A stretch of 64,000 nt of DNA from an uncultured Trueperaceae bacterium (lineage in GTDB: Bacteria; Deinococcota; Deinococci; Deinococcales; Trueperaceae). The position numbers and the translations under genes were made by a program. This document shows, one piece after another, positions 1-64,000 of the stretch; within the stretch, counting starts at the first letter, position 1, and every line of letters begins with the position of its first letter. The notes beneath the pieces are model-generated. The model did no database searches, was not told the DNA's origin, and saw nothing but the letters and a program-made list of their open reading frames with translations. The stretch is taken from positions 1 to 64,000 of the forward strand of contig CALMXZ010000012.1 of the NCBI GenBank assembly GCA_937873495.1, given 5' to 3'.

Positions 1-289
1 CCTCGAGGCCGCCATGGAACGCCTACTGGCGGGTCGCACCGCCATCGTGATCGCCCACCGCCTCGAGACCGTCGAGCGCGCAGACGAGATCCTCGTCATG
101 GACCGCGGCCGCCTGGTGGAGCACGGTCGCCGCGACGACCTGGCGCGCGACCCTGGCTCGCGCTACGCGCGGCTGCGCAAGGCCGCGCTGAGCCTCGACC
201 TCGCCCTCGCCGGGCGCGAGGCGCTCGCCGGCGGCGAGACCCGCGCCTCGCGCGAGGCGCGAGACGAAGCGCTGGAGGAACTGGCATGA
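1..289 (+). CDS. ABC exporter half-transporter, C-terminal fragment of the ATPase domain (partial)
   Basis: The gene enters from before the window; the reading frame is open from base 2. The visible 95 residues are the end of a nucleotide-binding domain. They carry the H-loop in [12 protein letters not shown] and the following [15 protein letters not shown] strand typical of type IV (MsbA-like) exporters. The stop overlaps the start of the next gene by 4 bases (ATGA), so the two are translationally coupled. The next gene has a degenerate catalytic site, so this one probably supplies the canonical ATPase half of a heterodimeric exporter (inference; its Walker motifs are outside the window). 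The substrate cannot be told. Confidence 0.85.
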
Positions 290-2103
290 CCTTCTCGACC
301 AACCCGTTGAAGCTGGTGATGGCGCTCGGCCGCCAGCGGCGGGCTTACTTCATCGGCACCGCCTTGTTGTGGGCGGTGATCCACAGCACCCCCGTCGTCT
401 TCGGCCTCGCCATGCGCGGCATATTCGACGCGCTCTCCGGGTCGGCCGGCGCCGGCGCCAACGCCTGGAGCTTCCTCGCCATGGGGCTCGGGCTCGACGT
501 GCTCCGCATCGGTCTGTTCGTCGGCGGCGTCTACACGTGGGCGACATGGTGGCTCGAGATGACGCTCCACGTGCGCAACTCGCTCCTGCGCTACCTGGTG
601 GAAGCGGGCGGCTCGCGCCGGCTGCCCGACTCGCCGAGCGAGGCCGTGACGCGCTTCCGCGACGACGTCAACGACATCGGCGAGTACTACGAGTACTGGT
701 GCGACTTCTGGGGGTTCGCGGCGTTCGCCGTCGCCGCCTTCGCGACCATGCTCGCGATCAACCCGCTGATGACGTTGCTGGCGAGCGTGCCGCTCGCGCT
801 CACCATCTTCCTCACGCGGCTCCTCCGGCCGCACATCCGCAACGCGCGGCGCCTGAGCCGCGAGGCCACCAGCCGCGTAACGGACTTCCTCGGCGAGACG
901 TTCGGAAGCGTGCAGGCCGTCAAGGCGTCCGGGCGCGAGCCGTTCGTGCTGCGCCACTTCGCCGCCCTGAACACCGTGCGCAAGAAACGCGCCCTCACGG
1001 ACACGCTCCTCACGGAGCTGTTCAGGAGCGTGACGGACAACATGGTCAACATCGCCACCGGCATCATCCTGCTGCTCGGGGCGGCCGCCCTGAAGGACGG
1101 TTCGTTCACCGTGGGCGACTTCGCCCTGTTCGTCACGTACCTGCCGCGCCTCACCCAGTCACTGTCGTTCATGGGCCTGATGGTCGTGCAACACAAGCGC
1201 ACGGGCGTGGCGTTCGAGCGGCTCGGGCGGCTGCTCGTCGACGCGCCCATCGAGGCGCTCGTGACCCCGCGCGCCTACGACCTCGAGCACCCGCAAGCCC
1301 CCTTCGCGCAGGACCTGCCGGGCATCGAGCCGTTCGAGCGCCTCGACGTCATCGGTCTCACCGCCCACCACCCGGGCGGCGCGCGGGGCGTCGAGGACGT
1401 CTCCTTCTCCGTGGGGCGCGGCGAGTTCGTGGTCGTCACCGGCCGCGTCGGCTCCGGCAAGACCACGCTGCTGCGGGCGCTGCTCGGCCTGCTGCCGCGT
1501 GACGCAGGGAGCGTCGCGTGGAACGGCGTCACGGTCACCGACCCGGCCTCGTTCTTCGTGCCGCCGCGCACCGCCTACACGTCCCAGGTCCCGCGCCTGT
1601 TCTCCGACAGCCTGCGCGAGAACGTTGTGATGGGCGCCGCCGTCGGCGACGCCGAGGTGCTCGGGGCGCTCGAGCTGGCGGTGCTCGGCCCCGACCTCGC
1701 TAGCATGCGCGCGGGGCTCGACACGGAGGTCGGTACGCGAGGAGTGCGGCTCTCGGGCGGTCAGGTGCAGCGGGCCGCAGCCGCCCGCATGCTGCTGCGC
1801 GGGGCGGAGCTGCTCGTGTTCGACGACATCTCGAGCGCGCTCGACGTCGAGACGGAGAGGCGGCTGTGGGACGGGCTCTTCACGGCCGGCGAGACGACCT
1901 GTCTGGTCGTCTCGCACCGCCGCGCGGCGTTGGAGCGCGCCGACCGCGTGATCGTCCTCGAGGAGGGGAGGGTGGTCGCGCAGGGCACGTTGGCCGACGT
2001 CATCGCCGAGGCGCCCGAGTTCGCCACGTTGCTGAGCGGCGAGCGCGAGGAGGCCAGGCACGCCGGCAGGGTCGCGGCAGGCGAGTCGGCCGCGGTGGGC
2101 TGA
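286..2103 (+). CDS. ABC exporter half-transporter (membrane plus ATPase domains), degenerate-site partner
   Basis: 605 residues: six-helix membrane domain (about 20-310) fused to an ATPase domain (about 340-585). Walker A is GRVGSGKT at 386-393, the signature LSGGQ at 489-493, and Walker B ends in FDD at 513-514, followed by ISSALD and a VVSHR H-loop. The residue after the Walker B Asp is Asp rather than the catalytic Glu, the pattern of the non-hydrolysing site in heterodimeric exporters such as TM287/288 (known for the family). ATGA overlap with the upstream half-transporter supports a heterodimer. It probably exports a drug, lipid or peptide; the substrate is unknown. It converges on thiB with 12 bases between the stops. 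Confidence 0.9.
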
Positions 2104-2115
2104 GCCGGGCGCCGG

Positions 2116-3207
2116 TCAGCGCACGCCGGCGGGGTCCCTGCCCTGCAACACGACCGCGGTCCACTGCCGCAGCCAACGTGCCTGGTTCGCCTGCACGACG
2201 GCTGCCGGCAGAGCCGCGGCCACCACCCCGTCCTCCACCCGGCCGTAGAGCTCGAACTCCGGCGGCAGGGTGGCGTCCTCCGCCACCGGGTCGACGAACA
2301 TGGCGAGCGGGATGGCGGACTGGACCTCGCGGCTCAGCATGAAGTCGACGAACGCCTCCGCCGCCGCCCGGTTGGCGGTGCCCGCCAGTATGCCGATGCC
2401 CTCCACCTGGCGGTAGCCGCAGCCGGCGCACTGCAGGTTGGCGGTGGGGGCCTCCGTGAGCGGCGCGTCCGCGAAGATGACCTCCGCGGCCGGGCTGGTG
2501 GCGTAGCTGATCACCACGGGGCGGTCGCCGCCGTAGCGCGTGAACAGCGTGTAGTAGGCGTCCGACCAGCCGTCGGCCACGGCGACGTCGTTCTTCGCGA
2601 GCGCGGCCCAGTAGTCGAGCCAGTCGCCGTACCCCGCGTGCGTGGCGGCGACGCCGGCCTCCGCGTCGCCGAAGCGGGCCACGGTGGCGAGGAGGAACGC
2701 CAGCCCCGGGCTCGAGCTGGCCGGGTTCTCGACCACCGTCAGGCCGCGGTACTCGTCCGCCGCGAGGTCCTCCAGCGCCGCGGGGAGCGCCAGGCCGCGA
2801 TCGGCGAACCAGGCCGTGTCGACGTTCGGCAGCACGTAGCCGACGTCCACCGGGGTAGCCAGGCCGCCGGCGTCGAGCAGCAGGGCAGCATCGACCCTGC
2901 CGAGTTCGCCGCTCACGTACGGCTCGAAGATCCCCTCGCTGCGCGCGCGCTCGAGCAAGCCGTCGTCGACGCCGAAGAGCAGGTCGGCCAGCGGACGCGC
3001 CTTGGTGAGCACGGCCCGGTTGACCACCTCGCCGGCGTCGCCGCCCTGCAGGAACGTGACCTGGATGCCCGTGCGCTCGGTGAACTTCGCGAGGAGCTCG
3101 CTCGGTAGGGCGAAAGAGTCGTGCGTGAGCACGGTGAGGCGCTGAGCTGCGCCAAGGCCGGACAGCGAGAGCACCAACAGAACCAGGACGGTCGCGAACT
3201 TGCGCAT
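2116..3207 (-). CDS. thiB: Thiamine-type ABC transporter periplasmic binding protein (ThiB/TbpA-like)
   Basis: Secreted solute-binding protein, 363 residues from the start chosen here. A Sec signal peptide (MRKFATVLVLLVLSLSGLGAAQ) precedes LTVLTHDSFALPSELLAKF, the typical N-terminus of the thiamine/TbpA and iron-type binding family. The mature part carries ADLLFGVDDGLL, a motif placed as in ThiB. The start at 3207 is preferred over an in-frame one 7 codons upstream because a GGAAGGA ribosome-binding site lies 9 bases before it and the signal peptide then starts with MRK. A TPP riboswitch sits directly upstream, which fixes thiamine or a precursor as the ligand. No permease or ATPase (thiP, thiQ) is adjacent, so the partner genes must be elsewhere. 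Confidence 0.88.
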   Translation of the reverse strand: MRKFATVLVLLVLSLSGLGAAQRLTVLTHDSFALPSELLAKFTERTGIQVTFLQGGDAGEVVNRAVLTKARPLADLLFGVDDGLLERARSEGIFEPYVSGELGRVDAALLLDAGGLATPVDVGYVLPNVDTAWFADRGLALPAALEDLAADEYRGLTVVENPASSSPGLAFLLATVARFGDAEAGVAATHAGYGDWLDYWAALAKNDVAVADGWSDAYYTLFTRYGGDRPVVISYATSPAAEVIFADAPLTEAPTANLQCAGCGYRQVEGIGILAGTANRAAAEAFVDFMLSREVQSAIPLAMFVDPVAEDATLPPEFELYGRVEDGVVAAALPAAVVQANQARWLRQWTAVVLQGRDPAGVR

Positions 3208-3261
3208 GGCCGCACATCCTTCCGTCACCGACGGACGCGCGGCGCTTGGCGCTCTGCGTCA

Positions 3262-3346
3262 CTCTCCCTCCGCCCGCATGATCGGGGTCAGGTTCTAGGG
3301 TGTGATCTCAGCCCGGCGCTTGGATGGGCGCCGGACACCCCTGGCG
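3262..3346 (-). promoter_or_regulatory. TPP riboswitch (THI element) upstream of thiB
   Basis: Read on the minus strand, this segment has the conserved THI core in order: AGGGGTGTCC, an inserted GC-rich stem, GGGCTGAGATCACACCCT, AGAACCTGACCCCGATCATG and GCGGAGGGAG. These match the P2/J2-3 CUGAGA and P4/P5 ACCUGA landmarks of the family. It ends about 55 bases before the thiB start. No U-tract follows it. A small stem, CCGTC/GACGG, lies just before the ribosome-binding site, so control of translation initiation is more likely than transcription termination (inference). Confidence 0.95.
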
Positions 3347-3418
3347 ACGTAACAAGGCTAACCGCGTGAGTGGCGGCGGTCAACGGTTCGGGACACCCTG
3401 GCCGCGCTACTCGAGCGG

Positions 3419-4642
3419 CTACAGCTCGGCCCCGCGCCTCGGCAGGAACCACGCCGCCGCCACGGCCGTTAACAGGAACAGGGCGGCAGTGACGAGGAAG
3501 ATGGTGCGGTAGTTCGTCTCGCCTGGCAGGCTCGTGAAGGTGACCACCGCGCCGGAGACGATCGGCGCGAGCGCCCGCGAGGCTGCCGAGACGGAGTTGT
3601 CGATGCCGTAGACGGCCCCGGCCACCTGCGGCGGGGTGAGGCGCGCGAGCATGGCGCTGATGGCAGGCAGCACCCCGCCGATGGCGAAACCGATCAGCAC
3701 GTTGACGGCGATGAGCTGGAAGACGTTGCCGACGTACGCCATAGGTACGTAGAAGAGCGCGCACGCGAAGGTCGACGCCACCAGCACCGGCTTGTAGCCG
3801 ATGCGGTCACTTAGGCGCCCGAGGAAGACGCCGCTCAAGGTCGAGGAGCCGGCGGCCAGACCGATGGCGAGGCCCGTGTACATGCCCGCCATGTCCCGGT
3901 CGACCGTGATGGTGGCGATGAACAGCGGCAGGAACGGCACTAGCATCGTGCGGCCCAGCCAGGCGCTGAAGCGCAGGAAGTAGGCGAGGGGCACGCCGGC
4001 CGTGCGCAGCACGTCGCGCCAGGCGCCGACGATGCCGCCCACCATGCCCTTACGCCCCTCGGGCGGCGTGAACTCCTCCTTCACGCCGAAGAAGACGAGG
4101 AGACCGCCCGCCAGCATCAGGACCGCGGTCAGCACGAACGAGAGCCGGAAGCCGAAGAAGTACTGGAGCCCCCCGCCGATCATCGGACCGATGGAGGCAC
4201 CGGCCCAGCTCGCCGTCTGCATCATCCCCATGGCGTAACCGAGGCGGTTGCGGGGAGCGGAGGACGCGACCATCGAGGAGGCCGCCGAGGCGACGCCGGT
4301 GGTCAGGCCCTGGATGAGGCGCAGGAACGTGAGCTCCTCGGCCGAGTGGACGAACGCCATGAGGAACACGACGATCGCCCCGCCGAACAGGGCGCGCTCG
4401 ACCATGAGCTTGCGGCCCGTCCGGTCGGACATGGCGCCCCAGATCGGGGAGGCGATCATCATGGCGACCGCCTGCACGCTGAACACGGCCGACACCCAGA
4501 AGATGATCGAGCCCGAGCCGCGCACGCCGAGGAACTCGACGTAGTTGGGCAGGAACGGGAAGATGGTGGAGAAGCCGACCGAGGCGAGGAGCTGCGCGAA
4601 GAACATCACGAAGAGGATGCGTTGCCAGCTCGTCCGGGCCAC
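3419..4642 (-). CDS. MFS multidrug-type transporter
   Basis: 407-residue, roughly 12-helix major facilitator. The loop 2-3 signature is GAMSDRTGRKLMVERALFG, and the helix-5 motif region reads GYAMGMMQTASWAGASIGPMIGGGL, as in drug:proton antiporters. It starts with GTG at 4642. A -10 box (TAACAT, minus strand, 4649-4654) lies exactly 6 bases before it, predicting a leaderless transcript. It is divergent from a Crp/Fnr regulator 64 bases away and shares a 16-bp palindrome with it, so regulation by that protein is plausible. The gene lies upstream of the thiB riboswitch but is separated from it by about 70 bases, so the two are probably independent units. Confidence 0.85.
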   Translation of the reverse strand: MARTSWQRILFVMFFAQLLASVGFSTIFPFLPNYVEFLGVRGSGSIIFWVSAVFSVQAVAMMIASPIWGAMSDRTGRKLMVERALFGGAIVVFLMAFVHSAEELTFLRLIQGLTTGVASAASSMVASSAPRNRLGYAMGMMQTASWAGASIGPMIGGGLQYFFGFRLSFVLTAVLMLAGGLLVFFGVKEEFTPPEGRKGMVGGIVGAWRDVLRTAGVPLAYFLRFSAWLGRTMLVPFLPLFIATITVDRDMAGMYTGLAIGLAAGSSTLSGVFLGRLSDRIGYKPVLVASTFACALFYVPMAYVGNVFQLIAVNVLIGFAIGGVLPAISAMLARLTPPQVAGAVYGIDNSVSAASRALAPIVSGAVVTFTSLPGETNYRTIFLVTAALFLLTAVAAAWFLPRRGAEL

Positions 4643-4648
4643 CGGCGC

Positions 4649-4700
4649 ATGTTACCCCCGTTCACTCCGGTGTCGTGGCGAGCTCGCCACCGGTTAGCGT
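4649..4700. promoter_or_regulatory. Divergent leaderless promoters with a central 16-bp palindrome
   Basis: The minus-strand -10 TAACAT (4649-4654) serves the MFS gene and the plus-strand -10 TAGCGT (4695-4700) serves the Crp/Fnr gene. Each is 6 bases from its GTG start. Between them lies the perfect palindrome GTGGCGAGCTCGCCAC at 4675-4690, placed over the expected -35 region of the regulator promoter and touching that of the MFS promoter. This is a candidate operator for autoregulation. Confidence 0.6.
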
Positions 4701-4706
4701 AGTGAC

Positions 4707-5384
4707 GTGCAGTTCACCGCCGCCCAGGTCCTCGCCCGCTGCCCCCTCTTCGCCGAGTTACCGGAGGCCGACCTGGAGGCCCTCGCGGGCGTGGCGTACC
4801 GGCGGCGGCTGGAGGCGGGCCAACCCTTGTTCATGGCCGGCGAACCGGCGCAGGGGCTCGCCGTGGTGGTGAGCGGCAGGGTGAAGGTGTACATCATCTC
4901 GCCGGCCAGCGGCCGCGAGGTCGTGTTGGCCATGGAGCACCCGTACAACGCGGTGGCCGAGCTCGTCTCCTTGGATGGCGGCCCGTACCCGGCCAGCGCC
5001 GAGGCGGCCGAGGCCTCGGAGGTCCTGTGGCTGGAGCAGCAGGGCTTCCAGCGGCTCCTCAGGGCGCGGCCGGAGATAGCCCTGCACCTGATGACCATGC
5101 TCGGCCGCAGGCTGCGGCGGCTGGTGGCGCTAGTGGAGCAGATCTCGTTCCAGGAGGTCGTCCATCGCCTCGCCGCCTACCTGCTCGGCGTCGCCGACGA
5201 GGGCGTGCCGTTCGTCCTCGACACGAACGGCGCCATCGCGGCCCAGCTCGGCACGGTGCCCGAGCTCGTGAGCCGCAACCTGTCGCGGCTGCACGCCGGC
5301 GGCGCCATCACCATGCACGGCCGCACGGTCGCGGAAGTCGACCGCGACCAGCTGAGCGACATGGCCAACGCGGCGGGCCGGTGA
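4707..5384 (+). CDS. Crp/Fnr-family transcriptional regulator
   Basis: 225 residues: cyclic-nucleotide-binding-like beta-roll (about 12-125), long dimerisation helix, and C-terminal winged helix (about 148-215). The recognition helix reads VPELVSRNLSRL, with the E-x-x-S-R pattern (E186, S189, R190) of Fnr/Dnr-type proteins that read a TGA half-site. There is only one cysteine (C12), so it cannot carry an Fnr-type Fe-S cluster; a Dnr/NnrR-like nitric-oxide or redox role is possible (inference). It starts with GTG, 6 bases after TAGCGT. The genes that follow include a divergent promoter with an ATGAC-N4-GTCAT box, its most likely target. Confidence 0.88.
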   Translation: MQFTAAQVLARCPLFAELPEADLEALAGVAYRRRLEAGQPLFMAGEPAQGLAVVVSGRVKVYIISPASGREVVLAMEHPYNAVAELVSLDGGPYPASAEAAEASEVLWLEQQGFQRLLRARPEIALHLMTMLGRRLRRLVALVEQISFQEVVHRLAAYLLGVADEGVPFVLDTNGAIAAQLGTVPELVSRNLSRLHAGGAITMHGRTVAEVDRDQLSDMANAAGR

Positions 5385-5445
5385 GGGTGAGGCGCCGCCT
5401 CGGGCGGCCCGGCGGGCTCGGCTACTCCACGGATGCACCGGGCGG

Positions 5446-5778
5446 TCAGTAGAAGCCGAGCGACCTCTTCGCCTGGTCGCTCATGGAGTCCGGCGTCCAC
5501 GGCGGGTCCCACACGAGGTCGACGGTGACGTCGTCAACGCCAGGCACGTTGCCAAGGCAGTGCTTGACGTCCGCCTTGATGCTCCCGTGCAGCGGGCAAC
5601 CGGGGGTGGTGAGCGTCATCTCGACCGCGACGTTCGCGTCCACGACCGCCACGGCGTAGACCATGCCGAGACTGACTATGTCGAGACCGAGCTCGGGGTC
5701 TATCACGGCCCGCAGGGCCTCGAGGACGTTGCGCGCTGGCGTCGCGGCGTTGATCTCGGTGAGTTCCGTCTGGGTCAT
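5446..5778 (-). CDS. DUF59 / SufT-like iron-sulfur cluster maturation protein
   Basis: 110-residue MIP18/PaaD-family protein. The family signature DPELGLDIVSLGMVY is followed by VEMTLTTPGCPLHGSI with the conserved cysteine and VDLVWDPPWTPDSMS near the end. Proteins of this family help assemble or transfer Fe-S clusters (known). The ATG at 5778 has a GGAGG site upstream and overlaps the stop of the preceding membrane-protein gene by 4 bases, so it is the last gene of that minus-strand operon. Its partner client may be the ferredoxin encoded at 8095 (inference). Confidence 0.88.
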   Translation of the reverse strand: MTQTELTEINAATPARNVLEALRAVIDPELGLDIVSLGMVYAVAVVDANVAVEMTLTTPGCPLHGSIKADVKHCLGNVPGVDDVTVDLVWDPPWTPDSMSDQAKRSLGFY

Positions 5779-7154
5779 GCTCCCGTGTCCTCCAAGGCGC
5801 CAGGGCCCTTCGCTCCACCGGAGGCGGCGCTCTCGGCTCCGCCACGGTCCTTGCCTCCGCCGGCGACGCCCTTCGAGCCCGCCCGGACGGCGGCCGCCTG
5901 CGCCAAGCGCCGCTTCGCCCCGACGGTAGTTAGCACCACGTGGCACGCCTGGGCGAAGAGCGCCGCCCCGCCTGCGAGAGTCGCGGCCCCGGCCAGCAGC
6001 ACGAGCGCCTCGGTCCGCCAGACCACGCCGGCCGCGAGGCTCAGCGCCCCGAGCGCGAGACCCCACGTGATGATCGGCTCGAGCTCGTCCCTCACGAGGT
6101 CGCGTAGGAGGGGCGCGCCGCCGGACACGCCGCCGGTGGCCGCGCCGGCGAACTGCCACGTCCAGGTCAGGAACGAGAGGATCTTGACGAGCATCCCGCT
6201 CACGGCCAAGCCGACGAAACCGACGAGGAAGAGCACGACGGCCGCCCCGCCCTGGCCCGTGAGGAGCGCGACGCCCGCGAGCGGCAGGAACGCGTGCGCC
6301 ACCACGTACCGCTGGATGGGCGCCTCGAGCTTCTTGCGCAGCCGCCGCCGCAGGATGCCGAGCACTTCCCAGATCTGCAACGCGCAGGCCGTCGCCAGCA
6401 GGAGCTCGGACGCGTGGTCGAGCGGCAAGCGCGCGAACGCCGCCAGCCCCTCGGCCACGACGGCGGCGCAGACCGCCAGGTAGGCGTAGCGCACCCGCCA
6501 GCGGGGGCCGCCCTTCGCCAGGGCGAACATGGAGAGGAGCTTCTGGCCGGAGCCGACGATGCCCAACAGGAACGCCCCGAAGAGGCCGACCGTGAAGTGG
6601 AGCCTCACCGGGTAGCCGAGCTGCGCCGCGACCTGCGGCGAGGAGCGCGCGCCGGAGAGCGCGAAGCCGAGCGTGACGGCGAGGGTGAGGAAGACGACGG
6701 AGAGGATGAGGGCGTGGCTACCCGCGTCCTTGGGCCACCGGCGCGCCGCCGTGGCCAGGAGCTGGAGCAGGAGGGCGAGCCACGCGGCGCTGACCGCGGC
6801 GGCGCCTGGCACGAGCCACCTCGTGTCGAAGCCGCGCAGGAAGCCGACCACCACCGCGACGCTCCCCGCCGCCAGCAAGGGCAGCGCGAGCCAGCCGAGG
6901 CGCGGCCACACGAGCCTGGTGACGAACATGACCGCCGGGAGCTGCTGCAGCGTGCCAGCGAACACGAGCCCGACGCAGAGGAGAGTGAAGAGGTGGTTGA
7001 GGGCCACGACGCGCGGCGCGCCAAGGTAACCGGTGAAGGCGGCGGGGGAGAGGAGCAACGCCGCCCCGCCGAGCGCCACGGCGAAGGCGCCGACCAGGAG
7101 CGAGGAGATCGGCAGCGCGGGCGGGGCCCCGTCCGCGCCGAGGCGCGGCATCAC
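5775..7154 (-). CDS. Polytopic membrane protein, heme-copper oxidase / NnrS-like
   Basis: 459 residues with about 12 hydrophobic helices. Histidines sit in helix contexts such as LNHLFTLLCVGLVFAGTLQQLPAV and RLHFTVGLFGAFLLGIVG, which recall heme-binding helices of NorB, cbb3 oxidase subunit I and NnrS. The family assignment is tentative and no full catalytic set of residues is visible. Start: GTG at 7154, with an ATG directly after; it lies 6 bases past the upstream DUF2249 stop and overlaps the DUF59 gene by ATGA. The three form one operon. A role in nitrogen-oxide or oxygen stress is inferred from the neighbours only. Confidence 0.6.
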   Translation of the reverse strand: MMPRLGADGAPPALPISSLLVGAFAVALGGAALLLSPAAFTGYLGAPRVVALNHLFTLLCVGLVFAGTLQQLPAVMFVTRLVWPRLGWLALPLLAAGSVAVVVGFLRGFDTRWLVPGAAAVSAAWLALLLQLLATAARRWPKDAGSHALILSVVFLTLAVTLGFALSGARSSPQVAAQLGYPVRLHFTVGLFGAFLLGIVGSGQKLLSMFALAKGGPRWRVRYAYLAVCAAVVAEGLAAFARLPLDHASELLLATACALQIWEVLGILRRRLRKKLEAPIQRYVVAHAFLPLAGVALLTGQGGAAVVLFLVGFVGLAVSGMLVKILSFLTWTWQFAGAATGGVSGGAPLLRDLVRDELEPIITWGLALGALSLAAGVVWRTEALVLLAGAATLAGGAALFAQACHVVLTTVGAKRRLAQAAAVRAGSKGVAGGGKDRGGAESAASGGAKGPGALEDTGA

Positions 7155-7160
7155 GGCCGC

Positions 7161-7382
7161 TCACTCCCCCTTGGTGATCCGGACCTTGGCGCTGCCATCG
7201 CTCTGCTCCTCCACCTCGTAAGTCGCGCCTGCGTCGGCCAGCTGCGGCAGGAGGTAGATGGGCACGCGGTCGTTGTGGATGACGAGCACGTCGCCGGGCG
7301 CCATCCCATCGAGGGTCTCCAGCGTGCGGATCATCGGGTTGGGCGGTTCCATGCCCCGGTTGTCGAGGAACTTCTCGGCCAT
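7161..7382 (-). CDS. DUF2249-family small protein (TusA-like fold)
   Basis: 73 residues from ATG 7382. The core NRGMEPPNPMIRTLETLDGMAPGDVLVIHNDR, then PIYLLPQLADAGATYEVEE, is the DUF2249 pattern related to sulfur-carrier TusA. An upstream TTG at 7418 would extend it by 12 residues but runs into the Fnr-type box and the divergent gene. ATG 7382 is preferred because it lies one position from where a class II activator centred at 7424.5 would place the transcript start. It is the first gene of the operon with the membrane protein and DUF59 protein. Biochemical function is unknown; the family is common near denitrification genes (known association). Confidence 0.75.
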   Translation of the reverse strand: MAEKFLDNRGMEPPNPMIRTLETLDGMAPGDVLVIHNDRVPIYLLPQLADAGATYEVEEQSDGSAKVRITKGE

Positions 7383-7417
7383 GGCCTTAGCTTCCGCCCA
7401 CCGCGCCCACGCCTCCA

Positions 7418-7431
7418 ATGACCTACGTCAT
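7418..7431. promoter_or_regulatory. Fnr-type operator ATGAC-CTAC-GTCAT in a divergent promoter
   Basis: A perfect 5-bp inverted repeat with a 4-base spacer, the geometry of Crp/Fnr boxes (TTGAT-N4-ATCAA in Fnr). Its centre, 7424.5, is 41.5 bases from GTG 7466 and 42.5 bases from ATG 7382. Weak -10 hexamers (GAGGCT at 7454-7459; GAAGCT on the minus strand at 7389-7394) lie 6 bases before each start. This fits class II activation of two leaderless transcripts. Confidence 0.65.
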
Positions 7432-7465
7432 GGTCGCGGCGGCGGTCGCCTGCGAGGCTACCTGC

Positions 7466-7777
7466 GTGGCAGAGCCAGGGGAACGACACGCTGAGCACGG
7501 CGGCTTGCCGGTCGATGCACGCAAGGCCCTCCTGGAAGCGCGCGTCTCGCGCATCCTCGACGCGCACCCAGACGCCCTCGAGACGCTCATCCGGCACGGC
7601 TTCACGCCGTTGGCACAGGCGCCGCTGCGCTTCGCGCTCGCCCACACGGTGAACCTCGGGCAGGCCATCCGCTTGCGGGGGCTGGGCGAACCGGAAGCGG
7701 CCGCGCTCCTCGACGCCCTGGCGGCCATGCGGCTGCCTGAACTGCTCGCGCGCGGCGCCGCCGCTGGGGAGGACTGA
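7466..7777 (+). CDS. DUF1858-like small protein
   Basis: 103 residues from GTG 7466. The core ARVSRILDAHPDALETLIRHGFTPLAQ, then LRFALAHTVNLGQAIRLRGL, matches the DUF1858 pattern of a short helical domain that begins with a sequence like ILDKYPEA. An in-frame ATG at 7418 is rejected as the start because it forms part of the Fnr-type box and would add a low-complexity N-terminus. It is the first gene of a five-gene plus-strand operon and is 1 base from the cupin gene. Function is unknown; the domain often accompanies DUF2249 and ferredoxin-like proteins. Confidence 0.65.
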   Translation: MAEPGERHAEHGGLPVDARKALLEARVSRILDAHPDALETLIRHGFTPLAQAPLRFALAHTVNLGQAIRLRGLGEPEAAALLDALAAMRLPELLARGAAAGED

Positions 7778-7778
7778 G

Positions 7779-8105
7779 ATGGCGCTCTACAAGACCGGGG
7801 AGCTCGCCCGCTTCTCGGAGCGTGGTCCGGTGCCGCGCCCCCTGATCGTCGGCGAGGACATGGCCGTCATGCTCCTGTGCCTCCAGAAGCATCAGGAGAT
7901 CAAGGCGCCGGAGAACGACGCGGCCGAGACCGTGTTCACGGTGGTGAGCGGCTCCGGCACCGTGCGCGAGAACGACGAGACGCACGAGGTCGGTCCTGGC
8001 GACGTCGTGTACCTGCCCCCTGGCACTCGCAAGGCGCTGCAGGCGGGGGAGGGCACCTTCACCGTCATCGGCGTGAGACAGTTGGGGGCGAAGCATGTCG
8101 CTTAG
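7779..8105 (+). CDS. Cupin-domain protein
   Basis: 108-residue single-domain cupin: ETVFTVVSGSGTVRENDETHEVGPGDVVYLPPGT contains the two cupin motifs, though the first lacks the usual His-x-His pair (here ENDAAETVF). Metal binding is therefore uncertain. It starts 1 base after the DUF1858-like stop and overlaps the ferredoxin gene by 11 bases, showing tight translational coupling. It may act as a small-molecule sensor or stabiliser in the same redox module (inference). Confidence 0.8.
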   Translation: MALYKTGELARFSERGPVPRPLIVGEDMAVMLLCLQKHQEIKAPENDAAETVFTVVSGSGTVRENDETHEVGPGDVVYLPPGTRKALQAGEGTFTVIGVRQLGAKHVA

Positions 8106-8313
8106 ACCGGAAGAGATGTACGTCGACACGCAAGTGTGCAGCGGGTGCGGCATCTGCGACGAGATAGCGCCGGGCATCCGCGACGACGCCGGTCACGTGC
8201 CGGCCACGAGCCTCGCCATCGACGCAATGGCCAGCTGCCCAACCGGAGCCATCAAGTGGGCCGAAGGAGGAACAGATGAAGCAGATAGACGTGAGAACCA
8301 TCCCGCCGCGTGA
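8095..8313 (+). CDS. Single-cluster ferredoxin
   Basis: 72 residues. Cysteines in CSGCGIC followed by ASCPTGAI give the CxxCxxC...CP ligand set of a [4Fe-4S] monocluster ferredoxin; a second cluster motif is absent. It acts as a soluble electron carrier in the cytoplasm. The gene overlaps cupin by 11 bases at its start and the following DUF2249 gene by 38 bases at its end, which is a long overlap even for this genome. A GGAGG site for the next gene is embedded in its own coding sequence. Confidence 0.85.
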   Translation: MSLRPEEMYVDTQVCSGCGICDEIAPGIRDDAGHVPATSLAIDAMASCPTGAIKWAEGGTDEADRRENHPAA

Positions 8314-8500
8314 GCGGCACCCGCTCCTCTTCAGGACGTTCGACGACCTCGAGGCGGGCCAGTCGTTCGAGCTCGTCAACGACCACGACCCGAAGCCGCT
8401 CTACTACCAGTTCCAGGTCGAACGGGCCGGCGCGGTCGAGTGGGAGTACCTCGAGCAGGGCCCGCAGACGTGGCGAGTGCGTATAGGCAAGGTCGCCTGA
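8276..8500 (+). CDS. DUF2249-family small protein (second copy)
   Basis: 74 residues: IDVRTIPPRERHPLLFRTFDDLEAGQSFELVNDHDPKPLYYQFQ is a canonical DUF2249 sequence, closer to the family consensus than the divergent copy at 7161-7382. Start ATG 8276 has GGAGG 6 bases upstream, inside the ferredoxin gene. The presence of two DUF2249 genes on either arm of the same divergent promoter suggests linked control. Function is unknown; a role in nitrogen-oxide handling is often suggested from genome context. Confidence 0.85.
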   Translation: MKQIDVRTIPPRERHPLLFRTFDDLEAGQSFELVNDHDPKPLYYQFQVERAGAVEWEYLEQGPQTWRVRIGKVA

Positions 8501-8507
8501 CCGGAGC

Positions 8508-8969
8508 ATGAGCAGGTGGCAGGTCGCGTTCTTGCGCGCCGCCCTCGGCTGGTTGGTCGCCACCGGTCTGCTGGGCGTGCTGGTCAGCGTCTGGCCGAGC
8601 CTGGCCGGTCCGTTCAGGGCGACTCACGCCCACATGGGCGTGGTCGGCTTCTTCCTCGGCATGGTCATGGGCGTGGCCTTCTGGATGCTGCCCAGGCCTG
8701 GCGGCATCAAGCAGACGAACTGGGAGGCCGCGACTTTCCTGCTCTTGCAGGCCGGCCTCGTGCTGCGTGTGATCAGCGAGCCGGCGTGGCGCACCACGCT
8801 CGCGCCTGGGTGGCAGGCCGTGTTCGTGGCGAGCGGTGTGCTGGTCCTGGCGGCGATGGTCGCCTTCGCGCTCGCCATGAGCAGGCGGGTCGTCACGCTC
8901 GAGACGATCCGCGCCAAAGGGCGTGGGCGCCGCGAGAGCGCGGCGCCCACCGACGAAAGCGGCGCCTGA
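8508..8969 (+). CDS. Small four-helix membrane protein, NorB/cbb3-like fragment family
   Basis: 153 residues with about four hydrophobic helices and a charged tail. RATHAHMGVVGFFLGMVMGVAFWMLPRPGG strongly recalls the His-rich helix and LPR loop of heme-copper oxidase or nitric-oxide reductase subunit I, but the protein is far too short to be a complete oxidase. It lies 7 bases after the DUF2249 gene and ends the operon. It may bind heme as a sensor, insertion factor or subunit together with the 459-residue protein at 5775-7154 (inference). Confidence 0.6.
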   Translation: MSRWQVAFLRAALGWLVATGLLGVLVSVWPSLAGPFRATHAHMGVVGFFLGMVMGVAFWMLPRPGGIKQTNWEAATFLLLQAGLVLRVISEPAWRTTLAPGWQAVFVASGVLVLAAMVAFALAMSRRVVTLETIRAKGRGRRESAAPTDESGA

Positions 8970-8978
8970 GCGCCTGCC

Positions 8979-9536
8979 TCAGCTCTCCGTCTCGATGACG
9001 CGCGTGCCTGCGAACCGGTCGCCGTAGCGCCGGCCGTCCGGCGAGGTCAGCACGAAGTAGATCTCCACGAGCCCGAGGATGGCGCCGATCAGGGTCAGGA
9101 GCAGCGTCAGGGCGATGATGCCGAGGAACGGCGCGTAGACCACGACGGCCCCGAGCATGCCGAGAGCGAGCGGCCAGTTGCGCTTGATGGACGTCTCCAG
9201 GTCCATCTTGCCGCCGTCGTCGCGGATTGGCCTCAGCTTCATGAGCTTCTTGCCGATGGAGCGTCCGTCCATGAAGTCGAAGGCGAAGCCGTCGCGCGTG
9301 AGGATGTACGCCGCGCCGAGCAGGCTGCCTATGACCGGGACGTAACTGAGGATCGCCGCCACCACGGCGTCGATGATCCAGGCGATCGCCCGCTTGCCGA
9401 CGTCGGGCTTGGTCGCGGCCGCGCCCTGGCGGTCGGAAGTAGGCGCGCCGTGGCCGCTGGGTGGCAGGGGGGCGCCGCCCGTCGGTGCGCCCTTCGGCGC
9501 CTCCTGGTTGCCGCTTGCTGACCCGTTGTCCGTCAT
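8979..9536 (-). CDS. RDD-family membrane protein
   Basis: 185 residues. A low-complexity Gly/Pro/Ala N-terminus (about 1-45) precedes an RDD domain: KRAIAWIIDAVVAAILSYVPVIGSLLG, then GRSIGKKLMKLRPI, two more hydrophobic segments and RRYGDRFAGTRVI at the end. The family occurs in the cytoplasmic membrane and is implicated in ion or small-molecule transport in some bacteria. A GGAAGGAG ribosome-binding site lies 6 bases before ATG 9536. It converges with the preceding operon, leaving 9 bases. Confidence 0.85.
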   Translation of the reverse strand: MTDNGSASGNQEAPKGAPTGGAPLPPSGHGAPTSDRQGAAATKPDVGKRAIAWIIDAVVAAILSYVPVIGSLLGAAYILTRDGFAFDFMDGRSIGKKLMKLRPIRDDGGKMDLETSIKRNWPLALGMLGAVVVYAPFLGIIALTLLLTLIGAILGLVEIYFVLTSPDGRRYGDRFAGTRVIETES

Positions 9537-9746
9537 GCCCGCTCCTTCCAGGACGCGGTGAGGTCACTGATGTCAAGGCGTCCGACACCCACAGTCTAGG
9601 GCACGCGTCGCGGCGCGGTATGTGGTGTTCGGGCCGCGGCGCACCCGCTCCGCGGGACACATGGCCTTCAACCGTCGTTGGCCGGGCGGCGTAAGGTGTT
9701 GCGGAAGGCGCCGCGCCCCGCCAAGGCGCGCGGCGTGCGAGGTCGC

Positions 9747-11897
9747 ATGGCATCTGCGCATGGTTTCTACGTCGTTCCGACCGGCCCAGGTGTGGGCCTC
9801 ACCTCGGTGTGCCTCGGGCTCGTCAGGGTCCTCGAGCGCGAAGGCCTCCGGGTCGGCTTCATCAAGCCGATCCGCCAACCGGGCGACGACTCGGGGCCGG
9901 AGCGGTCGACCGAGTTCGTGCGCCGCACCACTACCATCGTGCCAGGCGAGCCAATGCGCTACGACGCGGCCGAAGGCCTGCTGGCCGCCGGCCGGCACTC
10001 GGAGCTCCTCCAAGCCTTGGTCGGTCGGTACGCGGCCGCCGCGGCCGGCGCCGACGTCGTCATCGTCGAAGGCCTCGCGGCCACGGCGGAGCACCCCAAC
10101 CTCGACGCGCTCAACGCGGACATAGCCCGGGCCCTCGACTGCCAGGTCCTGTTCGTCACGACCCCGCAACCCAACCTCCACGCGGTCGACGACCGCCTCG
10201 AGCTGGCCGCCCAACCGTTCGGCGGCGCGGCGAGCGAGCACGTCCTCGGTGTGGTGCTGAACCAGCTCAACGCGCCGGCGATGGAGGTCATGGGCGCCAC
10301 GCGCACTGGCCTGCAGGCGCCGGAGGTCGAGTTGACCGCCGACGCGGTGCGCGCCGGGCTGCGCGTCTTCAGGCACCCGAGCTTCGCGCTCGTCGGCGCG
10401 ATCCCGTTCAGCCCCGCCATGGTCTCGCCGAGGACTCTCGACGTTGCGAAGCACCTCGGGGCCACGGTCCTGCATGAGGGTGACCTGGCGACGCGGCGGG
10501 TGATAGACGTCTCGCTCGTCGCCCGCTCGGTGGCGCACATGACCCACCGCCTGCGCCCTGACGCCCTCCTGATAACGCCGGCCGATCGCGACGACGTCAT
10601 CCTGGCCGTGTGCATGGCGGCCCTCAACGGCGTGCCGCTCGCCGGCCTCGTCCTGACGGGCGACATGGAGCCGAACGCCGACGTCATGAAGCTCTGCGAG
10701 AAGGCGATCGCGACCGGGTTGCCGGTGCTGGCTGTCAAGAGCGACTCCTACGTCACCGCCGCCCGCGCGGCGGCGATGAACCTGGAGGTGCCGAGCGACG
10801 ACGTCGAGCGCATGGAGCGCGTCATGAAGGTCGCCGCCGAGCACCTCGACGCAGGTGCGCTCAGGGCGCGCATCGGCGAGCGCCGCGTGCTGCGCTTGTC
10901 GCCGCCGGCCTTCCTCTACCGCGTCGTCGAGCTCGCGCGCGCCGCCGGCAAGCGCATCGTCCTCCCGGAGGGCGAGGAGCCCCGCACGGTCAAGGCGGCC
11001 GCGGAGTGCGGCGAGCGCGGCATCGCGACCTGCGTCTTGATCGGCGACCCGGCCGAGGTCCAGCGGGTCGCGGCCGTCCAGGGCATCGCGTTGGGCCGCG
11101 GCGTCGAGGTCGTCGAGCCGACGGACGCGCTGCGCGACCGGTACGTGGCCGGCATGGTGCAGCTGCGCAAGCACAAGGGGCTCACTGACGACGGCGCGCG
11201 CAACCAGCTCCGCGACAACGTCGTGCTCGGCACGATGATGTTGGCGTTGGGCGAGGTGGACGGCCTCGTGTCGGGCGCCGTCCACACGACCGCTAGCACC
11301 ATCCGCCCGGCCTTGCAGCTCATCAAGACCCACAAGGGCGCCAAGCTCGTCTCGTCCGTGTTCTTCATGTGCCTGCCCGACCAGGTCCTCGTGTACGGCG
11401 ACTGTGCCGTCAACCCGGACCCCGACGCCGAGGAGCTGGCCGACATAGCCGTGCAGTCCGCGGCCTCCGCCGCGGCCTTCGGCATCGAACCGCGCGTGGC
11501 GCTCCTCAGCTACTCGACGGGGACTTCCGGCGCCGGCGCGGACGTCGACAAGGTGCGCGAGGCGACCCGCATCGCGCGGGAGCGGCGCCCCGACCTCCTC
11601 ATCGACGGCCCGTTGCAGTACGACGCCGCGGCGGTGCCGAGCGTGGCGAGCAGCAAGGCCCCCGACAGCCCGGTGGCAGGCAGGGCGACGGTGCTCGTGT
11701 TCCCCGACCTCAACAGCGGGAACGCGACCTACAAGGCGGTGCAACGCTCGGCCGGCGTCGTCTCGGTCGGGCCGATGCTGCAAGGCCTGCGGCGGCCGGT
11801 GAACGACCTGTCGCGCGGCGCGCTCGTGGACGACATCGTCTACACGATCGCGCTCACCGCCGTGCAGGCGACGCAGGTCGACGCGGGCGCCGACTGA
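9747..11897 (+). CDS. pta: Phosphate acetyltransferase, long form with DRTGG domain
   Basis: 716 residues, the size of enterobacterial Pta. It interconverts acetyl-CoA and acetyl phosphate. An N-terminal BioD-like P-loop fold begins YVVPTGPGVGLTSVCLGLVR; the P-loop is the usual degenerate form of this family. A DRTGG regulatory domain covers about 238-345, and the catalytic PTA/PTB domain runs from about 390 (ELARAAGKRIVLPEGEEPRT) to the end, with SYSTGTSGAGADVDKV. ATG 9747 is preferred over in-frame upstream codons because the protein then begins just before the conserved P-loop strand. No acetate kinase gene is adjacent. Confidence 0.93.
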   Translation: MASAHGFYVVPTGPGVGLTSVCLGLVRVLEREGLRVGFIKPIRQPGDDSGPERSTEFVRRTTTIVPGEPMRYDAAEGLLAAGRHSELLQALVGRYAAAAAGADVVIVEGLAATAEHPNLDALNADIARALDCQVLFVTTPQPNLHAVDDRLELAAQPFGGAASEHVLGVVLNQLNAPAMEVMGATRTGLQAPEVELTADAVRAGLRVFRHPSFALVGAIPFSPAMVSPRTLDVAKHLGATVLHEGDLATRRVIDVSLVARSVAHMTHRLRPDALLITPADRDDVILAVCMAALNGVPLAGLVLTGDMEPNADVMKLCEKAIATGLPVLAVKSDSYVTAARAAAMNLEVPSDDVERMERVMKVAAEHLDAGALRARIGERRVLRLSPPAFLYRVVELARAAGKRIVLPEGEEPRTVKAAAECGERGIATCVLIGDPAEVQRVAAVQGIALGRGVEVVEPTDALRDRYVAGMVQLRKHKGLTDDGARNQLRDNVVLGTMMLALGEVDGLVSGAVHTTASTIRPALQLIKTHKGAKLVSSVFFMCLPDQVLVYGDCAVNPDPDAEELADIAVQSAASAAAFGIEPRVALLSYSTGTSGAGADVDKVREATRIARERRPDLLIDGPLQYDAAAVPSVASSKAPDSPVAGRATVLVFPDLNSGNATYKAVQRSAGVVSVGPMLQGLRRPVNDLSRGALVDDIVYTIALTAVQATQVDAGAD

Positions 11898-11973
11898 TCC
11901 GGGTCGCTCCGGGTCTTGGATGACGATCCGGGCGGCGGCCCGCAGAACCGGCGACCTGTTCGGCGGTGAGGGC

Positions 11974-12969
11974 TCAAGGGCTCCGAGCGCGGACCCGCGG
12001 GTACGCCTTCAGGTACCGCAGCCACAGCCCTTGCAACCAGGAGTAACGCTCGGCCAGCTCGCGAGCGCTGCCGAGCGCCGGCGTCAGCCCGCCGGCGTAC
12101 ACGGCCCCGATGGCCGACAGGGCGCCGGTGTCGCGCCACGGGGTCCGTTCGTAGCGGCCGAGACCGCGCCACGCCACCTGCTCGGCCGACCACGGACCGA
12201 GGCCGGGGAGCTTGACCAGCCACGCGAAGACCTCGTCGTAGGGGGCCGTGCGCAACCGACCCTCGTCGACGCCAAGGAAGGCGTCGGCGAGGCCACGGAG
12301 GCGGTCGACCTTGCGGAGGTTGTTCGTCGCGGCCAGGAGCGCGGGTCGGGCCTCCTCGCCCAGGGCGGCCGGAGACGGGAAGACGCTCAACGCCGAGGCG
12401 GGCGGCGAACCAAGCGGCTCCCCCTTCCGTTCGCCGCGCGGGCCGGCCGGCGCCGCCCCGTCGAGAAGCGCCGCCGGCGCTTCGACCTCCTCCCCCAGGT
12501 ACTCGACGATGCGCCCGAAGCTCGCCGCCGCGAACGCGGGAGGCGTCCTCTGCCTGACGACCGTCCAGCACGCCGCCTGGAAGGCACTGGCGAAGAGGGG
12601 CGGGTGGAAGCCCGCCAGGGCGGCGGCCACCGGCTCGAACGCCGGATCGCGCTCCGCCGCCGCGTGGAGCGCTCTCGTGTCTAGGTCGAGGGCGAGGCGC
12701 CACCTGAGCTGCTCCGTTACCTCGGCCACCGCGGCGACGGTGGGGCGCGTCTCACCGAGGATGCGCACGGCGAGGCGGTCCTCCGCCGGGCCGGGCCTGA
12801 GCTCGACCACTACCGGCCTGCCGCCCTCCGCACCGACCCGCAGGGCCATCAGCCAGCCGGCGCCGTCCGCCGTCGGTCGGCCGCGGTCCGGCGCCGCGGT
12901 CCAGTCCTCCAGCGCCGCGAGGGTGTGGCGCCAGGCGAAGAGGGGTGAGGCCGTCAGCTCCTCGCTCAT
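11974..12969 (-). CDS. alkA: AlkA-type DNA-3-methyladenine glycosylase (HhH-GPD)
   Basis: 331 residues. A helix-hairpin-helix LPGLGPWSA (254-262) is followed by AWRGLGRYERTPWRDTG with the catalytic Asp (D280) of the HhH-GPD superfamily. The N-terminal region (about 1-115) resembles the AlkA_N domain. It removes alkylated purines in base-excision repair. A Pro/Gly/Ala-rich insertion at about 165-205 interrupts the glycosylase fold. The ATG is 6 bases after a minus-strand TAGGCT box, predicting a leaderless mRNA. It is head to head with mutS2, only 40 bases apart. Confidence 0.88.
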   Translation of the reverse strand: MSEELTASPLFAWRHTLAALEDWTAAPDRGRPTADGAGWLMALRVGAEGGRPVVVELRPGPAEDRLAVRILGETRPTVAAVAEVTEQLRWRLALDLDTRALHAAAERDPAFEPVAAALAGFHPPLFASAFQAACWTVVRQRTPPAFAAASFGRIVEYLGEEVEAPAALLDGAAPAGPRGERKGEPLGSPPASALSVFPSPAALGEEARPALLAATNNLRKVDRLRGLADAFLGVDEGRLRTAPYDEVFAWLVKLPGLGPWSAEQVAWRGLGRYERTPWRDTGALSAIGAVYAGGLTPALGSARELAERYSWLQGLWLRYLKAYPRVRARSP

Positions 12970-13009
12970 CGACCGAGCCTAACCGAACGGGCACGTATAC
13001 TTGTGCGCT
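12970..13009. promoter_or_regulatory. Interdigitated divergent promoters of alkA and mutS2
   Basis: alkA -10: TAGGCT on the minus strand, 12976-12981, 6 bases from ATG 12969. mutS2 -10: TATACT on the plus strand, 12996-13001, 8 bases from GTG 13010. With a normal 17-base spacer, each -35 region would fall on the other gene's -10, so the two promoters occupy the same 40 bases. Confidence 0.65.
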
Positions 13010-15337
13010 GTGCAGGTCTCAGACAACACGCTCGCCAAGCTCTCCTTCGAGCGCGTGCGCGCGGCCCTCGCCGAGCGCGCCGGCACCTTCATGGGGGTCG
13101 AGCTGGCCTCCGCGCTGGCGCCCCTGTCGGACGAGGCGACCGCGGAGCGTGCGCTGGAGCGCGTCCAGGAAGTGGTCGACGGCGGTTTCCTCGCCCTTGG
13201 CGGCATCGAGGACGTGCGTGGGCTGGTGCGCCGGGTGCGCGACGGCAACCTGCTCGACGGCACCGACATCCTGTCCATCGCGTACACCCTCGACGGCGCC
13301 GCCACCTTGCGCCGCGCCATCCTCGTCTCCGAGCGCCCGGCGTTGGCCGAGCTGGCGTTGGAGATAGGCACGTTCGACGGCGTGCTGCGCCTGGTGAGGG
13401 AGCAGCTCGACCCCGACGGCAACGTCCGCGACGACGCCACCCCGAAGCTCTACGACATCAGGCGCCGCCTCAACCCGCTGCGTGGCCGCATCCGCGACCG
13501 GCTCACCCGCCTGCTAGAGCAGTACTCGGAGTACGTGCAGGACCCGATCATCACGCTCAGGCGCGAGCGTTACGTCATCCCGATCAGGGCCAACCACCAG
13601 GCGCGCGTGCCAGGGCTCGCCCTCGACCGCTCCGATTCCGGCGCCACCGTGTTCATCGAGCCGGCGGGCGTCGTCGACCTGAACAACGAGCTGGCGCTCC
13701 TGGAGATGGAGGAGCGCGACGAGGTGAGGCGCATCCTCCTGGCGCTGGGGCGCCGCCTCGCCGACGAGCCGCGCCTTGACGCGAGCCTCGAGGTCGTCGC
13801 GAAGCTCGACGTCGTCAACGCCTCGGCCCGCCTGGCTTCCGACTGGCGCCTCACGCGACCCGCGTTCGACCCGGCCGGCCGGGTGCGCTTGGTCGGGGCC
13901 CGCCACCCGCTCGTCAGCGACTGCGTCCCGAACGACATCCTCCTGGACGACGGCACCCGGCTGCTCGTCATCACCGGCCCGAACGCCGGCGGCAAGACGG
14001 TGCTCATCAAGACGGTCGGCCTCGCCGCGCTCATGGCCTACGCGGGGCTGTTCGTGGCGGCCGACGGCGCCAGGCAGCCGCTCCTGCCGTACACGAGGGA
14101 GCTGCTCTGCGACATCGGCGACGAGCAGAGCATCGAGGCCAGCCTCAGCACGTACGCCGGTCACCTGCGGAACCTGCGCGCCATCGTCGACAGCGCCGAC
14201 GAGCACGCGCTCGTCCTGATCGACGAGCTCGGCTCCGGCACCGATCCGGACGAGGGCGCCGCCATCTCGCAGGCCATCCTCGAAGCGGTGGTGGCGTCGG
14301 GCGCCCGCGGCCTGGTGACGACGCACCTGGCCCCGCTCAAGGTCTTCGCCTCCGAGACGCCGGGCGTCACCAACGCGGCCATGCGCTTCGACGTCGAGGA
14401 GCTCAGGCCCGCCTACCAGCTCGTCATGGGCCAGCCGGGCCGGAGTTACGCCCTGGCCATCGCCGAGCGCCTTGGCCTCGGCAAGGAGCTGCTGGCGCGC
14501 GCGGCCGAGCTGCTCGGCCCGGAGGGCGGCAGGCTCGAGGGCCTGCTCCTCGCCCTCGAGGACCAGCGCGAGGAGCTCGAGGAGCAGCTCGCCGAGGCGC
14601 GCGTCGCGAGCGAGACGGCCGTGCGCGAGGCCGAGCAGCTCCGCGACCAGATCGCCATGCTGCGCGACCGCGAGGGCGAGGTGATGGCCGCCGCCGCGGC
14701 GCGGGCCGAGGCGCTCCTCAAGGACACTATGCAGCACGCGGCCCGGCTCAAGCGCAGCGCGCGCGAGGAGCCTGAGCAGCGCTCGAAGGCGCTTGAGGAG
14801 ATCGGCGCCCTGCGGCAGCAGGCGCGCAAGCTCGCCGGCCGCACCCCGCCCCGCCCCACGGTCGAGGCGCAGGGCGCCCCTGCGGCCGTCGGCGACCCCC
14901 TTGGCGTCGGCAAGCGCGTGCGCGTCGCCAGCTACGACGCCGAAGGTCCGGTGCTAGAGCGCAGGGGCGACCAGGTGGTCGTGCAGCTCGGTCTCATCAA
15001 GGTCGAGGTGCCGGTGCACGACGTCAGCCCTGCGAAGGTGGCGGCCAAGGCGGCCACGCGCCGCAGCCCGGTCGCCATCGGCCAGTCGAGCGCGCCCCGC
15101 GAGCTCAACCTGCGGGGCGAGCGCGTCGAAGCGGGCCTCGAGCTCCTGCGCGACTTCATCATCGAGGCGCACGCGCTGAAGGCGGAGTCGGTGCGGGTGC
15201 TGCACGGCAAGGGCACGGGCGCGCTGCGCGACGCCGTCCGCTCGTACCTCAAGGGCGAGAAGCTCGTGGAGCGGTTCGAGGACGCCGTGCCGTACGAGGG
15301 CGGACACGGCGTCACCGTGGCCTACCTGCGGCACTGA
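13010..15337 (+). CDS. mutS2: MutS2 family ATPase with Smr endonuclease domain
   Basis: 775 residues. MutS core and lever domains are followed by the ATPase with Walker A GPNAGGKT (323-330), LIDELGSGTDPDEG Walker B, a long charged coiled coil (about 510-600) and a C-terminal Smr domain (about 697-775) with LNLRGERVEAGLELL and VLHGKGTGALRDAV. MutS2 acts on branched DNA and, in several bacteria, on stalled ribosomes; it lacks the MutS mismatch-recognition domain. GTG 13010 is chosen over an upstream TTG at 13001 because the TTG overlaps the TATACT -10 box and the protein then begins VQVSDNTLAKLSF, like other family members. Confidence 0.93.
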   Translation: MQVSDNTLAKLSFERVRAALAERAGTFMGVELASALAPLSDEATAERALERVQEVVDGGFLALGGIEDVRGLVRRVRDGNLLDGTDILSIAYTLDGAATLRRAILVSERPALAELALEIGTFDGVLRLVREQLDPDGNVRDDATPKLYDIRRRLNPLRGRIRDRLTRLLEQYSEYVQDPIITLRRERYVIPIRANHQARVPGLALDRSDSGATVFIEPAGVVDLNNELALLEMEERDEVRRILLALGRRLADEPRLDASLEVVAKLDVVNASARLASDWRLTRPAFDPAGRVRLVGARHPLVSDCVPNDILLDDGTRLLVITGPNAGGKTVLIKTVGLAALMAYAGLFVAADGARQPLLPYTRELLCDIGDEQSIEASLSTYAGHLRNLRAIVDSADEHALVLIDELGSGTDPDEGAAISQAILEAVVASGARGLVTTHLAPLKVFASETPGVTNAAMRFDVEELRPAYQLVMGQPGRSYALAIAERLGLGKELLARAAELLGPEGGRLEGLLLALEDQREELEEQLAEARVASETAVREAEQLRDQIAMLRDREGEVMAAAAARAEALLKDTMQHAARLKRSAREEPEQRSKALEEIGALRQQARKLAGRTPPRPTVEAQGAPAAVGDPLGVGKRVRVASYDAEGPVLERRGDQVVVQLGLIKVEVPVHDVSPAKVAAKAATRRSPVAIGQSSAPRELNLRGERVEAGLELLRDFIIEAHALKAESVRVLHGKGTGALRDAVRSYLKGEKLVERFEDAVPYEGGHGVTVAYLRH

Positions 15338-15449
15338 GGCCGGTGGCCGGCGCCGGGTGGGGGTGCCCCGCGTCTGCGCTCGTCCGCTCCGGCCCGAGCC
15401 GGACGATAAAGCGCGGGCCTCGGACGCGCTCGTCTGCGATACTCGTCCC

Positions 15450-16079
15450 ATGCGCCCCAAACCCGCGATCGTCTTCGACCTCGACGGCACGCTCGTCGAC
15501 TCGCTCGACGACATCCTCGACACGTTCCTCGCCACCTTCGACGAGCTCGGCGAGGCCGGCCCCGAGCGCTCCATGGTGCGCGCGCTGGTGGGCAGGCCGC
15601 TGGATGAGATGTACTCCGGCTTCGTTCCGCCGGCCAGAGTAGCGACCTTCGTCGCGGCGTACCGCGAGCGCTACCGGCGCCACCTGGCCGACAAGACCCG
15701 GCCGTACCCCGGCGTAGTGGACGTGCTGAGCGAACTGGCCGAGCGCGGTTACGCGCGGCTCGTGGCGACGACCAAGCGCTCCGTCACCGCCCGCGAGCTC
15801 GTCGCGGCCGTCGGTCTGACCGGCTACCTCGACCACGTGCAGGGCACCGACGGGTTCCCGCACAAGCCCGCGCCTGACGTGATCATGCACGCGCTTGCCG
15901 CTGCCGGGGCTCGGGGCGCCTGGATGGTCGGCGACACGACCAGCGACATCGTCGCGGGCCGGGCCGCCGGCCTCAGGACGTTCGGGGTCACGTGGGGCAC
16001 GCACGACGCCGCCACGTTGGCTGCCGCCGAACCGGACGTCGTCGAACCGACCATAGGCCTGCTCCTGCGCCTGCTGTGA
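15450..16079 (+). CDS. HAD-superfamily hydrolase, phosphoglycolate-phosphatase type
   Basis: 209 residues. Motif I FDLDGTLVDS near the N-terminus, a helical cap (about 20-85), motif II VATTKRS, motif III HKPAPD and motif IV MVGDTTSDIVAGRAAG make a complete class I HAD phosphatase. The Thr/Lys-rich motif II (TTKRS) fits Gph-like enzymes. The substrate is likely a small phosphomonoester such as 2-phosphoglycolate, but that is inferred. The ATG is 6 bases after GATACT (15438-15443, preceded by TGC as an extended -10), so a leaderless transcript is likely. Confidence 0.85.
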   Translation: MRPKPAIVFDLDGTLVDSLDDILDTFLATFDELGEAGPERSMVRALVGRPLDEMYSGFVPPARVATFVAAYRERYRRHLADKTRPYPGVVDVLSELAERGYARLVATTKRSVTARELVAAVGLTGYLDHVQGTDGFPHKPAPDVIMHALAAAGARGAWMVGDTTSDIVAGRAAGLRTFGVTWGTHDAATLAAAEPDVVEPTIGLLLRLL

Positions 16080-16165
16080 GCCGCCTGCGCGACCGTCGCC
16101 GGAGGTCGCCCGACCGCACCCTGGCGTGTGACCTAAGCGTGGTTCGTACTTGGGGTCGGGGCGGG

Positions 16166-16171
16166 TAACCT
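16166..16171 (+). promoter_or_regulatory. -10 box TAACCT for the LOG gene
   Basis: The box lies 6 bases before ATG 16178 with no ribosome-binding site between. This is the spacing expected when transcription begins on the start codon. Confidence 0.55.
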
Positions 16172-16177
16172 GGTCGG

Positions 16178-16864
16178 ATGAACGGCATCGAGAAGCAGTA
16201 CGTCATCGACGCCCTCGCCGAGGACTCGTGGCGCATGTTCAGGATCATGGGTGAGTTCGTCCAGGGGTTCGAGGAGATGGCCGACGTCGGCAAGGCCGTC
16301 ACGGTCTTCGGCTCGGCGCGCCTCAAGGAGGGCACGGAGATCTACACCAAGGCGCAGCAGCTCGGCGGCGCGCTCGTGCGGGAAGGGTACACGGTCCTGA
16401 CGGGCGGCGGACCTGGCATCATGGAGGCGGCCAACCGCGGCGCGATGGAGGCCGGCGGGCGCAGCATGGGCCTCAACATCGACCTGCCGCACGAGCAGTC
16501 GCCGAACCCGTACCAGACGGACACGCTGCAGTTCAAGTACTTCTTCGTGCGCAAGGTGATGCTCGTGAAGTACTCGACGGCCTTCGTGGTGTTCCCCGGC
16601 GGCTTCGGCACCATCGACGAGCTGTTCGAGGCCCTGACGCTCATCCAGACCCGCAAGATCAAGCCGTTCCCCGTCTACCTGGTCGGCGTCGAGTTCTGGC
16701 GCGGCCTGCTGCAGTGGCTCCAGGGCACGCTGCAGCGCGCCGGCACGATCTCGGAAGGCGACCTGCACCTCTTCAAGGTCGTGGACGACGTGAGCACCAT
16801 CCCGGCCGAGATCGAGGCCTACTACCGCAACTCGACGCAGGCCGGCTTCAACCTGCCCTGGTGA
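16178..16864 (+). CDS. LOG-family protein (nucleoside-5'-monophosphate phosphoribohydrolase fold)
   Basis: 228 residues. The family motif PGGFGTIDELFEALTLIQTRK begins at P140, and the N-terminal Rossmann strand reads VTVFGSARL followed by LTGGGPGIMEAANRGAMEAGGRSMGLNI. LOG proteins cleave nucleotide monophosphates at the N-glycosidic bond (cytokinin-type riboside monophosphates in plants); in bacteria they were often misnamed lysine decarboxylases. Both active-site arginine/glutamate regions are present. It starts at ATG 16178 after TAACCT and converges with the ankyrin-M23 gene, leaving 14 bases. Confidence 0.9.
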   Translation: MNGIEKQYVIDALAEDSWRMFRIMGEFVQGFEEMADVGKAVTVFGSARLKEGTEIYTKAQQLGGALVREGYTVLTGGGPGIMEAANRGAMEAGGRSMGLNIDLPHEQSPNPYQTDTLQFKYFFVRKVMLVKYSTAFVVFPGGFGTIDELFEALTLIQTRKIKPFPVYLVGVEFWRGLLQWLQGTLQRAGTISEGDLHLFKVVDDVSTIPAEIEAYYRNSTQAGFNLPW

Positions 16865-16878
16865 GCCCGGTCGGGCCG

Positions 16879-17970
16879 TCAGTCGTGGAACGGCGGCAAG
16901 GCGGCGACGCCGAACACTTGCGCGGCCAGGCTCCAGATCTGCTCCGGCTCCATGGCCGAGCCGAGGAACGTCGTGTCGCCGCGCCACACCTCGACGTGCG
17001 GGTGCGGGTCGTCCTGCGTGCCCTGGGCCGCTTCGGCCGTGCCGGAGTTGCCCGTGGTCGCGATGACGTCGCCTTGCCGCACGACGCTGCCGACGGCCAC
17101 GCCTTCCGCCACCGCCGCGAGGTGCGCGTAGCGCGTCACGAAGCCGCCGGCGTGGCGGATCCAGACCTGCCGCCCGCGCAGGCGGTCGAGGACCGCGGGC
17201 GGCGTGTCGAGGCCGCGTAACGCCTCGGCGATCAGGGCGTCGTACTCGGCCTGGCCGTTCTCGACGTACTCCTTGTCGGCTCGGATGACGACGCCGTCGG
17301 CGACCGCCACTATCGGCGTGCCGTAGCCGATGTTCACGCTCACCGTGCCGTTGTAGAAGTCGAACCCCTCGTGATAGCCGTTGCGGTAGGCGCGCGGCGC
17401 GCCGGGCAGGTGGTTGCGGCGCGAACTGATGGTCGCGTGCTCGACGGGCACGACGTAACCGCTCGGCCAGCCGCTCACGAACGGGCGCGAGCCCAGCTCC
17501 TGGAGCCTCGGGAAGACCCCGGAGGTGCGCACGGCGGCGTTCTGGCGCGCCAAGTCGGCGGCGTTGCGCCCTTCCGCGTCGCGCAGCGTCGGGTCGGCGC
17601 CGGCGTTGAGCAGGTGGATGACCTGGGCGGGTGTGCCCGCCGCGGCCGCGATCATGAGGGGGCTGGAGCCGTTCTCCGTGACGTCGTCGAGCGCCGCGCC
17701 TGCGGCCAGGAGCGCGTCGAGGACGGTGGTCGGGGCGTTCTCCCGCACCGCGACCATGAGCGCCGTGTAGCCGCTCAGGTCGCGGGCGTGCACGTCGGCG
17801 CCGCCTGCCAGCGCGGCGGCGACGGCCCCCGGCTCGGACGACGAGACGGCGGCGAACAGGTCGGGCTTCGCCGGCTCGCGCGTGTGGCTCTTGAACGGCG
17901 GCAGGCCAAGGGCCCAGAAGCCGCCGGCCACCAGCAGCAGGACCACGAGCAGTGCAACGACGATCCGCAT
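16879..17970 (-). CDS. Ankyrin-repeat / M23 (LytM) peptidase fusion, membrane-anchored
   Basis: 363 residues: an N-terminal signal anchor (MRIVVALLVVLLLVAGGFWAL), then three ankyrin repeats (about 35-130: LFAAVSSSEPGAVAAALAGGADVHARDLSGYTALMVAV and onward), then an M23 peptidase domain. Zinc ligands are visible as YHEGFD (HxxxD) and DPHPHVEVW (HxH), with a conserved GTPIVAVADGVVI strand between them. It would act on peptidoglycan in the periplasm. The start at 17970 is chosen because a minus-strand TAGCAT box (17978-17983) lies 7 bases upstream; an ATG 9 bases earlier is in frame but too close to that box. Confidence 0.88.
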   Translation of the reverse strand: MRIVVALLVVLLLVAGGFWALGLPPFKSHTREPAKPDLFAAVSSSEPGAVAAALAGGADVHARDLSGYTALMVAVRENAPTTVLDALLAAGAALDDVTENGSSPLMIAAAAGTPAQVIHLLNAGADPTLRDAEGRNAADLARQNAAVRTSGVFPRLQELGSRPFVSGWPSGYVVPVEHATISSRRNHLPGAPRAYRNGYHEGFDFYNGTVSVNIGYGTPIVAVADGVVIRADKEYVENGQAEYDALIAEALRGLDTPPAVLDRLRGRQVWIRHAGGFVTRYAHLAAVAEGVAVGSVVRQGDVIATTGNSGTAEAAQGTQDDPHPHVEVWRGDTTFLGSAMEPEQIWSLAAQVFGVAALPPFHD

Positions 17971-17977
17971 GCCTGCC

Positions 17978-18021
17978 ATGCTACCGCGGTCTGTCGCGTG
18001 GTTGGCCGGTGCAGGTATGTT
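17978..18021. promoter_or_regulatory. Divergent leaderless promoters (M23 fusion / MATE)
   Basis: TAGCAT on the minus strand (17978-17983) is 7 bases from ATG 17970. TATGTT on the plus strand (18016-18021) is 7 bases from GTG 18029. The starts are 58 bases apart. Confidence 0.5.
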
Positions 18022-18028
18022 GGTGGGC

Positions 18029-19384
18029 GTGGTCGCCACGCGCAGAAGCGAGTTCTTCGGCCTACTGCGCCTGGCGGCGCCCCTGGTGCTGGCGCAGCTG
18101 GCTCAGAACGGCCTCGGCTTCGTCGACACCCTGATGGTCGGGCGCCTCGGAGCCGGGGCCCTCGCCGCCATGGCGCTGGGCGGCAGCTTCTACTTCACGA
18201 CCGGGATCATCACGTCGTCGATCCTGTTCGCCGTCGGCCCGACGGTGGCGCAGGCCATCGGGGGAGGCCGGCGTTCGGAGGCCGCCCACGCCGCTTCCCA
18301 GGCCTTGTGGTTGGCGCTCGTGCTGGCCATCCCTGGCATCGTCGTGTTCCACGCGGTCGGGCCCATCCTGCTGCGCTTGGGGCTCGAGGCGGAGACGGCG
18401 CGCCTGGCGGGGGGCTACCTCAGGGCGATCTCATTCGGCTTCCCGTTCTACTTGGGCTTCACGGCGTTGCGAGGGTTCCTCGAGGGTCACGGCGACGCGC
18501 GGCCCATCATGTACATCGCGTTCTTCGGGGTGGCGCTCAACGTCGGGCTGTGCGAGGTGCTGATCTTCGGCCACCTCGGCTTCCCGGCGCTCGGCGTCGT
18601 CGGCACCGGGTTCGCGACGGCCGCCGTGTACACCATCATGTTCTTGCTGGCCGCGGGGCTCGTCGCCTGGCGCTACCCGAAGCAGCGCGTCCTGGCCGGC
18701 ATGGCCCGGTTGCGCCCGCGCGTGATGCGCGAACTCGTCAAGATCGGTTGGCCGATCGCCTTCACCACCGGCATGGAGGTCGGCCTCTTCAGCCTGTGCG
18801 GCCTCCTCATCGCCCGCTTCGGCGACTCGGTCCTCGCCGCCCATCAGGTGGCCATGCAGTCGGCCTCGATGACGTTCATGGTGCCGCTCGGCATGGCCAT
18901 AGCCACGAGCGTGATCGTCGGGCAGGCCGCCGGCGCGGGCGACATGGCCAAGGTGAGGCGGACGGGGGTCATGGGCATCGGCGTCGCGGTCGGGTTCATG
19001 ACGTGCTCCGCCACGCTCTTCCTACTCGCCCCGCGCTTCGTGATCGGCCTCTACACGGACGTGAGCGCTCCGGGGAACGCCGCCATGGTCGCGGCGGCCG
19101 TCGGCTTCCTCGGCATCGCCGCCCTGTTCCAGCTCTTCGACGGCGTGCAGGTCACCGCCATCGGCGCGCTGCGCGGCCTGAAGGACACGCGCGTGCCCAT
19201 GCTCCTCACGCTCGTCTCCTACTGGATCGTCGGCATGCCCCTCGGGTTGCTCCTCGCCTTCGGGCTTGGCGTCGGCGCCAAGGGGCTGTGGTACGGCATG
19301 GTGGCCGGCCTCGCAGCGGCTTCCGTCCTGATGAGCGCGCGCTTCGCCAGGCGGTCGCGAACGCGCGAGCCCGGAACTGGGTAG
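18029..19384 (+). CDS. MATE-family multidrug/Na+ efflux protein
   Basis: 451 residues with 12 hydrophobic helices in two homologous halves. PLVLAQLAQNGLGFVDTLMVGRLGAGALAAMALG is the NorM/DinF-type N-terminal half, and KIGWPIAFTTGMEVGLFSLCGLLIARFGDSVLAAHQ the start of the second. It exports cationic drugs using a Na+ or H+ gradient (known for the family). GTG 18029 is preferred to ATG 18017 because the latter is part of the TATGTT -10 box. A 42-residue membrane protein gene with a strong ribosome-binding site follows after 21 bases. Confidence 0.88.
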   Translation: MVATRRSEFFGLLRLAAPLVLAQLAQNGLGFVDTLMVGRLGAGALAAMALGGSFYFTTGIITSSILFAVGPTVAQAIGGGRRSEAAHAASQALWLALVLAIPGIVVFHAVGPILLRLGLEAETARLAGGYLRAISFGFPFYLGFTALRGFLEGHGDARPIMYIAFFGVALNVGLCEVLIFGHLGFPALGVVGTGFATAAVYTIMFLLAAGLVAWRYPKQRVLAGMARLRPRVMRELVKIGWPIAFTTGMEVGLFSLCGLLIARFGDSVLAAHQVAMQSASMTFMVPLGMAIATSVIVGQAAGAGDMAKVRRTGVMGIGVAVGFMTCSATLFLLAPRFVIGLYTDVSAPGNAAMVAAAVGFLGIAALFQLFDGVQVTAIGALRGLKDTRVPMLLTLVSYWIVGMPLGLLLAFGLGVGAKGLWYGMVAGLAAASVLMSARFARRSRTREPGTG

Positions 19385-19405
19385 ACTCCTCGTTAGGAGG
19401 TAGAG

Positions 19406-19534
19406 ATGAACGAGTTCTTGGTCATCGCCCGCAACGCGATCATCATCATGATCGCCATCGGGTTGTTCTCGTCCTTCTTCGTCGTGAGCAGCCTATGGGT
19501 CTCGCGCAACACGGTCGAGCCTGAGAAGCACTAG
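19406..19534 (+). CDS. 42-residue single-pass membrane protein
   Basis: A very short gene: the product begins MNEFLVIARNAIIIMIAIG, has one hydrophobic helix (about 5-32) and a polar tail ending TVEPEKH. It is supported by a perfect AGGAGG site 6 bases before the ATG, one of the strongest in the window, and by its position 21 bases after the MATE stop. TAGACT, a -10-like hexamer, overlaps the MATE stop. I do not recognise a family. It may be an accessory subunit or stability factor for the MATE transporter, or an independent stress miniprotein (inference). Confidence 0.65.
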   Translation: MNEFLVIARNAIIIMIAIGLFSSFFVVSSLWVSRNTVEPEKH

Positions 19535-19621
19535 CGTCCGCGCCGGCGCCGCGCGTACCGCGGCCGCCGACAGGCGTCCTCGCCCGGCCCGCCGCGCCGC
19601 GGAACGGGCGTACTGGCGCGC

Positions 19622-20116
19622 ATGATCGCCCCGCTGCGCCGCTACCTCGACGCGCCGACGCTCGACGAGCTCGGCGCGAGCGCCGTGCTGCGCCCCGCGT
19701 TCGTCGTCGGGTTCATGGCGCAGGTCGTCCTCGCGTTCCTGGTCGCGCTCGCGGTGCGGTTGCTGGCCACCGGCGTCACCGTTCGTCCGAGCCCCGTCCT
19801 CATGTGGGTCCTCGTCGGCTTCGCGATCCTCGAGACCGTGTTCGCGGCCTTCGCCGGCCTGCGCTTCGGTTCGGTCAGGGGCAGGCGGCCGGCGCTCACG
19901 GCGACGCTCGTGCTCGGCACCCTCTACGGCTCCGTCACCTGGTTCCTAGCACTGGCATTCGCCACCGAGCAGCGGGGCGTGGGGCTGTACGCGCTCCTGC
20001 TCCTCGTGAGCGTCGCCTACGCGCTCGGCTTCCTGACCACCGGCACCCTGGCGAAGGCGGCGGTGAAGACGGCCGCCCCTGCCAAGGCACCCCAGGCCGA
20101 CCCGGCGGAGAGCTGA
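19622..20116 (+). CDS. Hypothetical four-helix membrane protein
   Basis: 164 residues, four hydrophobic helices (about 24-50, 58-80, 90-112, 119-142) and an Ala/Pro/Lys tail. No domain is recognised. The helix pattern and length resemble small uncharacterised inner-membrane proteins of this phylum. It follows the 42-residue gene by 87 bases and meets mreB tail to tail with 3 bases between the stops. ATG 19622 has no clear ribosome-binding site. Confidence 0.6.
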   Translation: MIAPLRRYLDAPTLDELGASAVLRPAFVVGFMAQVVLAFLVALAVRLLATGVTVRPSPVLMWVLVGFAILETVFAAFAGLRFGSVRGRRPALTATLVLGTLYGSVTWFLALAFATEQRGVGLYALLLLVSVAYALGFLTTGTLAKAAVKTAAPAKAPQADPAES

Positions 20117-20119
20117 GCT

Positions 20120-21127
20120 TCAGCGCGTTCTCTCGAAGTGCGCGTCCTTGAGCACGTGCACCATGTCGAGCGCTTGTGCCGTGCCGAGCACGACGCAATC
20201 GGCGGCGTTGGCCGCGACGCCGACCGGGATGGACGTGATGCTCGACAGGTAGTCGTCGAGGTGCCGCAGCAGCGCCCCGCCGCCCGTGAGGACGATCCCG
20301 CGCTCGATGACGTCCGAGACCAGTTCCGGCGGCGCCTGCTCGAGGACCTTGCGCATGCCGTCCGCGATGCGCTCGAGTGACGGCTTGAGGGCGGCGACCA
20401 CGTCTTCTGTCGACACCGTGACGCTCTTCGGCATGCCGTCTATCAGGTCGCGGCCTCGCACCTCCATGGTCTGCCTGTCGCCCTCGCCGATGATCTTCGC
20501 CGCCCCGATCGTGCGCTTGATCTCCTCGGCCGTGCGGTCGCCGATGAGCAGGTTGTACTTGGCCCTCACGAAGGCCATGATGTCGCGGTCGAAGGTGTTG
20601 CCTGCGATGCGCAGGCTCTGCGACACGACGATGCCACCGAGGCTGATGATCGCCAGGTCCGTGGTGCCGCCGCCGATGTCTATCACCATCGAGCCGATGG
20701 GTTCGGCGATGGCGATGCCAGCGCCGATGGCGCCGGCCACGGGCTCCTCGATGAGGAACGCCTTGCGCGCCCCTACCTCGTGAACGGCCTGGACCACGGC
20801 TCGCCGCTCGACGTCCGTGATGCCGGACGGGATGCACACCATGATGTTCGGGCGCAAGAAGCGCGCCGGTCCGGTGAGGACCTTCCGTATGAACGCCTGG
20901 AGCATCTTCTCGGTGAGCGTGTAATCGGCGATCACCCCGTCGGCCATGGGCCTGACGGCCGTGATGTTCCCCGGGGTGCGCCCCAGCATCCGGTAGGCTT
21001 CCTGGCCGACGGCCTTCACCTCCGTCGTGCCTTTCACTACTGCGATCACCGCGGGCTCGCGCAGGAGCACGCCCTTGCCCTTGACGTGGATGCGTACGTT
21101 CGTGGTGCCGAGGTCGACCCCGATCAT
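20120..21127 (-). CDS. mreB: Rod-shape-determining actin homologue MreB
   Basis: 335 residues of the actin/Hsp70 fold: phosphate-1 loop MIGVDLGTTNVRIHVKGKG, phosphate-2 MVIDIGGGTTDLAIIS, and adenosine region GIVLTGGGALLRHLDDYLS. It forms filaments under the membrane that guide side-wall peptidoglycan synthesis. mreC and mreD do not follow; the neighbour downstream is convergent, so this is a monocistronic copy. The ATG is 6 bases after minus-strand TAGCGT (21134-21139), so the mRNA is probably leaderless. Presence of MreB suggests rod or elongating cells, or a retained paralogue. Confidence 0.95.
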   Translation of the reverse strand: MIGVDLGTTNVRIHVKGKGVLLREPAVIAVVKGTTEVKAVGQEAYRMLGRTPGNITAVRPMADGVIADYTLTEKMLQAFIRKVLTGPARFLRPNIMVCIPSGITDVERRAVVQAVHEVGARKAFLIEEPVAGAIGAGIAIAEPIGSMVIDIGGGTTDLAIISLGGIVVSQSLRIAGNTFDRDIMAFVRAKYNLLIGDRTAEEIKRTIGAAKIIGEGDRQTMEVRGRDLIDGMPKSVTVSTEDVVAALKPSLERIADGMRKVLEQAPPELVSDVIERGIVLTGGGALLRHLDDYLSSITSIPVGVAANAADCVVLGTAQALDMVHVLKDAHFERTR

Positions 21128-21133
21128 GGGTCC

Positions 21134-21177
21134 ACGCTACCAGGTAGCCAGGGGCCCGTGGCCGAGTCGGCTAGCAT
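21134..21177. promoter_or_regulatory. Divergent leaderless promoters (mreB / quinone oxidoreductase)
   Basis: TAGCGT on the minus strand (21134-21139) is 6 bases from the mreB ATG. TAGCAT on the plus strand (21172-21177) is 6 bases from GTG 21184. Confidence 0.55.
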
Positions 21178-21183
21178 GGCGGT

Positions 21184-22236
21184 GTGAGTGAAGGGTCGTC
21201 CGCAGGCACGATGACGGCGCTCGTCCCGGGTGCCGGCGGCACCCTCGCAGGCGCCTCCGTCGCCCGCCCCGTGCCGGGGCCGGGCGAGGTGCTCGTGCGC
21301 GTGCGGTGCGCCGGCATCAACCGCGCCGATCTCGCGCAGCGCGCCGGCATGTACCCGCCGCCCCCCGGCGTCACCGACATCCTCGGCCTCGAGGTGGCCG
21401 GTGAGATCGCAGAGCTCGGCCCTGGCCTGAGTTGGGGCGAAGCGGCGGACGGCGAGGCGCCGGCCGCCGACGCGGCCGCCGGGGCCGTGCTCCTACGGCC
21501 GGGGGCGCCCGTGTGCGCCCTGTTGCCTGGCGGCGGCTACGCCGAGTACGCCGCCGTCCCGGCGGCGCTCCTCATGCCCGTGCCCGCCGGCTGGACGCTG
21601 GTGGAGGCCGCGGCGTGGCCCGAGGCGGCGTTCACCGCGTTCCTCAACCTGTTCGTGGAGGCGCGCCTCCGCCAGGGCGAGCGCCTGCTCGTGCACGGCG
21701 GGGCGAGCGGCGTCGGCACCATGGCCATCGCGATGGCCGCCGCCGCCGGCGCGGCCGTGTTCGCCACGGCGGGAGGGCCGGAGAAGACGAGCCTCTGCCT
21801 GCAGCTGGGGGCCGAGGTGGTCGTCGACCGGCACAAGGAGTCGTTCGCGTCCGTCATCGACGCCTGCGTACCCCCTGGGGTCGACGTCGTGCTCGACATC
21901 GTCGGGCGCGCGTACTTCGCCGACAACCTCGCGGTGCTGAGGCCGGGAGGGCGGCTGGTCGTCATCTCGACCCTCAGCGGCGCCGAGGTGGAGCTGGACC
22001 TGCGGCGGCTCATGGCCAAACGCTTGCACGTGATCGGCTCGACGTTGCGGGGCCGATCGGTGGCCGAGAAGGTCGAGGTGAAGCGCGCTCTCTGGAGTAG
22101 GTTCGGGGCGCAGCTGGCCGCCGGTGGCCTGAAGCCGGTGCTCGACCAGGTCTACCCATGGAGCGACGCCGACGTGGCGCACGCGCGGATGCGGGCGAAC
22201 CGCAACGCGGGCAAACTGGTTCTGGAGCTCGGCTAG
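21184..22236 (+). CDS. NAD(P)H:quinone oxidoreductase, zinc-free MDR family (PIG3-like)
   Basis: 350 residues. GroES-like N-terminal domain with GEVLVRVRCAGINRADLAQRAGMYPPPPGVTDILGLEVAGEI is the PIG3/QOR pattern; the catalytic zinc ligands of alcohol dehydrogenases are absent. The Rossmann NADPH site is LLVHGGASGVGTMAIAMA. A Gly/Ala-rich insertion (about 80-105) lengthens the first domain. It reduces quinones with NADPH in the cytoplasm. It starts with GTG after TAGCAT, and its TAG stop shares one base with the GTG start of the methyltransferase (TAGTG). Confidence 0.88.
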   Translation: MSEGSSAGTMTALVPGAGGTLAGASVARPVPGPGEVLVRVRCAGINRADLAQRAGMYPPPPGVTDILGLEVAGEIAELGPGLSWGEAADGEAPAADAAAGAVLLRPGAPVCALLPGGGYAEYAAVPAALLMPVPAGWTLVEAAAWPEAAFTAFLNLFVEARLRQGERLLVHGGASGVGTMAIAMAAAAGAAVFATAGGPEKTSLCLQLGAEVVVDRHKESFASVIDACVPPGVDVVLDIVGRAYFADNLAVLRPGGRLVVISTLSGAEVELDLRRLMAKRLHVIGSTLRGRSVAEKVEVKRALWSRFGAQLAAGGLKPVLDQVYPWSDADVAHARMRANRNAGKLVLELG

Positions 22237-23039
22237 TGGCGTCGCGCTTGCGACCGGCCGCGCCGTACACGGACCTCGCCGGCGTCTACGACCGCCTGAT
22301 GGCCGACATCGAGTACGACGACTGGGCCGTCTTCATCCTGCGCACCGCCGCGCGCCGCGGCTTCACCGGCGGCGCCCTCCTCGACCTCGGCTGCGGCACG
22401 GGCAACGCCACGTTGCCGATGTGGGAGCTGGGCTACGAGGTCGAGGGCCTGGACGCGAGCGAGGCGATGCTGGCCGTCGCCCGCCGGAAGCTGCCCGGCA
22501 TCGCGTTCCACCACGGCACGTTCGAGGAGTTCTCGCTGCCGCGGCGCTTCGGCCTCGTGTACTCCGTGTTCGACGCCCTCAACAACCTGCTCGACGAGGC
22601 GGCCTTCTCGCGCTGCCTCGCCAGGGTGCGCGAGCATCTGCTGCCCGGCGGGGTCTTCGTGTTCGACGTGAACACCCCCGTCGGTTTGCGGGAACTGTGG
22701 TACGGCGGCGTCTCGGAAGGGTGGGCGGACGACGTCTACTACCGCTGGACGCACACGTACGACGAGGCGACGGGCCTCGCCACGGTCGAGGCATACTGCG
22801 ACACGGTCGCCGGCGCGGCCGACGACGAGCCGGCTTCGGGCGCCGCTAGGCCCGAAGCCGAGGCGGAGCTACTGCGCGGTTTCACGGAAGTGCACCAGGA
22901 GCGCGGCTACGCCGGGCCCGACCTCGTGCGCCTGCTGAGCGCGGCCGGCTTCCAGGACGTTGCGATCATCGAGTACCCGGACGGCGAGGCGGCGAGCCCG
23001 GACGCGGAGCGCGTCTGGGCGGTCGCCGTCTCGCCCTAG
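22236..23039 (+). CDS. Class I SAM-dependent methyltransferase
   Basis: 267 residues. Motif I LLDLGCGTGNATLPMWELG, then VEGLDASEAMLAVARRKL, GLVYSVFDALNNLLDEAAF and LLPGGVFVFDVNTP are typical of the Methyltransf_25/DUF-type small-molecule methyltransferases. The substrate is unknown. GTG 22236 is chosen because it overlaps the preceding stop by one base, which implies termination-reinitiation coupling with the quinone oxidoreductase; a quinone or isoprenoid-related substrate is conceivable but unproven. Confidence 0.85.
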   Translation: MASRLRPAAPYTDLAGVYDRLMADIEYDDWAVFILRTAARRGFTGGALLDLGCGTGNATLPMWELGYEVEGLDASEAMLAVARRKLPGIAFHHGTFEEFSLPRRFGLVYSVFDALNNLLDEAAFSRCLARVREHLLPGGVFVFDVNTPVGLRELWYGGVSEGWADDVYYRWTHTYDEATGLATVEAYCDTVAGAADDEPASGAARPEAEAELLRGFTEVHQERGYAGPDLVRLLSAAGFQDVAIIEYPDGEAASPDAERVWAVAVSP

Positions 23040-23042
23040 CGG

Positions 23043-23918
23043 TCACTTCAGTCCGGCCTGCTCGCGCACGACGCGGGCGACGTTCGACATGTCCTCGTCG
23101 CCGAAGCCGCGCGCCACCAGGCTCGTCTCCAGCTGCTCGACGTAGGCGGCCACCGGCATGCTCACGCCCAGCTCGCGCGCCGATGCCAGCGCTATGCCGA
23201 GGTCCTTGCGGTGCAGGCGGGTCCTGAACCCGAGCGGGTAGTCGCCGGCGAGCATGTTCCCGGCCCGGTTGGCGAGCACCCACGAGCCGGCCGCGCCGCC
23301 GCCGAGCGCCTTCAGGGCGGCCTCCGTGTCTATGCCGGCCGCCATCGCCAACGCCATGCCCTCGGCGACGGCGGCGTACGTGCCGGCGATGATGACCTGG
23401 TTGACCGCCTTGGCCACCTGCCCGCTGCCGACGGGGCCGACGAGCGTGATGGTGCGGCCGAGGTGCTCGAGGACCGGTCGCACGCGCTCGAGCGCGGCGG
23501 CCTCGCCGCCCACCATGATCGACAGGGTGCCGTTCTTGGCCCCCTCGCTGCCGCCGGACACCGGGGCGTCCAGCATCTGAACACCCCGCTGGGCGAGGGC
23601 GGCGGCCATGCGCCTGGTGGTGGCCGGGCTGATGGTGCTCATGTCCACGAGCACGGCGCCTTCCGCCAGCCCCTCGATCGCGCCGTGGTCGCCTATCACG
23701 ACGGCCTGAACGTCCGGGGTGTCGGACACCATCGTGAACACGACGTCGCGCTCCACGGCGCACGCCTTCGGGCTCGCGGCTCGCTTGGCGCCGAGGGCGG
23801 CCAGCGGCTCCTCGCGCTCGCGCGTGCGGTTGTGGACGGTGACGTCGAAGCCGGCCGCCAGCAGCCTGGCGGCCATCGGCGCGCCCATGGTGCCGAGTCC
23901 GATGAAGCCGATGCGCAT
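23043..23918 (-). CDS. 3-hydroxyisobutyrate / beta-hydroxyacid dehydrogenase family
   Basis: 291 residues. NAD(P) motif MRIGFIGLGTMGAPMAARLL, substrate-binding DAPVSGGSEGAKNGTLSIMVGG and catalytic Lys in VGSGQVAKAVNQV identify the 3-HIBADH/tartronate-semialdehyde reductase family. The ATG at 23918 is preferred to a TTG five codons upstream, because that TTG belongs to the GGAGG ribosome-binding site. It is a single gene, convergent with the methyltransferase, with acuC starting its own unit 53 bases upstream. Likely role: valine or glycolate/glyoxylate-linked metabolism; the precise acid is unknown. Confidence 0.88.
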   Translation of the reverse strand: MRIGFIGLGTMGAPMAARLLAAGFDVTVHNRTREREEPLAALGAKRAASPKACAVERDVVFTMVSDTPDVQAVVIGDHGAIEGLAEGAVLVDMSTISPATTRRMAAALAQRGVQMLDAPVSGGSEGAKNGTLSIMVGGEAAALERVRPVLEHLGRTITLVGPVGSGQVAKAVNQVIIAGTYAAVAEGMALAMAAGIDTEAALKALGGGAAGSWVLANRAGNMLAGDYPLGFRTRLHRKDLGIALASARELGVSMPVAAYVEQLETSLVARGFGDEDMSNVARVVREQAGLK

Positions 23919-23971
23919 GTGGTTGTCCTCCAAAGCCGGCGGCCCCGACGGGCGGCCGGCGCTCGCAGCGT

Positions 23972-25171
23972 TCAGGACGAGGTTACCCCGCTCGTGAGTC
24001 CGGTGTCCTGCCAGATGGCTCGCAGCGCCTCCAACGTCCTGCCGGCGACGACACGGTTGCGCCGCGCCACCTGCTCACGCTTGGGGTGTGGCTCGAACTC
24101 TTCCGGTCCGTCCGTCGCACGGCGGGGGATGGGGGCCTCGGGCAGGCGCGAGCGCCACTCCGCCTGCCACTCTGCCGGCAGCTCTGCCGGCAGCTCGCGG
24201 CCCGTCAGCGCGCTCCAGAGCTGCGCCCACGCGCGCGGGACCGTGCGGTAGGGGTCGTAGCCGCCGCCGCCGGTGGCGACGATGCGCCCGCCCGTCAGCT
24301 CGTCCGCCAACGCCACGACCCGCTCATAGGCCGCCCGCATGCCCGTGAGCGTCAGGGAGAGGTCCGCCAAGGGATCGAAGCGGTGGGGGTCGGCGCCGGC
24401 CTGCAGGAGGATGACGTCCGGCCTGAACGCCCGCAGGGCGGTCGGGACGACGGTGTCGAAGGCCTCGAGGTAAGAGTCGTCCTCCGTGAAGGGCTCGAGC
24501 GGTACGTTGACGGACAGCCCGCGCCCGGCGCCCTTGCCCGTCTCGTACGGGTGGCCGGTGCCGGGGAAGAGGTAGTGGCCGGACTCGTGCAGGCTGACCT
24601 TCAGGACGGCGGGGTCCTCGTAGAGCAGCCACTGGACCCCGTCGCCGTGGTGCGCGTCGAGGTCGACGTAGGCGACGCGCAGCCCGTGGCGGTCGACCGC
24701 CCGCCGGATGGCAACGGCGAGATCGTTGTAGACGCAGAAGCCGGACGCCCGGTCACGCAGCGCGTGGTGCAGGCCGCCGCCGAGGTTGACGGCGCGGAGC
24801 GCCCTGCCGGTCGCGACGAGCTCCATAGCCGTCACCGTTCCGGCGCAGACGAGCGAGACGAGCTCGTGCATGCCGGGGAAGACCGGGTTGTCCGCCGTGC
24901 CGAGGCCGCGGTGCCTGGCCCGCTCGACGACCTCCCCTCGCGACAGGGCCGCCACGTCGGCGACGTAGTCGGGATCGTGCACGGTGAGCAGCGCGGCCTC
25001 ATCGAGGGGGGCGGGCGGCACGACCTCGGACGGCGCCAGGACCCCGGCGTGCTCCAACAGCGAGCGGGTCAGCTCCATCCTCAACGGCTTGAACGGGTGG
25101 TCGGCGGCGAGCTCGAAGCGCGCCATGCGCTGGTCGTGCACGAGCAGGACGCCGGGTCCTGTGAGGCTCAC
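23972..25171 (-). CDS. acuC: AcuC, acetoin-utilisation-type class I-like deacetylase
   Basis: 399 residues of the histone-deacetylase fold. Zinc and charge-relay residues appear in GGGLHHALRDRASGFCVYNDLAVAIRR, AYVDLDAHHGDGVQ and LLQAGADPHRFDPLADLSLT, with the C-terminal GGGGYDPYRTVPRAWAQLW. In Bacillus AcuC removes the acetyl group that AcuA places on acetyl-CoA synthetase, reactivating it (known). The start overlaps the acuB stop by 4 bases (ATGA). It is the last gene of the STAND-acuA-acuB-acuC unit. Confidence 0.93.
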   Translation of the reverse strand: MSLTGPGVLLVHDQRMARFELAADHPFKPLRMELTRSLLEHAGVLAPSEVVPPAPLDEAALLTVHDPDYVADVAALSRGEVVERARHRGLGTADNPVFPGMHELVSLVCAGTVTAMELVATGRALRAVNLGGGLHHALRDRASGFCVYNDLAVAIRRAVDRHGLRVAYVDLDAHHGDGVQWLLYEDPAVLKVSLHESGHYLFPGTGHPYETGKGAGRGLSVNVPLEPFTEDDSYLEAFDTVVPTALRAFRPDVILLQAGADPHRFDPLADLSLTLTGMRAAYERVVALADELTGGRIVATGGGGYDPYRTVPRAWAQLWSALTGRELPAELPAEWQAEWRSRLPEAPIPRRATDGPEEFEPHPKREQVARRNRVVAGRTLEALRAIWQDTGLTSGVTSS

Positions 25172-25824
25172 GCTTCCGGAGCCTCCGGCGGCCAGAGCAC
25201 GTTGTAGCCGAGCCCGCGCAAGTAGGCCGCGAGGCCGTGCCCGTCGACGGTCGCTATGCGCATCACGAACGCGACGGTGTCGGCGTCCGGGTCGGAACGG
25301 GAGGTCATCACGCTCGAGACGTTCACGTTCCGGCTCGCGACCCGGTCGAGGAGCCCGGCCAGCGCGCCGGGCCGGTCGAGCAGCTCGACCTCGAGGCGGC
25401 TCGAGGCCCCGCGCACGCCCGACATCCTGATGAGGGCGTCGAGCATGTCGATGCCGGTGACGATGCCGACGAGGCGCCCGTCGTCCATGACCGGCATGGC
25501 GCCGATCTTGTTGTCCCGCAAGACCTTGGCGGCCTCCTCGATGGGGTCGTCGGGGTCGGCGGTGAGGACCGGATGGACCATGAGGAGTCTGACGGGGTCG
25601 CTCGCCCGCACCCCCGGAGGCGCTTTCGGATGGTCGGCGCCGACGAGGCGCACGTCGCGGTCGGAGACGATGCCGACCAGCCGGTCTGAGGCGCCGCCGC
25701 TCGGTTCGGCGAGGATGGGGAAGTGGCGGATGTTGCGGAGCTCCATCAGGGCCTGAACGTCCTTGATGGGCGTGTCCGGGCCGATGGCTACGACCTTGCT
25801 TGACATGATCTCGTTAACGAGCAT
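25168..25824 (-). CDS. acuB: AcuB-like CBS-pair plus ACT protein
   Basis: 218 residues: CBS domain 1 (about 1-60, VNEIMSSKVVAIGPDTPIKDVQALM), CBS domain 2 (about 75-135, LMVHPVLTADPDDPIEEAAKVLRDNKIGAMPVMDD) and an ACT domain (about 143-215, LEVELLDRPGALAGLLDRVASRNVNVSSV). The architecture equals Bacillus AcuB. CBS pairs usually sense adenine nucleotides, so this may link energy state to acetylation control (inference). GAAGGAG lies 8 bases before ATG 25824. Confidence 0.9.
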   Translation of the reverse strand: MLVNEIMSSKVVAIGPDTPIKDVQALMELRNIRHFPILAEPSGGASDRLVGIVSDRDVRLVGADHPKAPPGVRASDPVRLLMVHPVLTADPDDPIEEAAKVLRDNKIGAMPVMDDGRLVGIVTGIDMLDALIRMSGVRGASSRLEVELLDRPGALAGLLDRVASRNVNVSSVMTSRSDPDADTVAFVMRIATVDGHGLAAYLRGLGYNVLWPPEAPEA

Positions 25825-25849
25825 CGGCTTGCTCCTTCATCATGGGATG

Positions 25850-26461
25850 CTACCAGGGGTTTCGTGAGAGGCCGTTGCCGCCCTTGCGCAGGCGATGGAA
25901 CTCCGCCACCACACGTTCGTCGGCCCGAGGACCGACGCGCGCCATGAGGGCGTTGGCGGCGCTGCTGCGGATCTCCTCGTCGCTCGTCGCGAAGGTCTCC
26001 AGCCCGACGGAACGGTAGAGGGTCTCGAGCATGCGGCGGTACGCGAGGTCGGTCATGCCGCTCCTGCCGAGGTCGTAATGCCAGACGTAGAGGGTCGCGA
26101 AGACGACGGTCGTGTCGAAGCGCCCGTCGGCGAAGCTCGCTCGCAGCAGGCGGGGCGCGAGGCGGTGGCCGCGGTAGGCGGGAGCCACCTCGATGGCGCC
26201 CAACTCGATGAGCTCACCCGTCGCGTCGGCGCCCCACGACTCGATCTCGGTCGGCGGGTGGAAGGCGACGTAGCCGACGAGCGTCGTGCCCGCGAGCGCC
26301 GCGACGACGCACCCCTTCGGATCGGAGGCGATGTCGACGAGTGCCGCCAGCTGCCGCTCCGGCGCGCGGAAGCGGTCTAGGCCTTGGTGGGCACGCAGCC
26401 CGGCCAGCTCGGCCGCCGGAACGCACGCCACGATCCGAACGGTCTCGTCCGCCGAGCCCAT
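25850..26461 (-). CDS. acuA: AcuA-like GNAT acetyltransferase
   Basis: 203 residues. GLDRFRAPERQLAALVDIA, TTLVGYVAFHPP, ELIELGAIEVAPAYRGHRLAPRLL, WHYDLGRSGMTDLAYRRMLE and SSAANALMARVG follow the order of Bacillus AcuA, including the acetyl-CoA-binding RGHRLA loop and the WHYDL segment. AcuA acetylates and inactivates acetyl-CoA synthetase. It starts 7 bases after the stop of the 1057-residue STAND-like ATPase gene and 25 bases before acuB, so all four are probably one transcript. No acsA gene lies in the window. Confidence 0.88.
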   Translation of the reverse strand: MGSADETVRIVACVPAAELAGLRAHQGLDRFRAPERQLAALVDIASDPKGCVVAALAGTTLVGYVAFHPPTEIESWGADATGELIELGAIEVAPAYRGHRLAPRLLRASFADGRFDTTVVFATLYVWHYDLGRSGMTDLAYRRMLETLYRSVGLETFATSDEEIRSSAANALMARVGPRADERVVAEFHRLRKGGNGLSRNPW

Positions 26462-26468
26462 GCGCGGC

Positions 26469-29400
26469 TCAGGCCGGCGCGCTCGTCTGCGCCCGCGTCC
26501 TGCTGCGCCAGGCGGCGACGAGCGCGTCCGGCAGACGCGCGGGCGTCGACGGTCCGGTCCCGTCGACGCCGAGGAGCGCGCGCAGGCGCCGGTGGGACTT
26601 CCAGCCGTCGCCGACGCCCCGTTCGTCGGCGGACTCGCCGAACGCCCTGAGCAGCCCCTCGTGGTACGGGCTCAGCGCGGCGTCGTCCAGGCCGGCGGTC
26701 AGCGCCGCCGCCGCGGCCTTCGCGTCGCCGAGGGCCAAGTGGGCGTCTACGGCGTAGCTCGCCAGCTGAGCGCGCAACCCGGCGTCGCCCCCTTCGGCGG
26801 GCTCCGTAGTAGCAGGTACGGAGTCGAGCGCGTCGGAGGCCGCCTGCACGTCGGCGAGGACCGCCTTGGCATCCAGCAGGCGCATGTGCGCCGCCGCCAT
26901 GGCGCTGAGGGCCCTGGCGCGCGCATGCTCGTGCTCGACGTCGCTCAGCCCAGCTTCCGCGAACCGGAGGGCGGTCGCGCCGTCCACGGCGAACTGGCTC
27001 GCGAGGAGCAGCGCGTCGAGCCGGAGCCCGCGGTGCTGAGCCTGGTCGTCGACGGCGCCAAGGACCTCGTCTATGCGCTGACGCGCATGGCGCAGGTCGG
27101 GTCCGTCGAGCCCGTCGCGCAAGGTCGGGAAGGGGCGGCGGTAGGGGACGGCCAGACCGCGGCAGGCGTAGGCGATCGCCAACGTCAGCGTGCCGCGCAG
27201 CGCGCGGTACGGGCGGGCGTCGTTCGTGCCCGCGTGTTCGCGGAAGCCGGCCAGTGCCCGCGTCACGGCGTAGGTGCCCTCCTCGAAGTCGCCGAGGGCG
27301 AGGGCGGTCAACGCCCACTCGGCGTCGACCTTCGCGAGCCGCAAGGCCGTCTCGGCCTCAGGCAGCTCGGCCCCGTGCAGGCGCGCCCTGGCCGCCTTGA
27401 AGTCGGTGAGCGACCCGGCCAGGTCGCCGCGCACCCGCAACAGGGCCGCGCGGCGGGTCAGGTAGCGCGCCTGCTCCTGCGCCAGCGCTTCCGAGCGGTG
27501 CGCCAGCTCGACGGCGGAGTCGAGGGCCGCCTTCGCGGTGTCGTACCGGCCGAGCCGCATGGCGATGTCGCCGCGCTGGTACTGGACGCGGGCGCGCACG
27601 AGGTCGTCGGTCGCCTCGACGCCGTCGAGGCGCGCCAAGGCGCCCGTGAGGTCGCCGCGATCCTTCGCGATCATGCCTTCCCACACCCCGGCCTTGACGG
27701 CCGTCAAGCGCGCCTCGCGCCCGGTCGACGTGACGCGGGCGAGCTCGCCCCGCACCGTGGCGGTGATCAGCTCGGCCGCCGTGGCCAGCTCGCCGCGCCA
27801 CCTGGCGATGCTCGCGCGCGCCAAGGCCCGTTCCGCGCGCGCCAGCGGGTCGGCTATGTCCGGCGCGGTGTCGAGCAGCACCTCGGCACGCTCGAAGCGG
27901 CCGGCGAGCGCTTCGCCTTCCGCGCGCTTGACGAGGGTCCAGGCCCGCAGGGCCGGGTCGGTGGAGGCCGCCGCCGCCTCGAACGCCTTGAGCGCTTCGG
28001 GGTGCCCGTAGGCGCCGAGGCGCACGTAGTGCGCCGCCACCTGCTTCGCCACGGCGTCGAACTCCGGCCCCGCGCGCAGCTCGGAGGCGGCGGCCTGCCA
28101 GACCTGGCGCACCTGGGCGTGCGAGACGGCGTGCCCCGCCAGCCGGTCCGTGAGCGAGCGCCAATCGCGGGCCTCGAAGAGGTGGTGCAGCTGCCTGGCG
28201 GCGGCGTCGCCCGCCGGGTCCTGCGCGGCCGCCGGCGCGTACAGGGCGGCCGCGGCGAGCTGCATGCGCCGGTGCACCGTCGGCTCGTCCGTCGCCAGCC
28301 GCGTCTGCAACGCGCGGGCGAGCTGGCGCGAGAAGACGCGGTAGTGGTCCGGCTGCCCCGGCACGGGGTCGAGGAACGAGAGCTCGAACGACCCGAGGGG
28401 GCGGGTCACGTCGCGGAGCCGCTGCAGGGTGCCGGCGGCGAACGCCGGGTGCTCCGGCGGCGAGAGCACCGCGATGGCGGCGAGGAAGGCGCGCAGGTCG
28501 GAGTCGCCGGCCGTGACGAGGCCGGAGAGCTGCTCGATGTAGCGCTCGTCGGGCTGCAGCCCGGCTTCCTGCGGGGCGCGGGCCTGGGCGAGGAGCGTCA
28601 ACGTCCGCAGCTCCTCGAACGACCGGCCGGCGCGCTGCACGATCTCTTCCTGGCGCCCGGCGCTCAGGTCGGGCACGCGTGCCCTGACGAAGCGGCGCGC
28701 CTCCGTGACCGTCGGCGGGGTCAGTCGGATGGGGTCGGCGAAGTTGCCGAGGCGCTGCATGGCGCGGGCCGGGAGGTCGGTGATGGTCACGAACAGCATG
28801 ACGCGCTGCAGGCGCGCCAACGGCTCGAAGAGCGTCACCCACAGCCACTCGACGGCACTCACGCGCGGCACGTCGGGGTTGGCGAGGCGTAAGGGCACGA
28901 GCCCGAGGCTGTCCTGGCTGGCGAGCGACTGCGAGACGTGGAACAGGAGCAGGATGGGGGCTTGCCGCTGGCGCACCGCCTCGAGGACGACGCGGGCGAG
29001 CTCGGCCTGCGCGTCGGCCTGCACGGAGAAGGCGCTGGCGGTCGCGATGCGCACGAGGCGCGCCTCCATGACGTCCGTCGGCACTCCGAGCTCCGTGGCG
29101 AGGCGGACGAGGGAGGTGGCTAGGTCCGTGCCACCGAACTCGAGGCGGACGACGGCGAGCCCGCCCTCGTGCAGGAGCTCGACGCCCTGCCTGACGTAGT
29201 CGGTCAGCAGCGTCTTCCCGGAGCCGGGCCGGCCCGTCACCAGGACTTTGGGCATCTCCCCGGCCCGGATGCCCCCGATCATCGCGCGGTACGCCCGGCG
29301 CTTGTCGCGCCCGAGAAGTTGGAGGACCTCCTGCTCCGTGCCGGCCGTGGGGGAGAGCGCCGCCTGGAGCTCCGGTAGCGCGAGCGGCGCGTTGCCTGCC

Positions 29401-29642
29401 TCGCGCCAGAGCTCGTCAAGGATCGCGAAGAGGGCGCGTTTGTCGGGCAACCTCCCCTTGTCCCGGTAGATGATGTTCCTCACGACGTTGGGGTTGGCGC
29501 CGTGGGCCTCCATGGCGCTACGCAGCCAGTTGATGCTCCCAACGACGCCGTGCTCGTCCCGCCGGTGGCCGACGGCCTGGCGAACGTTCTCGAACAGTGG
29601 GCGCCACGGGCTGACCGGCTCTGTCGGCGACGGGTTCCGCAT
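26469..29642 (-). CDS. STAND-like P-loop ATPase with TPR-type repeats, head of the acu operon
   Basis: 1057 residues. A helical N-terminal domain (about 12-85: WRPLFENVRQAVGHRRDEHG, then NPNVVRNIIYRDKGRLPDKRALFAIL, perhaps a helix-turn-helix) precedes a NACHT/STAND-like ATPase with Walker A GRPGSGKT (137-144). The expected Walker B strand reads APILLLFHVSQS, with His (235) where an Asp is normal. DPIRLTPPTVTEARRFV fits the sensor/winged-helix region. From about 530 the protein is alpha-helical repeats resembling TPRs (for example AKAALDSAVELAHRSEALAQEQARYLTRRAALLRVRGDL). Such proteins act as ligand-controlled switches. Its operon partners suggest a role in acetyl-CoA signalling (inference). 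The ATG is 6 bases after TAAACT. I know no described family member. Confidence 0.8.
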   Translation of the reverse strand: MRNPSPTEPVSPWRPLFENVRQAVGHRRDEHGVVGSINWLRSAMEAHGANPNVVRNIIYRDKGRLPDKRALFAILDELWREAGNAPLALPELQAALSPTAGTEQEVLQLLGRDKRRAYRAMIGGIRAGEMPKVLVTGRPGSGKTLLTDYVRQGVELLHEGGLAVVRLEFGGTDLATSLVRLATELGVPTDVMEARLVRIATASAFSVQADAQAELARVVLEAVRQRQAPILLLFHVSQSLASQDSLGLVPLRLANPDVPRVSAVEWLWVTLFEPLARLQRVMLFVTITDLPARAMQRLGNFADPIRLTPPTVTEARRFVRARVPDLSAGRQEEIVQRAGRSFEELRTLTLLAQARAPQEAGLQPDERYIEQLSGLVTAGDSDLRAFLAAIAVLSPPEHPAFAAGTLQRLRDVTRPLGSFELSFLDPVPGQPDHYRVFSRQLARALQTRLATDEPTVHRRMQLAAAALYAPAAAQDPAGDAAARQLHHLFEARDWRSLTDRLAGHAVSHAQVRQVWQAAASELRAGPEFDAVAKQVAAHYVRLGAYGHPEALKAFEAAAASTDPALRAWTLVKRAEGEALAGRFERAEVLLDTAPDIADPLARAERALARASIARWRGELATAAELITATVRGELARVTSTGREARLTAVKAGVWEGMIAKDRGDLTGALARLDGVEATDDLVRARVQYQRGDIAMRLGRYDTAKAALDSAVELAHRSEALAQEQARYLTRRAALLRVRGDLAGSLTDFKAARARLHGAELPEAETALRLAKVDAEWALTALALGDFEEGTYAVTRALAGFREHAGTNDARPYRALRGTLTLAIAYACRGLAVPYRRPFPTLRDGLDGPDLRHARQRIDEVLGAVDDQAQHRGLRLDALLLASQFAVDGATALRFAEAGLSDVEHEHARARALSAMAAAHMRLLDAKAVLADVQAASDALDSVPATTEPAEGGDAGLRAQLASYAVDAHLALGDAKAAAAALTAGLDDAALSPYHEGLLRAFGESADERGVGDGWKSHRRLRALLGVDGTGPSTPARLPDALVAAWRSRTRAQTSAPA

Positions 29643-29663
29643 GCGGCCAGTTTACCTGGCCGC
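29643..29663. promoter_or_regulatory. Operator-like inverted repeat over the STAND-acu promoter
   Basis: A perfect 8-bp repeat, GCGGCCAG-TTTAC-CTGGCCGC, ends one base from the start codon and encloses the minus-strand -10 TAAACT (29649-29654). A protein bound here would block the RNA polymerase -10 contact; alternatively it forms a hairpin only if transcription starts upstream. Confidence 0.6.
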
Positions 29664-29739
29664 TAACATCCGAGTACACAACCCAGCGAGGGGCGGAGCT
29701 GGCGTCACCGCCGGGACCGGCGTCCTCGGCGGCCGGTGG

Positions 29740-29745
29740 TAGACT
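29740..29745 (+). promoter_or_regulatory. -10 box TAGACT for mqnC
   Basis: Seven bases separate it from ATG 29753, with no ribosome-binding site. The same TAGACTCTCG string precedes the alanine racemase start at 58193. Confidence 0.55.
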
Positions 29746-29752
29746 CTCGGCC

Positions 29753-30907
29753 ATGAGCCTCTTGAGCAAGGCCGCTTCCGGCGCGCGCCTGACACCGGAC
29801 GAGGCGCTCGAGCTCTACTCGCTGCCGCTCTTCGACCTGGCCGCGGCGGCCGACTCCGCCCGCTCGCTGCGCACGGACCCCGAGACCGTCACTTACCTCA
29901 TCGACCGCAACATCAACTACTCCAACGTCTGCTCAGTCGGCTGCGCCTTCTGCGGCTTCTACCGCACGCGGCGGCAGGCGGACGCCTACACGCTGAGCTT
30001 CGAGGATATCTCGCAGAAGATCGTCGAGCTCGAGGCCGTCGGCGGCAGCCGCATCCTCATGCAGGGCGGCGTGAACCGCTACCTGCCGTTCGACTGGTAC
30101 CTCGACCTCATGCGGCACCTCAAGGAGCGCCACCCGACCATCCGCGTCGAGGCGTTCAGCCCGGAGGAGATCAAGGGCATGGCCGGCCTGACGGGCATGG
30201 GCACGCGCGAGGTGCTCGTCGCGCTCCAGGCCGCCGGCCTGGACGGCCTGCCGGGCGGCGGCGGCGAGATGCTGGTCGACGACGTGCGCCACGCCAAGCA
30301 CGTGTCGCCCGGGCGCATCTCGGCCGACGAGTGGATCCGCGTCATGGGCGAGGCCCAGGCGCTGGGGCTGTACACGACGGCCACGATGGTCATCGGCTTC
30401 GGCGAGACGCATGCTCAGCGCGTCGCGAGCCTCATGCGCGTGCGCGACCAACAGGACCGGGCAGCCGCTACGCACGGCAACGGCTTCTCGGCCTTCATCT
30501 CCTGGACGCTCCAGACCGAGGGCGTGCGCATCCACGGCAAGGCGCCGGGCGCCGGTGCTCATGAGTACCTGCAGAACGTCGCCGTCAGCCGCCTCCTCCT
30601 CGACAACGTCGTCAACTTCCAGGCGTCCTGGCCCACCATGGGCTACAAGGTGGCGCAGACCGCCCTCTACTTCGGCTGCAACGATTTCGGCTCCACCATG
30701 CTCGAGGAGAACGTCGTCTCGCAAGCCGGAGCCAAGCACAGCAACACGCCCGAGAGCGAGATCGTGCGGCAGATCGTCGACGCCGGCTACCGGCCGGCCC
30801 AGCGCGATTCGCTCTACAACATCATCAGGCGCGTCGACCCAGGCGAGTTCGACCTGCCTGCGCTCCCGAGCACGCCCTCAGGCCAACCCCGCGCGACCGC
30901 AGGCTGA
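29753..30907 (+). CDS. mqnC: Cyclic dehypoxanthinyl futalosine synthase, radical SAM
   Basis: 384 residues. The radical-SAM cluster motif is CSVGCAFC inside RNINYSNVCSVGCAFCGFYRTRRQADAYTLS, the MqnC version (CxxxCxxC, followed by FYR). ILMQGGVN, RVEAFSPEEIKGMAGLTGMGTREVL and GLPGGGGEML are further MqnC blocks. It cyclises dehypoxanthinyl futalosine in the alternative menaquinone pathway. The gene is probably leaderless. Its TGA stop shares a base with the ATG of the next gene (TGATG), which ties it to the amidohydrolase. Confidence 0.95.
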   Translation: MSLLSKAASGARLTPDEALELYSLPLFDLAAAADSARSLRTDPETVTYLIDRNINYSNVCSVGCAFCGFYRTRRQADAYTLSFEDISQKIVELEAVGGSRILMQGGVNRYLPFDWYLDLMRHLKERHPTIRVEAFSPEEIKGMAGLTGMGTREVLVALQAAGLDGLPGGGGEMLVDDVRHAKHVSPGRISADEWIRVMGEAQALGLYTTATMVIGFGETHAQRVASLMRVRDQQDRAAATHGNGFSAFISWTLQTEGVRIHGKAPGAGAHEYLQNVAVSRLLLDNVVNFQASWPTMGYKVAQTALYFGCNDFGSTMLEENVVSQAGAKHSNTPESEIVRQIVDAGYRPAQRDSLYNIIRRVDPGEFDLPALPSTPSGQPRATAG

Positions 30908-32094
30908 TGGCCGTACGCCCCCTGCCCGAGGTCATCGGGGGCGCCGTCGACCGGTCGTACGGCCGCGTGGTGGCCCGGGCCATGGTCGTGTACGACGGGC
31001 TCGGGCTGCCGCGCGAGGACGGCGCCGTCACGGTGCAGCTCGCCCCAGGCGTCGCGAGCGTCGTGCGAACGAGCGCCATGGCGGAGGCGCGCTCGACCTA
31101 CCCCGATGCCGCTGTCGTCGACTGCGGCTTCGCCGTGTCGCCGCCCATCGTCAACGCCCACACGCACCTCGACCTGTCGACGATGCCGCACACCCCCGGC
31201 CCGTACGTCGGCTTCATCGGCGCCGTGATCGCCCACTCCCGCTCCGGCGCGCGCGGCTTGGCCGCGGCGAAGCTTGGCGTGGCCGAGCTCAAGGCGAGCG
31301 GCGCGCGCGTGATCGGCGACATCGTGACCGACCCGGCCACCATGGAGTACCTGCTCGGCCAGGACGAGCTGTCCGGCGTCGCGTACTGGGAGGTCATCGC
31401 CCCACGGGCGGAGGACGCCGACGCCGCCTTCGCCGCCACGCTCGAAGCGCTCGCCCGCTTCAGGGCGCTCGAGCGGCCGGGCGGCGTGCGCGTCGGCCTG
31501 TCGCCTCACACGCCGCACACGGTGAGCGCGCCGCTGCTGGCGCGGCTCGCCGCGTACGCCGCCGCCGAGGGGCTCCCCCTAGCCGTCCACGTCGCGGAGA
31601 GCCCCGCCGAGCTGGAGCTCCACCTGAGAGGCACGGGCGCGCTGGCCGAGTCGCTCGCGCAGGCGGGCTTCGGCATGGCGGCAACAGGCGTCAGCCCCGT
31701 GCGCTACCTGCACGACCTCGGCGTCCTGGCGGCCGGGCCGACGCTGATCCACGGCGTGCACGTCGACGACGACGACGCGCGCCTCCTGGCGCGTGCCGGC
31801 GCCGTGGTCGTGCACTGCCCCCGCTCCAACGCGGCGTTGGCGTGCGGGGCCTTTCCGTGGACGACCTACGCGAAGCACGGTGTCGAGGTCGCGTTCGGTA
31901 CCGATTCGCGCGGGTCGAGCCCAGACCTCGACGTCACGCGCGAGGTGGCGGCGGCGCTCGCCGTGCAGGGCGCGAAGCTCAACCCCCGCGCCGCCTTGCG
32001 CGCCGCGGTCAAGGGCGGGTACAAGGCGCTCGGCATGCTGCCCCCGCGCGTGGTGCGCGGCGCTTCCGCCGCCGACCTCGTGGCGTGGGGGTGA
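30907..32094 (+). CDS. Metal-dependent amidohydrolase, probable aminofutalosine deaminase
   Basis: 395 residues of the COG0402 amidohydrolase fold: metal ligands in NAHTHLDLSTM, later LAVHVAES, LIHGVHVDDDDA and FGTDSRGSSPDLDV, the usual HxH...H...H...D arrangement of cytosine/SAH-deaminase relatives. Deinococcota use an aminodeoxyfutalosine deaminase (MqnX-type) in place of MqnA-route hydrolysis, and coupling to mqnC by a one-base overlap makes this the best assignment (inference). Without context it could also be a guanine or SAH/MTA deaminase. Confidence 0.8.
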   Translation: MAVRPLPEVIGGAVDRSYGRVVARAMVVYDGLGLPREDGAVTVQLAPGVASVVRTSAMAEARSTYPDAAVVDCGFAVSPPIVNAHTHLDLSTMPHTPGPYVGFIGAVIAHSRSGARGLAAAKLGVAELKASGARVIGDIVTDPATMEYLLGQDELSGVAYWEVIAPRAEDADAAFAATLEALARFRALERPGGVRVGLSPHTPHTVSAPLLARLAAYAAAEGLPLAVHVAESPAELELHLRGTGALAESLAQAGFGMAATGVSPVRYLHDLGVLAAGPTLIHGVHVDDDDARLLARAGAVVVHCPRSNAALACGAFPWTTYAKHGVEVAFGTDSRGSSPDLDVTREVAAALAVQGAKLNPRAALRAAVKGGYKALGMLPPRVVRGASAADLVAWG

Positions 32095-32273
32095 GCGTGT
32101 CGAGCCGACTACATGCGCGGGGCGGCGCGGGAAAGTAACCTACGAGGCACGCCCGTGGCGCGTACGCCCGTGGCGCGCCCAGGGCGCGCGTGCCGCGAGG
32201 GCGCGCCCCATGAGGGCGACTCAAGTGGTAGCCGCCCGCGCGAGCACGCTTGAGGGAGGAGAAACGTAACGAC

Positions 32274-32603
32274 ATGGCCAACTCGCTCGAACTGACCGAC
32301 GGTAACTTCGCTTCCGAGACCGACTCGGGCCTCGTCCTGGTCGACTTCTGGGCCCCATGGTGCGGACCGTGCCGCCTGGTAGGGCCCGTCATCGAAGAGC
32401 TCGCCTCCGACTACGCCGGCAAGGTCAAGGTCGGCAAGCTCAACGTCGACGACAACCTGCGCGTCGCGCAGGAGTTCCGCATCATGAGCATCCCGACCGT
32501 CATGCTCTTCAAGGACGGCAAGCCCGTCGAGGTCATGGTCGGCGCCCAGTCGAAGGCCAACTATGAGGCGCGGCTCAAGAAGCACGTGCCCGTCAGCGCC
32601 TGA
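32274..32603 (+). CDS. trxA: Thioredoxin
   Basis: 109 residues. The active site WAPWCGPCRL, buried Asp in LVLVDFW, cis-Pro SIPTVMLF and KDGKPVEVMVGAQ are standard for bacterial thioredoxin. It reduces protein disulfides in the cytoplasm. The ATG at 32274 has GGAGG 15 bases upstream and gives the conventional N-terminus. The preceding 179 bases hold a TAACCT hexamer near 32135 that could be a -10, and a repeated CGCCCGTGGCGCG (32152-32164, 32168-32180). Confidence 0.95.
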   Translation: MANSLELTDGNFASETDSGLVLVDFWAPWCGPCRLVGPVIEELASDYAGKVKVGKLNVDDNLRVAQEFRIMSIPTVMLFKDGKPVEVMVGAQSKANYEARLKKHVPVSA

Positions 32604-32638
32604 GCGCGCGAGCGTTCGGCGGCGAGCCACGTAACGGC

Positions 32639-32666
32639 GGCGGGCCGGGATCGATCCGGGCCCGCC
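32639..32666 (+). terminator. Hairpin after trxA
   Basis: Stem GGCGGGCC (32639-32646) pairs with GGCCCGCC (32659-32666); the loop contains the self-complementary GGATCGATCC. A weak T-rich stretch (TGCTTGGTTCT) follows, so it is a probable intrinsic terminator. Confidence 0.6.
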
Positions 32667-32709
32667 TGCTTGGTTCTAAGAGGCCGGTGTGCGGCGCCCG
32701 GCGCCGCCC

Positions 32710-33135
32710 TCAACCGGGGGCGAAGCGGCTCACGCCCCTGGGCGAGACCCGCCACGCCGTGCTCGGCAGGCGCGACGAGCGCAGCACGAGCACGTAGCTG
32801 GAGCCGTCGGTGGCGAACTCCTGGAGCGTCCACCTGGCCCCCTCCGGTAGCTTGACGTCGATCAGCGCGTTGGTGGTGTAGACGCCCGTCTCGAGGCGCC
32901 CGAGCTCCATGCGGTGGTAGAGGACCTGGGCCGTGCGTTCCAGCTCCGTGGCAACGGGGTCCGTCGCGGCTCCCGGCCCGAAGGCGCCCGGAGCGCAGGC
33001 GCCGAGCAGCCCCACGAGCGCCATGCAGAGGAACGACCTGACCAACTTGCCGGCCATTGCCTGCGCCGGCCGGCCGCGCGGCGCTGCCGCGCCCGAGCCG
33101 CCGCCTGCTCCTGATGTCGCGGTCAACGCTTCCAT
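32710..33135 (-). CDS. Small secreted lipoprotein, pilin-like C-terminal half
   Basis: 141 residues from ATG 33135, or 115 from ATG 33057. The sequence from 33057 begins MAGKLVRSFLCMALVGLLGAC, a lipoprotein signal with lipobox LLGAC. The rest (TELERTAQVLYHRMELGRLETGVYTTNALIDVKLPEGARWTLQEF) recalls the soluble part of minor type IV pilins and pseudopilins, but without a pilin N-terminus. The longer start is favoured by a minus-strand TAACAT box exactly 6 bases upstream; the shorter by the signal peptide. The two are not reconciled. It is probably anchored in a membrane facing outside. Confidence 0.65.
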   Translation of the reverse strand: MEALTATSGAGGGSGAAAPRGRPAQAMAGKLVRSFLCMALVGLLGACAPGAFGPGAATDPVATELERTAQVLYHRMELGRLETGVYTTNALIDVKLPEGARWTLQEFATDGSSYVLVLRSSRLPSTAWRVSPRGVSRFAPG

Positions 33136-33141
33136 GCCCTC

Positions 33142-33147
33142 ATGTTA
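33142..33147 (-). promoter_or_regulatory. -10 box TAACAT for the lipoprotein gene
   Basis: It lies 6 bases before ATG 33135, the leaderless spacing seen repeatedly here. Confidence 0.45.
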
Positions 33148-33186
33148 CCGGCGCGTCGGGGGCGGGTGAGCGCCGTCGGCACACCG

Positions 33187-33903
33187 TCATACGCGGGCAT
33201 CGAGCACGGGGGCGAGGCCCATGCGTACGAGGTAGCGCTGCGAGCCCGCGCGCCGCTGGTAGCGCTGGACGAGGGCGAACATCTCGCGTTGGAGCTCCTT
33301 GGCGTCTGCGAAGTCGAGCTGCAGCTGGTCGCGCCAGAGCGACAGGGTGGCGGGGGCGTCCGGCTCCAGCGTCGTGGCGTTGGCGTCCGGGGTCACGGCC
33401 GTCTGGACCTGCAGGTGGCCGCGCTCGTCCCGGTAGAAGCGCGTGCCCCAGTCGCCGAGCGCCTCGCGCCTGCCCCGCACGACGTTGCGCCTGAGCAGGC
33501 GCTCCCAGTAGGCGTCGCGCTCGGCGAGCGCCGCCTCGAGCGACTCCGAGTGCGTCGCCTCGAACGGCACGAAGAAGACGTCGGCCGTCGAGCGGTAACG
33601 CTTGACGGCGCGGCCGGCCCGTGGCACGACCTCGGCCACCTCGAGGAGCCCGAGCCGCTCGAAGCGCTGCACGCGTTTGAGGGTCGTGTTGGGCTTCTCG
33701 CCCGTCTCCCGCGCCGCCTCGCCGACGCTGAGCGTGCGCCCGAGGAAGGGGGCGACCTGGCGCAGGGTGGTGGGGTCGGTCAGGGCCTCCGCGGCGTGTT
33801 CGTCCGTGACGATCAACGTACGGGCCGCGCTCCCGTGGCTGGCCGGCTGGGCGTCGTCGTACGTCGGCGTGGCGCGGTTGCTAGATGATTTGAAGGCTGT
33901 CAT
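33187..33903 (-). CDS. ArsR-like winged-helix transcriptional regulator
   Basis: 238 residues. The N-terminal ArsR-type region (about 40-105) reads ALTDPTTLRQVAPFLGRTLSVGEAARETGEKPNTTLKRVQRFERLGLLEVAEVVPRAGRAVKRYRSTADVFFVP, with a helix-turn-helix at SVGEAARETGEKPNTTLKRVQRF and a basic wing. The C-terminal half is a helical, charged effector or dimer domain of unknown ligand. The gene is divergent from aconitase, and a perfect 9-bp inverted repeat lies between its own -10 and -35, so autorepression is likely. Control of acnA is a reasonable inference. Confidence 0.8.
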   Translation of the reverse strand: MTAFKSSSNRATPTYDDAQPASHGSAARTLIVTDEHAAEALTDPTTLRQVAPFLGRTLSVGEAARETGEKPNTTLKRVQRFERLGLLEVAEVVPRAGRAVKRYRSTADVFFVPFEATHSESLEAALAERDAYWERLLRRNVVRGRREALGDWGTRFYRDERGHLQVQTAVTPDANATTLEPDAPATLSLWRDQLQLDFADAKELQREMFALVQRYQRRAGSQRYLVRMGLAPVLDARV

Positions 33904-33910
33904 ATCACAT

Positions 33911-33934
33911 AGGTTAGCCCCAAACTTGGGGCTA
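33911..33934. promoter_or_regulatory. Operator between the winged-helix regulator and aconitase
   Basis: Perfect inverted repeat TAGCCCCAA (33915-33923), 2-base spacer AC, TTGGGGCTA (33926-33934). The minus-strand -10 TAACCT occupies 33911-33916, 7 bases from ATG 33903, so the repeat spans the -10/-35 spacer. Confidence 0.75.
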
Positions 33935-33989
33935 GAGAACGCGCGTGAGCAGCGCGTTGAGAACCAGCCCCAGCGCTAGGGAGCACGAC

Positions 33990-36722
<2,733 letters not shown>

Positions 36723-36732
36723 GCCCGACTGT

Positions 36733-36774
36733 GTGAGCACGACCGCTTGAGCGCGACCGCGTGAGCACGGCGCG
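36733..36774 (+). repeat. Three 14-bp tandem repeats after acnA
   Basis: GTGAGCACGACCGC (36733-36746), TTGAGCGCGACCGC (36747-36760) and a partly matching third unit GTGAGCACGGCGCG (36761-36774). A short imperfect array of no clear function, between the acnA stop and its hairpin. Confidence 0.6.
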
Positions 36775-36794
36775 GCCGGGCTGACGGAACGACC

Positions 36795-36836
36795 GGGCGG
36801 CGGCAGAACCTAACGTGTCTGGTTCAGCCGCCGCCC
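36795..36836 (+). terminator. Hairpin ending acnA, abutting the next promoter
   Basis: Arms of 16 bases (36795-36810 and 36821-36836) pair with one A/A mismatch: GGGCGGCGGCAGAACC against GGTTCAGCCGCCGCCC. The TATACT -10 of the next gene starts only two bases after it. Confidence 0.65.
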
Positions 36837-36838
36837 GC

Positions 36839-36844
36839 TATACT
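36839..36844 (+). promoter_or_regulatory. -10 box TATACT
   Basis: Seven bases before ATG 36852 and no ribosome-binding site; predicts a leaderless transcript. Confidence 0.6.
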
Positions 36845-36851
36845 CTTGAGC

Positions 36852-37271
36852 ATGCGCGGTTTCATCGGGTTCATCGTCGTCCTGGCCATCGTCTTCTTCG
36901 CCGTGGGGGAGATGCGGGGCTGGTACCTTGGCATCCCGGGTCAGACACCCGTGTTCGTCTACAAGAAGGACTTCACGTCCACGACGTCCCGCAGGACCAC
37001 CCAACGGACCGACATGCCCGTACGCTTCACGGGCAACGTCAAGCGCGGCTCCGTGACCATAGAGGTGCGCTACCAGCGCCCGACCAGCTTCCAGACCTCG
37101 CAAGCGGCCGGCCCCGAGACGAAGGTCTTCGAAGCGACCTACTCCGCCGGTCAGAGGGCGGCGCTCGACCGGGTCTTCGAGAACGGCGGCGGGGTCTACA
37201 CGGTCGTGATCCGCTACCAGGACGCGACCGGCCTCTTCACGCTCACCCTGCCTGGCGGCACCGACCTCTAA
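36852..37271 (+). CDS. Hypothetical membrane-anchored protein
   Basis: 139 residues: one N-terminal hydrophobic helix (GFIGFIVVLAIVFFAVGE) and a polar beta-rich domain with many Thr/Arg (FTSTTSRRTTQRTDMPVRF, VKRGSVTIEVRYQRPTSF). No family is recognised. ATG 36852 is chosen over TTG 36846 because of the TATACT box. The stop codon overlaps the convergent SDR stop by three bases (CTAA), so the two mRNAs share 3' ends. Confidence 0.65.
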   Translation: MRGFIGFIVVLAIVFFAVGEMRGWYLGIPGQTPVFVYKKDFTSTTSRRTTQRTDMPVRFTGNVKRGSVTIEVRYQRPTSFQTSQAAGPETKVFEATYSAGQRAALDRVFENGGGVYTVVIRYQDATGLFTLTLPGGTDL

Positions 37272-38116
37272 CGCTTGGCGCGCGCCGCGGCGAGCTGCGC
37301 CCACTGCTCGGGCGTCACGGCGTCGAGGACGTTGAACTCGCCGGCGTTGTACACGCTCTCGCCGCCGTCGATGTAAACGAGGTCGCCCGTGATGAACCCC
37401 GCCTCGTCCGAGAGCAGGAAGCTCGCGAGGTTGGCGAGTTCGGAGTGGTTCCCGACGCGCCCGAGCGGCACCTGGTCCGCGAACAGGCGCTCGATCTCCG
37501 GTGTCGGCATCAGGCGGCTCCACGCGCCCTCGGTAGGGAACGGCCCCGGCGCGATGGCGTTGAGACGGATGCCGTACTTACCCCACTCGCCGGCCAGCGA
37601 GCGCGTGAGCGAGACGACGCCGGCCTTGGCCACGGCCGACGGCACGACGTAGCCGGAACCCCGCTCGGCGTAGGTGGCCGCGATCGAGAGGACGGCCCCC
37701 CGCGCCCCGGTCGCGATCCAGCGCTTGCCGAGCTCGAGCGTCGTGTACACGCTGCCGTGCAGCACGATCCCAAGGACGGCGTCGAACGCTCGATGCGATA
37801 GGGCCTCCGTCGGGGAGATGAAGTTCCCGGCGGCGTTGTTGACGAGCGCGTCCACCTTCCCGAAGCGCTCGAACGCCGCGTCGAAAGCGGCGCCGACGGC
37901 CTCGGGGTCCCTGACGTCGAGGGCGACGGGGAGCACAGCGCGCCCGAACTCGGCCGCGAGCCGTTCGGCCTGGTCTTCGAGGAGCTCTAGGCGGCGGCTC
38001 GCGATCACGGCGTCGGCGCCCAGCTCTAGGAAGCGGCGGGTCATCGCGAGCCCGAGGCCGCTCCCCCCGCCGGTGACGAATACGACCTTGTCCTGTAACA
38101 AGTCGGACCTGAACAT
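37268..38116 (-). CDS. SDR-family oxidoreductase, 2,4-dienoyl-CoA reductase-like
   Basis: 282 residues. VVFVTGGGSGLGLAMTRRFLELGA is the NADPH motif. NNAAGNFISPTEALSHRAFDAVLGIVLHGS and VPSAVAKAGVVSLTRSLAGEWGKYGIRLNAIAPGPFPTEGAWSRL match mitochondrial/peroxisomal-type 2,4-dienoyl-CoA reductase, which uses Lys rather than the usual SDR Tyr. It would help oxidise polyunsaturated fatty acids. ATG 38116 gives the usual N-terminus; an ATG five codons upstream is possible. A 22-bp perfect inverted repeat lies 12 bases upstream, in the region shared with SpoIID. Confidence 0.87.
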   Translation of the reverse strand: MFRSDLLQDKVVFVTGGGSGLGLAMTRRFLELGADAVIASRRLELLEDQAERLAAEFGRAVLPVALDVRDPEAVGAAFDAAFERFGKVDALVNNAAGNFISPTEALSHRAFDAVLGIVLHGSVYTTLELGKRWIATGARGAVLSIAATYAERGSGYVVPSAVAKAGVVSLTRSLAGEWGKYGIRLNAIAPGPFPTEGAWSRLMPTPEIERLFADQVPLGRVGNHSELANLASFLLSDEAGFITGDLVYIDGGESVYNAGEFNVLDAVTPEQWAQLAAARAKR

Positions 38117-38128
38117 GCCACATGGTCG

Positions 38129-38178
38129 CACGCTTCTCGCATCGGGGCGCGGAACGGCGCCCCGATGCGAGAAGCGTG
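38129..38178. repeat. 22-bp perfect inverted repeat, 6-base loop
   Basis: Left arm 38129-38150 (begins CACGCTTCTCGCATCGGG), right arm 38157-38178, loop GGAACG. Every one of 22 pairs matches. It lies between the divergent SDR and SpoIID genes, with no T-tract on either side. It could be an operator, a cruciform or a transcript-end barrier. I saw no second copy in the window. Confidence 0.85.
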
Positions 38179-38244
38179 TCGGCCCAGGCGGTGTGGGCTA
38201 TCCCGTAAGACGGCGAGGCGCGCAGGGGTCATACTTGGCGAGCG

Positions 38245-39405
38245 ATGCGCTTCCTCTCCCACGCCGCCCGGCGCCGAGTCAGCTCCTCACTCCTCTTCGT
38301 CTCGCTGGCGGCGCTCCTCGCGTGGCACGGCGCTTCCTCCGCCGCGGCGCAGACCTACGTGGCGGCGCCGACGCCGGTGCGGGTCCTGCTGGCCGTGACC
38401 GACAGCGTCACGGTGAGCATGCCGGGTCCGCACTCGGGCGTGGTCGACGGCAGGGGAGGGTTCTTCACGCCCGGGCCGCTGGCGTGGCCCGTCGGCGCTC
38501 GCGGCGGCTGGCTGGTCGTCGACGGTCACGAGATAGGTACGTCGCTCGTCCTCGACGCCGAGGGCGGCACCCTCGAGGTGCTCGGCGCCCACTACCGGGG
38601 CGCGGTCCGCCTCAGCGCCGTCGGCGACGAGGTAGAGGTCGTCAACGTCCTCGATCTCGAGGCGTACCTGCGGGGCGTCGTGCCGGCCGAGATGGCCGCG
38701 TCGTGGCCCATGGAGGCGCTCAAGGCGCAGGCCGTGGCGTCGCGTTCGTACACGCTCGTCTCGCTCGATCCCGAGGCCCGCTACGACCTCTGCGCCACGA
38801 CGGACTGCCAGGTGTACGGCGGGGTCGAGGCCGAGCAGCCGCGCACCGACGACGCCATCGCGACGACGACCGGCGTCGTGGTGACGTACGGGGGCGCCCC
38901 CGCGCGCACGTACTACCACTCCGACTCCGGTGGCACGGTCGCCTCGAGCAAGGAGGTATGGGGCACGAGCTACCCCTACCTCGTGGCCGTGCGGGACGCG
39001 GCTTCCAGCACGCCGCACCGGGCGTGGACGGCGCGGCTCGACGCCGCCGCGGTCTCGGCCAGCCTCGTCGCCGCCGGCCGGGGCGTCGGAACGGCCACCG
39101 CGCTGCGCGTGCTCGAGACGAGCGAGTCCGGTCGCGTCGCGGCGCTCGAGGTCACCGGCACCGGTGGGAGCACCGTCCTGCGGGGCAGCCAGTTGACGAA
39201 CCTGGCGCGCGGCTGGGGGCTCAAGTCCATGCGCTTCTCCATGCAGGGGTCGCTGAGCGTTCGCGGCGACGGCTGGGGCCACGGCGTCGGCATGAGCCAA
39301 TACGGCGCCAGGGCCCTCGCTCAGGCCGGGTACGACTACGGCCGCATCCTGGCGTACTACTACCCGAGCACGACGTTGACGCGCTTCGTAGCGCAGACGC
39401 CATGA
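38245..39405 (+). CDS. SpoIID/LytB-domain protein
   Basis: 386 residues: a signal peptide (about 1-36, ending AAAQ), a beta-rich segment, then the SpoIID domain: VLDLEAYLRGVVPAEMAASWPMEALKAQAVASRSYTLVSL, YHSDSGGTVASSKEVWG and the C-terminal GDGWGHGVGMSQYGARALAQAGYDYGRIL. Family members are lytic transglycosylase-like or amidase-enhancing cell-wall proteins, best known from sporulation but widespread in non-sporulating bacteria. A CATACT box lies 9 bases upstream of ATG 38245. It likely works in the periplasm on peptidoglycan. Confidence 0.9.
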   Translation: MRFLSHAARRRVSSSLLFVSLAALLAWHGASSAAAQTYVAAPTPVRVLLAVTDSVTVSMPGPHSGVVDGRGGFFTPGPLAWPVGARGGWLVVDGHEIGTSLVLDAEGGTLEVLGAHYRGAVRLSAVGDEVEVVNVLDLEAYLRGVVPAEMAASWPMEALKAQAVASRSYTLVSLDPEARYDLCATTDCQVYGGVEAEQPRTDDAIATTTGVVVTYGGAPARTYYHSDSGGTVASSKEVWGTSYPYLVAVRDAASSTPHRAWTARLDAAAVSASLVAAGRGVGTATALRVLETSESGRVAALEVTGTGGSTVLRGSQLTNLARGWGLKSMRFSMQGSLSVRGDGWGHGVGMSQYGARALAQAGYDYGRILAYYYPSTTLTRFVAQTP

Positions 39406-39429
39406 GCCGCTACTTGGTACCCTGAGCGG

Positions 39430-39483
39430 ATGAGTTCGCGAGCGGCAGCGCCGAGGCGGCGCCTGGCGGCGGCACGGCCTTGA
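39430..39483 (+). CDS. 17-codon mini-ORF (possible leader peptide)
   Basis: Product MSSRAAAPRRRLAAARP, six Arg and seven Ala. A TACCCT -10 (39418-39423) lies 6 bases before the ATG, so ribosomes would load on a leaderless end. Its TGA overlaps the TTG start of the next gene (TTGA). It is a candidate translational leader; no experimental support can be seen. Confidence 0.4.
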   Translation: MSSRAAAPRRRLAAARP

Positions 39484-39680
39484 ACTACGCCGCGCTCCTC
39501 GGCCTGCTCGTGGCCGTCACCTTCGGCCTGCCCATGCTCGCGCGTCTGGCGGCGTCCCTCGGGCTCCACCGCGACGCCGGCGTGGCCATCAGCCTGGCCG
39601 TCGCGCTGCTCGCCGCGCTCGGTTGGTTCGCCCGCGCCCGCGCCGCCGCCCGCAGGCGCGCCGGCGAGCAGGACGCGTGA
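39480..39680 (+). CDS. Small two-helix membrane protein
   Basis: 66 residues starting with TTG, coupled to the mini-ORF by a 4-base overlap. Two hydrophobic helices (LLGLLVAVTFGLPMLARL and AISLAVALLAALGWFARA) are followed by an Arg/Ala tail. No family is recognised. Its stop overlaps the GTG start of rsmI by 4 bases (GTGA), so mini-ORF, membrane protein and rsmI form one chained unit. Confidence 0.55.
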   Translation: MNYAALLGLLVAVTFGLPMLARLAASLGLHRDAGVAISLAVALLAALGWFARARAAARRRAGEQDA

Positions 39681-40519
39681 GCCGGACCGCCGCTTCGAGC
39701 GCGCGGCTGACGCTCGTGCCGACGCCCATAGGCAACCTGGCCGACGTCACGCAGCGCGCCCTCGAGGCCCTACGCGCCGCGCAGGTCGTGGCGGCCGAGG
39801 ACACCCGCCGGAGCCGCGTGCTCCTGGACCGCTACGGCATAACGACGCCGCTAGAACGGCTCGACAGCCATACCATCGCGAGCCGGGCGCCCGCCCTCCT
39901 CGAGCGCTTCGAGCGCGTCGCGTTCGTCACCGACGCAGGCACGCCGGGCATCTCCGACCCCGGCGCGGAACTGGTGCGGCTCGCCCTCGAGCTGGGGGTG
40001 AGCGTCGAAGCGCTCCCGGGGCCGACGGCGTTCGTCCCCGCCCTAGTCCTCTCCGGCCTCCCCACGGCGCGCTTCACGTTCGAGGGGTTCCTACCCCGCA
40101 AGGGCGGGGAGCGCGGCCGCAGGCTGGAAGCCATCGCGCGCGCCGGCGCCACCTCCGTCCTGTACGAGGCGCCGCAGCGCCTGGCTCCCACCCTCGCCGA
40201 CCTAGCCGAGGCGTGCGGCCCAGACCGCCAGGCGAGCGTGAGCCGGGAGCTGACGAAGCTCCACGAGGAGACGCGCAGGGGCGGTCTGGCCGAGCTGCAG
40301 GCGCACTACCGGGAGAACCCGGCCCGCGGCGAGGTCGTCGTGGTCGTAGGACCAGCGCCGGAGCCGGAAGCGGACGCGCCCGTCGCCGGAACGCAAGCCG
40401 CCGCTCTGTCCGGCGCCGGGGTTCGCGGTAGGCTGTTGCGAGAAGCGCTGCTCGCCCTGGGCGTGCCCAGGAACGAAGCGTACCGCCTGGCCCTCGCTTA
40501 CCCGGACATCGACCCTTGA
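39677..40519 (+). CDS. rsmI: 16S rRNA (cytidine-1402-2'-O)-methyltransferase
   Basis: 280 residues. LTLVPTPIGNLADVTQRALEALRAAQVVAAEDTRRSRVLLDRYG is the RsmI N-terminus (TPIGNLxD, AEDTR). VAFVTDAGTPGISDPGAELVRLA and the GLPTARFTFEGFLPRKGGER segment complete the SAM-binding tetrapyrrole-methylase fold. It adds the 2'-O-methyl group to C1402 in the decoding centre. GTG 39677 is chosen because it overlaps the preceding stop (GTGA) and begins the conserved region correctly. Confidence 0.95.
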   Translation: MSRTAASSARLTLVPTPIGNLADVTQRALEALRAAQVVAAEDTRRSRVLLDRYGITTPLERLDSHTIASRAPALLERFERVAFVTDAGTPGISDPGAELVRLALELGVSVEALPGPTAFVPALVLSGLPTARFTFEGFLPRKGGERGRRLEAIARAGATSVLYEAPQRLAPTLADLAEACGPDRQASVSRELTKLHEETRRGGLAELQAHYRENPARGEVVVVVGPAPEPEADAPVAGTQAAALSGAGVRGRLLREALLALGVPRNEAYRLALAYPDIDP

Positions 40520-40569
40520 CGGGGCCGCTCCGGGCGTTCGAGCATGCCTAGCCACCGGAAGGTCACGTA

Positions 40570-43500
40570 GTGAACGACACCACCACGCAGCCGCCCGCCT
40601 CCGCCGTGGAGGCCGGTGGCCGTTACCTCGGCCTGAGCGCCGTCGCCAGGCTCATGCTCTTCGCGCGCTCGCCCGGTCCGGCCGTGCTCCTGACCACGAG
40701 CGACCGCGCGGCCGTCTTCGACGACACGCACGTCTTCGGAGCCCTGCGCTCCGTCGACCCGACCTTGAGCGACTGGTTCGAGCGCAGGGAGAAGGTCGTG
40801 CTGACGCTCGGGCACGCCGTCATGCCGTTCCCGGAACGGCCGGAGTCGTTCGCGCTCGAACTCGTCGAGGGCCGCAGCTACCCGCGCGATGAGCTGCTCA
40901 CGCGGCTCGTCGACTACGGCTACATCAGGGACGCAGCGCCCGGCTTCACCGTGCGGGGCGACACGCTCACGATCTACCGCGAACCGCTGCCGGAGGCCGC
41001 GCCCGACACGCTCCCGGCCGCGGCGGAAGCCGACGATGACGAAGAAGTCGTCTTCCCCGAAGCGCCTCCCGGCAGCGTGCGGCTCGAGTTCTTCGGCGCC
41101 GAGCTCGACGCGCTCTTCCTCGCGGGCGAGCGGGCGCAGCGCGTGGTGATCGCGCCCCGCGCCATGGACGAGGTGAGCGCGGGCGGCTTCACGACGCGCC
41201 TGCTCGCCACGTTGCCAGGGACCGTCTTCCTCGACGCGCCGGAGCTGTACCCCGGCGACCTGCCGGGCGCCACCAACGAGTGGCTCTGGAGCCACCTGGC
41301 CGGCCGCGACGTCGTGTCGTTCGGCCGCGACCCGCTGGCCTTGGCGGAGCGGAGCGCCGCCGTCGAGGCGCTGCCCTACTACCGCGGGAAGCTGAGCGAC
41401 TTCACGAGCGACCTCCACGTCTGGCTGCGCGACGGCTACTCCGTGCAGCTCCTCCTGAAGTTCGAGCGGAGCGGCCGCTACCTGCGCGAACGCGTCATCG
41501 ACGCCTACGAGTCGCACTGGCGCAACCGCGTCGAGCATCACCCCGGCCAGGTGTCGTTGGCGCTCGCGCCGGGCGTCCAGGGCGGCTACAAGGACGAGGG
41601 CAGGCGCGAGGTGGTCCTCACCGAGGAGCTCCTGTACGGCTACCAGGGCGGTCGCAAGGCGACGAAGCTCGCCGGGAAGCGCGTCGGGGACGCCTCCCAA
41701 CTGACCGTCGGCGACTACCTGATCCACCCCGACCACGGCGTGGGTCGCTTCGTGGCCCTGGAGGCGCGGCAGGTCGTCGGCGTCGTGCGCGACTACTTGC
41801 AGCTCCAGTACGCGGGCGAGGGCAAGCTCTACCTGCCCGTCGAGCTCCTGCCGCTCCTCCGGCGCCACCCGGGCACGACCGACGACCCGCCCAGGCTCTC
41901 CACGCTCGGCACCAACGAGTGGGCGCGCGCCAGGGAGAAGGCGCGCGCGAGCGCCGAGACGCTGGCGGCGGAGCTCATCAAGACCTACGCCAAGCGGCAG
42001 GTGAGCAAGGGCACGGCGTTCCGGTCGCAACCCGACTGGGACGCTCTGATCGAGCAGAACTGCCCGTTCGTGCTCACACCCGACCAGGCCGAGGCCGTCG
42101 AGGCGGTGTTCGCGGACATGGCGCGCGAGGTGCCCATGGAGCGGCTAGTGTCGGGCGACGTCGGCTTCGGCAAGACGGAGGTCGCCATCCGCGCCGCCCA
42201 TCGGGCCGTCGGCAACTCGGCGCAGGTCGCCGTCCTCGTGCCGACCACCGTGCTCGCCCGCCAACACTTCGAGACGTTCAGCGAGCGCTTCAAGGGCCTG
42301 CCGGTGAAGGTCGAGATGCTCTCGCGCTTCTCGACGGACGCGGGCGCGCGGGCCACGCTCAAAGGCCTGAAGGACGGCAGCGTCGACGTCGTCGTCGGCA
42401 CCCACCGGCTCCTCAACGAGGCCATCGAGTACAAGAACCTCGGGCTGCTGGTGGTGGACGAGGAGCACCGCTTCGGGGTCGGGCAGAAGGAGCGCCTCAA
42501 GAACCTCAAGGCGAACCTCGACGTCCTCTCGCTCTCCGCCACACCCATCCCGCGCACCCTGTACATGGGCCTGGTCGGCCTGCGCGACGTGTCGCAGATC
42601 ATGACGCCGCCCGAGGGCCGCAAGCCCATCCAGACGGTGCTGCAGCCGTACGACCCCATGGTGGTTCGCGAGGCCGTCGTCTTCGAGCTCGAGCGGGGCG
42701 GCAAGGTGTTCTACATCCACGACCGCATCGGCTCCATGAGCATGCGTGCCCGCACCCTCGGGCAGCTCGTGCCGGAGGCGCGCATCGGCGTCGCCCATGG
42801 CCAGATGGGGGAGACCGAGCTGGAGGAGATCATGCTCGGCTTCGAGGAGGGGGCGTACGACGTGCTCCTCTCCACCACCATCGTGGAGTCCGGCCTCGAC
42901 ATCGCCGGCGCCAACACGCTCGTCATCGAGCGCGCCGACCGCCTCGGCCTCGCCCAGCTCTACCAGCTGCGGGGGCGCGTCGGGCGGCGTCAGACGGAGG
43001 CGTGGGCGTACATGCTCTACCCAGGCAGGTTGACGGAGCAGGCGCAGCGGCGGCTGTACGCCATCGCGGAGCTGAACGACCTCGGCTCCGGCCACCTGCT
43101 GGCCGAGAAGGACATGGAGATACGCGGCGTCGGCAACCTGCTGGGACCGGAGCAGCACGGCCACATCTCGGCCGTGTCGATCGAGGTCTACACGGAGATG
43201 CTCGCGGAGGAGGTCGCCAAGCTCAAGGGCGAGTTGCGCGCGGCCGAGGTGCCGCAGGTGACGGTCGACCTGGCCGTCGACGCGCGCCTCAGCCCCGCCT
43301 ACATCCAGGACGACGCCGTGCGCATCAACTACTACGGGCGCCTGGCCGGCACCGGAGGCCTGGCCGAGGTCAACCGCATCGCCAAGGAGCTGCGGGAGGC
43401 GTACGGGCCCTTCCCGCCCGAGGTGCGCTCCTTCATCGAGCTCACGCGCCTGCGGCTGGTGGCCGGGGCCAAGGGCGTAGTGACGATCAAGGAGCACATG

Positions 43501-43686
43501 ACCGACGTGCAGGTCGCGTTCGCCGCGAACGTCGAGGCGATCGACTACGACGCGAAGCGCCTGAAGGCGCTGCCGTTCCAGGTCGAGCCGACGCGCTACC
43601 CGCCCGGGTTCAGCGTCAAGAAGCGGGGTCTGAAGGACGTCGAGGTGCCGGGGGCGCTCCTCGAGCTCCTGTACCTGGTCGGCTGA
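40570..43686 (+). CDS. mfd: Transcription-repair coupling factor
   Basis: 1038 residues, shorter than the 1148-residue E. coli protein and closer to the compact form seen in related thermophiles. A UvrB-like N-terminal part precedes an RNA-polymerase-interaction (CarD-like) domain at about 378-440 ([29 protein letters not shown]). The translocase follows, with Walker A GDVGFGKT (529-536), DEEHRFG and [18 protein letters not shown]; a C-terminal TRCF domain is present. Mfd removes stalled polymerase and recruits UvrA. GTG 40570 has a GGAAGG site 8 bases upstream. Confidence 0.97.
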
Positions 43687-43691
43687 GGGCG

Positions 43692-43735
43692 GGCCGTGGC
43701 GCGTCGGCACGCGAGCTTGCCGACGCGCCACGGCC
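43692..43735 (+). terminator. Long-stem terminator of mfd
   Basis: A perfect 18-bp stem (43692-43709 with 43718-43735) and an 8-base loop, starting 6 bases after the mfd stop; GGCCGTGGCGCGTCGGCA is the left arm. No clear T-tract follows, so it may also halt exonuclease decay. Confidence 0.75.
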
Positions 43736-43748
43736 GGTAACGAAGAGC

Positions 43749-43779
43749 GCGCCCCGCGGACCGAAGGCCCGCGGGGCGC
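43749..43779 (-). terminator. UUCG-capped terminator of the outer-membrane protein gene
   Basis: On the minus strand an 11-bp perfect stem, GCGCCCCGCGG/CCGCGGGGCGC, extends through three more pairs to a C(UUCG)G loop. It is downstream of the convergent minus-strand gene and followed by GCTCTTCGTT. Confidence 0.75.
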
Positions 43780-43803
43780 TGCGACTAAGCGTGAAGCCGG
43801 TGC

Positions 43804-44262
43804 TTAGAAGTGGTAGTTGAAGCCGAGGCGGCCGGTGACGCCGAAGCCGAAGGTCGGGATCACGCCGATGGCGGGGCCGACTTCGAGGAAGACGCCGCCC
43901 TGCGGGAGGCCGGCGCTGGCCAGGCTGAACTCGCCGCCGACGAAGGCGTTGATGCCAAGCGCCATGCCGGAGCCGATGCCGAGCCCGACGCCGCCGCCGA
44001 CGTAGACCTGGATGGGCGTGTCGCCCATGTCGACGTCGAGGTCGTACAGGACATCGGCGCCGATGGCGAAGCCGGCGGTGCCGATGTAGTTGTAGCCCGC
44101 GTTGAGGCGGACGGCCAAGTTCGGCGCGATGTTGTCGACACCGAAGTGAAGCGCGGCACCTGGGTACCCGGCGCTGACGCCGGCCCACATACCGCCTTGC
44201 GCGAAGGCTGCACCGGCACCCAGGGCGGCGACGGCGATCAGGCTGACCAGAAACTTGCGCAT
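43804..44262 (-). CDS. Secreted beta-barrel-type outer-membrane protein
   Basis: 152 residues: a signal peptide (MRKFLVSLIAVAALGAGAAFA, then QGG) and alternating beta strands rich in Gly and hydrophobic residues (VYVGGGVGLGIGSGMALGINAF). It ends in the aromatic GFNYHF, the pattern recognised by Bam-type outer-membrane assembly. This implies a diderm envelope. It may be a small eight-strand barrel. The gene has a classic promoter, a 45-60 base leader and GGAGGG 8 bases before the ATG, unlike most neighbours. It is probably highly expressed. Confidence 0.8.
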   Translation of the reverse strand: MRKFLVSLIAVAALGAGAAFAQGGMWAGVSAGYPGAALHFGVDNIAPNLAVRLNAGYNYIGTAGFAIGADVLYDLDVDMGDTPIQVYVGGGVGLGIGSGMALGINAFVGGEFSLASAGLPQGGVFLEVGPAIGVIPTFGFGVTGRLGFNYHF

Positions 44263-44318
44263 TCGAACCCTCCAAACCGATCTGAGAAGACTAGGATTAC
44301 GTTCTCCTCGCCTGACCG

Positions 44319-44347
44319 GTTATATCACGGGCCTATGAGAGCGACAA
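44319..44347 (-). promoter_or_regulatory. Sigma-A promoter of the outer-membrane protein gene
   Basis: Minus strand: -35 TTGTCG (44342-44347), 17-base spacer, -10 TATAAC (44319-44324). The expected start leaves a leader of about 50 bases with a good ribosome-binding site. Confidence 0.75.
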
Positions 44348-44414
44348 GTCGGGGTTTTCACTCACTATCCGATGGCAATCGGGTTTTCCGTCGGTGCGTC
44401 TCGCCGGCGCGCGA

Positions 44415-44780
44415 CTAGGGCTCGCGGTCGTCGCCACCGAAGCGCTCCGCGGCCCTACGCTTGGCGTCCCTGACGAGCGGCGTGGCCGCGTTGCAGGGCG
44501 GGAGCTCGCCACCGTTCGCCGCGCGGTACTCGTCCAGGAGGCGCGCTTCTTCGGCCTGGGGGACGCGGCTGTACTCGTAACGCCAGTAGCAGGCGTGCAG
44601 CGCGACGCAGCCGCCCCTCGCGAAGTGCTGCCTGATGCGGTTCGGCACGTCGCGCGCCGACTGGCCGATGTAGATGGTGCTCTTGGCGGCGTCGGCCAGC
44701 TCGTAGACGCCTGGCATGGCGTCCCTGCCGCGCGGGGCAGGGAGCCGGTCGAGCGACCGCCAGCGGGCGGCTAGCGCCAA
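44415..44780 (-). CDS. GIY-YIG nuclease-domain protein
   Basis: 121 residues. PGVYELADAAKSTIYIGQSARDVPNRIRQHF contains the GIY-like (GVY) and YIG strands plus the conserved Arg; the catalytic Glu expected further along may be one of the Glu in YSRVPQAEEARLLDEYR. Short single-domain proteins of this sort occur widely with unknown DNA targets. It starts with TTG, preceded by GGAG that overlaps the era stop, so it is the second gene after era. Whether it cuts DNA or only binds it is unproven. Confidence 0.72.
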   Translation of the reverse strand: MALAARWRSLDRLPAPRGRDAMPGVYELADAAKSTIYIGQSARDVPNRIRQHFARGGCVALHACYWRYEYSRVPQAEEARLLDEYRAANGGELPPCNAATPLVRDAKRRAAERFGGDDREP

Positions 44781-44787
44781 GCGCTCC

Positions 44788-45744
44788 TCACGGCTCGTAG
44801 CCGAGCTCGCGCAAGGCCTCGCGGTCCTCGCGCCACGACGCGCGCACCACGACCTCGAGCTCGAGGTAGAGCTTCTCCTGCAAGAAGATCTCGAGTTGCT
44901 TGCGCGCCATCTTGCCGATCTCCTTGATCATGGCGCCGCCCTTGCCGATGACGATGCGGCGGTGTCCAGCCTTCTCGACCCAGATCTCGGCTGCGATCAC
45001 GACCGGCCGCCCCTCGGCGGCGTCCTCCCACGACACGACCTGCACGGCGACGCTGTATGGCAGCTCCTCGCGCAGGTGGATCATGGCCGCCTCGCGGATG
45101 AGCTCCGCGGCCCACTGCTCGCGGGACTGGTCGGAGCGGATGTTCGTCGGGAAGAAGAAGGGCCCCTCGGTGGTGGCGTCGAGGAGGTCGTCGCGCAGGG
45201 CGTACACGGCCTTGGGGTCGTTGAGGGCCGAGATCGCCAGCGCGCGGCGCGCCTGCGGGGCCAGGTCCTTGTAGAGCTGGAGCGCCTCCTCCGGGTACTT
45301 GGCCGCGTCGACCTTGTTGCCGACGATGATCAACGGCGTGGCCGGTCCGAGGGAGCTGCCGAGCAAGCGCGCGACCGACTTGTCCTCGTCGTTGGGGGGC
45401 CTGCGGAGGTCGACGACCCAGAGGACCGTGTCGACGTCGACGATGGCGTCGCGCACCTCGCGGTGCATCGCCTGGTCAAGGGCGCTGCCGCCGCCCTTGT
45501 GGAAGCCGGGGGTGTCGACGAACACGAGCTGACGGTCGTCGGACGTGTAGATGCCGCGCACGCCGCGCCTGGTCGTCTGCGGCTTCGGCGTGATGGGCGC
45601 CACCTTCACCCCCAGCAACGTGTTCAGGAGGGTGGACTTGCCGACGTTCGGCTTGCCGACGATGGCGACGAAGCCGGAGCGCGTGACGGGCCCTTCCGTG
45701 CCGGGCGCGCCGGTGGCGGTCTCTTGGTGCGTGGGGTCGCTCAA
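44788..45744 (-). CDS. era: GTPase Era
   Basis: 318 residues. GTPase motifs: G1 GKPNVGKST (30-38), switch [13 protein letters not shown]3 DTPG, G4 NKVD, and SALN as G5. A C-terminal KH domain ([28 protein letters not shown]) binds the 3' end of 16S rRNA. Era assists small-subunit maturation. The best start is TTG 45744, after a GAGAGGAAAC site 8 bases upstream; the N-terminus before G1 is about 25 residues longer than usual and Ser/Thr/Gly-rich. Confidence 0.94.
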
Positions 45745-45791
45745 ACGCGTGTTTCCTCTCGGGGCTTCGCTAGCCTGTCTCGATGTTAGTG

Positions 45792-47105
45792 CTAAACGCC
45801 GGCAGACGCACGTCTGCGGAACGCCATGCGCAGGGCGGGGTAGCTGAGCAGCGACAGGACCAGCAGCCCAAGCGCGAACGGGAGGGGCCCGCGGTCGGCG
45901 AACCCGGCCACGAGGCTGCCGAGCGCAGTGCCAAGCGCCAACTGCGCGAAGCCCATGAGGCCGGAGGCCATGCCTGCGCGCTCCCGATGCGGGTCGAGGG
46001 CCACGGTCGTGCCGTTGGCGAGGGTGAGTGAGAAGGCCACGAAGAAGGCCATGAGGTTGATCGTGAACGAGGGCAGGCTCGCGACCCCGAGCGCCACCTG
46101 CGCGACGAGCGTGGCGCTGACGAGCACGAAGAAGGGGATGACGAAGCGCAGGATGCGCACCGGCGAGTTGGTGCGCAGGAGCCTCACGTTGAGCGGCTGG
46201 GCGAGGAGGGTCATCGACGCGACGATGGCGAAGACGAGCGCGAAGCCGCCCTCGTCGAGCCCGAAGTAGCCGATGTAGAGCGCCGGCGCAGACAGGAGGT
46301 AGCTCATGAGGCCGGAGTGGACGAGCGCCATGACGAGGACGATCCAGGCGGAGACCGGATCCGTGACGATCGCGCGGGCGTTGCGCCAGATGCCGGGGAG
46401 GTTGAGAGCATCGCGGTCCTTGCGCGGGGCCGTCTCGGGCAGGACGAGCCACACGAGGAGGGCGAGCACCACCGCTACGAGGACGAGGAAGATGAAGATC
46501 GCGCGCCAGCTGCCGAGGCCGAGGAGCATCGCGCCGACGGCCGGCGCCAGCAGCGGGGCGGCGCCGAAGAAGATCATGGCGAACGAGAGCATGCGCCCGA
46601 GCTCGCGCCCCTGGTAGAGGTCGCGCAGCACGGCCCTTGACAGGATGGGGCCGGCGGAAGCGCCGAGGCCCTGCACGAAGCGGCCGGCCAGCAGGAGCGG
46701 TAGCGAGGGGGCCGCCCAGGCGATCACGCCGCCGAGGAGGTAGACGCCCAGGCCGAGGAGCAGCACGGGGCGGCGGCCGAAGCGGTCGGCGAACGAGCCG
46801 ACCACCAGGTGGGGGAGGGCGTAGCCGAGCATGAACACGCTGACCACGCTCTGGATGACGGCGTCCGAGACCGAGAAGTGCGCGGCCATGGCCGGGAAGG
46901 CGGGCAGCATGGCGTCGGTGGCGAGGGCGCTGACGGTCATGAGCGCGCCCACCACGACGAGGAGCGTGAGTGGGGCGATGCCCTTGCGGCCCCCGAGCAC
47001 CGTGCCCGCCTCTGGTCGGGGAGCGGCGGACGCCGGGGCGGCCGGTATGGGGGAGAGTGCCTCCGGCACGGAGGCTGGCGCGGTCGTTGCGGCGGTGTCG
47101 TTCAC
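45792..47105 (-). CDS. Bcr/CflA-family drug-resistance MFS transporter
   Basis: 437 residues, 12 helices. [71 protein letters not shown] contains the MFS signature and the RFxQGxGA block specific to Bcr/CflA. It exports drugs such as bicyclomycin or chloramphenicol in relatives. GTG 47105 is chosen over an in-frame ATG at 47150, which would lie over the tRNA terminator. A 40-residue Ala/Pro-rich N-terminus precedes the first helix. It is followed after 47 bases by era. Confidence 0.87.
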
Positions 47106-47140
47106 GGCCTTAGGTAGCCTCCCACGGCTGGCTGGTCGTA

Positions 47141-47175
47141 CGAAGAACACAGGGCCACCGGTGGGTGACCCTGTG
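47141..47175 (-). terminator. Terminator of the initiator tRNA gene
   Basis: On the minus strand a 12-bp stem CACAGGGTCACC/GGTGGCCCTGTG (one G-U pair, CACC loop) runs 47175-47148, followed by TTCTTCG. It lies 9 bases after the encoded CCA end. Confidence 0.8.
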
Positions 47176-47184
47176 AACGGTGTT

Positions 47185-47261
<77 letters not shown>

Positions 47262-47310
47262 TCGAGAGCGGGCGCGCTTGGGCCCTGGGGCCGTCGGCGA
47301 CGCAAAAGCA

Positions 47311-47340
47311 AGTCTATCAGCCCGCGCGGCGAGGTGTCAA
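47311..47340 (-). promoter_or_regulatory. Consensus promoter of the initiator tRNA
   Basis: Minus strand: -35 TTGACA (47335-47340, perfect consensus), 18-base spacer, -10 TAGACT (47311-47316). It gives a 5' leader of about 43 nt before the mature tRNA end. Confidence 0.85.
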
Positions 47341-47382
47341 GGCGAGGGGGGCGGGGCGCTTCGGCGGCCCCGGCGCAGCGCG

Positions 47383-47760
47383 TCACAACCATGACGTGAG
47401 CCAGAGGCCGAGTCCGGCGGCCGCGGTCGCCGCGACGAGCACGCCGAAGCCGTTGAGGACCCCGACGCTCCAGCGGTCCTCCTGGAGGAGGCGGACGGTC
47501 TCGAAACTGGCGGTCGAGAACGTCGTGTAGCCGCCGAGGAACCCGACCCCCACGACCTTCTCGACCGTTTCCGGGAGCAGGTTGCTTGTGCTCAGGCCGA
47601 CGACGAGGCCCAGGAGCAGCGAACCGGTGATGTTGATGACGATCGTGCCCCAGGGCGCGGCCACGCTGGTCCTGCCCCGGATGATCCCGTCCAGCAGCAG
47701 CCGCGTTGCCGCGCCGAGGCCGCCGGCCAGCGAGAGCGCTACGAACAGGACCGGCGTCAT
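47383..47760 (-). CDS. crcB: Fluoride channel FluC/CrcB, subunit 1
   Basis: 125 residues, four helices. APWGTIVINITGSLLLGLVVG and VGFLGGYTTFSTASFETVRLL carry the GxxxxN and TTFST motifs of CrcB. These antiparallel dimers lower cytoplasmic fluoride. The ATG overlaps the stop of the second crcB gene by 4 bases, so they are co-translated and may form a heterodimer, as in species with tandem copies. Confidence 0.92.
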   Translation of the reverse strand: MTPVLFVALSLAGGLGAATRLLLDGIIRGRTSVAAPWGTIVINITGSLLLGLVVGLSTSNLLPETVEKVVGVGFLGGYTTFSTASFETVRLLQEDRWSVGVLNGFGVLVAATAAAGLGLWLTSWL

Positions 47761-48311
47761 GCCCTGCCCCCCGCCTGGGTGCTCCGGGTTCGCTTGGCGA
47801 GGGCCATGCCGGCCACGGTGGCGATGGCCCCGACGACCACGGTCGCCAGCGCGTAGCCGATGCCGGACGCGGCCGCGCCGTCCCTCAGCAGCACGGCGCT
47901 GTCGGTGGCCAGTGAACTGTAGGTGGTGAAGCCGCCCAGGAACCCCGTGCCGAGGAGCAGGCGCAGGACGCGGCGGCGCCCTTCATCGGGGCCGCACATC
48001 GCCAGCTGCTCGATGAGCGCTCCGAGGAGGAGGGCGCCGGACAGGTTGATGGCGAGCACGGTGTACGGGACGCCGTTCACGGGAGGGAACGCGTTGGCGA
48101 GCGCCGCGCGGGCCGCGGTGCCAAGGGTGCCTCCGGCGAAGACGAGCCCCAGGAACGCCGGCCGTAGGTGAACCGCGTTCGGCGCCGTCCGTGTCGTCTC
48201 TACGGTGTCCGGGTCCTCCGGGAGCTCGACCGGTCGTGGCCCAGGCGCTGCGTCCGGTACACGAGACTCGAGAGGGTCTTCGCCGGCATGTTCTTCGGGA
48301 AGACGCGTCAT
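47757..48311 (-). CDS. crcB: Fluoride channel FluC/CrcB, subunit 2 with N-terminal extension
   Basis: 184 residues. The channel core is VFAGGTLGTAARAALANAF, YTVLAINLSGALLLGALIE and GTGFLGGFTTYSSLATDSAVLL (TTYSS in place of TTFST). About 45 polar, Pro/Glu-rich residues precede the first helix, an unusual extension that would be cytoplasmic. A GGAGG site lies just before ATG 48311. The upstream region (48312-48460) holds a GACACG-AG-CGTGTC repeat (48406-48419) but no fluoride riboswitch that I can recognise. Confidence 0.9.
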   Translation of the reverse strand: MTRLPEEHAGEDPLESRVPDAAPGPRPVELPEDPDTVETTRTAPNAVHLRPAFLGLVFAGGTLGTAARAALANAFPPVNGVPYTVLAINLSGALLLGALIEQLAMCGPDEGRRRVLRLLLGTGFLGGFTTYSSLATDSAVLLRDGAAASGIGYALATVVVGAIATVAGMALAKRTRSTQAGGRA

Positions 48312-48460
48312 GGCAGCCTCCTACCTCCTCGCGCGGTCAGCGCCCATCGGGTAGGGACTGTTGTCGGATCGCTCCGAGGTTGGGTACGGCGAGCCCCACT
48401 GCCGTGACACGAGCGTGTCGGCTCGCATCATGCCACGCCCACCATAGCCTTGCCGGTCGT

Positions 48461-49054
48461 TCAGTCGAGCTCGACCCCGGCCGCCAGCAGCAGCGCCGCC
48501 GCCTCGGGCAGCCGCGCCCGCAGCCCGCGCACCTCGTTGCGCTGGAGCGAGAAGACGTAGCCGCGGGCCGTGCGTAGGTCGGTGCCGCGCATGTCGTTGC
48601 GCGCGAACACGCACCTGGTCAGGTCGGAGCCGCTGAAGTCGACGGCGCGCAGGTCGCAGCCGGAGAACTCGGCCTCGAGGAAGCGGCAGGAGGTGAACGC
48701 GAACTCCCTCAGGTCCATGCGCGCGAAGGAGGTGTAGCTCAGGTCGCACTCGTCGAACTTGGCGCTCGGCACGATGGGCAGCTGGCTCAAGGTCTCGAAG
48801 TGCGTCCCCGTCAGCCGGCAGGTGGAGAACTCGAGCGACTGGAAGACCGCGTCGGTCAGGTCGCACATGGCGAGTTCGCAGCCGACGAACCGGCATTCGG
48901 AGAGGTTGGCGCGCTTGAGAGAGGCCTCGGTGAGGTCGCACGAGGCGAACTCGCAGCCGATCACGATGCTGCCTTCCAGGGGGAGCTCGGACGCGGAGAT
49001 GCCTACGAAGCGCTGGTCCGTGTAGCGGCGTGGCTCGAGGCCGGGTCTCGTCAC
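48461..49054 (-). CDS. Pentapeptide-repeat protein, Qnr-like
   Basis: 197 residues. A right-handed beta-helix of repeats with hydrophobic central residues and frequent Cys: FASCDLTEASLKRANLSECRFVGCELAMCDLTDAVF, interrupted by a loop at about 105, then more repeats. The end, GYVFSLQRNEVRGLRARLPEAAALLLAAGVELD, resembles the dimerisation tail of Qnr/MfpA proteins that mimic DNA and protect gyrase. Function as a topoisomerase protector is inferred. GTG 49054 overlaps the stop of the DUF1801 gene by 4 bases. Confidence 0.85.
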   Translation of the reverse strand: MTRPGLEPRRYTDQRFVGISASELPLEGSIVIGCEFASCDLTEASLKRANLSECRFVGCELAMCDLTDAVFQSLEFSTCRLTGTHFETLSQLPIVPSAKFDECDLSYTSFARMDLREFAFTSCRFLEAEFSGCDLRAVDFSGSDLTRCVFARNDMRGTDLRTARGYVFSLQRNEVRGLRARLPEAAALLLAAGVELD

Positions 49055-49467
49055 CCGTAGGTCTGGCGCGTGATCTCGATGCAGCGTCGTACGAGCCCCT
49101 CGAGTACCGCCAGGTCGACGTCCGCCAGGCGCTTGATGTACAGGCACCCCTTGCTGGCCTTGTGCTTGCCGAGCCGCTGCAGGTCGGGGTTGTCCGCCAG
49201 GAGCCCCGGCGTCACGTAGACGACCGTGTTGCCCTTGCGCGGAGCGAAGGCGGCCAGCGGGGCGTCGCCCTCGTGCCCGCTCGCGTACTTGTAGTGGTAC
49301 TGCCCGAACCCGATGATGCTAGGCCCCCACATCTTGGGCTCCTCGCCCGTCAGGCGGCGTAGCAGCGCCACGAGCACCTCCGCGTCGGCGCGTTGCTCCG
49401 GGCGCTCGACGGCGTCCAGGTGGGCGGCTACGGCAGCGTCGGTGGGGACCAGCTTCGGTGCGCTCAT
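49051..49467 (-). CDS. DUF1801 domain protein
   Basis: 138 residues. EDEP-like LTGEEPKMWGPSIIGFGQYHYKYASG, then KGNTVVYVTPGLLADNPDLQRLGKHKASKGCLYIKRLADVDLAVL is a typical DUF1801/YdhG sequence. Function is unknown; some members bind iron or are linked to peptide scaffolding. The start has GGGAGG and is preceded by a second copy of GGAACGAGATG, so two nearly identical ATG contexts lie 14 bases apart. Confidence 0.85.
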   Translation of the reverse strand: MSAPKLVPTDAAVAAHLDAVERPEQRADAEVLVALLRRLTGEEPKMWGPSIIGFGQYHYKYASGHEGDAPLAAFAPRKGNTVVYVTPGLLADNPDLQRLGKHKASKGCLYIKRLADVDLAVLEGLVRRCIEITRQTYG

Positions 49468-49753
49468 CTCGTTCCTCCCATCTCGTTCCTCACAGGGCGA
49501 CGATAGTCAGGAGCATACAGGCGGTGCGGTCGGGGAGAGGGTCCAAACCCCAGCAGGCAGATGCCGACGTCCAGCCGCCGGCTCGCGCCCTGGATTCCAC
49601 CTGTGCCATGGCGGTCCGCCCCCGCCCGCGTCCGATGCTTCACATGCCGCGCGGCACCGGCTGTTTATCGTTGATTGCCTGGAGTTTCGTCGGCGGCCCG
49701 GCTGCATGCACCCCCGGGTCGAGTGGGTCGCCGGCAGTAGGAGGCATACGTCC

Positions 49754-51010
49754 ATGAGGATCAGCCGCCTTCACGTGATCGCTGGGGCCGCGCTACTGCT
49801 GGCTCTGGCGAGCTGTACGACACCAACGCCGCCGCCGCCGTTGCCGACGCCGACGCTCTCTCCCGCCGGTCCGCTGACCGCCAGGGTCGGTTCGCACGTG
49901 CTCTTCGAGGGCCAGAACCTGGACGGCACGGTGGAGTGGTCCGTGAACGACGTGGTCGGTGGGTCGCCGGCCACGGGCACCATCGCCGCCGGCGACTACC
50001 AGGCGCCCGCCAGGGTGCCGACCGACCGGGTCGTGACCGTGGCCGCTGCGCTGGCCGCCAACCCCGCCAGACGCGCGAGCGCCCAAGTGACCGTAACGGC
50101 GCCCGGCACCCTCTACGTGCTCGACAACGGCGTGTACGTCTACAACGATATGGACAGCGCAGACGGCGACATCGCGCCCGATCGCACGTTCGACATCGAC
50201 GGCCTCGAAGCCTCGGACGAGTACTACAAGTTGGTCGTCGCTCCCGCTCGTGACGCGGCGTTCATCGGGATCCAGAGGACGGGGGTCAACGTCTTCAGGA
50301 TCGACGGCGTGTCGAACGCCTCCGGCACGGTGACCGCCACCGGTTTCTCCTCCCTGGGGCACGAGAACCCTTCCGGCATGGCCTACGACGCCGAGCGGGA
50401 CATCCTGTACGTCGCCTTCTCCTACGTGTTGGTCGCCTACGACCGCGCCTCGGTGGCGGCGGAAGGCAAGGAGCCCGACCGCGTGCTGGAAGGCCCGACC
50501 GTGGCCGGCCTCATCGACGAGTACGACACGCGCCTGAACCTCGACGCCCCCAACGATCGCCTGTTCGTCTCGAACCCGAACGGGCAAGTCGGCGTCTACG
50601 ACAACGCCTCCACGATCGTCGGCGACACCGGACCCGATCGGTTGGTCGCACTCGACTCCCCGGCCTCGTACCTCTGGGGCGCGGCCTACGACCCCCGGCG
50701 CGACGAGCTGTACCTGGCCGACCAGTCCAACTTCGGGGTCTACGTGATAGCCGGCGTCTCCAGCATCGACGGCATGGTGCTGTTCGCCAGGAACATCACG
50801 GGGCCGGCCACGCAGTTCGTCGGACCTTCCGAGGTCTCGTACGACGTGGCCAACGACCGGCTCGTGGTCATCGACGCCGATGCGGACGACGTCAAGGTGT
50901 TCGACGCGGCGTCGACGCTCGACGGTGACGTGGCTCCTTCGCGCATCATCGGCGGCACGTTGCTGCCGATCGTGTACCCGTACGGCGGCTACCTGGACCC
51001 GAGCCAGTGA
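49754..51010 (+). CDS. Surface lipoprotein with beta-propeller-like repeats
   Basis: 418 residues. The signal MRISRLHVIAGAALLLALASC has lipobox LASC, followed by a Pro/Thr linker (TTPTPPPPLPTPTLSP), an Ig-like segment (about 40-125) and repeats containing DxxxDxLYVA and VxVYDNAST elements (DILYVAFSYVLVAYD, DRLFVSNPNGQVGVYD, DELYLADQSNFGVYVI, DRLVVIDADADDVKVFDAAST). These suggest a five- or six-bladed propeller. It probably displays a binding domain outside the cell. GGAGG lies 11 bases before ATG 49754. Confidence 0.8.
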   Translation: MRISRLHVIAGAALLLALASCTTPTPPPPLPTPTLSPAGPLTARVGSHVLFEGQNLDGTVEWSVNDVVGGSPATGTIAAGDYQAPARVPTDRVVTVAAALAANPARRASAQVTVTAPGTLYVLDNGVYVYNDMDSADGDIAPDRTFDIDGLEASDEYYKLVVAPARDAAFIGIQRTGVNVFRIDGVSNASGTVTATGFSSLGHENPSGMAYDAERDILYVAFSYVLVAYDRASVAAEGKEPDRVLEGPTVAGLIDEYDTRLNLDAPNDRLFVSNPNGQVGVYDNASTIVGDTGPDRLVALDSPASYLWGAAYDPRRDELYLADQSNFGVYVIAGVSSIDGMVLFARNITGPATQFVGPSEVSYDVANDRLVVIDADADDVKVFDAASTLDGDVAPSRIIGGTLLPIVYPYGGYLDPSQ

Positions 51011-51056
51011 CCGCCTGCTGGGCCGCCTGCCCGGCCGACTAGGCGGGCGCGCGAGC

Positions 51057-51091
51057 CGCCGGCTCCCGCCGAATAGGTGCGGGAGCCGGCG
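51057..51091. terminator. Bidirectional terminator-type hairpin
   Basis: A perfect 13-bp stem CGCCGGCTCCCGC (51057-51069)/GCGGGAGCCGGCG (51079-51091) with a 9-base loop between two convergent genes. Confidence 0.7.
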
Positions 51092-51131
51092 ACGCGGCGG
51101 GCGGGTACCGCACGAGCGAGGGCCGGCTCGG

Positions 51132-52427
51132 TCAGCCGCCGATGTCGCGCTCGAAGACGAGCGGCTCCGGCGTGGCTGCCTCCCCGAGTTCGTAGGCCTC
51201 CGCCAGGAGCGCGGTGGCCGCCTCCAGGCCGCGGCCGCCCCGGTGCCAGACGGTGGCGAGAGCTTCGCCCCCGACGACCGGGTCGCCGACCTTGGCGTGC
51301 AGCTCGATGCCAACGCCCGCGTCGATCGCCTCGCCCTTCTTGCTGCGCCCGCCGCCGAGCACGCCGGCGGCGCGGCCGACGGCCAGCGCGTCGAGCCGGC
51401 TGACCACGCCCGTGCGCTCGGCGCGCAGCGCGAAGGTGTCCGGCGCGCGCGCCAGCCTGCCGAGGCTCGCGACGTCGCCGCCCTGAGCGGCGATCCAGCG
51501 CTCGAAGCGTTCGAAGGCGCGGCCGCTCGCGACGGCCTCGAGAAGGGCGGCGCGCGACGCGCTCAGCCCGGCGGCCCCGAGCACTTCCTCGGCGAGCACG
51601 AGGCACAGCTCCAGGAGGTCGTCGGGCCCCTCGCCGCGCAGGCAGGCGACGGCCTCCTCGACCTCCATGGCGTTCCCGACCATGCGTCCGAGGGGCTGGG
51701 CCATGCTGGACAGGATCGCGCGGACGTTGCGCCCGGCCAGCGCGCCGATCGAGACCATGGCGGCCGCGAGCGAGCGCGCGTCGGCCAGCGTCTTCATGAA
51801 CGCGCCGCTGCCCACCTTGACGTCGAGCACGATGGAGCCGGCCCCGCCCGCGAGCTTCTTGCTCATGACGCTGCTGGCGATTAGGGGCAACGATTCGACG
51901 GTGCCGGTCGCGTCGCGCAGCGCGTAGAGGAGCCCGTCGGCCGGAGCGAGGTCCTTGGACTGGCCGACGACGACCACGCCGACCGCGCGCGCCACGTGTC
52001 TGAACTCCTCGTCGCTCAGGGCGGCGCGGAAGCCGGGGATGCTCTCGAGCTTGTCGACGGTGCCGCCCGTGTGCCCGAGGCCGCGCCCGCTCATCTTGGC
52101 GACGGTCCCGCCCATGGTGGCCAGGAGCGGCGCGAGGACGAGCGTGGTCTTGTCGCCTACGCCTCCCGTCGAGTGCTTGTCGACCGTGTTCGGCAGGTCG
52201 CCGAGGTCGAGGACGTCGCCGGAGCGGGCCATCGCCAAGGTCAGTGCGGCCGTTTCCTCGGCCGTCATGCCGCGCCAGCAGACTGCCATCAGCCAGGCCG
52301 CGACCTGGTAGTCGGGCACCACGCCGGCCACGTAGCCGGCCAGGAACGCCTGGAGTTCGTCCGCCGAATGGGCGCGGCCGGCGCGCTTGGCCAGGATCAT
52401 GTCGAGGGGGCGTGGTGCCGTGTTCAA
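51132..52427 (-). CDS. deoA: Pyrimidine-nucleoside / thymidine phosphorylase
   Basis: 431 residues. The signature KHSTGGVGDKTT (84-95), SGRGLGHTGGTVDKLESIPGF, ALRDATGTVESLPLIASSVMSKK and VKVGSGAFMK are the phosphate- and nucleoside-binding elements of this family. It splits thymidine, deoxyuridine or uridine with phosphate; the K+-linked motif set fits a Pdp or DeoA and cannot be separated by eye. TTG 52427 has a GGAGG site 8 bases upstream and follows a 14-codon mini-ORF whose stop overlaps it. The neighbouring kinases point to nucleoside salvage. Confidence 0.93.
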   Translation of the reverse strand: MNTAPRPLDMILAKRAGRAHSADELQAFLAGYVAGVVPDYQVAAWLMAVCWRGMTAEETAALTLAMARSGDVLDLGDLPNTVDKHSTGGVGDKTTLVLAPLLATMGGTVAKMSGRGLGHTGGTVDKLESIPGFRAALSDEEFRHVARAVGVVVVGQSKDLAPADGLLYALRDATGTVESLPLIASSVMSKKLAGGAGSIVLDVKVGSGAFMKTLADARSLAAAMVSIGALAGRNVRAILSSMAQPLGRMVGNAMEVEEAVACLRGEGPDDLLELCLVLAEEVLGAAGLSASRAALLEAVASGRAFERFERWIAAQGGDVASLGRLARAPDTFALRAERTGVVSRLDALAVGRAAGVLGGGRSKKGEAIDAGVGIELHAKVGDPVVGGEALATVWHRGGRGLEAATALLAEAYELGEAATPEPLVFERDIGG

Positions 52428-52468
52428 GCGCGCGCCTCCGCGCTCCGGGCGGGGCTGAGGGTTGTCAT
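52424..52468 (-). CDS. 14-codon mini-ORF upstream of the phosphorylase
   Basis: Product MTTLSPARSAEARA. TACAGT (52475-52480) lies 6 bases before its ATG, and its TGA overlaps the TTG of the phosphorylase gene (TTGA). The arrangement is the same as at 39430-39483. It is a possible leaderless loading ORF that hands ribosomes to the TTG start. Confidence 0.4.
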   Translation of the reverse strand: MTTLSPARSAEARA

Positions 52469-52474
52469 GCGCCA

Positions 52475-52480
52475 ACTGTA
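52475..52480 (-). promoter_or_regulatory. -10 box TACAGT
   Basis: Placed 6 bases before the mini-ORF ATG and 47 before the phosphorylase TTG. Confidence 0.45.
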
Positions 52481-52503
52481 GCGAAAGCCGGGTACCGGGG
52501 CGG

Positions 52504-54138
52504 TCACACGCCCGCCCCGGCCAGGGCCGCGCGCGCCTCGCTCGCCTCGTCCCATGCCAGCGTGATGTCCGAGCGTTCGAGGGTCCTCTCGTGCCCCTTG
52601 CCTGCCAGGAGCACGACGTCGCCCGGGCCGGCGAGCCCGACGGCGCGGCGGATGGCGGCGCGGCGGTCCGGCTCGAGCACGTAGTCGGCGCCATCGCGCC
52701 CACCGGCGGCGGCGGCCCCGGCCGCGATCTCTGCGAGGATGACCGCCGTGCTCTCCGAGCGCGAGTCCTCCTCCGTGAAGACGGCGACGTCTGCCCCGAG
52801 GTGCGCCGCTTGGCCGATGGGCGCGCGCTTGCCGGGGTCGCGCTCGCCAGCGGCACCCACCACCACGATGAGGCGGTGGCCCTCCCGGCGGACGGCGGCC
52901 AAGGCCTTCGCCAGCGCTGGGGCGGTATGCGCGAAGTCGACGATCACGGTCGTCGGCTCGGCCTGGACGACCTGCATGCGGCCCGGCACGCCCGGGAACG
53001 TGGCGAGGCGGGCCACGGCCGCGGCGGGCAGCGCCCCTTCGACCACCGCGGCGGCCACCGCCCCGGCCGCGTTCCAGGCGTTGAAGGCGCCCACCAGCGG
53101 CAGGTTGGCCGTCAGCGCAGCGCCGAAGACCTCGAGCTCGAACGAGAGCGCGCCCGGCGAGCTGCTCACGCGTCCGATGCGCACGTCCGCGCCGGCCGCC
53201 GACCCGAACGTGACGGTGTCCCGGCCGGCCGCGCGCGCGGCGGCGAGGAAGTAGCCCGAGTGCTCGTCGTCCAGGTTCACGACGGCCGTGGCCGCGCGGC
53301 GCACGAGCGTGGCCTTGGCGTCGCGGTACTCGGACAGAGTGCCGTGATGATCGAGGTGTTCGGGGGTCAGGTTGGTGAACACCCCGACGGCGTACTTCAC
53401 GGCATCGAGCCGGTGGAGCGAGAAGCCGTGCGAGCTCGACTCCAGCACCACGTGGCTCGCCCCGCCCCTGAGGAACCGCCCTAGGAGCGCCTGGACGTCC
53501 GTCGCCTCCGGCGTCGTGAAGTGGCCGTTCAGCGGCTCCAGCTCGACGCCGCCGAGGCGGATGCCGGCCGTGCTGAGAAGCGCCGCCTCCCGGTCGGCGA
53601 GGAGCAGCCAGTGCAGGAGGTAGCTCGTCGTGGTCTTGCCGTCCGTGCCGGTCACGCCGAGCACGCGCAGCTCGGACGAGGGGTGGCGTTCGAACGCCGC
53701 CGCCAAGTGGGGGAGGGCGGCACGGGCGTCGGGCACAAGGAGGTAGGGCACCGCGGGCGGTTCGGGCAGCTCGTCCATCGGCAGCTCGCCGACGAACGCC
53801 GCCGCGCCCGCCCGCGCGGCTTCCGCCAGTAGGGAGTGCGCGTCGAACTTCGCTCCCCGGCGCGCCACGAACAGCGCGCCCGGTCGTACCGAGCGGTGGT
53901 CATGGACGACGGCGGTGATCATGGGGCTCCCGAGCTCCCCGAGGTCGTTATATCGACCGGTCTGTATAGCCGATGACAACGAGGGAACCGCGGAGGGGCC
54001 GGTCGTCGTCGCCGCGCGCCATAGCTCGCCGAGGGGTAGGGGTCCGGGGCCGTCGTCCCGCAACGGGGCGCTCCTGGCGGGCGGCCCTCCCGTGGAGAGC
54101 TCTCCCGCGGAGGCGCGCTCCTCGCCTTGCGCGCTCAC
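52504..54138 (-). CDS. murE: UDP-MurNAc-tripeptide synthetase MurE
   Basis: 544 residues from GTG 54138. The N-terminal UDP-binding part holds HRSVRPGALFVARRGAKFDAHSL. The central ATP site is GVTGTDGKTTTSY (161-173), with FTTPEATD, LESSSHGFSLHRLD and TNLTPEHLDHHG. The third amino-acid specificity site reads EDSR (456-459) where mDAP enzymes have DNPR. MurE adds the third residue of the peptidoglycan stem. The GTG overlaps the previous stop by 4 bases. An internal ATG at 53922 (residue 73), behind an AT-rich stretch with TATAAC, is an alternative start but would cut into the fold. Confidence 0.9.
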   Translation of the reverse strand: MSAQGEERASAGELSTGGPPARSAPLRDDGPGPLPLGELWRAATTTGPSAVPSLSSAIQTGRYNDLGELGSPMITAVVHDHRSVRPGALFVARRGAKFDAHSLLAEAARAGAAAFVGELPMDELPEPPAVPYLLVPDARAALPHLAAAFERHPSSELRVLGVTGTDGKTTTSYLLHWLLLADREAALLSTAGIRLGGVELEPLNGHFTTPEATDVQALLGRFLRGGASHVVLESSSHGFSLHRLDAVKYAVGVFTNLTPEHLDHHGTLSEYRDAKATLVRRAATAVVNLDDEHSGYFLAAARAAGRDTVTFGSAAGADVRIGRVSSSPGALSFELEVFGAALTANLPLVGAFNAWNAAGAVAAAVVEGALPAAAVARLATFPGVPGRMQVVQAEPTTVIVDFAHTAPALAKALAAVRREGHRLIVVVGAAGERDPGKRAPIGQAAHLGADVAVFTEEDSRSESTAVILAEIAAGAAAAGGRDGADYVLEPDRRAAIRRAVGLAGPGDVVLLAGKGHERTLERSDITLAWDEASEARAALAGAGV

Positions 54139-54806
54139 CTGACGACCGGAGCCGTCAGACCGCTCCGTTCCAGCAGGTCGAGCACCTTCTTGAGGTCCGC
54201 CTGGTCGTTCACGAAGTCGAGGTCGTCCGCCGGGATCACCACGACGGGAGAGAGCGAGTAGTCATCCACCCAGCGCTCGTAGAGGTCGCCTAGGCGCAGC
54301 AGGTAGCCGTCCTCGATGTTCGCCTCGTACGCCCGGCCGCGTTGGGCGATGTGGCGTTTGAGCGTGCCGAGGCCGGCCCGCAGGTAGATGAGCAGGTCGG
54401 GCGGTCTGAGGGCCGCCAGCACCGCGTGGTAGAGCGTGCGGTAGGAGGCGTGATCGCGGTCGTCCATCACCCCGTCGTCGTGCAGCAGCCGCGCGAAGAT
54501 CGCGGCGTCCTCGTAGACGGTCCGGTCTTGTATGACGCGCCTGCCGGGGTTCACCTCGCGCAAGTGCTGCTTGAGGCGCGCCGCCAGGAAGAAGACCTGG
54601 GAGTGGAAGGCGTAGCGGCGCATGTCCGAATAGAAGTCCTCGAGGTAGGGGTTCTCGTCGACCGCCTCGTAGACGGGCGAGAGGTGGTAGCGCGCGGACA
54701 ACACCTTGGTGAGGCTCGACTTGCCTGCGCCGATGTTGCCCGCCACGGCGACGTAGATGCCGTCCTGCGTCACACTATCCCCGCCCAGCCTCGCGTCCTG
54801 TGTCAC
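54135..54806 (-). CDS. Deoxynucleoside kinase, Dck-like (deoxyadenosine/deoxycytidine)
   Basis: 223 residues. P-loop VAVAGNIGAGKSSL, catalytic ENPYLEDFYSDMRRYAFHSQVFFLAARL, IQDRTVYED (the DRS-type motif) and the lid RGRAYEANIEDGYL. The DRTVYED block is the Dck type rather than Dgk. It phosphorylates deoxynucleosides for salvage. GTG 54806 overlaps the stop of the sister kinase; an in-frame GTG 11 codons on (54773) lies in the second copy of a tandem repeat, so the true start is ambiguous. The stop overlaps the murE start. Confidence 0.88.
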   Translation of the reverse strand: MTQDARLGGDSVTQDGIYVAVAGNIGAGKSSLTKVLSARYHLSPVYEAVDENPYLEDFYSDMRRYAFHSQVFFLAARLKQHLREVNPGRRVIQDRTVYEDAAIFARLLHDDGVMDDRDHASYRTLYHAVLAALRPPDLLIYLRAGLGTLKRHIAQRGRAYEANIEDGYLLRLGDLYERWVDDYSLSPVVVIPADDLDFVNDQADLKKVLDLLERSGLTAPVVR

Positions 54807-54823
54807 GCTATCCCCGCCCAGCC
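54762..54823. repeat. Imperfect 29-bp direct duplication at the kinase junction
   Basis: GTCCTGCGTCACACTATC... (54762-54790) and GTCCTGTGTCACGCTATC... (54795-54823): 27 of 29 bases identical, period 33. It duplicates the stop/start junction so that the downstream kinase has two equivalent GTGAC starts. Confidence 0.85.
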
Positions 54824-55405
54824 ACGGATGTCGCGCAGGAGGGACGCGCGCTCGTCCTCGTTGACCACGAAGTCGATGGCCTCGGCGTCGACCGTCCTAA
54901 CCGGGACGGAGGAGTGGGCGAAGTAGTCGTCGTAGGCGGCCGAGATGCGCTCGAGGTACGACGCCTGGATGTCGACCTCGAAGGGCCGGCCCCGCTTGGC
55001 GATGCGCTCGAGCAGCAGGCGCGGCTCCGCGCGCAGGTAGACGATCAGGTCGGGTGATGGCAGGCGCGAGCGGAGCTGGTGGAAGAGGTCGGAGTAGAGC
55101 TCGAACTCGGCGCCTTCCAGCGTCAGGGACGCGAAGAGGAACGTCTTGTCGAACACGTAGTCCGCCACCGTGTGCCGCTGGAACATGGACGCCTGCGCCA
55201 GCTCGGAGTGCTGCCTGAAGCGCGACAGGAGGAAGAACGTCTCCGTCTGGAAGGCGTAGCGCCGCGGGTCCTCGTAGAACTGGGCGAGGAAGGGGTTCTC
55301 CTCGACGACCTCGACGAGGAGGCGCGCGCCGAGGTCCTCGGCCAAGTAGCGCGCGAGGCTCGTCTTCCCGACTCCGATCGGTCCTTCAACGACGATGGTC
55401 GCCAT
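54803..55405 (-). CDS. Deoxynucleoside kinase, Dgk-like (deoxyguanosine)
   Basis: 200 residues. P-loop VVEGPIGVGKTSLARYLAEDL, EENPFLAQFYEDPRRYAFQTETFFLLSRF, then TVADYVFDKTFLFASLTL, which has the Dgk-type DYxxxK motif in place of DRS, and the lid KRGRPFEVDIQASYLERI. It is a paralogue of the next gene (the two share the whole fold), so together they cover purine and pyrimidine deoxynucleosides (inference). ATG 55405 is chosen; GTG 55408 directly before it, 8 bases after a minus-strand TATGCT box, could be the leaderless start. Confidence 0.88.
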   Translation of the reverse strand: MATIVVEGPIGVGKTSLARYLAEDLGARLLVEVVEENPFLAQFYEDPRRYAFQTETFFLLSRFRQHSELAQASMFQRHTVADYVFDKTFLFASLTLEGAEFELYSDLFHQLRSRLPSPDLIVYLRAEPRLLLERIAKRGRPFEVDIQASYLERISAAYDDYFAHSSVPVRTVDAEAIDFVVNEDERASLLRDIRGWAGIA

Positions 55406-55531
55406 CACGTGGACGGAGCATACCGCGCTCCAGGTGGCCGCCCGGCGGGCCGCTTCCGTGCGCCGTCCCGGCGCTGCCTCGGCGCGCCGGGGCCGGGTAG
55501 CTCGGGTTCGAGGGGCGACCCGAACGCGTGC

Positions 55532-55537
55532 TACAAT
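55532..55537 (+). promoter_or_regulatory. -10 box TACAAT
   Basis: Eleven bases before ATG 55549, so the expected transcript has a leader of 4-5 nt at most. Confidence 0.45.
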
Positions 55538-55548
55538 CCCGGCAATCG

Positions 55549-57024
55549 ATGGAAGACAACCCTCCGGACCGATCGCGGCGCTCAACGCGCGCCCCATTAG
55601 CCCTACTCATACTCACAGCCGCTAGCCCGGCCCTCGCGCAGGCGCCGGCGACGATCTCCGTGCCCGCCCCGGCCGTCACAGCGGCCCAGGTCGTCGCGAT
55701 GGTGGCGCTCCTCCTGGCCTCGGCCTTCCTCTCGACCGCCCACACGGCCCTCACGGCCGTCGGCGAGTGGAAGTTGCGGCGGCTGCGCGACGACGGCGCG
55801 GAGCCGTCCGGCGCCCTCGCGACGCTGGAGCGCAACCCCGCCCGCTTCATCAGCACCCTGCTCATCGCCAACACGTTGGTCAACGCCGGGCTGGCCGTGC
55901 TCGTCACGAACCTGCTCCTGCGCAACGCCGCCGCCATCGGCGTCGGAACGGGCGGGGCGCTGGCGCTCGCCGCCGCCCTGACGAGCGTGCTCATCCTGCT
56001 GTTCGGTGAGCTCGCGCCGAAATCGGTCGCGGCCCACGACCCGCTGAGGGTCACCCGCCTCGTGCTGCGCCCGGTCTTCGCCCTCTCGGTCGTCCTCTAC
56101 CCGCTCGGGCTCGCCTTCAACTGGCTGACGGGCCAGTTCCTACGCGTCTTTCGCATCACGCCGAACAGCGCCGCTCTGATGTCCGAGAGCGAGCTGCGCC
56201 TCATGCTCCAGAACGCTGAGGAGTCCGGCGTGATCGAGGCGCAGGAGCAGGCCATGATCAAGGGCGTCATAGACCTGGAGGAGACGGTCGTGCGCGAGGT
56301 CATGACCCCCCGCGTCGACGTCGTCGGCATATCGGCCGACGCCGGCCTGCGCGAGCTGCAGGCGGTCGTCACCGAGCACGGCTACAGTCGCCTCCCCGTC
56401 TACGGCGAAGGCGTCGACGACATCAAGGGGATGGTCTACGCGCGCGACCTGCTGCCGTACCTCGGTCGCCCCGAGGCCCTCGCCAGCACGAAGGTCGTCG
56501 ACCTCATGACCGCCGTGCAGTACGTCCCGGAGACGCTCTCCGTCATGAGCCTGCTGCGCGAGATGCGCGTGCGCAAGAACCACCTCGCGGTGGTCGTCGA
56601 CGAGTTCGGCGGCACTTCCGGCATAGTTACGCTCGAGGACATCATCGAGGAGATAACGGGGGAGATCTACGACGAGACCGACGAGGACGAGGTCGAGGAC
56701 GTCGTCGCGCTGCCGGATGGGAGCTTCCGCCTCCAGGGCGGCACGCACATCGAGACGATCGCGGACGCCCTCAAGCTGTCCTTCGACCCGAACGGCGACT
56801 ACGACACGGTCGCCGGCTTCCTCATCGCCAAGCTCGACCGCATCCCGCGCTCAGGCGAGGAGGTCGACTTCCAGGGCGTCAAGTTCGTCGTGGACGAGGC
56901 GGACGAGCGGCGCGTGATCAGCGTGGTCGCCACGCCGATCGTCGAGCCGAGCCCGCCGGCCGAGGCCGAGGAGCCCATGGAGGAGGCCGCGGTCGCGGCG
57001 GTGGCCGAAGCCACCGACGGCTGA
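55549..57024 (+). CDS. CorC/HlyC-type CNNM transporter-domain protein
   Basis: 491 residues. A signal-like N-terminus and four-helix DUF21 membrane domain (about 45-195: LLLASAFLSTAHTALTAVGEWKLRRL, FGELAPKSVAAHDP) precede a CBS pair (about 220-345: MTPRVDVVGISADAGLREL, GMVYARDLLPYLG) and a CorC_HlyC C-terminal domain (about 365-460: SFRLQGGTHIETIADALKL). The architecture is that of Mg2+/Co2+ efflux or CNNM proteins. The DEFGGTSGIVTLEDIIEEITGEIYDE region is the CBS/transporter junction signature. It likely adjusts divalent-cation levels in the cytoplasmic membrane. Confidence 0.9.
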   Translation: MEDNPPDRSRRSTRAPLALLILTAASPALAQAPATISVPAPAVTAAQVVAMVALLLASAFLSTAHTALTAVGEWKLRRLRDDGAEPSGALATLERNPARFISTLLIANTLVNAGLAVLVTNLLLRNAAAIGVGTGGALALAAALTSVLILLFGELAPKSVAAHDPLRVTRLVLRPVFALSVVLYPLGLAFNWLTGQFLRVFRITPNSAALMSESELRLMLQNAEESGVIEAQEQAMIKGVIDLEETVVREVMTPRVDVVGISADAGLRELQAVVTEHGYSRLPVYGEGVDDIKGMVYARDLLPYLGRPEALASTKVVDLMTAVQYVPETLSVMSLLREMRVRKNHLAVVVDEFGGTSGIVTLEDIIEEITGEIYDETDEDEVEDVVALPDGSFRLQGGTHIETIADALKLSFDPNGDYDTVAGFLIAKLDRIPRSGEEVDFQGVKFVVDEADERRVISVVATPIVEPSPPAEAEEPMEEAAVAAVAEATDG

Positions 57025-57086
57025 CGGGCGCCGCGGCGGGGGTCGTAGCCTACGTCAGGTCCGGCGGAAGCTGCCGGCGGTAGGCC

Positions 57087-58193
57087 TCAGCCGAGGTACT
57101 CCCGCTCGACGCGCGGCATCACCCGCGTGATGAACTCGTAGGAGACGGTGCCGAGTCGGCTCGCGAGCTCGTCGGCGCTCGGTCCGTCGCCGCCCCAGAG
57201 GGTCACGCGGTCGCCAGGCGCCACGCCGGCGGCCGCGCTCGCGTCCACGATGAGCTGATCCATGCACACCCGCCCGACGATGGGGCAGCGCGCGCCGTTC
57301 AGGCTCGCCCACGCCTTGCCCGTGAGCATGCGCGGGTAGCCGTCGGCGTAACCGATGCGCACGGTCGCCAGCGTCGCGTCGGCGGTGGCCGTCCAGAGCT
57401 GCCCGTAACTCACGCTCGTGCCGGCCGGAACGCGCTTCACGAACGTCACGGGCGCGCTCAGGCGCATGATGGGCCTCACGCGCGGCTCGGCGGCGGCGAA
57501 CGCGTCGCTCGGCGCGTAGCCGTACAGGAGGATGCCGGGGCGCACCATGTCGAAGTGGGCCTCGGGGTAGGCCAGGATGCCGGCCGAGTTGCAGGCGTGC
57601 CGCAGCGGGACCTGGAGGCCCCTGAGCGCGGCGGCGTCCAGCGCCTCCACGAAGCGCTCGATCTGCCATACGGTCGTCTCCCGCTCCGGTCCGTCCGAGT
57701 CCCGGAAGTGCGTCCAGAGCGCCTCGAGCTCCAGGCCCGGCGCGCGCGCGACCGCTTCGGCCACGCCGGCCGCGGCGGCGGGGGGGAGACCGAGCCGCCC
57801 CATGCCGGTGTCGACCTTCACGTGCAGGCGGAGGGGCTTCGGGAGGTCGGCGGCCAGGTAGCGCGCCACCGACGCCTCGTCCGTTGCCACGAGCGCCACA
57901 TCGAGGTCGCAGAGGCGGGTGATCAGCCCGGGGTCCATGATCGGGCTGAGCAGCAGCACGTCGGAACCGACCCCGGCGGCCCGCAACGCGAGCGCCTCGC
58001 CGGGTGAGGCAACGCCGAACCACTCGCTGCCCGCCGCCGCCAAGCGCTTGGCGACCGCCTCGAGGCCGTGGCCGTACCCGTCGGCCTTGACCATCGCCAT
58101 GGTGGCGACGCCCGGTGCGACGTGCTCCCTCACTATCCGGTAGTTGTCGTCCAAGACGGCAAGGTCGACGTGCGCGACGGGGCTCTCTCGCAT
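57087..58193 (-). CDS. alr: Alanine racemase
   Basis: 368 residues. PLP Lys in MVKADGYGHGLEAVAK (K36), HVKVDTGMGRLGLPP, HACNSAGILAYPEAHFDMVRPGILLYGYAPS, VPAGTSVSYGQLWTA with the catalytic Tyr-region, IGYADGYPRM and GRVCMDQLIVD. It makes D-alanine for the cell wall. The ATG is 6 bases after TAGACT on the minus strand and no ribosome-binding site is visible, so the mRNA is predicted leaderless. A second, longer in-frame start is unlikely because the protein then gains a non-family N-terminus. Confidence 0.95.
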   Translation of the reverse strand: MRESPVAHVDLAVLDDNYRIVREHVAPGVATMAMVKADGYGHGLEAVAKRLAAAGSEWFGVASPGEALALRAAGVGSDVLLLSPIMDPGLITRLCDLDVALVATDEASVARYLAADLPKPLRLHVKVDTGMGRLGLPPAAAAGVAEAVARAPGLELEALWTHFRDSDGPERETTVWQIERFVEALDAAALRGLQVPLRHACNSAGILAYPEAHFDMVRPGILLYGYAPSDAFAAAEPRVRPIMRLSAPVTFVKRVPAGTSVSYGQLWTATADATLATVRIGYADGYPRMLTGKAWASLNGARCPIVGRVCMDQLIVDASAAAGVAPGDRVTLWGGDGPSADELASRLGTVSYEFITRVMPRVEREYLG

Positions 58194-58199
58194 GGCGAG

Positions 58200-58205
58200 A
58201 GTCTA
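58200..58205 (-). promoter_or_regulatory. -10 box TAGACT of alr
   Basis: Six bases before ATG 58193, in the same TAGACTCTCG context as mqnC. Confidence 0.6.
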
Positions 58206-58261
58206 ACAAGCCGCCCATGGCCGCCAACGCCCCGCGGGAGCAGAGGCGGGAACTCGCGCCG

Positions 58262-58293
58262 GCGGTCAGTGCCTGGCGCGGTCAGTGCCTGGC
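58262..58293 (+). repeat. 16-bp perfect tandem duplication
   Basis: GCGGTCAGTGCCTGGC occurs twice head to tail between the permease stop and the alr promoter. It looks like a recent slippage product with no evident function. Confidence 0.8.
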
Positions 58294-58334
58294 AGCGGTC
58301 GGCCCTCGGCGCCCGGCGCCGGAGCGGCGAGCGC

Positions 58335-59567
58335 TCACCGCGACCACGACGTGCGGCGCTCGACGGACTTGGCGAGCGACGACGCCATCAGGGTGAGCAC
58401 GATATAGAGGAGGGCCACCGTGTTGAAGGGTGGGAACACCTCGAAGTTCGCCGCCTGGAACTCGCGGGCGCGCTGGGTGATGTCTCGCACGGAGAGCACC
58501 GACAGGAGCGACGTGTCCTTGAGCATGGCGATGAACTCGTTTCCGAGCGGGGGCACGACGATGCGCAGGGCCTGCGGCAGCACCACGAACCTGGCCGTCT
58601 GCCAGGTCGTGAGGCCAAGGCTGCGCGCCGCCTCGGTCTGGCCACGGCCGATGGCCTCGATGCCGGCGCGGAAGATCTCGGCGAGGTAGGCGGCGTAACC
58701 GAAGCTGATGCCGACGATGCCGCGGGTCACGCGCGACATGTCGATGAAGCCGCCCGTGGCGTCGCGGATGGCCCCCTGGAGCGGGAAGCCGACGTAGAGG
58801 ATCACGACGAGCATGGGGATGCCGCGCAGCACGTCGACGTAGAGCTCGGAGACGAGCCGCAGCGGGTGGGTACCGCTCTGCCACGACGCGAACGTGAGCG
58901 CGAGCCCGAGCAGCCCGACGACGAGCAGGAGCATGCCGGGGCGCTTGATGGCCGGGGCGAGGAAGGACGTGCGCCACATGACGTTGGCGCCTTCCGGCAC
59001 GCCGGCGGCCGGGATGAGCGCCGAGCTGACCTGGCCCGTCTGTAGGCGGTCGAGCGCGGCCGCCAGGTCCGTCACGGCGCGCACGGCCTGCGGCGCTTCG
59101 GCGCCGGGGTAGTTGCCGAGCTTCACCGGGTCCGAGGCCGAGACGGGCGTGCCCTGCAAGATGGCGACGCGGCCGCCGCCCTCGCCGATGAGGGCGTACT
59201 GCTCCTGCGGCCGGGTGAGCAGCAGCGTCGCGCCGAGCAGCAGCACGGCCGAGCCGATAAGGTAGTTCCTCGCCGTGCGCTCGCCCTGCTTGAGGAGCTG
59301 GAAGCCGGCGAGGACGAGCCCGAGCACGGAGGCGGCGATGTAAGCGACGGTAGTGACGAGCGCCGTGGTGCCGAGCCCGGGGAGCAGGAACTTCAAGGCC
59401 GCCTGGTAGCGGTCCGAGGAGGCGAAGAGGTAGACGACGAACGGCAGCGCCGTCAGCAGGATCAGGTAGCTAGGGCGGATGTTCTTGAGGAGACCGCGGC
59501 GCGCGGCGGGGCCAGGAGCGGTGCCTTTACCGCTCCCAGCCGCTGCCGCGCGCTCGCGAGGTTCCAT
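58335..59567 (-). CDS. Polar amino-acid ABC transporter permease with a large insertion
   Basis: 410 residues. The HisM/GlnP-type fold is split: LLPGLGTTALVTTVAYIAASVLGLVLA (about 61-87) then ELYVDVLRGIPMLVVILYVGF and the cytoplasmic coupling loop EAARSLGLTTWQTARFVVLPQALRIVVPPLGNEFIAMLKDTSLLSVL. About 115 residues (92-210), containing an extra helix and a soluble part reading RVAILQGTPVSASDPVKL to QTGQVSSALIPA, are inserted between. The insert resembles a fragment of a binding protein. The cognate binding protein is 21 bases upstream; no ATPase gene follows. Confidence 0.85.
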   Translation of the reverse strand: MEPRERAAAAGSGKGTAPGPAARRGLLKNIRPSYLILLTALPFVVYLFASSDRYQAALKFLLPGLGTTALVTTVAYIAASVLGLVLAGFQLLKQGERTARNYLIGSAVLLLGATLLLTRPQEQYALIGEGGGRVAILQGTPVSASDPVKLGNYPGAEAPQAVRAVTDLAAALDRLQTGQVSSALIPAAGVPEGANVMWRTSFLAPAIKRPGMLLLVVGLLGLALTFASWQSGTHPLRLVSELYVDVLRGIPMLVVILYVGFPLQGAIRDATGGFIDMSRVTRGIVGISFGYAAYLAEIFRAGIEAIGRGQTEAARSLGLTTWQTARFVVLPQALRIVVPPLGNEFIAMLKDTSLLSVLSVRDITQRAREFQAANFEVFPPFNTVALLYIVLTLMASSLAKSVERRTSWSR

Positions 59568-59588
59568 GCGTCAGCTACTCGTCTTGCT

Positions 59589-60344
59589 TCAGTCGGCCTG
59601 CTCTACGAGCCACTTCTCCACGAGCGCCTCTAGGGTGCCGTCGGCCTTGATGGCCGCGAGACCGTAGTTCAGCGCGTCGACCAGCTCGTCGCCCGGCTGG
59701 ACGGCGAAGCCGAGGGTGTCGCCGGACTGGACGTTGCGGATGGCCGCCACGATCTGGCCGGCGTACTGCTGCACGAAGGCGTCGGCGGAGGTGTCGTCGA
59801 TCATCACGCCGTCGACGTCGCCGTTGATGAGGGCGAGGATGGCCGCGTTGAAGTCGTCGTAGATGCGCAGGCGATCGCGCCCGACGAGCTCCTCGGCGAG
59901 GATGGCGTTCGTGGTGCCCGTCTGGGCGCCGAGGACTAGGCTGCCGTCCGTGAAGTCGGCGAGCGTGAGGTCGCCGTCGTCCGTGCGCACGGCGACGGCC
60001 TGGCTGACCTCGTGGTACGGGTCCGTGAACTCGACGACCAGGGCGCGCTCCGCGGTGATGCTGATGCCGGAAGCGATCATGTCGAACTCGCCGTTGGCCA
60101 TGGCGGCGAAGATGCCGTCCCAAGCCGTCGTCTGGAACTGGGCGACGCAGTTGACGACGCCGCAGATGGCGTTGACTACGTCGATGTCGAAGCCGACGAT
60201 GTCGCCGTTCTGGTCGACCGTCTCGAACGGCGGGTAGGTCGTGTCGGAACCGACGATCAGGGTGCGGCCGCCGAGGTCGTACTGGGCGAAGGCCAGCGAA
60301 CCGGCCAGCAGCAGGGCGAGCGAGGTAGCGAAGATGCGCTTCAT
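59589..60344 (-). CDS. Amino-acid ABC transporter periplasmic binding protein (family 3)
   Basis: 251 residues: a signal peptide (MKRIFATSLALLLAGSLAFAQ) then TLIVGSDTTYPPFETVDQNGDIVGFDIDVVNAICG, the SBP_bac_3 signature, and FDMIASGISITAERALVVEFTDPYHEVSQAVAV. Two cysteines in AICGVVNCVAQF could form a disulfide. It binds a polar amino acid in the periplasm and feeds the permease gene after a 21-base gap. ATG 60344 has a GGGAGG site. A TTGCCA-N18-TATCCT promoter lies upstream, giving a leader of about 70 nt. Confidence 0.92.
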   Translation of the reverse strand: MKRIFATSLALLLAGSLAFAQYDLGGRTLIVGSDTTYPPFETVDQNGDIVGFDIDVVNAICGVVNCVAQFQTTAWDGIFAAMANGEFDMIASGISITAERALVVEFTDPYHEVSQAVAVRTDDGDLTLADFTDGSLVLGAQTGTTNAILAEELVGRDRLRIYDDFNAAILALINGDVDGVMIDDTSADAFVQQYAGQIVAAIRNVQSGDTLGFAVQPGDELVDALNYGLAAIKADGTLEALVEKWLVEQAD

Positions 60345-60415
60345 GATGGTTGTCCTCCCGAGGTGTGAGTTGTAGCGCTGCACGTTGGAGCGCTCCGAGT
60401 TGTGCCGTCCAGCCA

Positions 60416-60445
60416 AGGATACGCGCGTTCGTGATGCGGTGGCAA
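60416..60445 (-). promoter_or_regulatory. Sigma-A promoter of the binding-protein operon
   Basis: Minus strand: -35 TTGCCA (60440-60445), 18-base spacer, -10 TATCCT (60416-60421). It gives a leader with a ribosome-binding site, unlike the leaderless genes. Confidence 0.65.
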
Positions 60446-60497
60446 CCGCTTCGGGAACGGGGTCGCCTCAGCGTTAAGGACCGATGAGGTCGTGGCG

Positions 60498-60503
60498 TAC
60501 ACT
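60498..60503 (+). promoter_or_regulatory. -10 box TACACT of recG
   Basis: Ten bases before ATG 60514; no ribosome-binding site intervenes. Confidence 0.4.
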
Positions 60504-60513
60504 CGCTACTGCG

Positions 60514-62577
60514 ATGGGCACCGCCTTCGACTTGGACGCGCAGTTGGGCTCGCGCGCGATCGACCTTGGCGCTCAGGCGCCCAAGAAGCTCGCCGAGGTC
60601 GGCGTCACGACTTACCGCGAGCTCCTCTGGCACCTGCCCAGACGCTACGAGGACCGCCGCGTGCTGCCCGACTACGGCAGCCTCCAGGACGGCGCGGTCG
60701 CCACCGTCTCCGGCCAGGTGCTGAGCAGGATCGGCAACCGCACGAAGCGCGGCCTGCACGTCATGCGCGCGGCGTTGGTGGACGGCAGCGGCGCTCGGCT
60801 CACGGCCGTGTGGTTCAACCAGCCGTGGCTCGAGAAGCAGCTCTTCCCGGGGGCGAGGCTCGTCCTCTCCGGCAAGGTGAAGCGCAAGGGGCGACTGCTC
60901 GAGTTGAACGTGCAAGGGTTCGAGGTCGACGACGACAGCGAGTCGCTCTCCTTCGGTCGCATCGTCGGCATCTACCCGGCTACCCAGGGCCTGAGCCAGG
61001 CCTACTTGCGGCGCGCAGCCAGGCGCCTGCTCGACGCCCTACCGACCGTCAACGACTACCTCCAGCGCTCCATCCTCGAGGACCACGGGCTCGTTCCGCT
61101 CGACAACGCCGTGCGCTCCGCCCACTTCCCCGCTAGCGAGGAGGCCCTGCGGTCCGCGTTGCGCCGCCTCAAGTTCGACGACTTCCTGTTCTTCCAGCTC
61201 GCCGTCCTGCGTAGCCGCGACCGCGCGGCCGTCTCCCGGGCCTTCGAGGTGCGGCAGGAGCACCTGGACGACTTCTTCTCGACGCTGCCGTTCAGCCTGA
61301 CGGAGTTCCAGGACCGGGCGCTACGCGAGATCCTCGCCGACCTCGCGCTACCGCGGCAGATGGCGCGGCTCCTGCAGGGCGACGTCGGGTCGGGGAAGAC
61401 GGCGGTGGCCGCCGCCGCCGTGTACGTGGCCGTGCGCAACGGCGCCCAGGCAGCGCTCATGGCCCCGACCGAGATCCTCGCCAGGCAGCATTTCGCCAAC
61501 CTCCAGCACTACCTCTACCCGCTCGGGGTCCGCATGGAGCTGCTCACCGGCGCCATGACGGCGGGCGAGCGCCGCGCCGCCAGGGAGCGCATCGGCTCCG
61601 GCCAGTCCGACTTCGCGGTCGGCACGCACGCGCTCATCCAGGACGGCGTGGTCTTCAAGGACCTCGGGCTGGCGGTCATCGACGAGGAGCACCGCTTCGG
61701 GGTCGAGCAGCGGCGCGCCCTCATCAGGTCGATGCCGGACGTGCTCGTGATGAGCGCAACGCCTATCCCCCGCTCGCTCGCCCTGACGGACTACGGCGAC
61801 CTCGAGCTGACCACCATCGAAGGCCTGCCGCCCGGGCGGGTGCCGATCAAGACGGCCCTCATGAGCGCCACCAAGCGGCGTGACGTCTACCGCTTCGCCT
61901 GGGAGCAGGTCCGCGAGGGGCGTCAGGTGTACGTCGTGACGCCGCTCATCGAGGAGAGCGAGGCGCTCGACGAGGTGCTGGCCGCCACGCGGTTGGAGGA
62001 GGACCTGCGCCAGATCCTGCCGGAGGCCGTTCGCATCGGGCTCCTGCACGGGCGCATGAGCTCTGCCGAGAAGGACGCCGTGATGGGGGCCTTCAGGCGG
62101 CACGACCTCGACCTGCTCGTCACGACGACCGTCATCGAGGTCGGGGTGGACGTGCCGAACGCCACCGTGATGATCGTGGAGAACGCGGAGCGCTTCGGCC
62201 TCGCCCAGCTCCATCAGCTCCGCGGCCGGGTCGGGCGCGGGGCCCACGCCAGCCACTGCGTGCTCGTCGCCGGCGACACGAGCCGCAAGACGCGCGAGCG
62301 CCTGAACGTCCTCGTCAAGCACGCCGACGGCTTCACGATCGCCGAGGTGGACCTGCGCCTCAGGGGGCCGGGCGACCTGCGCGGCACCCGCCAGTCCGGG
62401 CTGCCGGAGCTGACGGTCGGCGACATCGTCGAGGACGGCCCCATAATCGAGGCGGCGCGCGCGCTCGCCCAACGCATGCTCGAGGCGGACCCCGACCTCG
62501 AGGCGCCGTGGGCCGCGCGTCTCGTCACCGAGTTGCGGCGGCGTAGCCGCGCCGTGATGGTCAGGGAGGTCATCTAG
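60514..62577 (+). CDS. recG: ATP-dependent DNA helicase RecG
   Basis: 687 residues. An N-terminal wedge/OB region (YEDRRVLPDYGSLQDGAVATVSGQVL) precedes helicase motif I GDVGSGKTAVA (from 289), DEEHRFG (from 390), SATPIPRSLALTDYGDLELT, and C-terminal motifs [40 protein letters not shown] with the TRG-type helical segment. It drives reversal of stalled replication forks. ATG 60514 is preferred over ATG 60484, because the former lies just behind the TACACT box and begins closer to the family N-terminus. Confidence 0.95.
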   Translation: MGTAFDLDAQLGSRAIDLGAQAPKKLAEVGVTTYRELLWHLPRRYEDRRVLPDYGSLQDGAVATVSGQVLSRIGNRTKRGLHVMRAALVDGSGARLTAVWFNQPWLEKQLFPGARLVLSGKVKRKGRLLELNVQGFEVDDDSESLSFGRIVGIYPATQGLSQAYLRRAARRLLDALPTVNDYLQRSILEDHGLVPLDNAVRSAHFPASEEALRSALRRLKFDDFLFFQLAVLRSRDRAAVSRAFEVRQEHLDDFFSTLPFSLTEFQDRALREILADLALPRQMARLLQGDVGSGKTAVAAAAVYVAVRNGAQAALMAPTEILARQHFANLQHYLYPLGVRMELLTGAMTAGERRAARERIGSGQSDFAVGTHALIQDGVVFKDLGLAVIDEEHRFGVEQRRALIRSMPDVLVMSATPIPRSLALTDYGDLELTTIEGLPPGRVPIKTALMSATKRRDVYRFAWEQVREGRQVYVVTPLIEESEALDEVLAATRLEEDLRQILPEAVRIGLLHGRMSSAEKDAVMGAFRRHDLDLLVTTTVIEVGVDVPNATVMIVENAERFGLAQLHQLRGRVGRGAHASHCVLVAGDTSRKTRERLNVLVKHADGFTIAEVDLRLRGPGDLRGTRQSGLPELTVGDIVEDGPIIEAARALAQRMLEADPDLEAPWAARLVTELRRRSRAVMVREVI

Positions 62578-62594
62578 ATGAGGCGACTGGCTGT

Positions 62595-63080
62595 ATGAGA
62601 CTACTGCTACGGTTCGGGTTCCTGGCCGCCTTCGCCGGCCTCCTCGTCGGGCTCGCCCTGCGCGTGGCGCTCACCAGGCGGCGCTTCGCGGCGCTGGCCG
62701 CCCTCGCCCTCGCACCGCTCGTCGCCCACGCCGCTTACCTCATCGGCCTCGCGAGCCGGGCGGGGCTGCCGAGAGAGAGCGTGCTCGTGTTCGTAGTCGG
62801 GGCGTTGCTCATCGTCCTGGCGGGGGCGATCGGCGCCGGACCCCTCACCAGGCGGCGCCCATGGTTCACGGTCGGCCTGCCGCTCGTCGCCACCCTCGCC
62901 TACGCGGTCCTCGAAGCCGTCACGCTCGGTCCGGCCTGGGGCCCGAGGGGGTACGCCCCTGACGCGTTGGCCGGCGCCGCGTACGTGCTGGCCAGCGTCT
63001 TCTTCGCGGCGCTGCTGGTGCCGTTCGCGCCGGCCGCGCGCCCGCGGCCCGAGGCGACCGGCGAGCAGCGGCAGCCGTGA
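62595..63080 (+). CDS. Hypothetical four-helix membrane protein
   Basis: 161 residues with hydrophobic helices at about 5-25, 33-52, 63-82, 92-112 and 126-147 and a Pro/Arg tail. Not recognised as a family. It follows recG by 17 bases; the intervening bases 62578-62598 encode MRRLAV, whose stop overlaps this ATG (ATGA), so ribosomes could pass from recG through a six-codon relay. Alternatively the relay is chance. Expression probably depends on recG transcription. Confidence 0.6.
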   Translation: MRLLLRFGFLAAFAGLLVGLALRVALTRRRFAALAALALAPLVAHAAYLIGLASRAGLPRESVLVFVVGALLIVLAGAIGAGPLTRRRPWFTVGLPLVATLAYAVLEAVTLGPAWGPRGYAPDALAGAAYVLASVFFAALLVPFAPAARPRPEATGEQRQP

Positions 63081-63093
63081 CGGCGCGGGATAG

Positions 63094-63099
63094 TAGACT
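63094..63099 (+). promoter_or_regulatory. -10 box TAGACT of the LEA14-like lipoprotein
   Basis: Nine bases before GTG 63109; no ribosome-binding site. It shares TAGACTCT with mqnC and alr. Confidence 0.45.
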
Positions 63100-63108
63100 C
63101 TAGCCATC

Positions 63109-64000
63109 GTGGGGTACAGGTCCTTCGCTCCCCGTCTTGCCGCCCTCTGGCTGGTACTGCTCGCGCTCCTCGCGGCCTGTGCCCCCCGCACGGAGGTGCG
63201 CACGGTCGAGGCCATCGGCACCGCCTTGCCGGTCGAGTTCGAACTCGTGCCAGGGCAGACGAGCATCGAACGGTTCGATCCGCCTGGTGCGGGCGGGCGG
63301 CTCGAGCTCACCGTCGGATCGTTGGCGCGCAACCCCAACGACTACGGCATCAGGCTGCAGACCATCACGTACGTCGTCTACCTGGAAGGGAAGCAGGTCG
63401 TGCGCGGCGCGCTCGCGCCCGACGTCTACCTCGAGGCCGCCTCCACCACGCCCATAAAGTTCGACATCGCCACGTCGCTGGCCGGGCAACCGGACCTGCT
63501 CGGCGCCGCGGCGCGGGCGTTCGCCGGTCGGCCGCTGCAGTTCAAGGTCGAGGGCGTCCTGCGTTTCTCCACCCCGACGCACCTGTACGAGACCCGCAAC
63601 AAGGTCCTGGTCAGCGGCGCGACTTTGGCTCGGCAGACCGTGCAGGCGCCGCTGCTCCGCCTGGACGAGACGGAGAGCCGCGTGTTCATGCTCCGCCCGG
63701 ACGTTCCCGTAGTACAGCTCGTGCTCCAGGCCGTGAACCCCGGCGACATCGGCTACTTCCTGTACGGGAAGGACCTGGCGTTGGCGCTCGGTCGGTGGCA
63801 CATGGCGTCAGAGGACATGAGCCCGGTGCCGCTGGCCGCGGGCGAGTCGTCGCGCGTCGACCTCACGTTCTACCCGGTGCTCGCCGAGCTGGGCGACGAG
63901 GCACGCGCCGCGCTCGAGGGCGCCCTCGCCCATCACGTGACGTTGGCCCAGCTGGAGGGCGACCTGTTCATGGACGTCCTGGGCGTCGACTCCTTCCCGG
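63109..64000 (+). CDS. LEA14/WHy-domain lipoprotein (partial, runs off the window)
   Basis: The 297 visible codons have no stop. From GTG 63109, MGYRSFAPRLAALWLVLLA is followed by LLAAC, a lipoprotein signal. The first part (PVEFELVPGQTSIERFDPPGAGGRLELTVGSLARNPNDYGIRLQTITYVVYLEGKQV) has the alternating strands and NP-rich turn of the LEA2/WHy domain, and a second similar unit starts at about residue 195 (VVQLVLQAVNPGDIGYFLYGKDLAL). Such proteins are linked to desiccation and stress tolerance. Domain identity is judged by eye; the C-terminus is outside the window. Confidence 0.75.
   Translation, partial: MGYRSFAPRLAALWLVLLALLAACAPRTEVRTVEAIGTALPVEFELVPGQTSIERFDPPGAGGRLELTVGSLARNPNDYGIRLQTITYVVYLEGKQVVRGALAPDVYLEAASTTPIKFDIATSLAGQPDLLGAAARAFAGRPLQFKVEGVLRFSTPTHLYETRNKVLVSGATLARQTVQAPLLRLDETESRVFMLRPDVPVVQLVLQAVNPGDIGYFLYGKDLALALGRWHMASEDMSPVPLAAGESSRVDLTFYPVLAELGDEARAALEGALAHHVTLAQLEGDLFMDVLGVDSFP

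Follow-up and report, generated by a model that had tools for sequence, protein, structure and literature searches.

STAND proteins include defence systems, and the DNA-binding domain of the Escherichia coli regulator MalT is located at the C-terminus. Both MalT and AfsR of Streptomyces combine an NTPase switch with a TPR-type sensor for transcription control (PMC10427625, PMC10936776), and AfsR has a SARP domain (PMC10936776). PH0952 of Pyrococcus horikoshii (6MFV) is a predicted transcription factor consisting of an N-terminal DNA-binding domain, a NOD and a TPR sensor (PMC6468293). In Bacillus, the acu operon is repressed by CcpA (PMC13121692), and its ligand sensor is AcuB, which acts on AcuC (PMC13121692, PMC13039410).

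The window, which is the whole stretch of 64,000 nucleotides analyzed from an uncultured Trueperaceae bacterium, contains genes of the same order and families as acuA-acuB-acuC of Bacillus subtilis, behind a large gene encoding a STAND-like protein. The features of this run are as follows:

29649 to 29680, minus strand: promoter of the STAND-like gene, with the element TGTGTACT at 29680-29673 and the -10-like TAAACT at 29654-29649
26469 to 29642, minus strand: STAND-like gene, 1057 amino acids (ORF call, Pfam, alignment, AlphaFold2 and Foldseek)
25850 to 26461, minus strand: acuA, GNAT lysine acetyltransferase (phmmer to the AcuA structures 9g7f and 2q04)
25168 to 25824, minus strand: acuB, two CBS domains and an ACT domain (Pfam)
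23972 to 25171, minus strand: acuC, Zn-dependent deacetylase (Pfam Hist_deacetyl, E = 1.5e-85; HDAC motifs)
23043 to 23933, minus strand: beta-hydroxyacid dehydrogenase, last gene of the run (Pfam)

The ORF list confirmed the layout given by the sequence-only reading, in which a 1057-residue P-loop/TPR gene is followed on the same strand by acuA, acuB and acuC, the successive gaps being 7, 25 and -4 bases. No promoter- or terminator-like site was found by a scan of the region, positions 26461-26469 included. The dehydrogenase gene starts 38 bases past acuC, and mqnC is the divergent neighbor of the STAND-like gene. AcuA matched Bacillus AcuA in the PDB (phmmer; 9g7f, E = 1.3e-38; 2q04, E = 1.1e-34), and AcuC kept the HDAC catalytic motifs. 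AcuB, the ligand-sensing part in Bacillus, is present in the window as a CBS-ACT protein, and the genome encodes the AMP-forming acetyl-CoA synthetase target with the acetylation-site motif PKTRSGK; all parts of the AcuABC system are thus present. In Bacillus, acsA lies divergently beside acu (PMC13121692), whereas here acs is on another contig than the acu run, which is headed by the STAND-like gene. The dehydrogenase belongs to the 3-hydroxyisobutyrate dehydrogenase / tartronate-semialdehyde reductase family by Pfam; all of its NCBIfam matches were under the cut-off, and the naming as 3-hydroxyisobutyrate dehydrogenase is not settled. It adjoins the STAND-like gene or acuC in most genomes of the window's family, a Deinococcota lineage that resembles the Trueperaceae. 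The surrounding block, at 20120-36722 of the window, reads acn, an HTH gene, trx, mqnX and mqnC; STAND-like gene, acu and dehydrogenase; methyltransferase and Zn-ADH; and mreB, and from acn to mreB it is largely kept across many genera of the family. No plasmid relatives were found.

The STAND-like protein comprises an N-terminal helical domain (residues ~12-125), a P-loop NTPase (~128-350), a predicted winged-helix region (381-452) and a TPR-like helical solenoid (454-1054). The reading frame is truly coding, because its differences from an orthologue fall 60/33/176 on codon positions 1/2/3. The P-loop is GRPGSGKT (residues 137-144), and the Walker A pattern GxPGSGKT is conserved across the window-type STAND-like family. 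The AAA_16 and TPR matches are below the Pfam cut-off for the single window sequence but reappear among its orthologues, 39 of 46 having AAA_16. AlphaFold2, run on a 46-row alignment, gave a model with a mean pLDDT of 88.9 and a pTM of 0.70, in which the predicted winged helix is formed by helices 381-393, 403-410 and 439-452 and strands 400-402, 424-426 and 433-436, with helical hairpins continuing to 1054. The winged helix and the superstructure-forming sensor that follow the helical domain in STAND proteins were both found with AlphaFold2 and Foldseek, and the top PDB fold match was the STAND protein PH0952 (6mfv, E = 9.4e-9). Two hallmarks are absent. The strand at 230-236, the third strand, is ILLLFHV (LLLHVSQ or LLLRAE in relatives) and is not followed by a Walker B acid, and the nearest conserved segment to the GxP motif of the helical domain, AGRSFEEL (338-345), keeps the G and has no P. 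Because the Walker B acid and the GxP proline are missing, we use the name STAND-like.

The likeness to PH0952 covers a putative N-terminal DNA-binding domain, the NTPase core, the winged helix and the TPR sensor (PMC6468293). However, the two proteins share 12% identity and have different N-terminal domains, and the window protein lacks the GxP proline and has a much longer TPR region. No sequence-family match to MalT or AfsR was seen; the candidate DNA-binding domain is N-terminal here, at the opposite end from that of MalT, and the SARP domain sets AfsR apart. The N-terminal domain is the best-conserved part of the protein, with 12 invariant positions in 46 sequences. It showed no significant family or fold match, as all Foldseek matches had E > 0.2, and the named ones among these weak matches were largely of the lambda-repressor/XRE type. 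An assignment to XRE was rejected, since a profile comparison with XRE domains of the same and related genomes scored no better than shuffled columns. We infer that this domain binds DNA.

An effector function, as in an anti-phage STAND NTPase (Avs-like), or a scaffold function appears extremely unlikely. The STAND class includes such defence systems, and PADLOC returned a single very weak match (mad8, E = 0.0023); however, the gene is inherited vertically and sits at one place in most genomes, the protein has no nuclease or other effector domain and no PHROGs match, and no defence genes were identified among the neighbors. The PHROGs and PADLOC searches gave no support to a defence gene.

Loci fetched from relatives were searched with tblastn and annotated with a gene caller made for the purpose, and whole genomes were searched as well. 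Orthologues of the STAND-like protein occur in 32 of 39 genomes of the family. A second STAND-like type, ~30% identical, forms a separate clade in Thermus-like families and is a paralogue in a few family members. A scan of named genomes gave one close relative, KLAP159 (MAG Deinococcota bacterium), which is the closest named relative with 92% identity over the STAND-like protein. Of 37 genomes of the family, 10 had both AcuA and the STAND-like protein, 20 had the STAND-like protein only, 4 had AcuA only and 3 had neither. This distribution gave no signal of co-occurrence (Fisher p = 0.39 for the 37 genomes, p = 1.0 for genomes with a completeness of 90% or more). The two genes are nevertheless adjacent in every one of the 10 family genomes that carry both, and their linkage is not random.

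Genera g1, g5 and g15 have the complete block, with mqnC divergent from STAND-like gene, acuA, acuB, acuC and dehydrogenase. The block of g12 is divided between two contigs, one holding the STAND-like gene and acuA and the other acuB, acuC, one opposite-strand gene and then the dehydrogenase. In g11 and g14, acuA was lost and the rest of the block kept, and in g16, G010 and G028 all acu genes were lost, with the dehydrogenase directly after the STAND-like gene (at -4 bases in most). Conversely, the STAND-like gene was lost from G011, G023, G031 and G034, where acuABC occupies its slot, and from G021, where acuBC does. Other Deinococcota families have acuABC without a STAND-like gene in front, and in G038 and G041, of other families, both genes are present but far apart. 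Neither gene needs the other, because each is kept without the other across relatives. In most genomes, the gap between the STAND-like gene and the next gene on the same strand, whether acuA, acuB, acuC or the dehydrogenase, measures between -4 and 16 bases. The STAND-like gene of G007 is truncated and encodes 398 amino acids, comprising the N-terminal and NTPase parts only, with acuC and the dehydrogenase still in place.

These comparisons bear on the proposal of the sequence-only reading that a STAND-like switch is co-transcribed with acuABC and controls AcuA/AcuC. Co-transcription with such a switch is plausible from the PH0952 fold match and the operon-like spacing, but its being joined to the Acu switch did not hold up. 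Control of AcuA/AcuC is unsupported, as the protein occurs without AcuA in 20 of the 30 carrier genomes of the family and AcuA occurs alone in 4. Occurrence of the gene without acu genes in most relatives had been named as what would speak against the proposal, and the neighborhood survey largely found this. No paper joining a STAND protein to an acu operon was found in the literature searches made. Direct gating, in which the STAND-like protein binds a metabolite and acts on AcuA or AcuC at the protein level, is quite improbable. It would agree with the consistent adjacency and with G013 and G017, where the STAND-like gene lies outside the usual block and stays with acuA and acuC, respectively. 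However, the lack of co-occurrence, the retention of each gene without the other in the same slot and the presence of acuABC alone in other Deinococcota families argue against it, and in Bacillus AcuB already controls AcuC (PMC13039410). Describing the STAND protein as a built-in part of the Acu switch would mislead, because both genes are lost independently.

The main rival explanation is that an unrelated STAND-like signalling protein heads a conserved run and the acu genes are carried along by inherited gene order. We consider this possible but somewhat unlikely. The tree of the STAND-like proteins agrees with vertical inheritance in the course of which acu genes were lost, and a vertically inherited block from which the acu genes drop out (full, acuBC only or none) would be expected of such a bystander, as would the missing co-occurrence with AcuA. 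Against it, the tight spacing implies shared transcription, other members of the protein family lie beside methylmalonyl-CoA mutase or isocitrate lyase genes, and a private promoter element suggests a regulatory role.

This element has the consensus TGTGTACTTGTTTACT and the window version TGTGTACTCGGATGT, ~28-42 bases before the start codon of the STAND-like gene. The TGTGTACTTGTTTACT form occurs in less GC-rich genomes, and in the genus of the window the element reads TGTGTACT, its second half having diverged. In the aligned promoters, a -10-like hexamer follows the element a few bases before the start codon; in the window, TAAACT sits six bases before the ATG, an arrangement of the leaderless type. 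A leaderless TANNNT pattern is described for Deinococcus-Thermus, and promoters arranged in this leaderless way are common across the phylum (PMC12340547). At ~-28 to -42, the element is strict in 22 of 27 STAND-like genes and present as a variant in 3 more, counts taken from genes that share descent and are not independent events. All 6 genus members carry the genus form TGTGTACTN{14,19}GTAAACT once per genome, always at the STAND-like gene, against 0 matches for the control. The 14-base core was found in 9 of 39 genomes with 1-2 copies each, and 8 of these genomes have a copy at the STAND-like gene. The element accompanies the STAND-like gene where this is relocated or without acu neighbors, and none of the five family genomes checked that lack the STAND-like gene carries it in front of acuA/acuB. 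Thus, it belongs to the STAND-like gene and not to acu, which fits autoregulation. It is missing from the truncated gene of G007, and in G014 it is displaced to ~200 bases upstream instead of near -38. A large regulon was rejected: with two mismatches allowed and nine genomes summed, there were 100 matches versus 77 in a reversed-pattern control, a modest excess only. The palindrome GCGGCCAGGTAAACTGGCCGC directly before the ATG was also rejected as an operator, because it is not conserved in close relatives; TGTGTAC is favored.

We propose, with about even confidence, that the STAND-like protein is a transcription factor that regulates itself and, in the clade of the window, shares its transcript with acuABC. 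The layout would be that of MalT, AfsR and PH0952, with a probable DNA-binding domain at the N-terminus, a nucleotide-binding switch that includes a winged helix, and a long TPR sensor. The protein would most likely bind the TGTGTAC element in the promoter of its gene and control its own operon. In the window's clade, the transcript would continue through acuA, acuB, acuC and the dehydrogenase and so set the amount of Acu machinery, a role like that of CcpA for the Bacillus acu operon that would not require contact with AcuA or AcuC. We infer DNA binding, autoregulation and co-transcription from four lines of evidence: PH0952, the best structural match, is itself a predicted transcription factor; the most conserved domain is the N-terminal one, with weak named matches of the lambda-repressor/XRE type; the strict, near-private element moves with the gene and is absent before acu in STAND-less relatives; and the gene is tightly coupled on the same strand to whichever gene comes next. 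On the other side, the N-terminal domain has no significant match and the XRE profile comparison was negative, both the Walker B acid and the GxP proline are missing, and another protein could bind the element, whose copy in G014 lies far upstream. The ligand, guessed from the neighboring genes, may be an acyl-CoA or another carbon-state signal.

Other neighborhoods were seen outside the acu run. In genus g2 (L067, L068), a STAND-like gene of the window type is followed after 137-159 bases by a methylmalonyl-CoA mutase gene (Pfam), and there are no acu genes nearby. In five Thermus-like genomes (L036-L040), a gene of isocitrate lyase size precedes the second STAND-like type by ~100-160 bases on the same strand, and in L038 this gene was confirmed as isocitrate lyase. 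In G017 (L047), the second type is convergent with isocitrate lyase. As a lead, the neighbors suggest C2/C3 carbon metabolism, and many members have other neighbors. A wider reading, which we offer tentatively and regard as unlikely, is that the Deinococcota have a family of STAND-like transcription regulators whose N-terminal DNA-binding domain is undescribed and which control the metabolism of acetate, propionate and glyoxylate. One branch would head acuABC, beta-hydroxyacid dehydrogenase or methylmalonyl-CoA mutase genes and the other would lie beside isocitrate lyase, and each would read the acyl-CoA state via its TPR sensor.

If the STAND-like protein is the regulator proposed here, a STAND-type switch would set how much of the machinery for acetyl-CoA synthetase acetylation this branch of the Deinococcota makes, a task that falls to CcpA in Bacillus. 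The protein would also be a carbon-state regulator that has a single, nearly private promoter element and whose N-terminal domain belongs to no named family.
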